This document shows, piece by piece, positions 1 to 48,229 of a stretch of 48,229 nt of DNA (within the stretch, counting starts at the first letter, position 1; each line of letters opens with the position of its first letter). The position numbers were made by a program, and so were the translations under genes. Where the stretch lies: the NCBI GenBank assembly GCA_021801385.1, contig JAJYYC010000022.1:1-48229 (forward strand). The letters are read 5' to 3'. The notes beneath the pieces were generated by a model. It did not search any database. It was not told the origin of the DNA and saw only the letters and a program-made list of their open reading frames with translations. The stretch is from Microcaldota archaeon (lineage in GTDB: Archaea > Micrarchaeota > Micrarchaeia > Micrarchaeales > Micrarchaeaceae).

Positions 1-2
1 TA

Positions 3-206
3 AGGTACATACACGTAACAGGAGACGGGCTTGACTGGAGACTAATCACAAATAAGGGAGAGATGAGCGTACTCACCAAAAACAGGAGCGATGTGCTGAA
101 TAGAGGGGAGCACGTGATACTGATAGACGAGTACAACACACCGCTTAAGATATCGCTTGCCGATTTGGATGAAGAGAGCATAAAGCGGCTTAAAGAGACG
201 ATATGA
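3..206 (+). CDS. C-terminal end of an unknown protein (5' truncated)
   Basis: An open frame runs from the left window edge to a TGA at 204-206, giving about 67 residues with no start visible. The visible protein is charged and soluble and contains the stretches LDWRLITNKGEMSVLT and EHVILIDEYNTPLKISL, ending in a Glu/Lys-rich helix. I do not recognise the family. It converges on the helicase gene, with only four bases between the two stops, so the two transcripts must overlap or terminate inside each other. The frame is clean and has the codon style of its neighbours. An ATG at residue 21 (position 63) exists, but the reading frame upstream of it also looks coding. Confidence 0.55.
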   Translation, partial: RYIHVTGDGLDWRLITNKGEMSVLTKNRSDVLNRGEHVILIDEYNTPLKISLADLDEESIKRLKETI

Positions 207-210
207 TAGG

Positions 211-1554
211 TCAGCGCCTGTACTGCTGCTTTCTGTCTCTGCGCCTTCCGCCATGATTACCGCTATTTCCATAGCTGTTCCCATGGCTATTTCCGTGGTT
301 GCTGCTACCATAATGGTTGCCATTACTGTTACCATGGCTGTGGCCTGACCTGAATCCCCTGCCACGATCACCTTGCTGGTGGCGTGGAGCGAATCCGCGG
401 TTGAAACGCTTCTGCTGCTGCGGTATCTCCACATCCTTGAACTCTGAAGTATTGAGGTCGATGTGCTTCATCTTTACGTTTGCGACCCTGCTTGTAGCTT
501 CCATTAGGGATTTCTGCTCGAAGCCGAATATCGTGAACGCCCGGCCGTCCTTGCCCATCCTCGCTGATCTGCCCACTCTGTGGACATAGACATGCGGATC
601 GTCAGGCGCATCGAAGTTTATCACATCACTTATGTTAGGTATGTCAAGACCTCTTGATGCAAGATTTGTAGATATCAAGAAACGTGCGTGGCTTCTGAAC
701 TCGCGCAACGCGTATTCGCGCTTCGCCTGGGTGAGACCGCCGTGCATGAGTATCGCATCAAATCCGTTCTGCATCAGGAACCTGTGTATCAGATCCGATT
801 CCCTCTGAGTGGATGTGAATATGATGGCCTTTGATGGCTCGTATTCATTTATGTAGGCAAGTATTACAGAGAATTTGAGCCTGCCGTTCGCTATGAAGTA
901 GCTGTGGGTTATTGTGTTGACAGTCAGGTCCTCCTCTTCACCCACCGTAAGATGAGCCGCATCGTGCTTCATGTGCCTGTGTGCGATCGTAACAATCTCT
1001 CTAGGCATTGTCGCGGAGAAGAGCATCGTCTGCCTCTCCTTCGGGGTGCTCACTATTATCTTCTCTATGTCCTCTATGAAACCCATGTCGAGCATTAGGT
1101 CTGCCTCATCAAGCACCAGGAACCTGAGCCTATCAAGCCTTATCGCGCCTCTGTCCATAAGGTCGAGTATCCTGCCAGGTGTACCGATTATCATGTTTGC
1201 GCCTCTGTGGAGCTGCTGCATCTGTATGTTTATCGATGCCCCGCCGTATACTATCACAGTGTGCAGGCCCATCTTTCTACAGAGCTTTTCAGCCACAGAA
1301 TTGACCTGTATCGCCAGCTCCCTTGTTGGAACTATCACAATCGCATCTTGGGGCCTTCGATCCATCATGTTCAATATAGGGACGAGGAAGGCGCCAGTCT
1401 TGCCGGAGCCTGTCTTAGACCTGACGATCAGGTCCTTGCCCTGTAGCGCAAGTGGTATCGACTCACGCTGCACCTCAGTCATTTCATGGAAATTAATGCT
1501 CTCCAATGCCGATATAAGTTCTGGTTTTATTCCAGTCTCTTCAAATTTGGTCAC
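211..1554 (-). CDS. DEAD-box ATP-dependent RNA helicase
   Basis: This 447-aa protein is a superfamily 2 RNA helicase that should unwind RNA duplexes or remodel ribonucleoprotein using ATP. The motifs are in order: Q motif (FHEMTEVQRESIP), Walker A (SKTGSGKTG), PTRELAIQV, GTPGRILD, VLDEADLML, SATMP, then in the second RecA domain STNLASRGLDIP and HRVGRSARMG. After the core, about residue 385 on, comes a low-complexity tail rich in Gly, Asn, His and Ser with RG and SHGNS-like repeats, ending in Arg/Lys. Such tails usually give non-specific RNA binding or condensate formation (inference). The start is GTG, preceded by GGTG with a 5-nt spacer, the pattern seen at other starts here. A TATA-like element lies about 25-30 bp upstream. 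Which RNA it acts on cannot be told. Confidence 0.95.
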   Translation of the reverse strand: MTKFEETGIKPELISALESINFHEMTEVQRESIPLALQGKDLIVRSKTGSGKTGAFLVPILNMMDRRPQDAIVIVPTRELAIQVNSVAEKLCRKMGLHTVIVYGGASINIQMQQLHRGANMIIGTPGRILDLMDRGAIRLDRLRFLVLDEADLMLDMGFIEDIEKIIVSTPKERQTMLFSATMPREIVTIAHRHMKHDAAHLTVGEEEDLTVNTITHSYFIANGRLKFSVILAYINEYEPSKAIIFTSTQRESDLIHRFLMQNGFDAILMHGGLTQAKREYALREFRSHARFLISTNLASRGLDIPNISDVINFDAPDDPHVYVHRVGRSARMGKDGRAFTIFGFEQKSLMEATSRVANVKMKHIDLNTSEFKDVEIPQQQKRFNRGFAPRHQQGDRGRGFRSGHSHGNSNGNHYGSSNHGNSHGNSYGNSGNHGGRRRDRKQQYRR

Positions 1555-1689
1555 TTTTACACCTTAGGAAAAGATAAATTATGAGTATCTTTTAGTATTA
1601 TTTTAATAGGAACTAATATAATATGTTATGTTATGCGAAATCGAAACATAAGAACTAGCATAATTGGCTGTTGTGCTTGCTGTGGCTTT

Positions 1690-2691
1690 CTATTCGCTTA
1701 TGCCGGTGGTGAATACAAGACCCCCAGTATCCGATATGGTCATTTTCGATCTTCTTGGAAGGAGATTAAGCGTCTTTTTTTGCGGCACAATCCCAAAAGA
1801 GCCTAAGGTTAATAGCTCTGACTTTTGGCCGCTTGTCAAAAACTTATGAATGCTGGTTTTGTAAGACGTTTTTATGTCATACCATACGTCTATTGATGCA
1901 AAGGCTTTGACGGGTGGGCCGATTATGCTATATGTTACAGGGTTCTCTTTTACCTGAAGCTCTTTGCCGCTGTGGTAGATCTCAGTCATTACTCCAGTAA
2001 AAGCGGCCTGGTATTTGTTTCCCACAAAATAAGAGCCGTGAGCAGGAGCGATGAATTCGGCTTTAGCACCTGTCTCTAAGTCTGTTGCAGTTATGGCCAG
2101 ATTTTTATCTTTAAAATCCATAGACAGCTTAACTGTGTCGCCTGGGTTTACCGTTCCGGAAAAAGCGACATTACGGTCTATCTCTATTTTGTTTCCGTCT
2201 TTGGAGAATATTTGAACAGAGAGGTCAAAGCCTTTGATTGATTTGTCTTCATTAACACCTACCTGGTACCACCATCCTAATTCCGTCATACCGTTCAAAA
2301 GATAGGTAGCAGTTTGTATATTTTTGTCTTTCTGTCTAACCGCATCCACATCGACCGCAAGCGACTTGTATTTGCCAACGAAGATAACAACCTCCTGCTG
2401 GTCAAATGTTAAGGTATGTGATTCTATAAAATTATCAACATATGGAACAACGCTTAAACTTGCAACTGCAACAAGCCCAGCGGTCATAAGTGGGGCGAAC
2501 CATCTGTTTTCGGAGGTTTCCTTCTTTGGTTTTTTGGTTTTATTCTGCTTAGCGGTGTGATTCCAAAGGCGTGATCTACCGAATTCGCGTTCCGCGAATT
2601 CAGCGGTTCTGGATGTACCTTTGTTATTAGCTTTGGCGGATTCGACGTTTTGGCCAGATTGGTTTGCGGTGCGTTCATCTTTGTAAACCAT
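1690..2691 (-). CDS. Unknown single-pass membrane protein
   Basis: This is a 333-aa protein of unknown function. Residues 1-62 are hydrophilic and very rich in Lys, Asn, Glu and Thr. One membrane segment lies at about residues 64-84 (APLMTAGLVAVASLSVV). The remaining 250 residues have the alternating pattern of a beta-rich outer domain, with a basic C-terminus. The positive N-terminus suggests N-in, C-out topology (inference). The ATG is preceded by GGTGG with the usual 5-nt spacer to the start. It follows the stop of the truncated upstream ORF as TGAATG, so the two are almost certainly co-transcribed and perhaps translationally coupled. The only promoter I see for both is the duplicated one near 2971. 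No domain is recognised. Confidence 0.75.
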   Translation of the reverse strand: MVYKDERTANQSGQNVESAKANNKGTSRTAEFAEREFGRSRLWNHTAKQNKTKKPKKETSENRWFAPLMTAGLVAVASLSVVPYVDNFIESHTLTFDQQEVVIFVGKYKSLAVDVDAVRQKDKNIQTATYLLNGMTELGWWYQVGVNEDKSIKGFDLSVQIFSKDGNKIEIDRNVAFSGTVNPGDTVKLSMDFKDKNLAITATDLETGAKAEFIAPAHGSYFVGNKYQAAFTGVMTEIYHSGKELQVKENPVTYSIIGPPVKAFASIDVWYDIKTSYKTSIHKFLTSGQKSELLTLGSFGIVPQKKTLNLLPRRSKMTISDTGGLVFTTGISE

Positions 2692-2940
2692 TCATCCACC
2701 TAAATTTATTAGAGATAAAAATCCCAAAGTCTTACGTTTATGCAACCAATTTTTCTGCCACATTGGCAAAAGCTGATATTTGCTTTGGCTGTTAGTATGA
2801 TTTGAATTGGTGTTTGTTATTTTTTCATAGGAGGCACGAATATGATTGTCCCATTCCCTTTCTGTCATACGACTTTTGTACTCGTTCTTTATTCTGCGAG
2901 GATGCGCATTTGATGCTTGAGTATCTATTGTCCTGTTCAT
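2692..2940 (-). pseudogene. Truncated duplicate of the N-terminus of the downstream LRV protein gene
   Basis: The first about 45 codons (MNRTID...ASNAH, RIKNEYKS, TEREWDNHIR) closely match the start of the 475-aa protein at 3017-4441, at both protein and DNA level. After that the frame diverges into an unrelated Asn/Ser/Lys-rich tail and stops after 82 residues. The similarity continues upstream through a shared AATAGAT element and an identical TATATAAATAGTTTTAT promoter core, so a block of roughly 155 bp including the promoter was copied. It is either a gene remnant or a leader ORF that now brings a promoter to the gene starting at 2691. The ATG at 2940 is preferred to the in-frame GTG at 2949 because ATG is the start shared with the full-length paralogue. 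Confidence 0.7.
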
Positions 2941-2970
2941 GGCTCCCACTAATAGATTGATTGCCGTTCA

Positions 2971-2982
2971 TATATAAATAGT
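2971..2982 (-). promoter_or_regulatory. TATA box of the duplicated promoter (truncated copy)
   Basis: The core TATATAAATAG lies 31-42 bp before the ATG at 2940. The flanking bases match those of the promoter near 4471, showing that promoter and coding start were duplicated together. It is the only obvious promoter for the gene that starts at 2691. Confidence 0.6.
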
Positions 2983-3016
2983 TTTATCGGCAAGTGTCTG
3001 AAAAGCAGATATGGCA

Positions 3017-4441
3017 TTATGGATTTGGGTTTATATTGCGCCTTCTTAGCTCTTCCTCTGCAAGATCCACTATATATTTTATCGTTGAGGATCTTGCGAT
3101 CTCTGCTATCTTTTCAATAGTTTCGTTGCTTGTGTTGTGGTTTTCTATTGCGTTTTCAAGCACCCTTACCTGCCTTGGACCAAGACCGAAGCTATAGTTG
3201 GAGACCTTTCTCATTGCGCTCCCCTCAATTGCACTCTGAACAGTCAGGTCTATAAGTCTTGGATCTCTAATGTGTTTCACCGCTTCTGCCATAACAGTGA
3301 GGCTTTCAGCGACAGAATGGCTTGCAAGGTCACGTTCAGATATTGCTGGGTTGGATACAACAGCTTTCCTCACAGCTCGTCTTGAATCCTCGATTAAATA
3401 TGATAGTGTTTCTTGGCTCACATTAAGGTGTTTTGCAACCTTTAATTTTGTCTTTTTGCGTTTTGAGTTGCGCGCAATGTAATCAAGCGAATCTGAATTA
3501 AGATTTTCATTTTCAAGCAAATTATATAGCACACTGCCTTTTACATATCTACTTAGGTTGCTGCCCTCAAGCGACTTTTTTGCGAGTTTATCAAGAACAT
3601 ATGGATTATTTGAGGTAGCTGCAACAATCTTCTGTTCGCTTATCGTACCATTGTCAACTATGCGAAGCTGTGCTATAGCCAAAGGGTCTAGGTTTGCAGT
3701 ATCATATGCATTGTTATTTTGGTTGTTGGAGGTATTGCCATTTTGATTGCTGTTTTGGTTGTTAGTAGGATTGCCATTTTGATTGTTAGTAGGATTGACA
3801 GGGGTGTTCAATATCCCATCCATCGGAGTAGGTGGAGGCCCGGATGTATTGCCGCCCCGCTCGTTGCCCCAAGATTTGTAGAGAACATCATACACCAAAT
3901 ACCATGATGCATCATCGTTGTCATATTCCTGATTAGAATGATGTGTCATTATATTCTGAAAATGATGATTGTAGTATTCGTGGCCTTCAACTGTTGGATC
4001 AAGAAATCTGTTTTGCATTCCTCCCGTCTCAATCTTTTCAGCATGCAAAGCGAGTTGCTTTTTCCACACTTTCATGGCATCCGCACTGTTTGCTGCTTTA
4101 CCGGTCTCATCAATAAGTGCATTTGCATTTGAAGGATCTATTGTCTGGGATGACCTCAACCAAAGCTCGTTGAGCGTTTTCCATAATTCCATTCTCTCGG
4201 CATCGCTCATCATGGTCCTTGGAATATCATTGTGTTTGTCATTAGGGTCGAAAAGTATGTTTCGCGCTCTTTTTATGAGCTCTTTTTGTTTTGCGTTTGG
4301 ATTGTTTATGTTGTCTGTGAGTTTTTTATAGTATTCACGAATATGATTGTCCCATTCCCTTTCTGTCCCACGGCTTTTGTACTCGTTCTTTATTCTGTTT
4401 GCATGCGCATTTGAGGCTTGAATATCTATTGTCCTGTTCAT
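3017..4441 (-). CDS. Leucine-rich-repeat-variant (LRV)-like protein
   Basis: This is a protein of about 475 aa. The N-terminal roughly 200 residues are helical and charged. A Gly/Pro then Asn/Gln-rich linker built on NPTNNQNGN-type repeats follows at about residues 200-245. From about 255 to the end come repeated helical units of 20-25 residues such as AKHLNVSQETLSYLIEDSRR / AVRKAVVSNPAISERDL, which fit the leucine-rich-repeat-variant pattern (R..VA.NP..S...L..L..D). LRV and similar alpha-solenoids usually bind proteins or nucleic acid; the partner is unknown. I chose the ATG at 4441 over the GTG at 4450 because the duplicated copy conserves it. A TATATAAATAG box lies about 30 bp upstream. 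There is no signal peptide, so the protein should be cytoplasmic. A second LRV-like protein is at 36224-36937. Confidence 0.75.
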   Translation of the reverse strand: MNRTIDIQASNAHANRIKNEYKSRGTEREWDNHIREYYKKLTDNINNPNAKQKELIKRARNILFDPNDKHNDIPRTMMSDAERMELWKTLNELWLRSSQTIDPSNANALIDETGKAANSADAMKVWKKQLALHAEKIETGGMQNRFLDPTVEGHEYYNHHFQNIMTHHSNQEYDNDDASWYLVYDVLYKSWGNERGGNTSGPPPTPMDGILNTPVNPTNNQNGNPTNNQNSNQNGNTSNNQNNNAYDTANLDPLAIAQLRIVDNGTISEQKIVAATSNNPYVLDKLAKKSLEGSNLSRYVKGSVLYNLLENENLNSDSLDYIARNSKRKKTKLKVAKHLNVSQETLSYLIEDSRRAVRKAVVSNPAISERDLASHSVAESLTVMAEAVKHIRDPRLIDLTVQSAIEGSAMRKVSNYSFGLGPRQVRVLENAIENHNTSNETIEKIAEIARSSTIKYIVDLAEEELRRRNINPNP

Positions 4442-4470
4442 AAGATTCACTAATAGATTTATTGGTTTTT

Positions 4471-4482
4471 ATATATAAATAG
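4471..4482 (-). promoter_or_regulatory. TATA box of the LRV gene
   Basis: ATATATAAATAG is positioned about 30-40 bp before the ATG at 4441 and is identical in its core to the duplicated copy near 2971. The divergent gene starting at 4520 begins about 40 bp away, so this AT-rich spacer probably serves both directions. Confidence 0.55.
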
Positions 4483-4519
4483 TTTTATTAATATTGACTT
4501 TTATTTAAAAGTGGTGTTT

Positions 4520-4915
4520 ATGCCAAACTTCAAGTTAATGTCAGTCAATGAGCTTATATCAAGGCTTCATGATGCTATAGAGAGTTTCCTTGCAGGCATT
4601 GAGAACGTCATAGATGTTAATTCTAAAACCGGGAGCAAGGATGAAATATCCACCATTAAGGAACATCTAGCCCAAAAGCTCCAACGTGGTGAAGAGGTAA
4701 CAGACAACAAAAAGCTGATCAGCCTGCTCAACCTGCTCTCAAAAGACCAGGCGATACTCTCAATAATAAAGGAGGATGCAGAGGAATGGGCAGAGATGCT
4801 GAATGCAATAAGCGATCAGATATCTTCCAGAAAGCCGATCGCAGATGAGGAAAAGAGAGACATAAAAAAGATAACAGCGATGGCTTCAGAGATAACTGCG
4901 CTGATAAGAAAGTAG
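4520..4915 (+). CDS. Small helical protein of unknown function
   Basis: This is a protein of about 131 aa, almost entirely predicted helix, rich in Glu, Lys, Ile and Leu, with no Cys and no membrane segment. Heptad-like stretches such as KLISLLNLLSKDQAILSIIKEDAEEW suggest a coiled-coil or helical bundle. It is divergent from the LRV gene, with a shared AT-rich spacer. The frame is also open to GTG codons at 4511 and 4514; I prefer the ATG because GTGGTG just before it resembles a ribosome-binding site. Function is not recognisable. It is cytoplasmic by inference. Confidence 0.7.
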   Translation: MPNFKLMSVNELISRLHDAIESFLAGIENVIDVNSKTGSKDEISTIKEHLAQKLQRGEEVTDNKKLISLLNLLSKDQAILSIIKEDAEEWAEMLNAISDQISSRKPIADEEKRDIKKITAMASEITALIRK

Positions 4916-4968
4916 GCGTGTACGCAGGAATGGAATAAGATGCCAAATTGATTTGTAATTCAATCTTT

Positions 4969-5973
4969 TTAGTGCGTGTTCTTGCCGTTGGTTGGCATTG
5001 CCTTTATTTTTTCCATCGCCTTTTCATATTGGGCTTTTGTTATAGCGCCCATTGAATAAAGCTTTGATGCGTTGCTTTCGAGCGTATCCTTTACGATTAT
5101 CTGATCAAACTGCTCTTTTGTTATATAACCATCTTTGAATAACCGCTTTGCAGATGCAATATCATCTTTTGAGATGACGCGCTTATCTGACACTGGTGCT
5201 ACAGGAGGTTTTAGGTGCATATCAGATATGACTTCCTGTTCCTCGCTACGTGAAATCTTGCCGGATAGGTACATATTTTGTATATCTGCAAAAGTTGTTC
5301 CGCCAGGGAATAATATCTGTAGGCTTGGATATGTTATTACGCGAATGTTGGAAAAGTTGTCGGATGAATTCGCATAACCCCCATATGTCGTAATTGTAGG
5401 CGGATTAGAAACATATGTTTGGGTAGTGGCAGGAGGATCGGCTGGTACTGTATTTATATACGGGCTTACCTGCGGCACATATACTGGTTGGTATTGGTAT
5501 GTTGGCGCAGGATAAATGTATACTGGCGGTGTAGAATACTGGTATGCATTGCCATAATATTGATAGTTGTAATTATACGGCTGAGAAATGTATGGTGGCT
5601 GATAGTAGTTATAACCATAATTTAGTCCGAAATATGGGTTATAGGTATTTATTCTAAAACGAAATCCATTGTTAAATCTATCAAAGTCGCGGAATTGGGG
5701 ACGGAAGTCGTAATGGAACTGTGGATGGAACTGCGGTCTGAATTGAGGATGGAAGTTGTCATGGAACTGTGGATGGAACTGCGGTCTGAATTGAGGATGG
5801 AAGTTGCCTCTAAATTGCGGATGAAAACCTCCTCGACCGAAATCTCTGGCTTCTGCTCTGCTAGTCTGAGTTAATGGAACTGATGCTGCTACAACTACAA
5901 CAGCTGTTCGCAACATCTTTGCCATATTTGAATTGTGCTTTTGTTCGACAGTTTTTTCGGCCGTATTATACAC
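4969..5973 (-). CDS. Secreted His/Phe/Tyr-rich repeat protein with C-terminal SHOCT-like repeats
   Basis: This 334-aa protein has a hydrophobic export signal at about residues 20-41 (MLRTAVVVVAASVPL...). Next comes a repeat zone with FHPQF/FRPQF motifs (residues about 48-95), encoded by a 48-bp DNA repeat. A Tyr/Pro/Gln/Asn-rich zone follows to about residue 215. The end holds three short helical units (YLSGKISRSE, LFKDGYITKEQFDQI, LYSMGAITKAQYEKAM) of the SHOCT type, a motif usually found at ends of oligomeric or envelope proteins. The His/Phe/Gln repeats could bind metal or form an extracellular matrix (inference). The GTG at 5973 sits about 25 bp after a TATATAT box and may be a leaderless start; an ATG at 5925 just before the signal is an alternative. 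Confidence 0.75.
   Translation of the reverse strand: MYNTAEKTVEQKHNSNMAKMLRTAVVVVAASVPLTQTSRAEARDFGRGGFHPQFRGNFHPQFRPQFHPQFHDNFHPQFRPQFHPQFHYDFRPQFRDFDRFNNGFRFRINTYNPYFGLNYGYNYYQPPYISQPYNYNYQYYGNAYQYSTPPVYIYPAPTYQYQPVYVPQVSPYINTVPADPPATTQTYVSNPPTITTYGGYANSSDNFSNIRVITYPSLQILFPGGTTFADIQNMYLSGKISRSEEQEVISDMHLKPPVAPVSDKRVISKDDIASAKRLFKDGYITKEQFDQIIVKDTLESNASKLYSMGAITKAQYEKAMEKIKAMPTNGKNTH
5712..5807 (-). repeat. 48-bp tandem repeat, two copies, inside the FHPQF region
   Basis: A GGAACTGTGG word recurs at 5715 and 5763, exactly 48 bp apart, with nearly all intervening bases the same. Each copy encodes 16 residues containing FHPQF and FRPQF. Partial, more diverged units flank it. Confidence 0.75.
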
Positions 5974-6194
5974 CCATAAAAAGTTCGGTTTTCAGATATA
6001 TATTGGTTTAATTGATGTAGACGTTTGACGTATAAACTATTATTTGTAATTTGCATGAACGCGCTTTTTGATTATTTTTACAGCCCTGTAACACATGGCA
6101 AGTGAGCAGTTTGCATCAATTAAAAGAAAGATTCTACAGATAGTGATTTATATAGTGACAACAATATTAATTTGGTGTTGAAACGCTAAAGCGA

Positions 6195-7577
6195 ATGACT
6201 TTGATTGGCATGGTGCTTTTTGCTGCAATTGTTGTTCTCATAGTGCTTGGTTTGAACACACCTAAATCCACGCCAAATCAAAGTAGTGGCATAACAGGTG
6301 GTATATACACAGGTGGAGTGACCTCTCCGAACGGATATAGAACAGTCTACCTTGCAGTAACCGACCCTTCAACATTGCCAAATGGCACTACTGCACTAAC
6401 ATTCCGCATAACGAATTCAAGCGCGTATGCGTGGGGCTATGGATGGGTCAGATCCCCAGGATATGGGGTGGTTAACCTTCTAACGCTCAACAATTCAAAC
6501 CTTGTAGTATCAGAACTGGAGGTGCCCGAAAATGCGCTTGTGACAGAGAGTGCGATAGGGATAAAGGATGCTAGCATAAGGATTTCTGGGAGAACATATG
6601 AATTGAATATTAGTAATGATATTATTGCACCGGTATCCGAAAATGCGAGCAGCAACACCATCGTGTTTTCCATAACTCCTTTTATCTATCCTATTTATGC
6701 GAACGGCTCACAGAATGCGACATCAGCAACATTTGCAGCTAACGCAGTAGCCGCATATAATGCGGTCCAAGGCACTGCAATAGGTACATATGGGACAGCT
6801 TCGCCTGCGCTGGATCAAAACCTGCTCAGGATAGATTCCGCATCACTTTCAGAAAACGATGGCATATCATCAATTTCATTGAGCGTTATAGGTTCTGGAC
6901 CAGGTGCAGACATAACAGGGCTTGTAATAACAGGCCCGCTCAGAATCTCATATGACAATGGCAGCATAGATAACGTAAGCTATATGTATGCCAATAAGGC
7001 GGTTGAAAAATATGTGCAGAAAATGCAGGATTCGAATTCCGGGTCTTCTTTGATAACATCAAACGGCATAATCAGCCTTGTTTTCAACACATCTAGCAAG
7101 TTCAATTCATCAAGCATAGGGATAGACCAGCAGTATTACACAGGGGCAATACAGATCGCAGAAGGGTTGAGCAGCATACTAGTTAGCAACTTCAGTACTC
7201 TGACCAAGGGTACGGTAGCGTCAGGCATATTCAGCTCATCTGAGGGTGTCTCAAAGGTCAACGTCACTGCGCTTGAATCTGATGTAGAGGCAGGGATAAA
7301 AAAAGGCATATATTCGAACGATAAGGGTTATGTGGACCTGCAATCGAATATCGATTCTGTACGTTTTGGTGTTGCAGAGAACGGAACGCTGGTACCATAT
7401 GAAAATGAGGCAGGGCTGAATCTAGGGGTGTCTAATTCAAGCTTATCTTACAGCGGAGTTATTTCGGGAGGAACCGCAGGCACAGTGCATGTCGGACTTG
7501 TTAATGGAGCAAACTACACATTAGGAGTGTTCGGAGGGAATGACAGCTACGCAACAATCCAGGTAAAGGCGGGGTGA
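6195..7577 (+). CDS. Large secreted/membrane-anchored protein (DUF4382-like start)
   Basis: This 460-aa protein has an N-terminal hydrophobic segment (residues 1-20, GMVLFAAIVVLIVLGL) acting as signal or anchor, followed by a Gly/Thr-rich linker. The mature start (VYLAVTDPSTLPNGTTALTF) resembles the opening of DUF4382-type extracellular domains; this is a tentative match. The rest is rich in Ser, Asn, Gly, Thr and Ile with many N-x-S/T sequons, typical of a glycosylated archaeal surface protein, and ends in a Gly-rich beta domain. A TATATAG box is about 40 bp before the ATG. GGTG at 6174 is too far away for the usual spacing, and no better start codon exists in frame. NAD kinase follows immediately; the stop TGA lies within the kinase ribosome-binding site. 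Confidence 0.75.
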   Translation: MTLIGMVLFAAIVVLIVLGLNTPKSTPNQSSGITGGIYTGGVTSPNGYRTVYLAVTDPSTLPNGTTALTFRITNSSAYAWGYGWVRSPGYGVVNLLTLNNSNLVVSELEVPENALVTESAIGIKDASIRISGRTYELNISNDIIAPVSENASSNTIVFSITPFIYPIYANGSQNATSATFAANAVAAYNAVQGTAIGTYGTASPALDQNLLRIDSASLSENDGISSISLSVIGSGPGADITGLVITGPLRISYDNGSIDNVSYMYANKAVEKYVQKMQDSNSGSSLITSNGIISLVFNTSSKFNSSSIGIDQQYYTGAIQIAEGLSSILVSNFSTLTKGTVASGIFSSSEGVSKVNVTALESDVEAGIKKGIYSNDKGYVDLQSNIDSVRFGVAENGTLVPYENEAGLNLGVSNSSLSYSGVISGGTAGTVHVGLVNGANYTLGVFGGNDSYATIQVKAG

Positions 7578-7584
7578 TTCTCTG
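7573..7584 (+). promoter_or_regulatory. Ribosome-binding site GGTG-ATTCT-CTG that decides the NAD kinase start
   Basis: GGTG at 7573-7576 is followed by five bases and then CTG at 7582. No ATG, GTG or TTG in the correct frame exists before the conserved GGDGT motif. The same GGTG-N5-CTG arrangement occurs at 18794 and, on the other strand, at 27318. Confidence 0.65.
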
Positions 7585-8340
7585 TTAAATAGAAGAATCA
7601 GTCTAACAATTATTTCAAGCGATTCAACAGAGGCAAAGGATGCGGCAGAGGTCGTTAAAATAGAAGCTGCTGCAAAAGGGATTCAAATTAATGATAAAAA
7701 ACCAGATGCGGTCATCGCAATAGGCGGAGATGGTACTTTGCTTAAAGCGACAAAGTTGATGCTGCCGATAATCGCAGTCAAAGCGGGGAGAAGGAATCAT
7801 CTTCTTGACATAGACCCAAAGAATATTGGGAAAGCATTTGACATGCTAATAGATGGCAGATACAAAAAAGCAGAATATCCAATGATAGAGGCAAAATACA
7901 GAAATAGAACAATGATTGCGTTCAATGAGATAGGAATAACATCGGCACAACCGCAGAGCATAATAGTTGGCCTAAAATATGGCAAGGATTCACTGCGATT
8001 GGAGGGCGATGGTGTGCTAGTATCGACCCCGCAGGGAAGCACAGGATGGGCGTTTTCTGCAAACGGAGTATATTTAGACAGTAGATCTGAGGCATTTATA
8101 CTTACGGTGCTCAATCCGGTGATGAACCCGCTCAGATCAATAGTAATCCCAGAAGTGGATATTGAACTAGAACTGCATGATAAGGGTTATTTGGAGCACG
8201 TCAATATTGTTGTAGACGGAATGATAGCAGGAAAAATGAACAGGAATAATAAAATAAAGATAAAAAAGAGCAGTAATAAGACAGTCATATACAGATTCTT
8301 CAGCACCGACCCGATAAAAGAGATGCTTAAAGGATCATGA
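7582..8340 (+). CDS. nadK: NAD kinase
   Basis: NAD kinase phosphorylates NAD(H) with ATP or polyphosphate to NADP(H) and is cytoplasmic. From a CTG start the protein is 252 aa, the usual archaeal length. A first beta strand (RISLTIISSDS) and helix precede the active-site motif AIGGDGTLL at about residues 46-54. The NE motif (AFNEIGI) and the NAD-site motif QGSTGWAFSANG follow. Starting at the TTG at 7738 would delete the first strand and half of the GGDGT motif, so that shorter frame cannot be right. The only suitably placed start is CTG at 7582, five bases after GGTG. It overlaps the upstream gene's stop region and is probably co-transcribed with it. It ends 28 bp before a convergent phosphorylase gene. 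Confidence 0.9.
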   Translation: MLNRRISLTIISSDSTEAKDAAEVVKIEAAAKGIQINDKKPDAVIAIGGDGTLLKATKLMLPIIAVKAGRRNHLLDIDPKNIGKAFDMLIDGRYKKAEYPMIEAKYRNRTMIAFNEIGITSAQPQSIIVGLKYGKDSLRLEGDGVLVSTPQGSTGWAFSANGVYLDSRSEAFILTVLNPVMNPLRSIVIPEVDIELELHDKGYLEHVNIVVDGMIAGKMNRNNKIKIKKSSNKTVIYRFFSTDPIKEMLKGS

Positions 8341-8368
8341 CAAGAATGGCAGTATAATGCCCTGTAGA

Positions 8369-9136
8369 TCAAATGCGGCTGAACACCTTTGCGGCTTTTG
8401 AAAGGCGATTGTAACCTGCGGTTCTTGTTTCTGCGATCCCACTCCATTTCCGCCCCACAATGTCAGAGATATTAAACACAGCCGCAGCAGAAACACCCCT
8501 TTTCTTCGCTACAGCGAACACCGCAGCAGCCTCCATATCAACGGTCAATACGCCTTCATCGCTATAGCTTCTGATCTCTGAAAGCGTCTCAGCGAATATA
8601 GCATCTGTAGTCCATGTGGGTCCTTTTATCGTTTTTACACCTTCTGAACTCAGTTCTTTTGCGATTGCGTTGGTCAATCGCATCGATGGACTGACATATT
8701 TTGATGGTGCTATATAATGGTGAGATGTTCCTTCATCTCGTATCGCCTTGGTGCATATTACTATGTCGTGCAGATTCAGATTCTTGCCGATGCCGCCAGC
8801 ATCCCCCAAAACAAGTATCTGATTTACGCCGCAGTGTATGGCCACATCAGATATTGCGGCTGAAAAAGGAGCACCCGGTTCTAGTCTTATGATAATCATC
8901 TTGCGGTCTGGTGTGATAAGGTTCTTTGGTGTCCATGATGCCGTTAAACCTATGCTCTCGTTCTTTGGTACGGAAGTTAATTTCAACATTCGCCTTAATA
9001 TTGTTTCAAGATAAGGTGAAAATATTATAACAAGTTTGCTTGATACAGCTGGAGCCTTCGCATATAGGTGGTGAGGTGCAAACACCGGGGTGAGCAGGTG
9101 CTTTCCATTAAAGTTTGGGAATGAAAATGTTTTCAC
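8369..9136 (-). CDS. Nucleoside phosphorylase (PNP/UDP family 1)
   Basis: This 255-aa enzyme is of the purine nucleoside/uridine phosphorylase family, which splits nucleosides with phosphate into base and ribose-1-phosphate in salvage. Family features are LVLGDAGGIG, the phosphate and substrate region AIRDEGTSHHY, TTDAIFAE, and the ribose/base site VDMEAAAVFAVA. Substrate preference cannot be read from sequence; RDEGTSHHY is typical of the uridine phosphorylase/archaeal branch. The GTG start at 9136 lies about 25 bp after a TATAAA box with no ribosome-binding motif, so the transcript is probably leaderless. It stands alone, convergent with NAD kinase. Confidence 0.88.
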   Translation of the reverse strand: MKTFSFPNFNGKHLLTPVFAPHHLYAKAPAVSSKLVIIFSPYLETILRRMLKLTSVPKNESIGLTASWTPKNLITPDRKMIIIRLEPGAPFSAAISDVAIHCGVNQILVLGDAGGIGKNLNLHDIVICTKAIRDEGTSHHYIAPSKYVSPSMRLTNAIAKELSSEGVKTIKGPTWTTDAIFAETLSEIRSYSDEGVLTVDMEAAAVFAVAKKRGVSAAAVFNISDIVGRKWSGIAETRTAGYNRLSKAAKVFSRI

Positions 9137-9295
9137 AGTTTAACTTTATGGGCATTGGAATTTATACTTTTATCTGTAGATTGTCGCTATAGGTGCATGC
9201 ATCAAAATATATACGGATTTGCACCATAGTGGACGTTTGTCAAACAGAGGATAAAAGCGTATATATTTCAAGCAACGCGATAGATACGTGGTTGT

Positions 9296-9718
9296 ATGGC
9301 AACGAAAACAAGGACAGGTATTGTAGCTCTTGCGGCTGCGGGCATTACGGCTGGTGCAATATCATGCGCCCCAAACCAGGCGAATGCAGACACAAGGATA
9401 GGCATATATGTACAAGGAACTCCAATCTACGTACCGACGCCTGTATATTACACCCCGAGGCCGGTTTATGTTCCGTATGTTAGGCCATATGTTCCGCAGT
9501 ACCAGCCTGCGCCATATTATGCACCGAGGCCGGTTTATGTTCCGTATGTTAGGCCATATGTTCCGCAGTACCAGCCTGTGCAGTACACGCCGGCTCCAGT
9601 GTATTGCGCGCCGCAAACCTATGCTAGGGTTCAGATAAGCCCAAGGGGCGTGGGGCTCCAGATTGGTGGAAACACCCCTCTGGGATTGATAAACTTCGGC
9701 CTCAGGCTAATGCGCTGA
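9296..9718 (+). CDS. Small secreted Tyr/Pro/Val repeat protein
   Basis: This is a 140-aa protein. The N-terminal signal (residues about 8-31, VALAAAGITAGAISCAPNQANA) ends with a plausible cleavage site before DTRIGIY; a Cys in the signal region also allows a lipoprotein-like reading. The mature part is built from PRPVYVPYVRPYVPQYQP units, two of them near-identical 23-residue copies encoded by a 69-bp repeat. A short Gly-rich C-terminal segment (ISPRGVGLQIGGNTP) follows. Tyr/Pro-rich extracellular repeats of this kind are often structural or matrix proteins (inference). A TATATATTTC box lies about 30 bp before the ATG. It resembles, in composition only, the secreted protein at 4969-5973. Confidence 0.8.
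   Translation: MATKTRTGIVALAAAGITAGAISCAPNQANADTRIGIYVQGTPIYVPTPVYYTPRPVYVPYVRPYVPQYQPAPYYAPRPVYVPYVRPYVPQYQPVQYTPAPVYCAPQTYARVQISPRGVGLQIGGNTPLGLINFGLRLMR
9455..9578 (+). repeat. 69-bp tandem repeat in the Tyr/Pro-rich gene
   Basis: CCGAGGCCGGTTTATG begins at 9455 and again at 9524. The first 55 bases of the two copies are identical, which indicates a recent in-frame duplication of 23 codons. Confidence 0.85.
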
Positions 9719-9809
9719 TGCTGTAATACCAGGAGGTACTTGGCATAACTTCTACTTTGTGGAAGAGTATAAAAATTGAAAAAAGCAAAACGTTGGGTCT
9801 GCTAAGATA

Positions 9810-10526
9810 TTACTTCTTCTGCTTCTTTGGCTTGCCAGAATTCGCACTCTGGTTCCTGTAGATGTACAGAGCGAGCACAATAATAGCCAAAATCAGCAGG
9901 CCGGCACCTACTAGTATGTTTTTGCTGCTGCTTGGCGATGGTGTGTTGCTTGTCTGGCCTGATGTGCTTGATGCGCCCGAAACTGTCGGAAGTACTGTTG
10001 CTGTCTGTGTTGAATTAGGCTTCACTGTTGTGTTTGTATTTGCTGTGGTTGTTGTTTTTGATGCATGCGCCTTTGTCGTGGTACACAGGTTATATGTGAC
10101 TGTGTGCCCCATAGGCAGATAGCTGTTGTTGATCAGATCCATTGTGGTTACGGTGTTGCTTGTTTTTAATAGCGTATAGATAGTCTTCATGTTTAATAGC
10201 ACTGATGTGCCATTGACTGTAAGCCCTACGCTGTTCTGAGTTATGTAGTTTATGGTTGTGATGTGTACAGGAGTACTGTTTATTGTTATCGTGTTTGGCA
10301 CCGCTGCGCCGTATACCACATAGCATATTGTTGTATTAACGCCTGATAAGGTTGCAAATTCATGAACTGATGGATATATGATACTATAACCGCTCGTCTG
10401 AGCTGCACTAATAATATTAGCCAATAGGAATAGAGATGCGATTACCAGAACAGTCAAAAATATTGATAACCCCATCGTGCTCTCTTTTATTCGCGTGGTT
10501 AGCATTTGGGCTTTTACCTTTTCCAT
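9810..10526 (-). CDS. Surface protein with C-terminal anchor (shared CYxVY domain)
   Basis: This is a 238-aa protein. An N-terminal hydrophobic segment at residues 18-42 is the signal or anchor. The ectodomain (about residues 55-150) contains GVNTTICYVVYG, ITINSTPVH, NSVGLTVNGTSVLL, NTVTTMDLINNSYLP and HTVTYNLC. A Thr/Ser/Pro stalk follows (about 150-200), then a membrane helix (ILVGAGLLILAIIVLALYIY) and a Lys-rich tail. The ectodomain is clearly homologous to the membrane-proximal module of the 1237-aa protein at 13318-17031. Two conserved Cys may form a disulfide outside the cell. The ATG follows AGTGATGCT, a ribosome-binding site with five-base spacing. The function is unknown; a surface display or anchoring role is inferred. 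Confidence 0.82.
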   Translation of the reverse strand: MEKVKAQMLTTRIKESTMGLSIFLTVLVIASLFLLANIISAAQTSGYSIIYPSVHEFATLSGVNTTICYVVYGAAVPNTITINSTPVHITTINYITQNSVGLTVNGTSVLLNMKTIYTLLKTSNTVTTMDLINNSYLPMGHTVTYNLCTTTKAHASKTTTTANTNTTVKPNSTQTATVLPTVSGASSTSGQTSNTPSPSSSKNILVGAGLLILAIIVLALYIYRNQSANSGKPKKQKK

Positions 10527-10601
10527 AGCATCACTTTAGCTCAGATAAAGCAGATAAAGAAAGAAATAAACCGGCGCATCATCATGCGCCGTATCGCTCT
10601 A

Positions 10602-13169
10602 TTACTTTACCGTCTGCTTCTTGCGCCTTGTGTACAGATACAACGCCAGCAATATCAAAATTATGAGTATTACTGCGATTATCAGATATAGGCTTGTGTT
10701 GCTGCTGCTAGGTGGCTTTACCCTTGATGGAGGCGGTAGTGTTCCTGCTGTCGATGTTGGTGTCGTTGGAAGTACTGTTGTTGTCGCCGGTGCGGTCTTT
10801 ACCGTTGTTGTTGTCGGAGGCGGTGTCGGAGTTGTCTTTGAGGAAGTTGTTGTCGGAGGTACTGTTGTTGTAGGCTTTATTGTGGTTGTTGTGACAGGCG
10901 GTCTTCCACCAGTGAATACACCAGGACCTGCTGATGTTGGTGTTGATGGAGTCGTTACGCTGAACGATACAGGATTGCTGTATGCGATGATATTTGTTGC
11001 ATCGATAACATTGACGCCATAGACGAATGTGCCAGCAGAAGATGTCGATGGAGTATAGGTGCTTGATGTCGCGCCGCTAATTGGCGTGTTTGTCGTACCT
11101 GAAATTGTATACCACTGGTACTTGTACGATGGTGTGCCACCTGTAATCGTTGCGGTAAGTGTTTCTGAACTGCCTATCGTCACAGATGCGCTGCTATCTG
11201 ACGCAGATACTGATAGCGCTCCATTAACTGTTACTGGAGTTACTACGATCGTATTGGCTGGGGAGTTGTATGTATACGGGGTTGTGAAGCCGCTGTCTGT
11301 GACAGAGACATAATAACTGTCTGTACCGCCAGGTGCAGTGAATGTCGGGAAGAGCACTGTCGTACCGCTGCTGCTACCGACTATATTGTTTGTTGCCACT
11401 ACAGCGCCTGTGCTGCTATCTACAAGGTTCTCTGTAACTTTGCCGGATATTCCGCTTCCTTGTCCGACAAGAACAAACTTGTAGCTCACAGAAGATCCTG
11501 ATACTGTTGCACGAGGCTCATAGTATAGCAGGCTGTGCCCACTATAACAGTTTGGTGTTCCGTTGCATGTGTAATTTGAGGGGCTTGCATATGGACTCTC
11601 AACATTTTCACCATTGTATGCATAGAAAACCGCTGTTCCATATATGGATTCTGGCATTGATGCGGAATCAGTGATTGTTACATTTGCCGTGTAGCTGTCT
11701 GAGCCAGTGTTTTGTACGCATTCGGATGTAGGGGGGTTTGGGATGTTGTTGCTTGTGAATGATGTTGAATTAGTAGTTGTTTGTACAGAAGGGTATGTTA
11801 ATGTTGCAAATCCGCAATTTCCTGAAAGGCCGCTGCTAGTATTATAAATCCTGTATTCATATTGGTAAGGCTCTGTTCCACCAGTTATTGAAGCTGTTAT
11901 TGTCTCTACTTGACCAGGCACGGCGTTAGGTACATTTCCTGTACCTACTGAATATGTTTCATTGCTAACAGTAACGGTTGCACCATCCTGAGGCACTGTG
12001 TTTATATAAGAGCCAAATGACACTGAAGGCATATCGCCGTTTGGTGGATATACCCTAGTCCTGAGCCAGTATATTGACTGGGGATCTGAATTTGCATTTG
12101 TTGCAGGGTTGTGTCCTGGTGAGAATGCTAACGTTAACTGCGCGCCATAAGCAGGTGGTGTTATGCCAGTAACAGTACCGATAGTTGTGTAGTTCAGCAT
12201 TCCTGTAAATGATGTTCCGCCGCTTGGTATTGCTATTGAATATACCTGGTTTATGTTTTTAATATCTGTTGTTGTGTTGTAATTTGTATCGCCAGAGTTG
12301 AGTGAAAGTGTAGCGGTCGTACTTAAAGAGTTAGAAGAGCCTGTATTGAAAGTGTAGAGCTCTGCATGGCAGTTGAATTCGTATAATGGCTCTGGAAGTG
12401 TACTAGGTGTAGGACAGTCATAAGTTGTGGTGCCCTGCGAAAGAAGACCAGCTATGCTCCCTGCAGGTTCGGAATTGTACATGTTGCCATACCACTCAAT
12501 TATGCTGCCGCCTGGAGGATATATGCTCGAAATAACAGGAATGCTAGTTGAATATATGCCTTCTCCGCCACCTACGCCGCTTGGAACCGTGCCAGCAGAT
12601 ATCGTAGTGTTATCAGGATTGAAGGTTATGACCGTGTTTCCTGCTGAAGGATCTTCTGATATTGTATTTGACCAGACTGATGGCATTTTAGAGATGCCGC
12701 CGAATGCCTGATAATAGTAGAACACCTGTGATCCTGTATCATATTCTCCATAGGTTGATGAAAGATTAGGCGCCTCTCCTACTCCTGTGCTCATACTAAA
12801 CAGGTTAGTTCCGGTATTAGCAAAGCCCATGTATACTGTTGTGCCAGATTGGCTTTCACTACCTAGATTTAGCCAGTATACCGCATTTGTTGAGCCGAAT
12901 GATTCAAGCCATGAGGGTATTATAATTCCGTTAGAATAGAAGAATTCTATATTCTGCATGTTGTTAGTGTTAATATAAGGATATGTACTTGGGTTGAAGT
13001 AAACCATCTGCTGGAAGTTTCCGTTTATCTGCTCTGATGGATTTATATACACAGGAACATAAGCGATTATTTTGCTAGGTACTGTAACCAAAGCCGCTGA
13101 CGCAATCCCGATATTCATCGCGAATAGCACAGCAAACAGAATAAGTCCAATAGCATAGTAGTTCTTCAT
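10602..13169 (-). CDS. Large anchored surface protein with DUF2341-like and Ig/PKD-like domains
   Basis: This protein is about 855 aa. Signal peptide at residues about 5-27. The N-terminal domain (about 30-140) has the look of DUF2341-type ectodomains (IEFFYSNGIIIPSWLE, YWLNLGSESQSGTTVYMGF). A long beta-rich region with Ig/PKD-like repeats follows; the clearest carries VTIGSSETLTATITGGTPSYKYQW. Then come a Pro/Thr/Val stalk (about 750-815), a membrane helix and a basic end (TRRKKQTVK). Sequons are frequent, fitting heavy glycosylation. The GTG at 13178 is in frame, but the ATG at 13169 follows GTGATATCA, so I prefer the ATG. It lies between two other anchored surface proteins in the same orientation. 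A cell-envelope or adhesion role is inferred, not shown. Confidence 0.82.
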   Translation of the reverse strand: MKNYYAIGLILFAVLFAMNIGIASAALVTVPSKIIAYVPVYINPSEQINGNFQQMVYFNPSTYPYINTNNMQNIEFFYSNGIIIPSWLESFGSTNAVYWLNLGSESQSGTTVYMGFANTGTNLFSMSTGVGEAPNLSSTYGEYDTGSQVFYYYQAFGGISKMPSVWSNTISEDPSAGNTVITFNPDNTTISAGTVPSGVGGGEGIYSTSIPVISSIYPPGGSIIEWYGNMYNSEPAGSIAGLLSQGTTTYDCPTPSTLPEPLYEFNCHAELYTFNTGSSNSLSTTATLSLNSGDTNYNTTTDIKNINQVYSIAIPSGGTSFTGMLNYTTIGTVTGITPPAYGAQLTLAFSPGHNPATNANSDPQSIYWLRTRVYPPNGDMPSVSFGSYINTVPQDGATVTVSNETYSVGTGNVPNAVPGQVETITASITGGTEPYQYEYRIYNTSSGLSGNCGFATLTYPSVQTTTNSTSFTSNNIPNPPTSECVQNTGSDSYTANVTITDSASMPESIYGTAVFYAYNGENVESPYASPSNYTCNGTPNCYSGHSLLYYEPRATVSGSSVSYKFVLVGQGSGISGKVTENLVDSSTGAVVATNNIVGSSSGTTVLFPTFTAPGGTDSYYVSVTDSGFTTPYTYNSPANTIVVTPVTVNGALSVSASDSSASVTIGSSETLTATITGGTPSYKYQWYTISGTTNTPISGATSSTYTPSTSSAGTFVYGVNVIDATNIIAYSNPVSFSVTTPSTPTSAGPGVFTGGRPPVTTTTIKPTTTVPPTTTSSKTTPTPPPTTTTVKTAPATTTVLPTTPTSTAGTLPPPSRVKPPSSSNTSLYLIIAVILIILILLALYLYTRRKKQTVK

Positions 13170-13317
13170 TGATATCACACGTTGTGCATCATCCCCAATG
13201 GTGCACCCATTATAATCAATTCCCTAATATTTATATGTTTGCTAAAAATATAGTAGGTATTTAAAAACCTTTATATAATAGGTTTATTATTCTTCTTATC
13301 ACCAGAAGGTAAAATTA

Positions 13318-16300
13318 TTATGGAGTATTGCCTTGCTGCTGATCGTTTTGCTCTGATTGGTTTGTAGGTTGAGATGTGCTTGTTTGATTCTGGTCGTTTT
13401 GTTGCTTGTTTATGGGCTGTGACATATCATGTTTTGGATGTTGGATGTTGTGTTCTGGAGTATGTTCATGCTGTGAAGAATTAGCTGGCTGTGTTTGACT
13501 CTGTTGTTGTTCGCTTGGATGCGGATAGCTGCTTGGAGGACGATAGGGATTAATTATATCTTCGCTGTGGCTGGTGTGGTGCTCTGTATATGTGTCTTTT
13601 GCAGTGGTGCTTTTATTTACTTCATGAGCTTTATGGGTTTGTTGCTGCACTTTTACGCCTTTCCTGCCCATGCCAAATGCAACCCATAATGCAATTATTA
13701 CTATCACTACAAGCGCTATTACACCGGCATAAGTGTATATCTCTTTTGGTTTTTGTGTACTTTGTTGTTCCTTTGTTGTGTTCGTTGGCAGAGCAGTCGT
13801 CGTTACTTCCACCGAAGTAGTCTTAGGCACCTCTTTGACAGTGGTTGTAGGAGCAATAGACGTTGTCTTAACTGTTGTTTGAGGCGCTGTGGTAGTCTTG
13901 CATAAGTCATAAGTTACAGTATGCTGCACAGGCAGATAGCTGTCATTTAGCAGTTCCATCGTTGTTATTGTATTTGGTGTGCTTGCTATTTTGTATGGTT
14001 TCATAAGTTCCAAAAGTATAGATGACACATTAACAGTAATTCCTGTGCTGTTAGGGTTGATGTAGTTAACAGTCACATAATGAGTTGGGGTGCTGTTTAT
14101 GGTGAGCATCTTCAGGGTTGTGGCGTTGTAAACCGTGTAACAGACAGTAGTGTTAATTCCTATTACGTTTGACGACTCAAGAATTAGAGGGGGTTTGCTG
14201 CTTCCGCCGCCTCCGCCACCTGATGCACCTGACGATCCGACAGACCCTCCACCGCCGCCTCCGCCGCCACCGCTATTTATTGTGGTTGTTGGTGTGCTAT
14301 AAGACATTAATGCGACAATCGGATCTGCAGGCATGACTACTGTTACTGTGCATGCGGTTGAATTTATCGTAAAGTCTGATATTGATGTCCATTCACCATT
14401 AGTCAAAATGAATGGCTTAATGCTAGATGCGCTTGTACCGCAAGCATAATTTAATGTTCCAATGACGCTTGTTACTGATGGCGACGATATACTTATGTTC
14501 AGCACTTTTAACACAGTATAATCCTGTGGTGGAGCCGCAACTTCTGCGCTGGTCATATTGGTTATAACTACGTTCGTGCTTAAGATAGTCGGTGTATTTG
14601 CGGTCATATTTATGCTTGCCCCTGCAGGGGGATCATTTAGTCTTAATGTGTTAGTTTCTGATGTTATTGAGTTTACAGTAAATGTGTTATCTGGTTGCGC
14701 TACAAGCACCTCAAAGATCGGTGAATTGGCGCTTGCAGAAGGCACTTCTGAATCTGTAACGTGTGCATAAAATAGGTATTCGCCATAAGGTGTGGAGGCA
14801 CTAGTTACAAAAAGGTATGCCGGAAGGGTAGCAGATCCTATAGTTGTATATGATGTGCTGCCAGGTGCTTCTTCAAACCATTCATATACATATGGTGCGA
14901 CTCCGGTTGAATTGAGCGTTGTATTGATTATTGCATATTCTCCAGTATTCAACAACCAGTAATCATAACCTGCACTATACACCTTAAGAGGTTTAGCAGT
15001 ATTGATCGTGGTCGTTGATGTAGATGATGTTGTCAATGAAGTTGATGTTGTTGTTTTTGATGATGTTGATGTTGTGGATGATGTTGATGTTGTTGTTTTT
15101 GATGATGTTGATGTTGTGGATGTCGTTGATGTTGTGGATGATGTTGATGTTGTTGTTTTTGATGATGTCGATGTTGTGGATGATGTCGATGTTGTGGATG
15201 TCGTTGATGTTGTGGATGATGTTGATGTTGTGGATGTCGTTGATGACGATGTGGAAGAGGTGTAGTATAGCTCTATTATGCTTGAATTTCCGCTATAACC
15301 ATTGCTGTCCGTTACATTTAAGCATATGTAATAAGTGTAGGTTGTATCAGGCGCAACGAATGTATAATCGCTAGAAGTTGCGCCTGTTATTTGGTTATCA
15401 AATGGGCATCCATTATCGTATGTGTTGCTATACCACTGGTATTTATAAGGCGAAGTCCCGCCGCTTACGCTCGAAGATATTGTTAGTGAGCTACCAGGAG
15501 AAACAATCTCTGGCGAACTGCTTGGATTCAACGCAACATTGATTGATGGCACATTCAATTCATGCACGTATGCCTTTGGTTCCCCCACAACAACTGATTT
15601 CCACCCAAGATATGTCATGCTCATGTAATTACTGTCTGCAAGAGTTGCGCCTGAGAAATAGTATGGGAAGAGCGCACCAGGATCTGAGAAGCCCCAGGTT
15701 GTTGGTTCGCTCACTGCGCCGTCAATTCCGGTGATGCCGTTATATATAAAGTCTGATATCGGCGTCTGACCGCTGCATGATTCTGTCCAAGAATCAGAAA
15801 CAAAGGAACAGGTATCATAAGACTCATATATTATGCCAATAGCGCCTGGTACAAATGAAAAGTTCCAGTTCCTGTTTGGCGCATCGCCTGAATTTGTCCC
15901 GAAAGATGCGTATCCGCTCAGACCAGATTGGTTGGTGACAAAAACAGATGTTACCAGCTCGTTTTTGATTCCCATACTGCCCAATAGGCTGTTTGCAGTA
16001 ACAAATGGTTCGCCGTTACCATAACGGCCTATGCCTAGGCCGTTGTCGTAGTTAATCGCATTTCCATTAAGAAGCACATATCCATTTGTGTATGCCTGGC
16101 TAGCATTCTGCCCGTTACTGATCAAGTTGTATATACTCTGCAGTGTTGGACCGTCAAGCCTTGTAACCTCATACATTCTATATGTATTCCATGAAAATGG
16201 ATTATTCACAATGTATTCCTGTAGCTGTGCAGGGGTTGGATTGTTGTAGTAGACATAGCTTGATGCATCTTCCCCGTAGCTGTTCAGAGGCGCAACGCCG

Positions 16301-17031
16301 GCAGTGCAATCATAATTAAACCCGCCTGATGAGTTGAGAGACGAAAAGTCGTCTGTGACATTATCTGCTATCATAGCATCTATTGAGAGAGATGCACAAT
16401 ACTGCCAGCTGTTTGTAGCACCATCATCCACCAATGGCACACCATATGTTGTAACTATGTCATTAATGTTTCCTAGACCTATCGAGGAAAGCTTTGCTTT
16501 TATTTGCGTAATTATCTCATTTGCTACTGTATCATTGACATTCTCAGATGTTGGTATGTTTGTCAGATTTAATACATATGAAGGGTTGAATCCGTATGGT
16601 TCCCACGTACTCTTTGCGTGGGCGCACACCTGTTCGCTCTCTGTGCTTGCAGGATTGCATATGAGCAGCACATCTGAATAGCCGTAGTATTGGCTTGTGC
16701 TGAATGATGCTGCTGAATTCTGAGCAGATCCGAACAACATAGTAGTGAGTTCAGATAGTGCACCAATATCAATTCCCGAAGAGGGTGGTATTTTTGCACC
16801 TGCCGCGCTGCCTATCACATCATATGCGAGCGAACCCTTTGGCACCTGCAGAAAAAGGTATCTAATATAGATTATTATTTTGCTCAATATGAGCTGCGTC
16901 TGTGCGTATAATGAGTGCGAACCCACCTCTATCCCGCTAGGAACCGCATTAGATCCGGCGGCCGATGCACTAAAGATTACTGCTGAGGCAAGAATAATTA
17001 CTGGTATAAATAAAAATCTGAGCTGCGCCAT
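13318..17031 (-). CDS. Giant anchored surface protein: TIGR03790-like ectodomain, Ig/PKD-like domains, Ser/Thr stalk, Q/H-rich tail
   Basis: This is a 1237-aa protein. A signal peptide (1-25) is followed by a region to about residue 490 that resembles the TIGR03790 family: SDVLLICNPASTESEQVC, NDIVTTYGVPLVDD, MYEVTRLDGPTLQSIYNLI and VVVGEPKAY. Next are an Ig/PKD-like domain, a Ser/Thr/Lys linker (about 589-677) from low-complexity DNA, a second Ig-like domain, a poly-Gly stretch (about 917-945), the CYTVY module shared with the 238-aa neighbour (about 950-1045), a Thr-rich stalk and a membrane helix (about 1097-1122). After the helix comes an unusually long tail of about 115 residues rich in Gln, His, Ser and Thr, probably cytoplasmic. 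The ATG follows GGTG by four bases. A surface-layer or adhesin role is inferred. Confidence 0.85.
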   Translation of the reverse strand: MAQLRFLFIPVIILASAVIFSASAAGSNAVPSGIEVGSHSLYAQTQLILSKIIIYIRYLFLQVPKGSLAYDVIGSAAGAKIPPSSGIDIGALSELTTMLFGSAQNSAASFSTSQYYGYSDVLLICNPASTESEQVCAHAKSTWEPYGFNPSYVLNLTNIPTSENVNDTVANEIITQIKAKLSSIGLGNINDIVTTYGVPLVDDGATNSWQYCASLSIDAMIADNVTDDFSSLNSSGGFNYDCTAGVAPLNSYGEDASSYVYYNNPTPAQLQEYIVNNPFSWNTYRMYEVTRLDGPTLQSIYNLISNGQNASQAYTNGYVLLNGNAINYDNGLGIGRYGNGEPFVTANSLLGSMGIKNELVTSVFVTNQSGLSGYASFGTNSGDAPNRNWNFSFVPGAIGIIYESYDTCSFVSDSWTESCSGQTPISDFIYNGITGIDGAVSEPTTWGFSDPGALFPYYFSGATLADSNYMSMTYLGWKSVVVGEPKAYVHELNVPSINVALNPSSSPEIVSPGSSLTISSSVSGGTSPYKYQWYSNTYDNGCPFDNQITGATSSDYTFVAPDTTYTYYICLNVTDSNGYSGNSSIIELYYTSSTSSSTTSTTSTSSTTSTTSTTSTSSTTSTSSKTTTSTSSTTSTTSTTSTSSKTTTSTSSTTSTSSKTTTSTSLTTSSTSTTTINTAKPLKVYSAGYDYWLLNTGEYAIINTTLNSTGVAPYVYEWFEEAPGSTSYTTIGSATLPAYLFVTSASTPYGEYLFYAHVTDSEVPSASANSPIFEVLVAQPDNTFTVNSITSETNTLRLNDPPAGASINMTANTPTILSTNVVITNMTSAEVAAPPQDYTVLKVLNISISSPSVTSVIGTLNYACGTSASSIKPFILTNGEWTSISDFTINSTACTVTVVMPADPIVALMSYSTPTTTINSGGGGGGGGGSVGSSGASGGGGGGSSKPPLILESSNVIGINTTVCYTVYNATTLKMLTINSTPTHYVTVNYINPNSTGITVNVSSILLELMKPYKIASTPNTITTMELLNDSYLPVQHTVTYDLCKTTTAPQTTVKTTSIAPTTTVKEVPKTTSVEVTTTALPTNTTKEQQSTQKPKEIYTYAGVIALVVIVIIALWVAFGMGRKGVKVQQQTHKAHEVNKSTTAKDTYTEHHTSHSEDIINPYRPPSSYPHPSEQQQSQTQPANSSQHEHTPEHNIQHPKHDMSQPINKQQNDQNQTSTSQPTNQSEQNDQQQGNTP
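15002..15262 (-). repeat. Low-complexity Ser/Thr-coding minisatellite
   Basis: On the plus strand this is GATGTTGATGTTGTGGAT-type sequence with a GTTTTT word recurring at spacings of 42 and 60 bp. Read on the minus strand it codes only Ser, Thr and occasional Lys or Leu. Spacings are multiples of three, so slippage would change stalk length without breaking the frame. Confidence 0.8.
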
Positions 17032-17179
17032 TCAGCACCATCTATTTTCTAATATATTGTACATTAATTTAAATATGGAGCAGTTGCATTGATTAATTGT
17101 TTATGTGTGATAATATGTATAAGCATCTGACGGACATGACACACAGATATTTAATTTTAACACAATAATAGGTAGTACT

Positions 17180-17392
17180 ATGCCAACACAGAATAAAACT
17201 AATAAAAAAGATGTAAAAGGTCTCCTCAGGACTGGACAGTCAACCGGAACAGAAGTTGATGAGCACGTTTCTGCGCCAAACACCATACCAACAACGATCA
17301 GAGTTAATGGTGAGTACACCAGCGAGACGGCACAGATATTTACTTATAACATTGCCACAGGAGGCTTTGGTAGCTGCGGAGGCTATCTTTGA
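17180..17392 (+). CDS. Small unknown protein with Gly/Cys-rich C-terminus
   Basis: This 70-residue protein has a basic, polar N-terminal part (NKTNKKDVKGLLRTGQST), a middle with Thr/Pro/Val, and the ending IATGGFGSCGGYL. There is no signal or membrane segment. The ATG is preceded by GGTA with the five-base spacing used by other genes here, and an AT-rich TATA-like element lies about 25-30 bp further up. Composition and codon use look coding, whereas the overlapping minus-strand frame does not. The charged leader and short Gly/Cys/aromatic tail recall a modified-peptide precursor, but no modifying enzyme is adjacent. It is divergent from the 1237-aa surface protein. Function unknown. Confidence 0.5.
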   Translation: MPTQNKTNKKDVKGLLRTGQSTGTEVDEHVSAPNTIPTTIRVNGEYTSETAQIFTYNIATGGFGSCGGYL

Positions 17393-17402
17393 ATATGCTC
17401 TT

Positions 17403-18116
17403 TTAGAGCTGTGTGGCGAGTGCGCCCTTCTGATCCATCCTTGTCTGCGTGATTGACCTAGCATTTTTACTCTTTCCGATTGAACTTATTTCTTGCGAGC
17501 CCTTTCTTATCTCATTCATTATATTATTGCGTTCGTAGTATGGTATGAATAGCACTAGGAACGACGTTAAACCCATCAGGTGCACCACCATGCTTGATGA
17601 ACCGAAGTAGGAGAGGAATATAAACACCGCGAGGATTATGAGCAGCACGCTGAGTATCGTGAACATGAATCTTCCGTAGAGATGCGCTACATGCTCCTTG
17701 TTCTCTATATAGACCTCCATTGATATGATAAATGCGGCGAAGAATGCCAATGTTATTATTGATGTGCCCAATGATATACCATAGTCTGCATACCCCTTGT
17801 AATAAAGGATAGAGCCTATTGATTTCATGTAGCTTGCGGCTATGCCCATAAGGAATACAGCCCTGAGTGAGCATTTTTTCATAAACGCGCGGTTGAAGTT
17901 CTTAAGATATATTCCTACAAGGAATATGAGAACCGCGGGCAGTACCAGATTGTAGCCGAGATGGCCTTCTGTTGACATGTTGAATGGTGACGATATGAAA
18001 AGCCCCAATTCCGTTGTGTTGTGGAAGTAGTATGTGAAGTAGAGCGCAAGCGCTACAAAGATTATGCTGGCCGCTATTGGTTTAAGTACATTGATTATGT
18101 TCTGCCGACGGGTCAT
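17403..18116 (-). CDS. Unknown polytopic membrane protein
   Basis: This is a 237-aa protein with about six membrane helices, including IIFVALALYFTYYF, LVLPAVLIFLVGIYL, IITLAFFAAFIISMEV, FTILSVLLIILAVFIFL and MGLTSFLVLFIPYY. A hydrophilic C-terminal tail of about 35 residues is rich in Arg, Lys, Ser and Gln. I do not recognise the family, and there are no obvious catalytic motifs. It ends 11 bp from the convergent 70-aa gene. The ATG lies within a TGATG context; no strong ribosome-binding motif is visible. Confidence 0.75.
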   Translation of the reverse strand: MTRRQNIINVLKPIAASIIFVALALYFTYYFHNTTELGLFISSPFNMSTEGHLGYNLVLPAVLIFLVGIYLKNFNRAFMKKCSLRAVFLMGIAASYMKSIGSILYYKGYADYGISLGTSIITLAFFAAFIISMEVYIENKEHVAHLYGRFMFTILSVLLIILAVFIFLSYFGSSSMVVHLMGLTSFLVLFIPYYERNNIMNEIRKGSQEISSIGKSKNARSITQTRMDQKGALATQL

Positions 18117-18229
18117 CAGCCTAATAGCGCATCATACGTTTTTAAGGTTTTGTGTTACTGACATGTTAGCGGCCGCGGTGGTTCTACCTGCAGATAAGAT
18201 ATTTATATTGCCTTTGATTCATTTTTTAC

Positions 18230-18724
18230 ATGCATAAGTTTTTTAGAGAGTATGTGAACCCCGACCCAAACAAGCGGAGCAATTCTGGCGAGTTTGTTAA
18301 TGTTGTTAACGCACACGCGAGTACGTTACTTGCGTATTGCCTTTCTAAGGCGTCCAAAAGGCTCGTATATAGATGCAACGTCGAAGAACACGGTAGAGAC
18401 AACAATGGCCAGTATATTTATACACGCATAAGCGTTCAGAGCGGATCAGATTCGATAATAAAACCTAATACCATAGTAAGATGCGGACGCATGATATTCA
18501 TGCAGGACGCAAGAGTCGCGGAGGTCTATACACATACGAAGAAGAGCGGAAGGCCTTCTGTCAGGATAACGCTTTTTGATGATGAGATTCCTGGTCGCTT
18601 CCCTAATATGTTCATGCAGATTTTCGGATATGTTGACCCCAAACCGATAGACGCCACCGATGCTGTTCTTGCGGTAAAGGAGCTGCTACGCGGTGTCGCA
18701 ACATTAAGAGTCAAACACGCATAG
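18230..18724 (+). CDS. Unknown 164-aa basic soluble protein
   Basis: This cytoplasmic protein is rich in Arg, Val and Asp with no membrane segment. Recognisable stretches are NVVNAHASTLLAYCLSKAS near the start and PSVRITLFDDEIPGRFPNMF in the middle, suggesting an alpha/beta fold. No known family recognised. A TTTATAT box sits about 25-30 bp before the ATG with no ribosome-binding motif, so the transcript is probably leaderless. It stands alone, 78 bp ahead of the secreted protein at 18803. Confidence 0.65.
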   Translation: MHKFFREYVNPDPNKRSNSGEFVNVVNAHASTLLAYCLSKASKRLVYRCNVEEHGRDNNGQYIYTRISVQSGSDSIIKPNTIVRCGRMIFMQDARVAEVYTHTKKSGRPSVRITLFDDEIPGRFPNMFMQIFGYVDPKPIDATDAVLAVKELLRGVATLRVKHA

Positions 18725-18793
18725 CACCATCTCTGTATTTCATTCAAATTCGACATGCAGTAGGAATATATATTTCCCAACCCATATTTTAGT

Positions 18794-18805
18794 GGTGATA
18801 TTCTG
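18794..18805 (+). promoter_or_regulatory. Ribosome-binding site GGTG-ATATT-CTG that decides a start
   Basis: GGTG at 18794 is followed by five bases and CTG at 18803. Starting there creates a complete signal peptide, whereas the first in-frame ATG at 18869 would delete it. A TATATATTT box lies at about 18765-18774. Confidence 0.6.
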
Positions 18806-19345
18806 TCTGGTTCAAAAAGCATTAACAGGTTAGCCGCATACGCAGTTGCAGGCGTTGCAGTTACCGGTATGCTCAGGACAAACACCTCAGGTACCGCTTA
18901 CGCCAACCCTAATTTCAACGTTTACAACGGCACAACAATTGGCACAGGCAGCAGATCAAATCCTGTGCCCGTATGGGAGGGCTGGAAGGGCCCAAATAAA
19001 TATTATCTCTTTTCAGCCTCTCATCTTGAGACCGCTAATCGGGTTACAAGCATAGATGACCTCAACAGTTACAACCGTGCGCTATTCGGCCAAAACCTTT
19101 CTGGTCCTTACTCAGGCATGCTGCGCCAGGTGCAAAAATACCAATCACAGCTTCCGCCTAAACCCAAGGTTAAACCAGAACAGACGCCATCAATGCCAAT
19201 AATTGCGCTGCCTAAAATAAACTCTGACGAGCACTTTATGAATATCTCCCAGACTGACTATAACATTATCGTTCTCGCAGGGGAGCTTGCCGCATTCTGG
19301 GGGCTTCTCTGGACCATAGGTAAAATGAAGAAGCTCCGTGAGTGA
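18803..19345 (+). CDS. Secreted or bitopic unknown protein, CTG start
   Basis: From CTG the protein is 180 aa and begins with a classic signal: basic start (SGSKSINR), hydrophobic core (LAAYAVAGVAVTGML) and a possible cleavage site after SGTAYA. The mature part is Asn/Thr/Gly-rich, then Pro/Lys-rich (PPKPKVKPEQTPSMP). A C-terminal hydrophobic segment (IIVLAGELAAFWGLLWTIG) followed by KMKKLRE probably anchors it to the membrane. Starting at the ATG at 18869 would remove the signal, which argues for the CTG. Family unknown. It ends two bases before the convergent cysS stop. Confidence 0.72.
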   Translation: MSGSKSINRLAAYAVAGVAVTGMLRTNTSGTAYANPNFNVYNGTTIGTGSRSNPVPVWEGWKGPNKYYLFSASHLETANRVTSIDDLNSYNRALFGQNLSGPYSGMLRQVQKYQSQLPPKPKVKPEQTPSMPIIALPKINSDEHFMNISQTDYNIIVLAGELAAFWGLLWTIGKMKKLRE

Positions 19346-19347
19346 GT

Positions 19348-20826
19348 CTATATTTTTCTTGCTTTCTGCCCATCCTTAGTGTCATCGATCGCAATCCCCT
19401 GCGATGCCAGTTGATCCCTTATTCGGTCCGAGGTCTTGTAGTCACCTGACTTTCTTGCCATATTACGCTCTTCGATGAGCGCCTTCTGCGCTTCTGTCAG
19501 TTTCAGATCCCTTCCTTCACCTGTGAGTATGCCGAGCACGCCTGCGATATCCATTATCGCTCTTTCCGCTCTCTCTTTTGAACTTCTACTTATGCCCAAC
19601 GGCGCACGCCTGTTTATGCTTGCTGCTATCTCAAATATCGCCTTTATCGCACCAGGCGTATTGAAGTCATCATCCATCGACTCCTCGAACTCTTTCAAGG
19701 CCGCGGATATCTCTTTTTCCATGTCATCCATGTCCAATTCCTTTGCGGACCTTAACGTCTCAAGCGACCCGTATAAACGGTCCAGCTGTGCCTTCGACTG
19801 GTCCATGGTCTTCATGGAAAAGTCGATCGGGCTCCTGTAGTGTGCGTTTATGAATGTCATCCTTAGCGTCTCTCCTGTGTATAGTTTAAGGAGCGAATCC
19901 ACTGTTGTGAAATTCTTGAGCGATTTAGACATCTTCTTACCGTCAACAGTAAGCAGTCCCGTATGAACCCAGTATCTCACCATCGGCCGCTTTCCGCTCA
20001 CGGATTCCATCTGGGCTATCTCACACTCGTGGTGTGGGAATATTAGATCAAGGCCGCCGCCATGTATGTCGTATTGCACGCCCAGGTATTTCTCCGCTAT
20101 CGCAGTGTCCTCTATGTGCCAGCCAGGCCTTCCGTACATTGATATTGAGATCAGGCCGTCTGATGCCTTTGCGACCTGCTCCGAACCTTCGCCCATAAGC
20201 CTTTCTGCTGTTATCCCTTCGCCAATACGTATATCCGCATCGAACGCCCATGATGGATCGCTACCTTTAGGGGTGCGCTTCCATATGGAGAAGTCGTGCG
20301 GGCTGCGCTTGGTCCGGTCCGGTTCTATCCTGTGCCTGCTGAGCTCCTCAGGATTCTGTCCAGATAGCTTACCGTAGTCCTTGAACATGTTTATGTCATA
20401 GTATATGCCGGTCTCCGTGATATATGCGGAACCGTTCTCCAAGAGCCGTATAACCTGGTTCTTTATCTCCTTTATGTGGTCATGTGCGCGCTCGTATCGG
20501 TCTACGTTTGTTATGCCGATGCGCACCATGCAATGCTTGAACTGGGCCTCGTATTTCCGCGCTATGTCTATCGGTTTGGTGTTCTCGTCTGCTGCCCGCT
20601 TTATGATCTTATCATCCACGTCTGTGATATTTATTAGCATTGTCAGGTCATATCCATGGTATCTGATCCATCTTGCCATAACGTCAGATGAGATATATGT
20701 CTTCGCATGACCTATGTGGGTGCTATCATATACGGTTGGGCCGCATACAAACATCTTAACGTTTTTATCTATTGGTTTGAAGAGTTGCTTCTTGCGGCTT
20801 AATGTGTCATATATGTGCAGCGCCAT
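19348..20826 (-). CDS. cysS: Cysteinyl-tRNA synthetase
   Basis: This 492-aa class I synthetase charges tRNA-Cys. It has [15 protein letters not shown] (Cys28 and HIGH at 37-40) and KKMSKS at 297-302. In the E. coli enzyme zinc is held by C28, C209, H234 and E238. Here the second position reads WHIED (Asp240 instead of Cys), while the HHENE motif reads HHECE, bringing a Cys at 268 next to E269. This may be a ligand swap or loss of zinc. An insertion of about 35-40 residues (about 195-231) precedes GRPGWHIED. The C-terminus carries the usual helical anticodon-binding region. It lies four bases after ispF on the same strand, so the two are co-transcribed. A tRNA-Cys gene is at 36970-37040. Confidence 0.95.
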
Positions 20827-20830
20827 ACGC

Positions 20831-21319
20831 TCATTCCTTCTTTATGAGCAGCACCGATGCATGCGCATCTATGCACTCCAGCCTTCCTGCCGTTCCGACC
20901 CTCTCACCGGTCTTCGCCTTTATATTTATATTGCTGACCGGTAGTCCCATGACAGATGCTATGCTCCTGCGCATCTGCAATATGTATGGAGCGAGCTTGG
21001 GTTCTTGCGCTATCACAGTAGAATCCACATTAGATATCTCGTATCCATCGTGCTCAGCAAGCCTGCAGGCCTCTTTCAGAAATATCGAACTTGGAACGCC
21101 TTTGTACTTCGGATCCGTGTCCGGAAAGTGGCTCCCAATGTCTCCAAGCGCAAGTGCGCCTATTACCGCATCCGTTATCGCATGCAGCAGCACGTCGGCA
21201 TCGCTGTGGCCCTCAAGACCGAGCCGGTATGGTATCTCTATTCCGCCGATTATCATTTTACGCCCTTCTGCAAGTCGGTGGCGGTCGTGCCCTTCGCCAA
21301 TCCTAATAATCGGCTCCAT
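20831..21319 (-). CDS. ispF: 2-C-methyl-D-erythritol 2,4-cyclodiphosphate synthase
   Basis: IspF cyclises CDP-methylerythritol 2-phosphate to MEcPP in the bacterial/plastid MEP isoprenoid pathway. The 162-aa protein is full length. It keeps the metal site (Asp12 and His14 in GEGHDRH, His38 in EGHSDADV), the ALGDIGSHFPDTDPKYKG segment, NVDSTVIAQEPKL, and the C-terminal INIKAKTGERVG. Archaea make isoprenoids from mevalonate, so an intact ispF is surprising. The ispF-cysS order echoes bacterial ispD-ispF...cysS clusters, which suggests transfer. No other MEP gene is in the window. The ATG has no obvious ribosome-binding motif. The protein is a homotrimer in known cases. Confidence 0.93.
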   Translation of the reverse strand: MEPIIRIGEGHDRHRLAEGRKMIIGGIEIPYRLGLEGHSDADVLLHAITDAVIGALALGDIGSHFPDTDPKYKGVPSSIFLKEACRLAEHDGYEISNVDSTVIAQEPKLAPYILQMRRSIASVMGLPVSNINIKAKTGERVGTAGRLECIDAHASVLLIKKE

Positions 21320-21438
21320 TAAATCGTTCAGATATTAGAACGCAGATATAATAAGGATTTGGTGGCTGTGAACTTGCCATTAGGTCAATCGAATCGACAA
21401 TTATAAGTATTTCATAAGACACCTAAATATATGATAAA

Positions 21439-22692
21439 ATGGCAGGAAACATTGAAAAACAGGCGACAGAATCCGCCAAGGCGGTCTCAGGCATAGAACT
21501 CAGAAAGGATGACACCGCTGATAGTAAATCTAGAGATGCTGGAGTGCGCAGTTTTACCCCTAAAGAAAAATTGACAAGGGAGGAGCTCGAAAGGATGTAT
21601 ATAGAGCAGAGGATGAGCATAAAAAGAATAGCTAATGAGACAGATACTACGCCAAAAACAGTGATAAAGTATCTACGAAGTGCAGGTATAAGAACCCGCA
21701 AAAGCGTTGAGGCAAAGCGGCCAGCTAGTTTTAAGAAGCCGACAGATGATGAGATAAAAGACCTTTATTTACAACAGGGCATCGGCAAAAAAGAGCTGAT
21801 GAAGCGTTTTAGGGTCGGAGGCAAGACCTTAGACCAATGGTTAAAGGAATCAGGGATAAGGAAAAGGACGCCTTCAGAGGCGATGTTGCCGCCATGGTTC
21901 AAAACGCCAGATAAAAAGACGCTCGAGAAATGGTATGTAGAAATTGGCATGAGCGCAAATGCGATTGCAAAAAATATGGGAATTTCTCATGTAACAGTAA
22001 TTAATCTGCTTAAGAAAGCAGGCATAAAGCGCCGCCAGAAAGGCCTGCCTGAAGGATTCGTAAATCCCACCGAAGATGCTCTTAGGGAGATGTATGAAGG
22101 CCAGAGGATGACCAAGAAGAGAATGGCAGAAGTACTAGGAGTTTCAGTAAGCAAAGTTCATAGTATGTTAAAAAAAACAGAGATCAGAATAAGGGGCGTG
22201 TCGGAGGCGAAGTTGCCTAAGGGGTTTGTGAAGCCCACCGATACAGAACTAAAGGATTGGTATGTGGAAGGGCATATGACAGCCAAAGAGATAGCCAAAC
22301 GGCTTAATGTCAGCCCTGGCATAATCTTTAAAATGCTAAAAGATGCAGGCATACAGGTCAGGGGCGTGTCTGAGGCGAAATTGCCGAAGGGGTTTGTGAA
22401 ACCCACCGATACAGAACTAAAGGATTGGTATGTGGAAGGGCATATGACAGCCAAAGAGATAGCCAAACGGCTTAATGTCAGCTCTGAGTTAGTCGTTAAA
22501 ATGTTAAAAGATGCAGACATACAGGTCAGGGGCGTGTCTGAGGCGAAATTGCCGAAGGGGTTTGTGAAGCCCACTGAAGAGGAACTTAATAAGATGCGTG
22601 AAAAGCGCATGAGCATTGTGGATATAGCTAAACAGATCGGGGTTTCCAAAGGGACTGTTGCCAAACTTCTTAAAGATGCTGGGATAAAATGA
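21439..22692 (+). CDS. Protein of seven tandem helix-turn-helix units (candidate modular DNA-binding protein)
   Basis: This is a 417-aa protein. After a charged N-terminus (1-44) come seven units of about 50-56 residues. Each has the order PT-x-x-E-L-x-x-x-Y, a turn helix such as MTAKEIAKRLNVS, a recognition helix and the end LLKDAGI-x-x-R. Linkers of the form GVSEAKLPKGFVKPT join units 4-7. Recognition helices all differ (TPKTVIKYL, GGKTLDQWL, SHVTVINLL, SVSKVHSML, SPGIIFKML, SSELVVKML, SKGTVAKLL). Units 5 and 6 are recent 168-bp duplicates. No catalytic domain is attached, so a DNA-binding role is likely: either regulation, or chromatin or replication binding. It is on its own, with a TATA-like ATTATAAGTATTT about 30-40 bp before the ATG. 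Confidence 0.85.
   Translation: MAGNIEKQATESAKAVSGIELRKDDTADSKSRDAGVRSFTPKEKLTREELERMYIEQRMSIKRIANETDTTPKTVIKYLRSAGIRTRKSVEAKRPASFKKPTDDEIKDLYLQQGIGKKELMKRFRVGGKTLDQWLKESGIRKRTPSEAMLPPWFKTPDKKTLEKWYVEIGMSANAIAKNMGISHVTVINLLKKAGIKRRQKGLPEGFVNPTEDALREMYEGQRMTKKRMAEVLGVSVSKVHSMLKKTEIRIRGVSEAKLPKGFVKPTDTELKDWYVEGHMTAKEIAKRLNVSPGIIFKMLKDAGIQVRGVSEAKLPKGFVKPTDTELKDWYVEGHMTAKEIAKRLNVSSELVVKMLKDADIQVRGVSEAKLPKGFVKPTEEELNKMREKRMSIVDIAKQIGVSKGTVAKLLKDAGIK
22193..22574 (+). repeat. 168-bp tandem repeat (two full units plus the start of a third)
   Basis: GGGGCGTGTC begins at 22193 (with one mismatch at the tenth base), 22361 and 22529, each 168 bp apart. Between the first two units, the linker plus first two helices differ at only four silent positions. 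The five codons 22315-22329 versus 22483-22497 all differ in amino acid. Confidence 0.9.
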
Positions 22693-22822
22693 TCGTTTTG
22701 CTGCTTTCATGAAAGATATATAGAATCAGGCGCATGCCAATATTGACGGCTTGATGCGTTGTATTTTTGCGTTTTTTGGTTTGTCGTCGAAACCGCATTC
22801 GCAACGTATATATACCAGGTCA

Positions 22823-22846
22823 TACTATAATTAGTACCGTATAGTA
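22823..22846. repeat. Inverted repeat TACTATA-N10-TATAGTA upstream of tRNA-Leu
   Basis: Perfect 7-bp arms at 22823-22829 and 22840-22846 lie just upstream of an AAAGATATTTAAC TATA box (about 22847-22859) that fits the tRNA start at 22881. It could be a regulator site or a weak second promoter element; nothing proves function. Confidence 0.35.
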
Positions 22847-22880
22847 AAGATATTTAACAACCATTCAAGAAAATAGATGT

Positions 22881-22978
22881 GCAGGGATGGCGGAGCTTGG
22901 TCAAACGCGGCAGACTCAAGATCTGTTGGCTTAGGCCTACGGGAGTTCAAAAGTCATGAACAAATCTCCCTCCCTGCA
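22881..22978 (+). tRNA. trnL: tRNA-Leu (anticodon CAA) with a 13-nt intron in the T loop
   Basis: The acceptor stem GCAGGGA/TCCCTGC, D-arm (AGCTTGGTCAAA), anticodon stem-loop CAGA-CTCAAGA-TCTG and a long variable arm identify a Leu tRNA reading UUG. The T stem GGGAG/CTCCC encloses 20 nt instead of 7. Removing 13 nt restores TTCAAAT and gives 85 nt, the same length as tRNA-Leu(CAG) in this window. The exact splice point is ambiguous over four registers because AAA flanks both sides; 22951-22963 is one choice. GTTC (22945-22948) can pair with GAAC (22958-22961), with AAA following each strand, resembling a relaxed bulge-helix-bulge. CCA is not encoded. A TATA box lies about 25-30 bp upstream. 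Confidence 0.9.
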
Positions 22979-23005
22979 TCATTTTTCAAAGAATCGGGTG
23001 ATAAG

Positions 23006-23677
23006 ATGGCAAAACCAAGATCAAATAAAAAGACTACAAAGAGCCAAAAGCCGAAACTCAAAGAATCGAAGATGTTTGAGATACCGAATTATGCACAGAC
23101 TGAGGAGTTCACCAGCTCGGCCGCATGCGCAATGATGGCGCTCAAATACCTTAACAGCGGCATGAAGCTCAGGAAGGAGCTTGAATTCGAAATATGGCAG
23201 GAAGCGGTCCATGGCAGCACATGGCACGGCTCCAGATATGGCATAGCGTATGCGCTTGCAAAGCGCGGAGCGAAGCCGCACATACTCACCAACGTAAAGG
23301 ATGAGGGCTACGAGAAGAGGCTTGCAGTATATGAGGGCATAAACCTTGACACACTATCAGCATCTTTCAATGAGGTGAAGAAGAAGGCGGAGGATCTGAA
23401 GGTCAAAGAGGAGTACGGGATAACCACACTCAACACCATCAGGAAGCAGCTCAACGCAGGCAGGATCCCGATAGTGCTCGTCAATGGAAGCGTACTCAAC
23501 TCATACCTTGAACCTGGCCCGCACTGGGTTGTTGTCAAGGGATATGACAAAGACACATTCTACATAAACGACCCTTACTCTGACAGCACGATAGCGATGG
23601 AGCCTGATGTGTTCAAGGGTGCGATCGGTTTCGAAAACGAATACAGCACGATAAGCGTTAGCGCAAGGAAGAGCTAG
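23006..23677 (+). CDS. Peptidase C39-like protein, probably without the catalytic Cys
   Basis: This 223-aa soluble protein begins with a Lys-rich tail. It then has EIPNYAQTEEFTSSAACAMMALKYL, the helix that in C39-like papain-fold proteins normally reads T-C-G-P-A; here Ser-Ser-Ala replaces Cys-Gly-Pro. The later parts of the fold remain: GSRYGIAYALAKRGAKPHIL, LNAGRIPIVLVNGSVLN, His in GPHWVVVKGYD and Asp in FYINDPY. The His/Asp pair is thus kept while the nucleophile appears to be Ser or lost. It may be a binding protein, a transferase-like member or an atypical hydrolase. GGTGATAAG precedes the ATG with the usual five-base spacing. The longer frame into the tRNA is not real. Confidence 0.72.
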   Translation: MAKPRSNKKTTKSQKPKLKESKMFEIPNYAQTEEFTSSAACAMMALKYLNSGMKLRKELEFEIWQEAVHGSTWHGSRYGIAYALAKRGAKPHILTNVKDEGYEKRLAVYEGINLDTLSASFNEVKKKAEDLKVKEEYGITTLNTIRKQLNAGRIPIVLVNGSVLNSYLEPGPHWVVVKGYDKDTFYINDPYSDSTIAMEPDVFKGAIGFENEYSTISVSARKS

Positions 23678-23743
23678 TAGCTTAAATATTCTTTTGATTT
23701 TGACAGGTTAGTTTGGACAGCCCTAAGGTTTTAAGTGGATAAA

Positions 23744-24955
23744 ATGGATGATCCTGTTAGTCTGAAAAACGAGATAGCAGAACGGCTTGCCGCGCTTGAC
23801 AGCGCAAGCCAAGAGGATATAAAGAAACTGATGATCTTGGCAAAAAGAATGGACAGACATTCATTGGATGCTAATACATCGCAATACTTGGCCGCTGCGG
23901 ATATAATGGGCCGATTTGGCATCACAGAGCATTGCTGGTCTAGCGTTTCTAATTTTGTGAAAAAGGCTGTTTATGCGAAAAAGATAGGCATGCCTTTCGA
24001 AAAATTCATAAGTATTACAGCGGTTTATCCTGTACTGTTGAACAAAAGCGTAGAAGGGCTCGAAGAGAGACGAAGGAGCCTGGGTATGGCAAAAGATGAA
24101 TTCGGACGATTGATCATAAAATTTCCAAATGTGATAAATGCAGGCATTGGTAAATTCAGGGACGCGAGGATTCACCTGGGATTAGGCATAGACGATTACA
24201 GGAAGCTCATGACAAAATTCCCTAGACTTATAAGCTATAGCAATGAGCGATTTGACGATATAAAGAGATACTTTAATCTTAATGACAATGAATTCAGGAG
24301 ACTGTTGCATAGATTTCCGCAGATAGTCAGCTTTGGCATCGCTAAGCTTGAGGATAAGCGGGCATATTTAGGGTTAGATACAGAGGAGTTCAGAACTGTT
24401 GTCTTAAAGGCTCCTCAAATAATCGGTTTAAGCTTCAAAAACCTTGAGGAGAAAAGAGAGTACCTGAATATTAGCAAAGAGGAATTCAGGAATCTGATCT
24501 TGGGCCTTCCAACCATAATTTTCTTTAGTAGGGAAAATATGGATCAGAAGTTCAGGTTTTATGAATCAAGGATAGGTATCAGAAGAGAAGAAATAATCGG
24601 TTATACATGCAGCAAAGGGGCAAAACAGAAAGATGCTTCAGCCGATCATCAAGTCAGATTTAGTAGGGTGTGCATGTCCTATGCTTTGCATGGCAGGGTG
24701 ATGCCCAGATATGTGACCTACAGGCATATGCTCAGAAAGAAGGGCATGGATTTCAATCCTGACAAGTTTTTGGGCATCGTGAAACGTAATGAAAGCGATT
24801 TCATATCGCAGATAGATCATAGGCTGCGCGATAAATCTCTCGAAAGCGATGCGAAAGTAGAGAGTCTAAAGCCTTATTATGAACGCGCAAAGCATCTATG
24901 CGAGCTTATGAGGAAACGCGGTAGTACAACTTTGAGATCTGTCCAGGCGAACTAA
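23744..24955 (+). CDS. mTERF-like helical repeat protein
   Basis: This is a protein of about 403 aa. After an N-terminal helical region come at least six units of exactly 32 residues (residues about 98-290, numbering from the in-frame GTG at 23735). Examples begin FPRLISYSNERFDDI, FPQIVSFGIAKLEDK and APQIIGLSFKNLEEK, each followed by a helix such as LGLDTEEFRTVVLK. The pattern (hydrophobic-P-x-hydrophobic-hydrophobic, then L..KR.YLgl, then eEfr.li) is that of the mitochondrial transcription termination factor (mTERF) family, whose superhelix binds nucleic acid. The C-terminal 110 residues (PRYVTYRHMLRKKGMDF) also fit the family's end. It may bind DNA or RNA for transcription or RNA processing (inference). 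ATG 23744 or GTG 23735 can be the start; GTGGAT precedes the ATG. Confidence 0.75.
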   Translation: MDDPVSLKNEIAERLAALDSASQEDIKKLMILAKRMDRHSLDANTSQYLAAADIMGRFGITEHCWSSVSNFVKKAVYAKKIGMPFEKFISITAVYPVLLNKSVEGLEERRRSLGMAKDEFGRLIIKFPNVINAGIGKFRDARIHLGLGIDDYRKLMTKFPRLISYSNERFDDIKRYFNLNDNEFRRLLHRFPQIVSFGIAKLEDKRAYLGLDTEEFRTVVLKAPQIIGLSFKNLEEKREYLNISKEEFRNLILGLPTIIFFSRENMDQKFRFYESRIGIRREEIIGYTCSKGAKQKDASADHQVRFSRVCMSYALHGRVMPRYVTYRHMLRKKGMDFNPDKFLGIVKRNESDFISQIDHRLRDKSLESDAKVESLKPYYERAKHLCELMRKRGSTTLRSVQAN

Positions 24956-24991
24956 CCTGTAGTGCTTTCTATATTCTTGTCGATGCATAAT

Positions 24992-26110
24992 TTATTCAGA
25001 AACCTTTTTGGCAAGCGCATCGAACTTCTTGAAGAACGCACCCCATGTGTATTCCTTTTCGACAAGCTTTCTTCCGTTACGCCCCATCCTGTCCGCTTCA
25101 GATTCGTTCTTTGTTATGTGGAGCATGTGTTTCGCCATTGACTCTTCTGACCGCACCAAGAATCCTGTTTCTTTCTCTCTTATCGTCTCTCTTGGACCTC
25201 CTTCATCTAACGCTATGACCGGCTTCCGAGACGCCATCGCCTCCAACGGCACGATCCCGAAGTCCTCGTTTATCGGCGGATACAACACAGCGGTGCATCT
25301 CGAGTAGAGCTCCTTCATCTCATCGTCATCTGGATTTATCACAAAGCTGACATCCCTTCCAGCAGAATGCCTTATCCTTTCATAGTATTCTGAGAATTCC
25401 GCATGGCGCTTGGAGAGCGATCCTGCTATTATCAGCTTGTACCTCTTTTTGCTCATCTCAGAAAAACGCCTGAACGCACGTATCGCGTAGTCCTGCCGCT
25501 TCTCCTCCGCTATCCTTGATGGATACAGGAAATAACGGTCATCGCCTCTGTCTCTGAAACCCCTTGCGTCTATTGATGGGTTTATCACCTTGCTCTCCAA
25601 GCCCAAGTATCTCTTGAGCCTGTCATGCGTGTTCATGCTGTTCGCAGCTATACCCTCTATCTTGCTGGCTATTCTATTCTCGACCATCTTGTAGACGAGC
25701 GCAAGAGGCGCATACGCGATCCTCTTCGCTGGCGACCTGCGTTTTATCGCAGATATCTCCTCGTCATATATGATGCGCGGAGGGGTATGGCAGTACCACA
25801 GCACATGCGGATTCTTGTTCCTTATCCATTCGCTTGGGGACATGTGGGCGTTTATCAGATCATAATCTTCGCGCAACTTCATGCTGTAGAAGCTAGTACC
25901 GTAGATTATTGCGCTCGCCGCCTTTCCTTTTCTGTGTGAGCTCCGCTTTCCGATCACGTTTATATCCGTATCCTTGAATTCCGGAAAGGTCGCATCTGGA
26001 TCGTACAGATGCACGTATATCTTCGCATCGTAATGCTGAGCTATTTTGAGCATCACCCTTTCAGCTCCTCCGCGTTCGTTAATCGCGTTGTTGAAAAGGA
26101 GCAGCCTCAT
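24992..26110 (-). CDS. Glycosyltransferase family 4-like protein
   Basis: This 372-aa GT-B fold enzyme should transfer a sugar from a nucleotide-sugar to a glycan or lipid acceptor on the cytoplasmic side. It shows the N-terminal NNAINERGGAERVMLKIA, and the C-terminal donor-site motif EDFGIVPLEAMASRKPVIA followed by DEGGPRETI. There is no membrane segment. Its ATG overlaps the stop of the sulfatase-like gene (ATGA), so they are translationally coupled and probably act on the same envelope glycan, perhaps that of the surface proteins found at 9.8-17 kb (inference). The acceptor is unknown. Confidence 0.9.
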   Translation of the reverse strand: MRLLLFNNAINERGGAERVMLKIAQHYDAKIYVHLYDPDATFPEFKDTDINVIGKRSSHRKGKAASAIIYGTSFYSMKLREDYDLINAHMSPSEWIRNKNPHVLWYCHTPPRIIYDEEISAIKRRSPAKRIAYAPLALVYKMVENRIASKIEGIAANSMNTHDRLKRYLGLESKVINPSIDARGFRDRGDDRYFLYPSRIAEEKRQDYAIRAFRRFSEMSKKRYKLIIAGSLSKRHAEFSEYYERIRHSAGRDVSFVINPDDDEMKELYSRCTAVLYPPINEDFGIVPLEAMASRKPVIALDEGGPRETIREKETGFLVRSEESMAKHMLHITKNESEADRMGRNGRKLVEKEYTWGAFFKKFDALAKKVSE

Positions 26111-27309
26111 TCGAATACCCTTTTGGTGTATCTGTCGAACAGTCTTATTTTCCTCCTATCCAGGCCCTTAACGTTCGATATGTTTGCCGGTATGCTGAAC
26201 GCCTCTGCTTCTGCCTTATCCTTAGTGAGAAGGCGCAGCGCATCCTCGTCTCCCTTTATCGCCGCATTTACAAAACCCCTTATGTTCATGAGCGACTGAC
26301 GGCCCTTCTGTTTTTCTCTTGAGAAACGCTTCGGAATGATTACGGCCAACGGCACCTTTATCGTTTCGTCGAATAGCACGGTCCCGTGCCCTATAAATCC
26401 TCTCTCGTTGAACGCCTGTCCGTGGTCCGATGTCAATACTATGATCTGGTCGTTCCCGAACCTCGATATCAGATCCCTTATTATGTCGATTCCGTATCTG
26501 ATGGATCTGTGTGATGCCTTTCGGTAGAGTTGCTTCCACCGCTCTATTGTTTCATTTGATGGCTGGGATTTCAGGAACGGCGTCGCCCAATTGAAGTCCA
26601 TGCCCTTCTTGCCTATGTACGGATCGTGCGCCTCCATAAGGTTGACGAACAGGAAGAACGGCCGCTTGAATCGCATCGAACGGATTCGTTCCAATATGCG
26701 CTTTCCACCCTTCTCGATCGGCCATCCGTCTATGAGCTTCGCCTTCGCCTTCTTCGCGGCAGCTACGGGCGTCAGCATCGTGGCGCTTATCGCAATATCA
26801 AGAAATAGCTTAGGATCTTCTAAAGCGACCGCTTTTGCCATGCCTGTGAGGTCTGCGCCGTATGCGTTCCTATACTTCGATATCTTGGGCTTAAGCTCTT
26901 TTGATACCTCTATCACGCTGCCAAAGACATCTGTGAAATATGATTCCTCGAAATACTTATCAAAGTCGAATCCGTATACCGGACTTATGTATGGGTTGGC
27001 AGATATCCCATATGTGGTGTAGCCTGCGCGATGCATATCGTCCGCTATCGTTCGCTCTGTTAATCTTATGCGCTCTATGTCAAGCGATTTTATCTCTTTT
27101 GTCTCATGGCAGTTGTGCTCTGACTGGCCCATACCGGTGAAGAGCGATGCGTGCGAAGGTAGCGTCCATGATGCTGGCGCTATACACTCATCGAATATAA
27201 TCGGGTTTATTCCTTCCGTCAGCTTAGGGTCGCTCGCTATTATCTCCCTGAATGCCTCGAGTTTCAGCGTATCCAAAACTATTATTACGACGTTCGGCTT
27301 TCTTGCCAG
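26107..27309 (-). CDS. Sulfatase/phosphatase-superfamily protein, CTG start
   Basis: From CTG the protein is about 400 aa. It opens with the core strand ARKPNVVIIVLDTLK, whose Asp binds metal in the alkaline-phosphatase superfamily. Next are the nucleophile region CIAPASWTLPSHASLFTG and the metal site LTSDHGQAFNERGFIGHG. Members hydrolyse sulfate esters or transfer phosphoryl alcohol groups; no signal peptide is seen, so it may act in the cytoplasm or be a phosphoglycerol/phosphoethanolamine-type transferase without a membrane anchor. An in-frame TAG sits immediately before the CTG, and GGTG lies five bases upstream. The next start, TTG at 27276, would delete the first strand with the metal ligand region exposed at the terminus. 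It is coupled to the downstream glycosyltransferase. Confidence 0.85.
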   Translation of the reverse strand: MARKPNVVIIVLDTLKLEAFREIIASDPKLTEGINPIIFDECIAPASWTLPSHASLFTGMGQSEHNCHETKEIKSLDIERIRLTERTIADDMHRAGYTTYGISANPYISPVYGFDFDKYFEESYFTDVFGSVIEVSKELKPKISKYRNAYGADLTGMAKAVALEDPKLFLDIAISATMLTPVAAAKKAKAKLIDGWPIEKGGKRILERIRSMRFKRPFFLFVNLMEAHDPYIGKKGMDFNWATPFLKSQPSNETIERWKQLYRKASHRSIRYGIDIIRDLISRFGNDQIIVLTSDHGQAFNERGFIGHGTVLFDETIKVPLAVIIPKRFSREKQKGRQSLMNIRGFVNAAIKGDEDALRLLTKDKAEAEAFSIPANISNVKGLDRRKIRLFDRYTKRVFE

Positions 27310-27318
27310 CTAAACACC
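27307..27318 (-). promoter_or_regulatory. Ribosome-binding site GGTG-TTTAG-CTG that decides the sulfatase-like start
   Basis: Reading the minus strand, GGTG (27318-27315) is followed by TTTAG and CTG (27309-27307). The TAG in the spacer is in frame and closes the frame just before the CTG, so no upstream start is possible. Confidence 0.65.
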
Positions 27319-27370
27319 GTACTGTATTGTGTGCCAAGGCATAAAAATGGTTGTGGATTCGATCATTGGA

Positions 27371-27961
27371 CTAATCGCTCCGCTTCAAATCTTTTATCGG
27401 TGTTATCCCGTACCTGAGCGTATCGTTCACTATGTCCGCGAGCGCGCCCACTGAATAGATACAGCGCCGGATCCATGCCGGCACATTGCCGTCGCCAGAT
27501 TTAATTCCAAGCTCAGCGGTGTTTCTAATCGTATCAAGAAGATCCGCAAGCCCTCCGACCGGATTCCCATCAGTTCCCTTGAAATCGCCGAGGTGGTCGA
27601 TCTGGTAGGTCTCCTCATCAAAATGATGGCTTACGGCTGCGCTCCTGATGCGCTCATCGACGCTCTCACGCACTCTGAGCTCTGCCACCTGCCTGTTGTT
27701 TTTTGCCGATAATGTCAATGTTATCCGTTCAACCCATTGAGGTTCCGGCATTTTTGATCTTGTAGTTGTAAATTCGAATATGAATCTCTCAGTCGATGCG
27801 TTTTGATCCTTGGTGTTTGCATATCTTATGCGCATAGTGTCGTATCCTGCGTTTTTGAACAACGGCCTTATTCTGTGCTCCACTTTGGCCATCGTTTCGA
27901 GTATCAGGCGCGCTTTTTCAGCCTCAGGTTGTGCCTTTGCTATTCCGTTTGATCTGTTCAT
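27371..27961 (-). CDS. Unknown 196-aa soluble protein
   Basis: This charged alpha/beta protein has no signal or membrane segment. Stretches include MAKVEHRIRPLFKNAGYDTMRIRY near the start, ERITLTLSAKNNRQVAELRVRE in the middle and VPAWIRRCIYSVGALADIVND near the end. Family not recognised. The ATG follows GTGGTAAA, close to the ribosome-binding motif. It lies between tyrS and the sulfatase-like gene on the same strand, with 51-61 bp gaps, and could be part of one transcript. Confidence 0.7.
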   Translation of the reverse strand: MNRSNGIAKAQPEAEKARLILETMAKVEHRIRPLFKNAGYDTMRIRYANTKDQNASTERFIFEFTTTRSKMPEPQWVERITLTLSAKNNRQVAELRVRESVDERIRSAAVSHHFDEETYQIDHLGDFKGTDGNPVGGLADLLDTIRNTAELGIKSGDGNVPAWIRRCIYSVGALADIVNDTLRYGITPIKDLKRSD

Positions 27962-28012
27962 TTTACCACATTAGGAGTTGTCCTCGCAAATACTTATAGT
28001 TTTGTTTTCTTT

Positions 28013-29095
28013 TCAGCGGACGACCTTGTATGACTGCACGGTCTCATAAAGCTCCTTCGCCTTCGCATTATGTTCAAAGTGCGATCTTATCGGTTCCACC
28101 ATTTCGTTTATGTATTTAGACATCGAAGCCTTCAAGTCCATCGGGTGTATCTTTTTCTCCATGTATAGTTTCCTTAGCTCGTCGTATCCGGTCAATGTCA
28201 AGTCCCCTCCGAACTTCTGCGGCCTTTCTATAACCATCTGGTCGTACTTCCCGAATACAATGAGCCTTGCGTATTCGAGTATAGGGTTGTCAGTCTCTGT
28301 GCCTTCAGGGCAGTAAGCGTTCTTTATCTTGCGGTCTATCTCGTCCTTCGTGTCCATCATGAATATCGCAGTCTCCGGCTTTGACTTTGACATCTTCATC
28401 TCTATCTTCCGGTCTATACCCTCTGCCCCGCTCTTTATCTGCTGCAGCCCCATCAACATCGGGCTGTGCACCGCTATCGGTGGCTTTCTTCCTATCTTGG
28501 GGAATATCTCCCTCGCAAGCATGTTCACCTTCCTCTGATCCATGCCCAGTTGGGCTATATCGATATCGAGATGCGCCATGTCAGACGCCTGCATGAGCGG
28601 ATATATGATCTGGGCTGCCGGGTTTGATTCATTATCCCCCCTGCCCATGATCTGCCCGCATCTGAGCACCCTCTGGACGCTCGCATTCATCGATAGCTTA
28701 AGCATCGTCTCCCAATAGCTTTCGTGCTCCCTTATGAAATCAGAGGCCCATATGAACTCCACCTTGTCGAGGTCCATGCCGCACGACTTCCAGACCTCTA
28801 TGAAGTACTTCCCTACAGTCCTTATCTTGTCTAGGTCTCCTCCGTATTTGTTATTCAGCATCCCGAACCAGTCTGCCACCCAGAACCTGAACTTTATGCC
28901 TAATGAGGTCATCTTATTGACGCTTATGGAGCGCATCAGCCCCTGCGCTATGTGCAGATTTCCCGACGGCTCGAATCCGTCGTAAGCGACCGGATGGGAC
29001 TTGGACTCGAATAGGTCGCGCAGCTCCTGCTCTGTGACTATCTCCTCTGATATGCTGCGCATCACAGCTATCTTGGTTTCGACATCCATATGCAT
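28013..29095 (-). CDS. tyrS: Tyrosyl-tRNA synthetase
   Basis: This 360-aa class I synthetase attaches Tyr to tRNA-Tyr. It has the HIGH-like PSGNLHIAQGLM, the tyrosine pocket region (FWVADWFGML), QLGMDQRKVNMLAREI, and the KMSKS motif as MKMSKSKPETAIF. Length and absence of an S4 domain fit the short archaeal/eukaryotic type. There is no ribosome-binding motif before the ATG, and a TATA box (CTATAAATA on the minus strand, 29119-29127) is about 25-30 bp upstream, so it is probably leaderless. The start is divergent from the proline-dehydrogenase-like gene. Confidence 0.95.
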   Translation of the reverse strand: MHMDVETKIAVMRSISEEIVTEQELRDLFESKSHPVAYDGFEPSGNLHIAQGLMRSISVNKMTSLGIKFRFWVADWFGMLNNKYGGDLDKIRTVGKYFIEVWKSCGMDLDKVEFIWASDFIREHESYWETMLKLSMNASVQRVLRCGQIMGRGDNESNPAAQIIYPLMQASDMAHLDIDIAQLGMDQRKVNMLAREIFPKIGRKPPIAVHSPMLMGLQQIKSGAEGIDRKIEMKMSKSKPETAIFMMDTKDEIDRKIKNAYCPEGTETDNPILEYARLIVFGKYDQMVIERPQKFGGDLTLTGYDELRKLYMEKKIHPMDLKASMSKYINEMVEPIRSHFEHNAKAKELYETVQSYKVVR

Positions 29096-29118
29096 CTTAG
29101 TTAATCTGGCATGTTAGG

Positions 29119-29127
29119 TATTTATAG
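29119..29127. promoter_or_regulatory. TATA element shared by divergent tyrS and the 29156 gene
   Basis: TATTTATAG reads as a TATA box in both directions, and is 24-32 bp from the tyrS ATG and about 30-37 bp from the ATG at 29156. Transcription in the two directions may compete. Confidence 0.5.
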
Positions 29128-29155
29128 ATAGGTTACGCTAATAATCAGATTCCAT

Positions 29156-30034
29156 ATGGGTGGCATTCAGGAACAGAATGATGGCCTAATAAGCAGGATA
29201 GTGTACAGATTCGCCCGCAAGTACATAGCAGGCAACACTACCGCATCGATGCTCAAGGTAGTCGGCAGGCTTAGCGCCGAACACCTGCACACCACCGTAA
29301 CGTTCCTTAACAACAACGTGCACGACCCTGCGAAGGCTCGCTACAACACGCGTTCATACATGGAAGCGGCTAGGCAGCTCGCACGGCTCGGACTCGCTTC
29401 GGACCTGTCCATTAGGCCAAGCCAGATAGGATATTCGTTCGACGGCGCGCTATTCAGCAAAAACCTTGAGGATATACTCGGCGTTTGCGAGGGCAAGAGC
29501 ATGAAGGTATGGATTGAGGGAGAGAATGGATTGAGCGGCTCTGACATCACGCGCATATACACTGATCTGCAGAAAAGCAAATACGATGTGGGGATAGAGT
29601 TGGCTGACCTGCCTGCTATCGGATCGATGAGCTTCGGTCCGAGGGATTGCGTGCGCATCTGGAATGGCAGCAAGGACAACCACGGCCGAAAGGGCGACGG
29701 CACAATCATACAGGAGATCGCAAAGAGCGGTGCCTCTGTTACTGTCTCAGGCAGGGATCTGGCCTGGATTTCATCCGTCGCAAGGAGTGCAGGCGGCTTT
29801 AAGAAGCATTTAATATTTGAGATGCCATTAGGTTACAACACATCTAAGATGTCGAAGCTGACAAAGGGGTGCAAGGCACAGGGGGTGTATGTCCCATACG
29901 GCATGGACTGGGTGCCTTATGTGACCAACAGGATTGCGGAGGGCAACGTACGCAAGATCGCATCTGTGGTGTTGAGCCATGACCGAAAACCAAAAAAGGT
30001 AGAAAAGGATGCCAAGAAAAAGCCGAAAAACTAA
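29156..30034 (+). CDS. Proline dehydrogenase-like protein (divergent)
   Basis: This 292-aa protein has the frame of a proline dehydrogenase/PutA-type TIM barrel: RFARKYIAGNTTASML at the start, SIRPSQIGYSFDG (normally iKpSqlG), then near the C-terminus GVYVPYGMDWVPYVTNRIAEG (normally YVPyG..W..Y..RRlaE). Known members oxidise proline to pyrroline-5-carboxylate with FAD. Several usual residues are altered: the KGAY region reads RIWNGSKD, and RR before LAE is NR. Activity on proline is therefore doubtful. A Lys-rich tail overlaps the next gene by 26 bp. First gene of a compact operon that makes the lipid enzyme GGGP synthase and RNase Z. Confidence 0.72.
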   Translation: MGGIQEQNDGLISRIVYRFARKYIAGNTTASMLKVVGRLSAEHLHTTVTFLNNNVHDPAKARYNTRSYMEAARQLARLGLASDLSIRPSQIGYSFDGALFSKNLEDILGVCEGKSMKVWIEGENGLSGSDITRIYTDLQKSKYDVGIELADLPAIGSMSFGPRDCVRIWNGSKDNHGRKGDGTIIQEIAKSGASVTVSGRDLAWISSVARSAGGFKKHLIFEMPLGYNTSKMSKLTKGCKAQGVYVPYGMDWVPYVTNRIAEGNVRKIASVVLSHDRKPKKVEKDAKKKPKN

Positions 30035-31037
30035 GCACGTATCGCTCGTTACGGGCGCGACCAGCCCGCTTGGGGCACTGGTCGTCCAGAAACTGCTTGA
30101 GAATGGCGACGAGGTCAGGGCACTTGTACGCCACAAACCGGATTCTGATCCAGAACGGATGAAGATGCTCGTCGGCGTGAAACCCTATGTTGCTGACATC
30201 AGCAAATCCGACGACGAGACCTTCGCGATGATGGAACGCGCATGCAAAGGCATCGACCGGATATTCCACTTCGCATCAGTCCCTCAGACAGGCAAAACCC
30301 ATGTGGATGTCTATAGGAACGTCAGCGTGGTTGGCACCGAGCTACTGCTGCGCGCATTCATAGCGTCTAACGAAGAGGACTCTAAGCTCAGGATCGTATA
30401 CAGCAGCAGCACCTCTGTATACGGCTATGACAGGAAAGGGGAGATCCTGACAGAGGATTCGAACACCGCCCCGAAGAACCCTTACGGCGAAAGCAAATTC
30501 ATGACAGAGGAGGTGATAAAGGCTTTCGCGGCTGTGAACAGCAGAATAACATATACGATATTCAGAATAGCTGTGATGTACGGGCCGGGCTACGACTATG
30601 GATTCGAACAGCTATTCAGGCTCATAAAGGATGGGCGCATGCGCATCATCGGAAACGGAGATAACCATCTTACGCTTGTGAATGAACACGACGTCGCAGA
30701 AATAGCAGTGATCGCTGCTGACAATGAGAATGCGGCAAATAGGGTCTACAACCTGAGCGATGGAATAAGTTACACCCAGAGAGGTGTTCTACAGACAGCG
30801 GCTAAACTGCTCGGAACGACCATACCGGAAAAAGGGGTTAATAGCACAATCGCTAAGCTGGCCGCGAAAGCGGCAGGGGTTGACGGTTCTCAGATGCGCT
30901 TCCTGCTCAGCGACAGGGTATTAAGCATAGAAAGGATAAAGAAGGAGCTTGGTTTTACACCAAAGCGGAGCATCTACACAGAGGGCAAGGCGCTGGTTGA
31001 GGAGTTCAACAAAGATTATTCTAGTGAGAATAGATGA
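30009..31037 (+). CDS. Extended SDR: NAD(P)-dependent epimerase/dehydratase-like
   Basis: This 342-aa protein begins with the Rossmann motif SLVTGATSPLGALVVQKLL, has the catalytic tyrosine-lysine pair in NPYGESKFMTEEV and the SSSTSVYG strand that carries the Ser. Such proteins interconvert nucleotide sugars or reduce/oxidise steroid-like or lipid substrates. Which one applies is not visible. It overlaps the upstream gene by 26 bp and precedes GGGP synthase by four bases, hinting at a role in lipid or glycan synthesis (inference). Confidence 0.87.
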   Translation: MPRKSRKTKHVSLVTGATSPLGALVVQKLLENGDEVRALVRHKPDSDPERMKMLVGVKPYVADISKSDDETFAMMERACKGIDRIFHFASVPQTGKTHVDVYRNVSVVGTELLLRAFIASNEEDSKLRIVYSSSTSVYGYDRKGEILTEDSNTAPKNPYGESKFMTEEVIKAFAAVNSRITYTIFRIAVMYGPGYDYGFEQLFRLIKDGRMRIIGNGDNHLTLVNEHDVAEIAVIAADNENAANRVYNLSDGISYTQRGVLQTAAKLLGTTIPEKGVNSTIAKLAAKAAGVDGSQMRFLLSDRVLSIERIKKELGFTPKRSIYTEGKALVEEFNKDYSSENR

Positions 31038-31041
31038 TTTC

Positions 31042-31833
31042 ATGAAGATAGGAAAAGTTGAGAGGTACATAAACGAGACGCTTGACACGAAGGGCGCTAT
31101 GATGTTCAGCCTGATAGACCCGATGGACTACGAAAAACCTGAGGCCGCGGCGGATGTCGCATCCGAATCTGTCCGCGGGGGCGCGGATCTGGTGCTTATA
31201 GGCGGCAGCATGGGCGTACAGGGCAAGGCGCTTGACGATATAACAGCGATGATAAAGGAGAAAATAGACGTACCATTGGTGCTCTTCCCGGGAAACATCG
31301 CTACGATAACTACGCAAGCGGATGCGATATATTTCATGTCCCTGCTCAACTCAAGGAACCCGTACTGGATAACGCAGGCGCAGATGCAAGCGGCGCCTGT
31401 GATAAAGAGTTCAAGGCTGGAGGCGTTGCCAGTAGGATACATAGTGATTAGCCCTGGAGGAACTGTAGGATGGGTTGGAGATGCCAACCTTGTGCCTAGA
31501 GAGAAGCCAGGGATTGCGGCGGCGCTTGCGATCGCAGGAGAGTTCATGGGCAACAGAATCATAGTCACAGACACAGGATCAAATCCGCAGCTGCAGGGTT
31601 CTGGTCCGGTGCCGAAGAGCATCATAAGAGCGGTCAAGGCAAATATAGAGGTGCCATATATCGTTGCAGGAGGCATACGCACAGCCGCAGACGCGCTTGA
31701 GGCGTATTCAAACGGCGCGGACATCCTTCAAGTTGGTACCGCATTCGAAGACGGAAAGGAGGTATACAAGCGTGCGGCTGCGATATCAAAGTCGGCTAAG
31801 GAAGCGGGAGCCAAGAAGAGGCTTGACAGGTAG
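31042..31833 (+). CDS. Geranylgeranylglyceryl phosphate synthase
   Basis: This 263-aa TIM-barrel prenyltransferase joins geranylgeranyl diphosphate to sn-glycerol-1-phosphate, the first committed step of archaeal ether lipids. Visible family features are FSLIDPMDYEKPEA, ADLVLIGGSMGVQG, VPLVLFPGNIATIT, YIVISPGGTVGWVGDA, VTDTGSNPQLQG and YIVAGGIRTAADALEAYSNGADILQVGT. The ATG at 31042 lies four bases after the upstream stop; the longer frame upstream is a shadow. Needs Mg2+ in characterised members. This is the strongest single marker that the organism is an archaeon. Confidence 0.96.
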   Translation: MKIGKVERYINETLDTKGAMMFSLIDPMDYEKPEAAADVASESVRGGADLVLIGGSMGVQGKALDDITAMIKEKIDVPLVLFPGNIATITTQADAIYFMSLLNSRNPYWITQAQMQAAPVIKSSRLEALPVGYIVISPGGTVGWVGDANLVPREKPGIAAALAIAGEFMGNRIIVTDTGSNPQLQGSGPVPKSIIRAVKANIEVPYIVAGGIRTAADALEAYSNGADILQVGTAFEDGKEVYKRAAAISKSAKEAGAKKRLDR

Positions 31834-31839
31834 GTGATG

Positions 31840-32949
31840 ATGAGGGAACCGACGTTCCTCGAACTGAAGGAGCTTGTAAAATCCCTGAGCGGTTGCGTTG
31901 GCATGCGGGTCGACCAGTTTTACGAGCTTTCAGAAAACAGGTTCAGGATCAAAACAGGCTTGCGCGGCTCGAAATCCAATATACACGTCGAGCTACCGCA
32001 CTATATCGCAGAGACGAAAAGCCCTGAGGTAAGGGAGGATGCGACAGGTTTTGCATTAGCGGTGAGGAAACGGATCAGCAACGCAGAGATACTGGGATTG
32101 GAGATGCTCAACAACGACCGCATAGTCAGGATGAATCTGGGAAAGGCGGATGAGAGGTTTAGCATCATATTTGAGATGTTCGGCAGGGGCAACATGGTGA
32201 TAACTGATATAAATAGCAGGATACTTCTCGCATACAGGCCTCACGAGTTCTCAGACAGGTCGGTCAGGCCAGGAGAGCTTTATGAAGAGCCTAAGAGCGA
32301 TGCGCCGGACCTGTCAAACGCAGAGTCGTTGAAAACATATGTCGACGCATTGATAGGAGCAGGGAAGGGCAGGATCGGAAAGGAGTTGAGGCAGACAGGC
32401 ATCGGCGGTTTATACCTTGAGGAGGCGATGGCCAGGGCGAAGATGGACCCTTCGGCGAAGGTCACTGACATTGCAAAGAGCAGAGAGAGCGCCAACATGC
32501 TGAAAGATGCACTCGTTAAAATGGTAATGGAGTTGGAAACAGGAGGAAGAGGTTATCTATACCTTAGCAACAGCATGCCCGTTGACTACTCGATGGTGTG
32601 CATATCGAAATACGCAGGCATGGAGAAAAAAGAGTATGCGAAGCTTTCAGAAGCAATCGAAGAGTATTATACCTCGGTTAAAACAGGCGCTGCGACAGAG
32701 CACGACAGAAATGTTGAAGCGGTGCGCGCAAGCATAGCAAAACAGCAGGAACTCATAAAAGAGACCATAGCTGAGGAGCAGCGGTGCAGGGAATCTGCCA
32801 ATGCGATAACAGCCAACGCAGCTGCGATAACGATTGCGATAAAGGCGGCAACTGACAAAAGCGCGGTCGAATCCGATATAGAGAAAGCGTCGCACATAAA
32901 GATAAAAAAAATAGACAGGAAGGAAAGGACCATCACTGTGGAGATATGA
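31840..32949 (+). CDS. rqcH: RqcH/NEMF N-terminal half (NFACT-N), split gene part 1
   Basis: This protein is about 369 aa. RqcH/NEMF proteins bind stalled large ribosomal subunits with peptidyl-tRNA and direct C-terminal tailing. The NFACT-N domain is present (FLELKELVKSLSGCVGMRVDQFYEL; NNDRIVRMNLG with the Asp-Arg pair; FEMFGRGNMVITD), followed by the helix-hairpin-helix region (about residues 165-230) and a coiled-coil. The protein stops with KERTITVEI, exactly where the family continues into the NFACT-R domain. That half is a separate gene at 46529-47311. GGTGATGATG precedes; starts at 31834, 31837 or 31840 are possible. The stop TGA is directly followed by the RNase Z ATG. Confidence 0.88.
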   Translation: MREPTFLELKELVKSLSGCVGMRVDQFYELSENRFRIKTGLRGSKSNIHVELPHYIAETKSPEVREDATGFALAVRKRISNAEILGLEMLNNDRIVRMNLGKADERFSIIFEMFGRGNMVITDINSRILLAYRPHEFSDRSVRPGELYEEPKSDAPDLSNAESLKTYVDALIGAGKGRIGKELRQTGIGGLYLEEAMARAKMDPSAKVTDIAKSRESANMLKDALVKMVMELETGGRGYLYLSNSMPVDYSMVCISKYAGMEKKEYAKLSEAIEEYYTSVKTGAATEHDRNVEAVRASIAKQQELIKETIAEEQRCRESANAITANAAAITIAIKAATDKSAVESDIEKASHIKIKKIDRKERTITVEI

Positions 32950-33849
32950 ATGTTCAAGGTTATTTTCCTAGGCACTTCAGGATCGACGCCGACTGATCAG
33001 CGCGGGCTCCCTTCGGTGTGCATAGAATATGAGGGCGACATAATCATGTTCGACTGCGGAGAGGGCACACAGCGCCAGATGATGATAAACAAAATAAACT
33101 TCTCGAAGGTCAGGGCGATATTCCTGTCGCACATACATGGAGATCACACGATAGGAGTAGCAGGGCTTGTAAGGACGCTCGCGCTCAACAAGAGGGCATC
33201 AAAACTTGAGATATTTGTTCCGAAAGGGTATGAGAACGCGGTGCGCCGCCTGCTCGATTTCGACGGAACCAAGATAGGTTATGAGATCGCAATAAGAAAG
33301 GTGGAAAGCGGAATTATATACACAGGGAAAGGCTATTCGGTAAAGGCATTCAGACTTTCCCATACCGTGCCGGCGTTCGGATTCTCGTTTGAAGAAAATA
33401 GTAAAATGAAGTTTGACAGAAAAAAAGCGGAGAGACTGGGGATAGTGGGGCCCATGTACTCCAAACTAGAGAAGGACGGAACGATAAAAGTCGATCGTAA
33501 GACTGTTAAGATAACCCAGGTCGCACGCATGCAGAACGGAAGAAAGGTGGTTTACGCCACAGACACTCGGCCTGTGAAGGAGACAGTGTCAGCCGCAAGG
33601 CATGCAAATCTGCTGATACATGAGGCAACATATACAGATGAACTGAAAGACCTAGCCGCAGAACGGATGCATTCCACCGCATTGGAGGCAGCAAAGCTGG
33701 CGAAGAAGGCAAATGTTAATAACCTTATTCTGACCCATATAAGTGCCAGATATAGAAAGGACAGCGAGCTGCTCAAGGAGGCGCGAAACGCATTCAAGCG
33801 CACAGAAGTGGCAAAGGATGGCATGTCAATAGATATCACGGGCCCGTAG
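32950..33849 (+). CDS. rnz: Ribonuclease Z (tRNA 3' processing)
   Basis: This 299-aa metallo-beta-lactamase endonuclease cleaves tRNA precursors after the discriminator base. Motifs: FLGTSGSTPTDQRG, the zinc site LSHIHGDHTIG, FRLSHTVPAFGFSF, YATDTRPV, HEATYTDEL, AERMHSTALEAA and LTHISARY. The length matches the short (ELAC1-type) form. Its stop codon TAG (33847-33849) lies inside the acceptor and D-arm junction of tRNA-Val, since the tRNA begins at 33840; the last codons (Thr-Gly-Pro) are tRNA sequence. Processing of the tRNA would cut the stop codon off this mRNA. It starts right after the upstream TGA (TGAATG), so it belongs to the operon beginning at 29156. Confidence 0.95.
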   Translation: MFKVIFLGTSGSTPTDQRGLPSVCIEYEGDIIMFDCGEGTQRQMMINKINFSKVRAIFLSHIHGDHTIGVAGLVRTLALNKRASKLEIFVPKGYENAVRRLLDFDGTKIGYEIAIRKVESGIIYTGKGYSVKAFRLSHTVPAFGFSFEENSKMKFDRKKAERLGIVGPMYSKLEKDGTIKVDRKTVKITQVARMQNGRKVVYATDTRPVKETVSAARHANLLIHEATYTDELKDLAAERMHSTALEAAKLAKKANVNNLILTHISARYRKDSELLKEARNAFKRTEVAKDGMSIDITGP

Positions 33850-33911
33850 TCGAATGGTAAGACGTCACGTTGACAACGTGAAGATCAGGAGTTCGATTCT
33901 CCTCGGGCCCA
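33840..33911 (+). tRNA. trnV: tRNA-Val (anticodon GAC)
   Basis: The 72-nt cloverleaf has acceptor GGGCCCG/CGGGCCC, anticodon arm TCACG-TTGACAA-CGTGA (anticodon GAC) and T arm AGGAG-TTCGATT-CTCCT. Discriminator A; no CCA encoded. The first ten bases overlap the end of the RNase Z gene on the same strand. No separate promoter is evident, so it is probably cut out of the operon transcript. Confidence 0.95.
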
Positions 33912-34124
33912 CTCAAAAGCGGCCATATCATCCGGTAAAATATGTGGAATGGAAAAAAGATTCTTGCATATAAACACAACTCTTTTTGAGCAGCTAAATT
34001 CGCATTTTCATTTCCATCATTTTATTTGTGCAGGTCGAATCTACAAGTGCCCATGTTAAGCTTTTTATCTATGAGAGATTCGGAAAGAATTTTATAACGC
34101 TTTAACATATTATATTGCGATTCT

Positions 34125-34841
34125 GTGAAAAGGGACGAAGTGATATTCCTAAATTCTGTCTTCTTTGTTATAGGATTCACGCTTGTGTTTTCTATCCTTG
34201 GGATACTATTCCAAACGCTTCTTGCACACACACCGCATTCCATAATGTCCACGCTAACAATATTAGGAGGGGCGGTAATACTAATCTTTGGAATACTTAT
34301 GATAGCCTCGACAAGATACATAATCCCGTTCTTTTCCCAGGAGCATAAGTTCCGCATAAAAAGATTCGATAGCCATTATCTTACATCATTAGTATTCGGA
34401 GTCGCGTTTGCACTCGGATGGACCCCGTGCGTTGGTGCGATATTAGGCGCGATATACATCTTCGCCGCAACATCGCCCGGTTTGGGTTTCCTGCTTCTGC
34501 TCGCATACTCGATCGGATTGGGCGTACCATTTATTGTCGTCGGCGCATTCGTCTCTAGGCTCTCCTCGTTTCTCAAACGGATAAGGCAGTTCATGAAGTA
34601 TTTTTCAGTTGTGAGCGGTGTTTTCCTGGTTGTTCTTGGACTGCTTGTGATTACAGGATACATAGGTGAACTCTCAGTATTTCTCATCAATCCTTCCAGC
34701 GGTATGTCGGCAGGCGGCCAGCTGAACCTGTTCATTGCTTTTATCGCAGGTTTGCTCACCTTCCTTTCGCCATGCATACTGCCATTAGTACCTGCGTTCT
34801 TTTCATATATAGCAGGTTCAGCAGCTGAGGTGAACAGATGA
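34125..34841 (+). CDS. CcdA/DsbD-type thiol-disulfide transporter, circularly permuted
   Basis: CcdA proteins have six membrane helices and carry electrons across the membrane through two Cys, one in helix 1 (normally N-terminal, SPC) and one in helix 4 (TPC). Here the 238-aa protein starts right after where helix 1 should end (KRDEVIFLNSVFFVIGFTLVF). It has the helix-4 motif GWTPCVGAILGAI (Cys102) and finishes with the helix-1 motif FIAGLLTFLSPCILPLVPA (Cys217) at the C-terminus. The order is therefore helices 2-6 then 1. No in-frame upstream helix exists: a stop lies 30 bp before the GTG. A TATA box (TTTATAA, 34091-34097) gives a leaderless start. ATGA overlap with the DipZ-like gene follows. 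Confidence 0.87.
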   Translation: MKRDEVIFLNSVFFVIGFTLVFSILGILFQTLLAHTPHSIMSTLTILGGAVILIFGILMIASTRYIIPFFSQEHKFRIKRFDSHYLTSLVFGVAFALGWTPCVGAILGAIYIFAATSPGLGFLLLLAYSIGLGVPFIVVGAFVSRLSSFLKRIRQFMKYFSVVSGVFLVVLGLLVITGYIGELSVFLINPSSGMSAGGQLNLFIAFIAGLLTFLSPCILPLVPAFFSYIAGSAAEVNR

Positions 34842-35917
34842 AGATCAATGTTTACGTTATCGTTTTTTGCGTGATTTTGGCGCTAATCGCGCTATTCGCA
34901 CTTTCAACTGCGGTATTTAACCGTAATGTTTCCGAAAGCAACGTTTCGCTTTCTGACCTGACTTATAATGTTCCAGCCCCAAACATACAGGGCATCGCCG
35001 GATGGATAAATTCGCCTCCGTTGAACCTGACCAAACTGCACGGCAAAGTGGTCCTGGTGGACTTCTGGACATACTCCTGCATTAATTGCATACGCGAGAT
35101 ACCGCATCTGAACGCATGGGAGAACGAGTATGGAGACAACGGCCTCGTGATAATAGGTGTGTCGACGCCTGAGTTCCAGTTCGAGCATAATTACAGCAAT
35201 GTCGAAAACGCGGTCCAGCGATTCGGGATAAAATACCCGGTCGCGCTCGACAATAATTATTCGACATGGGACGCATACGGCAATGAGTACTGGCCGGCAG
35301 AATATCTTATAGACGCAAACGGTGATATCCGTTATGTCTCTTATGGGGAGGGCAACTATAACCAAACTGAGCAAGCGATACGCGAACTGCTCAAGAACGC
35401 AGGCTATTCTGTGCCATCTTATACCACAAACGTCCCACTCGGAGTTAACTTTTCTGGCATAGGCACGCCTGAGATCTATTTTGGCTATAATGAGGTTGAT
35501 GGCCATGGCAGCCATTTCACAAGCTCTGACGTGCTGATCCCAAATGCCACGGTTAATTACACTGCTAAAAATGTGACGCTGCGCAACACCGTATATCTTT
35601 CAGGGAAATGGATGGATAAGCCCGAATACATTGAAGCGGTAAACGATTCAAAGATATTCTTGATATATAAAGCTAAGAATGTCAACATAGTCGCGGAAGG
35701 AAATTCCACTTCCGAGATAGGCCTATTTTTGAACGGCACCGCATTGAACAGCTCTTATATTGGCAGCAGCGATAACATATACAACGGCAACGCGACCGCA
35801 ATGATAAACGCTTCTCGATTGTACAACATAGTTTCAGGACCTTCATATAATGGATGGCACGAGCTTGAAATTTCGGCCACGCCAGGATTTAAGATATACA
35901 CATTTACATTCGGTTGA
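34838..35917 (+). CDS. DipZ-like membrane-anchored thioredoxin with C-terminal domain
   Basis: This is a 359-aa protein. The N-terminal membrane anchor (about residues 5-26) is followed by a thioredoxin/redoxin domain with the active site YSCINCIREIPH (Cys81, Cys84), IIGVSTPEFQFEHNYSNVENAV and YWPAEYLIDANGDIRYVSYGEG. A C-terminal beta domain (about 210-359) of the DipZ type completes it. In bacterial DipZ the same modules are fused behind a CcdA domain. Here they are two coupled genes. It should receive electrons from the CcdA partner and reduce disulfides outside the membrane. Many sequons (NxS/T) fit an external location. Confidence 0.9.
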   Translation: MKINVYVIVFCVILALIALFALSTAVFNRNVSESNVSLSDLTYNVPAPNIQGIAGWINSPPLNLTKLHGKVVLVDFWTYSCINCIREIPHLNAWENEYGDNGLVIIGVSTPEFQFEHNYSNVENAVQRFGIKYPVALDNNYSTWDAYGNEYWPAEYLIDANGDIRYVSYGEGNYNQTEQAIRELLKNAGYSVPSYTTNVPLGVNFSGIGTPEIYFGYNEVDGHGSHFTSSDVLIPNATVNYTAKNVTLRNTVYLSGKWMDKPEYIEAVNDSKIFLIYKAKNVNIVAEGNSTSEIGLFLNGTALNSSYIGSSDNIYNGNATAMINASRLYNIVSGPSYNGWHELEISATPGFKIYTFTFG

Positions 35918-35936
35918 AAAAAATAGTTGAATTTGC

Positions 35937-36110
35937 CTATTTTCTTAAAATTGATTTGACCTCTATCGCTGCCGCACCAACAATAACAGCAGTAACCGCG
36001 GTAGTTTCGGCTAATCCTTCTGCCCTTCTTAGAAGACCGGAAAGCTGACGTGACTTTCCTGAAATAGCAGAACCCTTAGCTAAATTTGCCATGCCAATGA
36101 GAGCCAGCAT
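35937..36110 (-). CDS. Small 57-aa protein, unknown
   Basis: A clean 58-codon frame on the minus strand encodes a protein with a basic middle (GKSRQLSGLLRRAEG) and a hydrophobic stretch (TAVTAVIVGAAAIEV), possibly one weak membrane helix. An ATAATAAATAC TATA-like element lies about 20-30 bp before the ATG, matching a leaderless start. It is convergent with the DipZ-like gene. Coding character is modest; the frame could be chance, but composition and promoter placement support it. Confidence 0.45.
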   Translation of the reverse strand: MLALIGMANLAKGSAISGKSRQLSGLLRRAEGLAETTAVTAVIVGAAAIEVKSILRK

Positions 36111-36223
36111 GAATGATTAGCGTAATCCAAGTATTTATTAGTTATGATGAGTTAGACATTTGTGCGAGTTAAACACAAGGCTTAAATATAATCGTTGGCG
36201 CTTAGAGATTGACCGGTGGGAGA

Positions 36224-36937
36224 ATGATATGCATACAAACAGTTTGTAGTGAAAAAAATTCAGTTGGCACAAAGGAAGTAGCAATACTGATGCGTACAGA
36301 TGCACCCGCTTTCAGAAACTTTGGAATCTCAATCCGTTCTGATAAAACTTTAGCTTCTGGAAGCGCTGCGGACGTGATTCTTCTGCTTAAGAGTGAAACA
36401 GTATCTAAACCCGCGCAGATGCACATACTTTCACGCATATGCGAGGAAATCTCAGGCAATGGTTTTGGGGCGCCGTTCACAGCACCTGAATTATATTCTG
36501 TTGCTGGAGCGCTCGCACGAAACAAATCGTTTTCTGATTCGCAATTGCAGAAAAGGCTCATTGAACGATATAAGTTCCACAGCGGTATAATGGCCGACCT
36601 TATTAGAAATCCCGCTTTAACTGATGGCAGGCTGATCGGTAGGATTGTCGCCGCACAGGTTTCGGAACCAAAAATAATAGACTACATTCTGCAGCAGAAG
36701 GATGTCGATGAAGCGACTGAGAACCAGATCGCAAGATCGCCCGCCTTAAAAATTAGCACTTGTTACCACTTATCTTCCAGGCCGATGTACATGTCGACGT
36801 TTAAGATTCTGTGCGGCATCGAAAGAGTCTCTGGCGAATGGCTAGAGAGGGTTAGTCTAAGGGAGAATGAAGGAGTGAAAGTCATTTATGATGACCGCAA
36901 CAGCGGCACGATCGCGCGAATAATACCTGCAGCATAG
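36224..36937 (+). CDS. Helical-repeat (LRV-like) protein
   Basis: This is a protein of about 237 aa. It consists of helical units such as LIRNPALTDGRLIGRIVAAQ, IARSPALKIS and ALARNKSFSDSQLQKRL, which resemble the LRV-like repeats of the 3017-4441 protein. The N-terminus contains several Cys (MICIQTVCSEK). Its role is unknown. The ATG at 36224 follows GGTG (36215) after five bases, which decides it over the upstream TTG at 36209. It ends 32 bp before the tRNA-Cys gene, transcribed the other way. Confidence 0.7.
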   Translation: MICIQTVCSEKNSVGTKEVAILMRTDAPAFRNFGISIRSDKTLASGSAADVILLLKSETVSKPAQMHILSRICEEISGNGFGAPFTAPELYSVAGALARNKSFSDSQLQKRLIERYKFHSGIMADLIRNPALTDGRLIGRIVAAQVSEPKIIDYILQQKDVDEATENQIARSPALKISTCYHLSSRPMYMSTFKILCGIERVSGEWLERVSLRENEGVKVIYDDRNSGTIARIIPAA

Positions 36938-36969
36938 TTATCTTTAGTTTTCACTGTGTTTTTTATATG

Positions 36970-37040
36970 AGCCAGGAGGGGAAGTTGAATCCCCCTTCTC
37001 CGCTCTGCAGGCGGGCGCATAGCCGATCTGCCATCCTGGC
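36970..37040 (-). tRNA. trnC: tRNA-Cys (anticodon GCA)
   Basis: The 71-nt gene on the minus strand has acceptor GCCAGGA/TCCTGGC, anticodon loop CTGCAGA with anticodon GCA, and T arm GGGGA-TTCAACT-TCCCC. Discriminator is T (U), as in most Cys tRNAs. The D stem is only three pairs and one anticodon-stem pair is mismatched. No CCA. A GGTTTAAATC box lies about 25-30 bp upstream (about 37066-37076). Confidence 0.92.
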
Positions 37041-37151
37041 ACGCACTCATTTTAGTTCTCATTAGATTTAAACCTTGCGACACGGCAATGTTTCTGATGA
37101 TGTTCGGATTATCCTTATATACTTTCTTGTCGATTAAGTTTCGGTGTACTT

Positions 37152-38291
37152 ATGGCCGGAGATTTCCCTAGGGAACTTTTATCGAAAGTGTCTTTTATTG
37201 ACTACAAGACCTCTATGCGCGAAGCGAAGGAGATACTCAAGAAGGTACCAGTATTAGTGGTGAAAAAAGATGGCAACTATTACGGAATTGTTGATAGGAG
37301 AGCGGTATATAGGCACATGCCGTTTGCCAATATGAGCGGTTCAGAAAAGGTCCATAAGATTGCGGTCCACGTCCCAAAAATCACCTACGCAACCACATTG
37401 AATGATACCGCCTATTATTTCTGCAAATCAGGGCTCAAGGCGCTCCCTTATGAGGAAGACGGCAAGATAATTGGCGCGATAGAAAGGCCCGTTCTGCTCA
37501 AGATAATGCTATCCACAAAAGTCCTTGATGGGATGCGCGTCGGAGACCATGCTACCACACCTGCGCTAGCTATAGAAAGCACGGCTAGCATATCCCAGGC
37601 GATCTCTGCGATGAGATCGCACAAGATACATCGTTTACTAGTCATGAAAAACGAAAAGTTTGATGGTATTGTAACAAACAAGGACATACATGTTAATGGC
37701 ATTATGAATGCACGCAACCCTGAAAAGAGCGATCCGAGGAATCCCGCTGGCGCAGAAGTAGCAAGCGTAACGGAACGCAACGTAGCTTCTATAGACAGCA
37801 ATGCGATGCTCCCTGATGCTGCAAGAATCATGATAGAGAGAGGTGTTTCATCGCTCGTGGTCTTGTCCAAGCACAAGCCAACCGGCATCATAACGATGCG
37901 TGACATATTTGAGGGAGTTGTCGGCGCCAGAAAGATTGATGAACGGAACGTTTTTGTAACAGGTTTCGATGAGACCACCTACCAGTTTGAGGACTCGGTC
38001 AAGGAGGAACTAAAGTCTCTTATGGAACGCCTTGAGCGCATGCATAAGGTAGACATCGGCTACATCACAATGCGGATAAAGAGAGTAAAGCTAAAGTCTT
38101 ATGAGCTGCATGCCAGGATATCACTAGGCAAAAAAGGCATGATAAACGTACACTCGAGCGGCAATTCATTCCATGATGCCTTCTCTGAACTTATGAAGAA
38201 GATGAAGGATATAGTTTCGCGCCAAAAGGAGATCGCGGTGAGCTCCAAGAAGAGGCTCGAATCGAGGTCAGGTTTTGCATATGTTGAATAG
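37152..38291 (+). CDS. Four-CBS-domain protein with C-terminal ribosome-hibernation-like domain
   Basis: This is a 379-aa protein. Four CBS motifs, likely two Bateman modules binding adenine nucleotides, span about residues 15-265 (examples: VPVLVVKKDGNYYGIVDRRA, IHRLLVMKNEKFDGIVTNKD, VSSLVVLSKHKPTGIITMRD). The last 100 residues (SVKEELKSLMERLERMH; YELHARISLGKKGMINV; SFHDAFSELMKKMKDIVSRQKE) look like the beta-alpha-beta-beta-beta-alpha HPF/RaiA fold that binds idle ribosomes. It may dock on ribosomes depending on energy state (inference). GGTG-TACTT-ATG is a textbook start, with a TATATAC box at about 37113. It overlaps the pilin start. Confidence 0.82.
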   Translation: MAGDFPRELLSKVSFIDYKTSMREAKEILKKVPVLVVKKDGNYYGIVDRRAVYRHMPFANMSGSEKVHKIAVHVPKITYATTLNDTAYYFCKSGLKALPYEEDGKIIGAIERPVLLKIMLSTKVLDGMRVGDHATTPALAIESTASISQAISAMRSHKIHRLLVMKNEKFDGIVTNKDIHVNGIMNARNPEKSDPRNPAGAEVASVTERNVASIDSNAMLPDAARIMIERGVSSLVVLSKHKPTGIITMRDIFEGVVGARKIDERNVFVTGFDETTYQFEDSVKEELKSLMERLERMHKVDIGYITMRIKRVKLKSYELHARISLGKKGMINVHSSGNSFHDAFSELMKKMKDIVSRQKEIAVSSKKRLESRSGFAYVE

Positions 38292-38748
38292 ACGCGTGCG
38301 CGGACAGTCCAGCCTTGAGCTTCTTGTTACCCTGTCTTTTGGGCTCATCATACTGCTGCCGATCGTAGTGCTTGCATTCCTACAGATATCCTCCTCAACA
38401 TCAAACCTTGCGGTTAGTGAGGCACAGGCATCCGCATCTAAACTCGCGGCGATCGCCGCGACGGTCGGATCCCAGGGTTCTCCGGCAAAGCAGCTGGTGC
38501 TTGTTGACGTTCCGCCGGATGTACAGGACGTTTATGTCGGAACGCAGGTCAATGGAATAGGCCGTGCAATCATATTTGTGATCAACACCAATTCCGGACC
38601 CAGCGATGTTGTCGCATATACGCCCGTTAATGTGAGCGGCTCGCTTGGCACCATAACTGCGCAGGGAACATATCTTGTCAATGTGAGCGCAGAAAGCTCA
38701 TGCCCCAGCGCACCTCAGCTACCGTGCGTCTATATATCGTCATCTTAG
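38281..38748 (+). CDS. Pilin-like protein with class III signal peptide
   Basis: This protein is about 155 aa. The start MLNRRVRGQSSLELLVTLSFGL has the archaeal class III signal: a short basic leader, a Q-S-S-L-E motif and then a hydrophobic helix, processed by an EppA/FlaK-type peptidase between Gly and Gln. The mature protein would be a type IV pilin subunit with a beta-rich, Ser/Val/Gln-rich head. A Cys pair (CPSAPQLPC) near the C-terminus may form a disulfide. The ATG lies within the last codons of the CBS gene. It could form pili or another surface filament; assembly genes are not in the window. Confidence 0.85.
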   Translation: MLNRRVRGQSSLELLVTLSFGLIILLPIVVLAFLQISSSTSNLAVSEAQASASKLAAIAATVGSQGSPAKQLVLVDVPPDVQDVYVGTQVNGIGRAIIFVINTNSGPSDVVAYTPVNVSGSLGTITAQGTYLVNVSAESSCPSAPQLPCVYISSS

Positions 38749-38816
38749 TATAATTAGTATACTTATTAGGACTCGGAACTATACCAGATACTGCAGTCAC
38801 TAAATTTGGCGATGCG

Positions 38817-39542
38817 CTAATCATAATCAGTATTATTACTTGCATTTCTTGTATTTACCACAAAGACAGAACAGGTTTCATTTGGCTCGTGGGATGCGAT
38901 TATCGTTCTGCGCATGTTAATGCCGTATAGGTCAGATGTTCCGCGGACTAATGAGCCAACCCAGGGCAAGCCCTCGTTTCTCAATAGGTATCTTGCATTC
39001 ATATTTTCCCTTGTCATCTTCGCGCCTGAAGGTATTCCAGTATTTGGATCTGTGAGCGCCCACATACTTTCAACAGGAAATGCTTCGACTGCAGTCATGT
39101 GTTTCGGGTTTGACTTAAATGAATAGACATTACTGTTCCAATCAATTTCCCAAAAAGGTTGTTCTATGACCAATGCTGTATCTTTCTTTCCTTGAAACCT
39201 CTTTGGTATTTCTGCAATAAATCGCCATTTTCCTTGACCGAATACATATTCAACGTTGCTTTTGAACTCTTTTTCTGGTGCTTCGTAGATCAACCCTGTG
39301 CCCAACCAAAATATTTCCGGTTTGGTGAATACATAGCCGTTATTATCATTTAATACTCTGTCAGCCTCTAGGTTATTTGGAAGCCTGAAAAAAGATTTTG
39401 AATTTAGCAAACCCATTGCGTATCTGTAGGTCTCAGGAAAGCTATTCAGTTCTTTAAGTGTTGTTAGTTGAATAGGTTTCTCCACTTTCTTGCTAACCAT
39501 AACACCATCCTTTTTTATTGTATGGCCATTTATAACCGCCAA
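38817..39542 (-). CDS. Unknown protein, paralogue of 45558-46226
   Basis: This protein is 227-241 aa, without signal or membrane segment. It shares with the protein at 45558-46226 the motif WLGTGLIYEAP, then VEY/FV, EIP..QGK.D.A..., a GTGIP and RYL segment. Family unknown. The frame extends upstream beyond 39542 for about 37 codons with no ATG, GTG, TTG or CTG. Candidate starts are TTG 39542 and ATG 39500; the latter lies about 30 bp after a TTATAAATG box and is preferred on that ground. One 34-bp DNA stretch is identical to the paralogue. Probably cytoplasmic. Confidence 0.7.
   Translation of the reverse strand: MAVINGHTIKKDGVMVSKKVEKPIQLTTLKELNSFPETYRYAMGLLNSKSFFRLPNNLEADRVLNDNNGYVFTKPEIFWLGTGLIYEAPEKEFKSNVEYVFGQGKWRFIAEIPKRFQGKKDTALVIEQPFWEIDWNSNVYSFKSNPKHMTAVEAFPVESMWALTDPNTGIPSGAKMTRENMNARYLLRNEGLPWVGSLVRGTSDLYGINMRRTIIASHEPNETCSVFVVNTRNASNNTDYD
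39275..39308 (-). repeat. 34-bp sequence identical to 45998-46031
   Basis: The shared stretch encodes WLGTGLIYEAP in both paralogues with no silent difference, although the proteins are otherwise clearly diverged. Confidence 0.85.
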
Positions 39543-39689
39543 CGAAATTACCGGGATTGATGGTTTTACCCCGTCGCCAACTATAAAGTTAGGAAGACGG
39601 TGCTCTTTTCTAGCATATCCCGTACCAATTTTAAGGCTTATTATAATATAAAAATTTATGTATTTGGAATGTTGTATAAAATGCTTATG

Positions 39690-40340
39690 TCACAGATGCA
39701 GCGAATATGTGTTTCTGTACACCTTCATTCCCCTCCTCATCCCGTAAAGTCTGAAGGACTTTTCTGGCTTCATCTTGAAGTCCATGAAAAAGCTGTTCGC
39801 GGCCTGCTTGCTGCTCACATATAGGTCTATTCCGTTGGTCTGCTTCTCCTCCTTTGATATGAACTCCTCCCGCTTCTCCAGATAGCGCTTCATCTGCTCC
39901 TTCACGCGTTCAATCTTCATGCGGTTTCCTCTTAGCTGCACAACTCCTTGGTAATAACCGGCGCTCATCCTGAAGCATCTCCTGCAGGTAGCATGTATCA
40001 CGCGGACTCGTATTCTCATAGCTACGCCCGCATCTGCAGACTCTGTCTCTTTGTGCACATGTATGTATGCCATACCGTTGGCGTATTTATCTATGTCAAC
40101 CTTCCTGTCCGGTATATTTAACGCATATTTCAATGCCCTTCCGAGCGAATCCATGTCCATATCCACGTATTCGCCCTTTATCTTTAGGCGCTCGCAGAAC
40201 CTGCATTGGCTTATCTTTGCGAAGTCAGGCACGTCCATTTTTAGCTTTGACGCTGCACAGAACTCGCAGAACGATCCGATGAATCTGCATTCATCGCTTG
40301 ATCTGTTGCAGGTTGGGCAGTAGATTGTCATTCTAATCAT
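39690..40340 (-). CDS. NMD3-like protein (60S/50S export-factor family N-terminal region)
   Basis: This is a 216-aa protein. Several Cys pairs (YCPTCNRSS, FCEFCAAS, CRFCERL, ATCRRCFRM) form the zinc ribbons of the NMD3 family. The ending KSFRLYGMRRGMKVYRNTYSL matches the family. In eukaryotes NMD3 binds the large ribosomal subunit and aids maturation/export; the archaeal role is thought to be ribosome-related. Compared with eukaryotic NMD3 this version lacks the long C-terminal domains. It lies upstream of nothing in the same operon except possibly the following unknown gene; SecD ends 49 bp on the other side. Confidence 0.88.
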   Translation of the reverse strand: MIRMTIYCPTCNRSSDECRFIGSFCEFCAASKLKMDVPDFAKISQCRFCERLKIKGEYVDMDMDSLGRALKYALNIPDRKVDIDKYANGMAYIHVHKETESADAGVAMRIRVRVIHATCRRCFRMSAGYYQGVVQLRGNRMKIERVKEQMKRYLEKREEFISKEEKQTNGIDLYVSSKQAANSFFMDFKMKPEKSFRLYGMRRGMKVYRNTYSLHL

Positions 40341-40388
40341 TGTTTAAATTAGGGGTTCGGTTATATTATGCTTTGCCGCTGCTGGAGA

Positions 40389-41960
40389 TTATTTTGAGTA
40401 GTGCCTGCTCACTATTGCGCTGTATGCGGGTCTCGTCACGAGCACTCCTAGGAGCGCGCCGATGATGGTCGATTCAGAGAACCCGACCACTGTCACAAGG
40501 CTCGTTGAGAAGAACAGCGGGAGCATCGTCACGATAAGCAGTGCTGCATCTATCCATACAATGTAGAACGCATTGCCAAGCAAGGTCTTCGCTGCGCTGT
40601 CGCTCGTCTTGTGCTCAAGTGTTTCGTCAGTTATTATTATTTGCGCATCCACTCCTGTTCCAACAACAGCGATCATTCCCGCGACAGCGGCAAGGTCTAT
40701 CGTTCCGACAAGCCCTATGATCGATATGATTATGAATAGCTCCGCCAGCGTTATGATTAGTATAGGCGCGACAAGGAATATTCTGCGATACCTTATCGTT
40801 ATGAATATCGATACAAGCGCTATCGCGATAACGCCGGCAAGGCCGCTTATGTAGAGGAATTCGCTGCCCAGCGTTGGCTGGACTGTCGTAGGCGTACCGA
40901 CCAGTATGCTGACAGGCAGAGCACCGCCGTTGAGTATGCTTGATATCGTCTTTGACTGTAGGTTGGCATATGCCTCCTTTGCCGGCACGCTCAACCCCTG
41001 CGGAGCAGACCCGGATATTTCATAGCTGTCCCCTGTGGTTCCGTTGGTTATGCTCGGGCTGAGTATCGGAGAAGCCAACAGGCCGACTGCTGGCCATGAC
41101 TCTATTATTGTCTCGTTTATCGTGATCTGTGCGAACTGCGGCGTCATGTTCTTTGCCGACTCTTTCACCACAGTATAATTATTATCAGTTAGGAAACTGT
41201 ATAGCGATGAGTTAAGGTTGGAGCTGACAATCACTGTTCTGTATTTTGTTCCGTATTGGAGTATTGTGTTCTCAGCCAATGATACGCTTGAAGGTGATGG
41301 CGACACTGTCACAACGGGCATCGTGCTGCTGCCGAAAGCGAGAGCGCGCTTCGCAGCTAAGATTCCGGTCTGAACAGTAACGCTTGTGTTGGTGAGCTGC
41401 GACTGGTTTATCAGGACCAACGCATCTGTTGGCCTGTCAAGGAATAGGTATTCGGGTTGGTTGCCCTGGCCAAATACCACCTTGCTGAACCGGTTAGCCG
41501 CTGTCTGTGTTATGAAGAAGTCTACCTGCCAGTCCACCGTCCCGTTTGATACCTCTGCGGGGACCTGGCCGATGCTCCCTTTGAGTATTCCGGTGCCGTT
41601 GAGCGCTTCCCTTCCGTTGACCACAGCTTGGAAGACACCTTGACTGTCTATAATCCCGATCGTCTGGTTTACCTCGTTAGCCGATACTGTTGGTATTGTA
41701 ACGTATACGTTGGTATCGCCTATGCCTTCGACTGTGACCTGTTTCAGCCCGAATGTCGATACCCTCTGCTGCAGCGTTGATATGAGAGAGCTCATCTCAG
41801 TGACATTGACAGGGTGCTGTAATGTGATTGGTATCTCTGTGCCGCCCACGAACTCTATCCCGAAGTGTATGCCGTACACAACATCGAGCACGCCGAGCGC
41901 TACGATTATCAGGATCATCGCGAGTATGCGTTTATCTTTTAGGTAGTCTAATGCGCTCAT
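40389..41960 (-). CDS. secD: Protein-export membrane protein SecD
   Basis: This is a 523-aa protein with an N-terminal membrane helix, a large external domain and five more helices near the C-terminus. Visible are FGIEFVGGTEIPI, the VFQAVVNGREA region and the membrane part AGVIAIALVSIFITIRYRR, VAGMIAVVGTGVDAQIIITDETLE. SecD with SecF uses ion gradient to help pull exported proteins across the SecYE channel. Archaeal SecD is usual in length here. Its ATG overlaps the stop of secF (ATGA), so the pair is coupled. Confidence 0.93.
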   Translation of the reverse strand: MSALDYLKDKRILAMILIIVALGVLDVVYGIHFGIEFVGGTEIPITLQHPVNVTEMSSLISTLQQRVSTFGLKQVTVEGIGDTNVYVTIPTVSANEVNQTIGIIDSQGVFQAVVNGREALNGTGILKGSIGQVPAEVSNGTVDWQVDFFITQTAANRFSKVVFGQGNQPEYLFLDRPTDALVLINQSQLTNTSVTVQTGILAAKRALAFGSSTMPVVTVSPSPSSVSLAENTILQYGTKYRTVIVSSNLNSSLYSFLTDNNYTVVKESAKNMTPQFAQITINETIIESWPAVGLLASPILSPSITNGTTGDSYEISGSAPQGLSVPAKEAYANLQSKTISSILNGGALPVSILVGTPTTVQPTLGSEFLYISGLAGVIAIALVSIFITIRYRRIFLVAPILIITLAELFIIISIIGLVGTIDLAAVAGMIAVVGTGVDAQIIITDETLEHKTSDSAAKTLLGNAFYIVWIDAALLIVTMLPLFFSTSLVTVVGFSESTIIGALLGVLVTRPAYSAIVSRHYSK

Positions 41961-43117
41961 CTAATCCCATCCTTGCGCTTCTTATACCAGAGTATTATAG
42001 GCATGTTGGCCAGCCATGTGGTTACCAGGTCTGCAAGAAGACCCGCCATGACCACTGAAGATATCTCAATGTATGTTGGTATGTATGCGAAATATGCAAC
42101 TACGAGCAGTACGCCGAACGACAGTATCGCGGTAATCGTCATGGTTGCGCCTGTCTTGAACGAGGAATATGCGCGCCCCTCTGGCGTAGAATCGGTGCGC
42201 TTTATTACTCGTATGCTGGAAAGCATATCGGTATCTATCGAGTATCCCAAAAGCATGAGCAACCCTCCTATAGATGCTATGCCGAGCGGTATGCCCAATA
42301 GCCCCATGACCCCCAACGCTACTATGATGTCGTTAGCCGCTCCGAATACCACCGCAAACGAAGGTATCGGAGTTCTGAATATCATGAATACCGCTATCGC
42401 GACGAGTATGAATGCGACTATTATTATAGTTCGTATCTGGCTCAAGAAGAATGCGCCCAGAGTAGGAGTAACATCATTATATGAATAGACAGTGAAAGGC
42501 GTTATCGCTTTGAGCTTTTTGATTATTGTGTTTTCGTAAACCGTAGAGGCGTTTGAGTACGCCTGCTGCGCAGCATCTACGTTCCCGCCGTAGTTCGATG
42601 CGTTGAATGATGGCAGATTGCTGTATACAGGCGCAAGGTCAACCATCTCCGCCTTGAATGCGCTCTGCATCTGAGCAATAGATGTGTTCTGGCCCTTCGA
42701 AGCTGTTGCGATAAGCGAAGCGATCGTTGTGTTTCCAGGGCTTGATTTGAGCTCATTCTGGTATAGCGTGGTGTTAAGTGAATATTCGGAATAGTTTGAG
42801 TATGCACCATACAATGACAAGAGATTCGTCTCAGCATTGGAAAGGCTCTGGTTCGCAACCAGCGTTATATCAAGCCCGGCAGGGGTCTTCGATACGCTCG
42901 CCTGCGATCCGGTTATGTTTGAATCTATCATGCTTGAGACCGAACGTATGTTAGGGTTTGCGGATGTCTGTATCTGCACTTCGATTCCGCCTCGCAGGGA
43001 TGAGTCAAGCTGTATCTTTGTGACGAAATACAGACTGATAAGCATAAGCAGTACTGGTATCAGTATGTAAAGCTTGTAATGTTTGCTCTCGTAAATATTC
43101 CTCATGAAAAACAGCAT
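41957..43117 (-). CDS. secF: Protein-export membrane protein SecF
   Basis: This is a 386-aa protein with six membrane helices; DSSLRGGIEVQI marks the usual first external strand and LLMLLGYSIDTDMLSSIRV the conserved membrane motif. It partners SecD in export. The external domain is longer than in many SecF proteins, with Ser/Asn-rich stretches. Two starts are possible: ATG 43117 or the ATG four codons later. The gene is upstream of secD and shares its transcript. Confidence 0.93.
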   Translation of the reverse strand: MLFFMRNIYESKHYKLYILIPVLLMLISLYFVTKIQLDSSLRGGIEVQIQTSANPNIRSVSSMIDSNITGSQASVSKTPAGLDITLVANQSLSNAETNLLSLYGAYSNYSEYSLNTTLYQNELKSSPGNTTIASLIATASKGQNTSIAQMQSAFKAEMVDLAPVYSNLPSFNASNYGGNVDAAQQAYSNASTVYENTIIKKLKAITPFTVYSYNDVTPTLGAFFLSQIRTIIIVAFILVAIAVFMIFRTPIPSFAVVFGAANDIIVALGVMGLLGIPLGIASIGGLLMLLGYSIDTDMLSSIRVIKRTDSTPEGRAYSSFKTGATMTITAILSFGVLLVVAYFAYIPTYIEISSVVMAGLLADLVTTWLANMPIILWYKKRKDGIR

Positions 43118-43172
43118 GGTAAATAGACTAAGATGAATAAAGAATTAAAATTAAAAGAATAAAAACCTATGT

Positions 43173-43460
43173 TTAACCGTGGCGCTTCAGGAACTTGTAG
43201 TGCAGAGACATCGTAAATCCATAAACGATCACGAATATCGACAGAAGCACTATCGACCAGCCTATTACCAGCCCGTATGGAATGACACCGTATCCTGCAA
43301 GCACTGCGAGTATACCGAATATGAACAGGTATATGCCCCAGTATATCGCCTTGTATATCTGCCAGCCCGACTGCTTCTCCTGGTAGTGCAGCCTTCGCTC
43401 CCAAATCAGGCTAGGATCCACTGTTATTATCTCCTTTGCCTTACCGTTTGATCTTGGCAT
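43173..43460 (-). CDS. Small two-helix membrane protein next to secF
   Basis: This protein is 95 aa. A hydrophilic N-terminus (MPRSNGKAKEIITVDPSLIWERR) is followed by two membrane helices (YLFIFGILAVLAGYGVI, WSIVLLSIFVIVYGF) and a basic end. The ATG at 43460 follows GGTG by five bases, which rules out the longer start at 43505. It lies 56 bp upstream of secF and may share its transcript. The position suggests a partner in export, but no family is recognised. Confidence 0.7.
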   Translation of the reverse strand: MPRSNGKAKEIITVDPSLIWERRLHYQEKQSGWQIYKAIYWGIYLFIFGILAVLAGYGVIPYGLVIGWSIVLLSIFVIVYGFTMSLHYKFLKRHG

Positions 43461-43553
43461 CGTAACACCGCAATTATATACATAGTAATGCTTAAAAAGG
43501 TTCATCTGCGCAAACCGCGTTTGTATTTATACCAGTTTGGGTGATACCTTATC

Positions 43554-44330
43554 ATGGCTCGGAGGCTTGGCAGACGAAAGATGCCCGACAGAGGGGTACA
43601 CACCGAAAGGGAGACAGAACCGATAGAGGGAGGAGTCTTCAACACGAACAGCATGCTCAGCCTGCACAAGCTGTTCAACAAACATATAATAGAAAAAATA
43701 GAGTTCCCAATATCCACGGGCAAGGAGGCTGATGTTTATCTTGCGCTTGCGGGCAGTGCAGAACAGGTTGACGGCGCAAAATTTGTTGCGGTCAAATTCT
43801 TCAGGTTGGAGTCACAATCTTTCAGAGGTATGAAACGCTACATAGCGGGCGATCCGCGGTTTGGCAAGGTGAGGAAGGGCAGGAACACCATGGTGAAGAC
43901 ATGGTGTGAAAAGGAGTTTTGGAACCTAAAGATAGCGCTCAAGGCAGGTGCACGCGTGCCAGAGCCGTACTTTGCGGTTGGAAGCTTACTTGCGATGGAG
44001 TTCATAGGGGATGAGAACGGAAATGCTGCACCGATGCTTAAGGAAACAAAATTGAATGAACCGAATGAGATGCTCAACCAGATACTGAAACAGGCTGCGC
44101 TGCTTTATTCCGTAGGATTGGTGCACGCAGACCTGAGCGAATTTAACATATTGGTCAAGGATGAAAAGCCTTATCTAATCGACATCGGCCAGGGGGTTAC
44201 GCTCAATCACCCCGAAGCTGGCGTTTTCATCCGTAAGGACATAACGAATATAACGCACTATTTCGCATCTAAATACAATATCAGGATCAGCGTTGATGAT
44301 GCATTAAAAATAGTTACCAAACTGCCTTGA
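43554..44330 (+). CDS. rio1: RIO1-type serine/threonine kinase
   Basis: This 258-aa RIO family kinase acts late in small ribosomal subunit maturation. It has the glycine-poor nucleotide loop STGKEADVYLALA, the catalytic loop VHADLSEFNILV (Asp and Asn) and the metal motif YLIDIGQGV. Length fits archaeal RIO1. TATTTATACC at about 43524-43532 gives a promoter. The end overlaps the thiI 3' end by 17 bp on the opposite strand, so the two mRNAs have complementary ends. Confidence 0.95.
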   Translation: MARRLGRRKMPDRGVHTERETEPIEGGVFNTNSMLSLHKLFNKHIIEKIEFPISTGKEADVYLALAGSAEQVDGAKFVAVKFFRLESQSFRGMKRYIAGDPRFGKVRKGRNTMVKTWCEKEFWNLKIALKAGARVPEPYFAVGSLLAMEFIGDENGNAAPMLKETKLNEPNEMLNQILKQAALLYSVGLVHADLSEFNILVKDEKPYLIDIGQGVTLNHPEAGVFIRKDITNITHYFASKYNIRISVDDALKIVTKLP

Positions 44331-45480
44331 CATCAACAGATGATGTGCGAGAGAGCGTAGCTCTAACCGCAGCTTCTATCTCAATCTGCTTGGATAATTC
44401 TAATACTTTCCTTTGGCTTGCATTCAGAACCACGCGCTTAAGGTCTATAGAGCATACGTCCCTGTATTTTTGCACCGATAGGTCCATCGTTCCGATCGAT
44501 TTCGCCATATCTACGATCTCCTGCTTGTCCATCCCGATGAGTGGCCGTATCACAAACTCGTTTATCCCATGGGATGTCGCGGAGAGGTTCTTTATCGTCT
44601 GCGATGCAACCTGCCCCAGGCTCTCTCCGGTTATTATGCAATCTGCACGTTCCTTCCTTGAAACCGATTCCGCCAGCAGATAAAGGAAACGTTTGAATAG
44701 AACTGTCTCATATTTCCTGTCGATCTTCATCGACATACTCTGGAATATGTGGAATGGAGCAAGGTACAATCTTGATGGGCCTGAATAGGCAGATAGGACA
44801 GACACCGTGTCGATTATTTTTTTAATCTCTGGGGCGTCATTTGATCCGAATCCATGGACATGCAGGTATATTGGCCTTATCCCTCTTTTCATCGCTAGCC
44901 ATGATGCGACAGGCGAATCTATCCCGCCAGATAGCAACGAAACTCCAGTTCCGGAAGAGCCGACCGGAAGGCCCTGAGCGCCTCTCGTCCTTTTCCTTGT
45001 CAAATAGGTCTGTTCCTTCCCAATGTTTATCCGTATTATTTGATCAGAATTCATGTCAAGCTTGAACGCCAGTTTATCTGCGCGTTTTAGGAACGCTGAT
45101 ATCAGCTCAAACGAGTTGAATTTAAGCTCCTTTGAGGACCTGTGGGCCTCAAGGCGAATCGAGTCGCCTCTTCCCGCAAGGCGCCTTGAAGACGCTATTA
45201 TTGATGGGATTGTGCTCCTTGATATTATGGACCTGCCGAACCAGCTGATGCCGAAAACTTTAGACAGCCTGCCGTAAATGAGATTGAAATCCGATCCTTT
45301 TTTAATTTGGATTAGTATCCTATCGCGTTCAGGCAAAACTCGGCCTGCGCCTGACCCGGATAGGGATTCGGAGAGGTTTTCTTGCAAGATCTTTATGAAC
45401 TTGTGCCTATTGCCGCCTTTCAGCCATAGTTCTCCGAAATGGACAGATATGACATCTCCAAGCGCAGATTTGGACCGCAT
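44314..45480 (-). CDS. thiI: tRNA 4-thiouridine synthase ThiI
   Basis: This 388-aa protein has an N-terminal THUMP-type RNA-binding region and the PP-loop VSLLSGGIDSPVASW, which adenylates tRNA U8 before sulfur transfer. GESLGQVASQT is a further ThiI motif. There is no C-terminal rhodanese domain, as usual for archaea, so sulfur comes from another carrier. The start has no ribosome-binding motif; AT-rich sequence about 30 bp upstream is a candidate promoter. Confidence 0.94.
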   Translation of the reverse strand: MRSKSALGDVISVHFGELWLKGGNRHKFIKILQENLSESLSGSGAGRVLPERDRILIQIKKGSDFNLIYGRLSKVFGISWFGRSIISRSTIPSIIASSRRLAGRGDSIRLEAHRSSKELKFNSFELISAFLKRADKLAFKLDMNSDQIIRINIGKEQTYLTRKRTRGAQGLPVGSSGTGVSLLSGGIDSPVASWLAMKRGIRPIYLHVHGFGSNDAPEIKKIIDTVSVLSAYSGPSRLYLAPFHIFQSMSMKIDRKYETVLFKRFLYLLAESVSRKERADCIITGESLGQVASQTIKNLSATSHGINEFVIRPLIGMDKQEIVDMAKSIGTMDLSVQKYRDVCSIDLKRVVLNASQRKVLELSKQIEIEAAVRATLSRTSSVDVKAVW

Positions 45481-45557
45481 GATTGATTGACAACTTTATG
45501 ATTAATAAGGTATAGCATTGATAGAATCATGAAATGTCGTTATTTCAAATCTGCCAT

Positions 45558-46226
45558 TCATGTCCTAATAACTGCTATCCCTAATCTGCGGTTAGGGCCG
45601 CTGTTGGCGTTTATTGCAAGATCGCCGCATCCGCCGAAATATTCTCCCCCGCGAGCCAGTGGGCCGACCCATGCGCCTTTTGCTCTATACAGATATCTTG
45701 AGTCTGGGCTGTTGTTAGGGCTTGATACAATCCCTATTGGTATGCCCGTGCCTTTGTCCGTGTGCCACCAGCCCTCCTTATTTGGGAAGTTCTCTATGAT
45801 GTGAATTTTTGGCTCTAAGATTTTGAATACATGATTGCCGCCGGATTGTTCCATAGTCCAATGCGGTTGATGTAATATGATGGCGGAATCTCTCTTGCCT
45901 TGATACTCAGTAGGTATCTCCACTATCACTTTCAATGTAGTTTGGGTTTTTTGATCCTTCTCATATATAAATTCAACTGTTCTTTTGAATGGCTCTCCTG
46001 GTGCTTCGTAGATCAACCCTGTGCCCAACCAGTACATTGATTTATTATCGAATGTGCGAGGTTTTTCTTGCAGTGCAATGTCAGCCTCATGATTTGTTGG
46101 GAACCTTATCCCTTTACCTTCATTTATGAGTTTCTGCGCTGAAATGAAATCAGTGCCTGGTGATTCATGCCTTAGTATATGCACCGCAACGCCAGACGCA
46201 TTTGGTTTTTTCGTAACGCTTTCCAT
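45558..46226 (-). CDS. Unknown protein, paralogue of 38817-39542
   Basis: This protein is about 222 aa, without signal or membrane segment. Conserved with its paralogue: FPTNHEADIAL, YWLGTGLIYEAPG, EIP...QGKRDSAI, GTGIP, RYLYRA. His and Trp are frequent (HQPHWTMEQ, EGWWHTDKG). Family not recognised. The ATG at 46226 follows GTGATAAAT, the ribosome-binding element, and is preferred to GTG 46235. Divergent from secE, 68 bp away. Confidence 0.72.
   Translation of the reverse strand: MESVTKKPNASGVAVHILRHESPGTDFISAQKLINEGKGIRFPTNHEADIALQEKPRTFDNKSMYWLGTGLIYEAPGEPFKRTVEFIYEKDQKTQTTLKVIVEIPTEYQGKRDSAIILHQPHWTMEQSGGNHVFKILEPKIHIIENFPNKEGWWHTDKGTGIPIGIVSSPNNSPDSRYLYRAKGAWVGPLARGGEYFGGCGDLAINANSGPNRRLGIAVIRT
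45998..46031 (-). repeat. 34-bp sequence identical to 39275-39308
   Basis: Second copy of the exact shared stretch; both copies are in the same orientation relative to their genes. Confidence 0.85.
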
Positions 46227-46294
46227 ATTTATCACGGTTAGTAGTTGAATTTAATATACTATATATAGTTTTCCTTGCATATCATATAGTTCAG

Positions 46295-46492
46295 ATGGAC
46301 ATCTTAAAGTCGTTAAGCAGGTTCATAGAGAACTCCAAGCACGTAATGAGCGTGAGCCATAAGCCAGGCAGGCACGACTTCGACAAAGCCGCAAAGATCA
46401 TAATACTTGGCATAGTGCTTATAGGCGTGTTGGGACTCATCATAGCGATAATAGTTTCGCTGATAATAACAGGATCGCTCGCTCTGATATGA
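46295..46492 (+). CDS. secE: Protein translocase subunit SecE/Sec61 gamma
   Basis: This 65-aa protein has the amphipathic helix (LKSLSRFIENSKHVMSVSHK) and single membrane helix (ILGIVLIGVLGLIIAIIVSLII) of archaeal SecE, the clamp of the SecY channel. Length and pattern are typical. It precedes the RqcH C-terminal half by 36 bp on the same strand. Confidence 0.9.
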   Translation: MDILKSLSRFIENSKHVMSVSHKPGRHDFDKAAKIIILGIVLIGVLGLIIAIIVSLIITGSLALI

Positions 46493-46528
46493 AATATATT
46501 GGAGTTGATTTGAATCTGAGTGCTTCAC

Positions 46529-47311
46529 ATGGAGATAAAGATAGATTACACAAAATCAGCGCATGAGAATGCGGGCGACTATTATGACCGTGCGAAGCGT
46601 CTGGTACAGAAACGCGCGGGCGCAGAGAAAGCGATAAAGGAGATGGAGCGCAATCTTAAAGATGCTGAAAGAAAGGCGCTTGAGAAGCGCCAGGAGGTTC
46701 GCAAAGTAATCAATACAGACAGGGAGTGGTATGAGAGCTTCCATTGGTTTAGGACGAGCGACGGCCTGCTCGCGATAGGAGGCAGGGATGCACGGCAGAA
46801 CGAGCTGATGAACTCTAGGTATTTCACGGAGAACGACATGTTCTTCCATGCAGACGTTTTTGGGGCATCGGTGTTCATACTAAAAGATGGTTTTGGTGCA
46901 AAGCAAGAGTCCAGAGAGGAAACGGCACACTTCGCAGCATGTTACTCGAGCGCATGGGCTAGCGGAACGAGGAACACCGATGTTTACGGTATGCGACGCG
47001 ATCAGGTTAGCAAATCAACAGGCAAGGGATCTCTTGGAACAGGAAGCTTCCTTCTTAAAGGGGAAAGAGAATGGTACCGTAACGTGCCGCTGAGACTCTC
47101 TTTCTTTTTGATTAATGGCAAACTTAACGTGATACCATCGATAGAATCGGGCAGGATAAAGGAAAAAGAATTCGTCAACGTTGTTCAGGGAGAGATGAAA
47201 AAGTCTGATGCGGCAAAGCAGATAGCTAAGATGCTCGGATACAACGACATAGACTACATAATGAGACAGCTCCCGCCAGCAGGGGGTTTCAGCGTTTCGT
47301 TCAAGAAATGA
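46529..47311 (+). CDS. rqcH: RqcH/NEMF C-terminal half (NFACT-R/DUF814), split gene part 2
   Basis: This protein is 260 aa. It begins KIDYTKSAHENAGDYYDRAKRL, a segment normally in the middle of full-length RqcH (lD..ksa..NA..YY...K), continues with a coiled-coil, then the NFACT-R domain: WYESFHWFRTSDGLLAIGGR, ARQNELM, FFHADVFGASVFILKDG. The N-terminal half is 13.6 kb away at 31840-32949. Together they give about 630 residues, the length of an intact RqcH. ATG 46529 is preferred; GTG 46520 is in frame. Confidence 0.9.
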   Translation: MEIKIDYTKSAHENAGDYYDRAKRLVQKRAGAEKAIKEMERNLKDAERKALEKRQEVRKVINTDREWYESFHWFRTSDGLLAIGGRDARQNELMNSRYFTENDMFFHADVFGASVFILKDGFGAKQESREETAHFAACYSSAWASGTRNTDVYGMRRDQVSKSTGKGSLGTGSFLLKGEREWYRNVPLRLSFFLINGKLNVIPSIESGRIKEKEFVNVVQGEMKKSDAAKQIAKMLGYNDIDYIMRQLPPAGGFSVSFKK

Positions 47312-47431
47312 TAAAAATTATTTATTTGGATATCGGATTAATATGCCAAAATTATAAACCTGACGCACTATTCAAAATTTCAAAAAAGATGGGATCGCTA
47401 GTGCGATAGAGCGATTGTGATTCGATATTTA

Positions 47432-47516
47432 TGCAGGGAGAGAGATTTGAACTCTCGAACCCCTACGGGACTAGGCCCTGAACCTAGCGCATTTGACCAA
47501 GCTTTGCTATCCCTGC
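47432..47516 (-). tRNA. trnL: tRNA-Leu (anticodon CAG)
   Basis: The 85-nt gene has acceptor GCAGGGA/TCCCTGC, anticodon arm CTAGG-TTCAGGG-CCTAG, long variable arm (TCCCGTAGGGGTTC) and T arm GAGAG-TTCAAAT-CTCTC. It has no intron. Its acceptor and D arm match the tRNA-Leu(CAA) gene, which supports the intron call there. Confidence 0.95.
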
Positions 47517-47621
47517 ATTTTAGTATAATCTTTCTAATAGCTTATTAATACTTCATAGGCCACTGCGCGGCTATTCCGGCAGGTTTTAATATTAATTGCC
47601 ATAAGTGTTATAAGTGATAAT

Positions 47622-47995
47622 ATGGGAAAAACAACCTCAAGAAAAGGCGATGTAGATTCAACAGACAGGCACGCGCAACTTCTGAAAGAGCTTAATACGC
47701 TAATTAGGAATCACACTGATGTGAAAGGCGCGCAGACCTTAGGAAAGATAACAGGCCGACATTGCAGAATGTGGTCGCGCGTATGGTTGGCGACCTTGGC
47801 AGGCTTGGTGAAACCGATGGATTTCCATTCGCTTCTGGGGCTGATGCGGAGTTTCTTTCCAAGGTAAAGTTAAAACTCGATGATAAGGTGCGCATAAACT
47901 CTGATGAGGCTAAAAGAATCCATGAGATATACCAACGCTATTACGGCTACGAAGCCAAACAGATCAGCATTGATGATATCGCACATGGCTGCTGA
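47622..47995 (+). pseudogene. Unknown small protein gene with an apparent frameshift
   Basis: Frame one begins at ATG 47622 (AGTG five bases before it) and codes plausible protein (DSTDRHAQLLKELNTLIRNH). A second frame, open from 47720 to the stop at 47993-47995, codes NRPTLQNVVARMVGDLGRLG and FLSKVKLKLDDKVRINSDEA, which looks like the continuation. The switch must fall between about 47720 and 47762. Combined length would be about 120 aa. A sequencing error, a decayed gene or a programmed shift are all possible. Family unknown. Confidence 0.5.
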
Positions 47996-48034
47996 AGGGC
48001 AATCTTTTTAGTTGCTGGTTGTAAATTATAGAAT

Positions 48035-48229
48035 ATGGCAGGTGCGACAATAAGCCTCAAGGTGGCGACTGCCGTCAGCCTTGGTGCGATCATTGGAGCA
48101 GGGATATTCGTGCTCAGCGGAGCCGCGATATCAGTATCAGGGCCATATTCGGTAGTGGCATTCATACTTGTTGGCATCATAATGCTCATGGTCGCGCTTC
48201 AGTTGGGTGAGCTGGGATCGATAATGCCT
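48035..48229 (+). CDS. Amino acid permease (APC family), 3' truncated
   Basis: The first 65 residues run to the window edge. Helix 1 carries VSLGAIIGAGIFVLSGAA, the substrate-binding G-A-G-I-F motif of the APC superfamily, followed by a second helix (VVAFILVGIIMLMVALQLGEL). It should import amino acids with protons or exchange them. The ATG is about 40 bp after the previous gene, with AT-rich promoter-like sequence in between. Confidence 0.87.
   Translation, partial: MAGATISLKVATAVSLGAIIGAGIFVLSGAAISVSGPYSVVAFILVGIIMLMVALQLGELGSIMP

Follow-up and report, generated by a model that had tools for sequence, protein, structure and literature searches.

We identified a gene for a protein of seven tandem helix-turn-helix (HTH) units in the window (the whole 48,229-nucleotide stretch of Micrarchaeota DNA analysed here), in which a recently duplicated pair of units carries a tight cluster of differences at the start of the putative recognition helix. 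Our preferred interpretation, to which we give a probability of roughly 0.6, is that the protein is a sequence-specific DNA binder whose HTH modules are renewed by duplication and recombination, and that it acts as a Cbp1-like occupancy factor on a repeated or mobile target.

A protein built of seven HTH units

The reading frame runs from an ATG to a TGA codon, and alignment of its repeats gave seven HTH units at a spacing of 53-56 aa (n=7 units), the same number that an earlier note had read from the DNA (Table 1). AlphaFold2, run on the single sequence, predicted three helices in every unit with a mean pLDDT of 66 and a pTM of 0.23; at this moderate confidence the model can be trusted for the fold of a single unit but not for the way in which the units are arranged. 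Modelling of unit 5 with the remaining units as its alignment returned the same three helices. A Pfam search gave 109 families at E<=1, with HTH families as the top matches and a weak match to the TnsD family at aa 47-95. No nuclease domain (HNH, Vsr/EDxHD or GIY-YIG) was present in the 25 of 109 Pfam families listed, and the protein outside the seven units and the disordered tail has no room for one. A TniQ core with zinc finger was likewise absent from the N-terminus, where aa 1-43 are predicted to be disordered and are followed only by HTH sequence. As judged from the domain searches and the model, the predicted protein is a tandem HTH array without any other domain. No further copy of the unit DNA was found in the source genome (77% complete, 26 contigs).

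Table 1 Features of the seven-unit array gene, with window coordinates, and tandem HTH arrays of other Micrarchaeota genomes
Feature	Position or genome	Strand	Basis or description
Seven-unit tandem HTH array protein gene, 417 aa	21439..22692	+	Open frame; Pfam HTH families; 21 predicted helices
N-terminal tail, aa 1-43, predicted disordered	21439..21567	+	pLDDT < 50 over aa 1-42
HTH unit 1 and linker	21568..21735	+	Unit alignment; helices 47-56, 61-67, 72-81
HTH unit 2 and linker	21736..21900	+	Unit alignment; helices 103-112, 117-124, 128-137
HTH unit 3 and shortened linker	21901..22062	+	Unit alignment; helices 159-168, 173-180, 184-193
HTH unit 4 and linker	22063..22230	+	Unit alignment; helices 212-221, 226-233, 237-246
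HTH unit 5 and linker	22231..22398	+	Unit alignment; helices 268-277, 282-289, 293-302
HTH unit 6 and linker, 168-bp duplicate of unit 5	22399..22566	+	Unit alignment; helices 324-333, 338-345, 349-358
HTH unit 7, last, one residue shorter, up to stop codon	22567..22689	+	Unit alignment; helices 380-388, 393-400, 404-413
81-bp block, helices 1-2 of unit 5, exact match to 22402-22482 (unit 6)	22234..22314	+	Offset 168 bp; longest-run p = 0.003
First five helix-3 codons of unit 5, PGIIF	22315..22329	+	Differs from unit 6 at six bases and in all five residues
First five helix-3 codons of unit 6, SELVV	22483..22497	+	Comparison with unit 5
L035	G226		Six units
L006	G212		Six units; paralogue of L002
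L002	G212		Three clear units plus more diverged ones; paralogue of L006
L005	G197		Four to five units
L069	G059		Eight to nine units
L067	G087		Five units

The array gene lies among genes that are of interest in themselves. On the minus strand at 20831-21319 is a gene for IspF (YgbB, MEP pathway), here in an archaeon; among 14 related genomes just one other has it, with 34% identity. A tRNA-Leu gene (22881-22978, plus strand; CAA anticodon by eye) was matched by Rfam at 43.7 bits and missed by ARAGORN, and its T-loop holds an insertion of ~14 nt that is possibly an intron. The ORF listed at 22877-23677 would begin inside this tRNA gene, so that the real start is probably 23006. An mTERF-repeat protein (PF02536, E 7e-19), of a family usually regarded as eukaryotic, is encoded at 23735-24955 on the plus strand, two genes downstream from the array; its gene is absent in genus mates, and similar repeats occur at contig ends in genomes G006 and G010.

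Differences between units 5 and 6 cluster at the start of helix 3

Units 5 and 6 are the only recent module pair in the protein. The earlier note had described them as 168-bp duplicates with four silent differences over the linker and first two helices, and these were confirmed at 22203, 22212, 22218 and 22233; since helices 1 and 2 are unchanged between the two units, all four sit in the linker. On the 5' side of the linker an I/V codon difference occurs at 22189-22191. The note had also reported six base differences that alter all five residues in the codons just beyond helix 2, and this description proved exact: PGIIF is replaced by SELVV. In both the full-length and single-unit models these residues are positions 1-5 of helix 3, in keeping with the proposed location at the start of the recognition helix. 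Further 3', the units differ by one extra silent change (22336) and a G/D replacement at 22349. Of the five replacements in the PGIIF/SELVV patch, I to L and I to V are conservative. By canonical HTH numbering we take P/S, G/E and F/V to be at exposed positions that contact DNA in known HTH folds, with I/L intermediate and I/V at a buried core position.

The clustering of the unit 5/6 differences exceeds chance in statistics that were all applied post hoc: a scan for six changes within 15 bp gave p = 0.009, the longest identical run p = 0.003, and the comparison of the patch (6 non-silent, 0 silent) with the remainder (3 and 6) a Fisher p = 0.028. The same pair tested at silent sites only was not significant (p = 0.06-0.15). 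The linkers that precede units 5, 6 and 7 form a graded series of silent changes.

Tandem HTH arrays in other Micrarchaeota

No orthologue of the gene was found in 300 other Micrarchaeota genomes, three of the same genus included. This search covered 59 other relatives first and then the phylum (301 genomes, the source included), and its matches were to other arrays only. A genome-contig search with the seven-unit protein gave no match, nor did viral-contig searches with this protein and with the L035 and L006 proteins. Arrays were present in five further Micrarchaeota genomes (Table 1), with linkers unlike those of the seven-unit protein; one of them, G226, belongs to the same family (record JAGWFU010000043.1, Candidatus Micrarchaeota). 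The loci L042 (G043) and L040 (G212) were left out of this count as their architectures look different, and the survey is incomplete, since arrays built of other types of HTH sequence could have escaped it. A literature search for Micrarchaeota HTH arrays yielded nothing relevant.

Two of the arrays, L005 and L069, match in their N-terminal winged-HTH-like regions (E 1e-4) and differ in number of units (4-5 versus 8-9) and in helix 3, differences that point in the direction of the earlier note. In G212 each of the two array genes is preceded by a related gene of 434-479 aa without a Pfam match. The array genes themselves have an 85-bp stretch of 99% identity near their 3' part and are diverged over the remainder, which suggests a recent exchange.

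We compared the variability of helix-3 contact positions with that of the helix-1/2 surface. Across all seven units of the window protein there was no excess (0.72 versus 0.74), whereas in the six other arrays the contact positions scored 0.62-0.86 and the helix-1/2 surface 0.31-0.63. A Wilcoxon test across the seven arrays, which are not wholly independent because L006 and L002 are paralogues, gave p = 0.03, and the most variable column over the seven arrays was helix 3 position 1 (0.89). Constant helices 1 and 2 with a varying helix 3 are clear in units 5 and 6 and in L035, L005 and L067 but not across all seven units of the window protein.

These results divide the proposal that units are duplicated and then selected for new DNA specificity. 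Its first half stands. An excess of non-silent change at the recognition helix was found in the unit 5/6 pair, by the post hoc test above, and not across the seven units, so that selection on the reading helix of this gene is weakly supported (Fisher p = 0.03, no excess over seven units). Duplication with subsequent selection was not demonstrated, and selection for differing reading heads is plausible but not proven.

Some sister arrays are probable recombination mosaics

The array in the same-family genome G226, L035, carries exact DNA blocks over helices 1 and 2 of units 3/4 (84 bp), 3/5 (81 bp) and 4/5 (67 bp), and its helix 3 and linkers are strongly diverged between units 3, 4 and 5, silent sites included. 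Third positions differ at 0-1 of 24 sites in this scaffold versus 6-12 of 26 outside it (Fisher p = 0.0001, 0.1 and 0.005 for the 84-, 81- and 67-bp blocks). Silent sites that are intact in one half-unit and heavily changed in the other are not expected from point mutation and indicate recombination or gene conversion. To judge from these sequences, the L035 pattern is a recombination mosaic and not plain point mutation.

Traces of the same kind were seen elsewhere. In L067, units 1/2 have a common 33-bp helix-2 block with different helix 3, and units 1/4 and 2/5 have entire helix-3 segments in common; in L005, units 1/2 have a 30-bp run in common. No significant mosaic was detected in L006. 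The unit 5/6 pair of the window protein fits the mosaic picture, with the boundary at the turn between helices 2 and 3, but its silent sites taken alone do not establish a mosaic (p = 0.06-0.15). At the level of their DNA, the related genomes show HTH modules apparently swapped and homogenised through recombination. A literature search for tandem HTH proteins with gene conversion found no paper.

Comparison with known DNA-binding arrays

The best NCBIfam match of the window protein was HTH_Cbp1 (NF040595; 4e-22), at 78.6 bits against a curated cut-off of 140, which was reached in 0 of the 301 Micrarchaeota genomes. PDB entry 2lvs, a CRISPR repeat binding protein solved by NMR, was matched by sequence (E 0.004) and, of the fold matches listed, had the top probability (0.82). 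No Cas1 above cut-off was found in the source genome (G000, 77% complete), G001-3, G226, G197 or G212; a sub-cutoff Cas1 match in the source genome contains three stops and is probably due to chance. Cbp1 binds CRISPR repeats and brings in Cren7, a protein that to our knowledge is not expected in Micrarchaeota.

Cbp1 is reported to have three tandem HTHs that arose by domain duplication and follow one another on the CRISPR repeat in 5' to 3' order, with a 21-bp motif and strong sites also in ISC1229 transposons, and Cbp2 has two HTHs (PMC10883916). The statement in the earlier note that no archaeal family of this design was known has thus to be corrected, and Cbp1 and Cbp2 are the nearest described family. 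Both are archaeal proteins, nearly all tandem HTH from duplication and ordered on one DNA site; recent unit turnover with helix-3 change, as seen here, is not described for them in the part of PMC10883916 consulted. They have three and two units versus seven, the window protein scores below the family cut-off, and Cbp1 is linked to CRISPR whereas the array-bearing genomes tested were without Cas1 above cut-off. Given the missing Cas1 partner, the score below cut-off and the seven units, the window protein is not a member of the Cbp1 family, but by analogy it likely works like Cbp1.

The process resembles that in the vertebrate PRDM9 and KRAB zinc-finger arrays, where DNA-reading modules in tandem combine a homogenised scaffold with variable contact residues and where unit number shifts through duplication and gene conversion (PMC3890296). 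Those arrays differ in their C2H2 zinc finger fold and meiotic role, the likeness does not imply common descent, and the process is seen here by comparing single genomes. TnsD, a target selector of Tn7-like transposons, has multiple HTH domains in its C-terminal part (PMC10293859) and resembles the window protein in this and in the weak Pfam match, but the window protein is without a zinc finger or TniQ core and no Tn7 genes were found nearby. A plasmid protein of Euzebya pacifica (WP_216826637) consists, like the window protein, of tandem HTH units and nothing else; it is bacterial, has six units and other linkers, and is 27% identical.

HTH-array homing endonucleases (HNH or EDxHD/Vsr) have similar HTH strings at similar spacing, which serve them for targeting, but end in a nuclease, which the window protein does not. 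An example is gp23 of Haloarchaeal virus HJTV-4 (L021:3953-4927), annotated as hypothetical, which has four tandem HTH units and an HNH nuclease and directly follows gp22 (annotated as a bacteriocin, probably a capsid gene); from its sequence it is likely a free-standing homing endonuclease. A further HTH string is found in VAP7 QDB73333.1, a Hef-like enzyme. Within Micrarchaeota, L003, L029 and L004 (in G297, G285 and G277) join two HTH units to a Vsr/MTES_1575-like nuclease through SEA linkers resembling those of the window protein. By eye, a Hel308-like helicase gene and a Bud32-like kinase gene flank the nuclease gene of L003 and of L004, and the L004 frame is interrupted by stops. Long tandem repeats that look by eye like the homing-endonuclease-associated HNH_repeat were noticed in L055 (G247:C9), L054 (G175:C5) and L058 (G031:C46); L055 joins HTH units to such an array in an ORF of > 700 aa, and L054 adjoins a helicase-like gene.

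Alternative explanations

The main rival to our interpretation, one with real support although we consider it unlikely, is that the array is the targeting half of a homing endonuclease or a transposon target selector, guiding a mobile element with a catalytic partner that has been lost or is separate. The closest phage and plasmid matches include nuclease-fused HTH arrays, among them HJTV-4 gp23 beside its capsid gene and the VAP7 enzyme; L003 and L029 show similar SEA linkers in nuclease-bearing Micrarchaeota proteins; the TnsD match falls in a family with multiple HTH domains (PMC10293859); and the gene lies directly upstream of a tRNA-Leu gene and is missing from same-genus genomes. Against this, neither the ORF nor the scanned neighbours contain a nuclease, transposase or TniQ-like domain, and the genome yielded no second copy of the units. 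Improbable in our judgement is a history without recombination, in which units were duplicated and positive selection then acted on point mutations in the recognition helix. It would account for the purely non-silent patch (Fisher p = 0.028), for its location at helix 3 positions 1-5 and for position 1 as the most variable column, but six changes in 15 bp after 81 unchanged bp are hard to obtain by independent mutations, the divergent patches of L035 are strongly changed at silent sites too, and the window units have no helix-3 excess.

Two explanations concern the origin of the unit 5/6 differences. In a genome as fragmented and incomplete as this one, two strain variants of one unit could have been joined in assembly to give a false tandem; the graded silent changes in the linkers before units 5, 6 and 7, the like internal repeats in independent arrays and a frame that is open throughout make this very unlikely. 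Diversity-generating retroelements are known in DPANN archaea and could leave a patch as tightly bounded as that in helix 3, which would then owe its variation to such an element and not to inter-unit recombination. No reverse transcriptase was found in the source genome (77% complete) or in G212, however, and the rest of the source genome yielded no copy of the unit DNA that could be a template repeat; we regard this origin as extremely improbable.

Proposed function and implications

In our preferred interpretation, the seven three-helix modules on flexible linkers would form a sequence-specific DNA-binding string. The third helix of each module would most likely enter a major groove, with several of these helices on the DNA at once, and the string may read, module by module, either a single long composite site or a number of short sites; by analogy with Cbp1, whose three HTHs cover a motif of ~21 bp, seven units would span ~50 bp. 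HTH-like units can bind proteins too. The array would grow and change as its modules exchange sequence with one another, through unequal recombination and through gene conversion. Because recombination would keep helices 1 and 2 identical while helix-3 segments are kept or imported, the reading heads would come to differ on a shared scaffold. A likely role is that of an occupancy factor, either a repressor or a local chromatin-like binder, on repeated or mobile DNA.

A more general proposal, which we make only tentatively and hold to be rather unlikely, is that the Micrarchaeota HTH arrays are re-programmable readers. Recombination would shuffle helix-3 segments on a fixed scaffold and rapidly give new long-site specificities against mobile or viral DNA, making the arrays an archaeal counterpart of PRDM9 and KRAB proteins with a code of one module for one subsite. 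Most HTH domains work alone or as pairs. A long array of them with homogenised modules and differing reading helices would suggest that DNA targeting evolves rapidly in DPANN archaea; in the array-bearing genomes tested, no Cas1 above cut-off was found. Such an array would also supply natural data on a modular HTH code and possibly a new DNA-targeting scaffold, and it would extend a Cbp1-like design beyond the Sulfolobales and Desulfurococcales into a further phylum of archaea.
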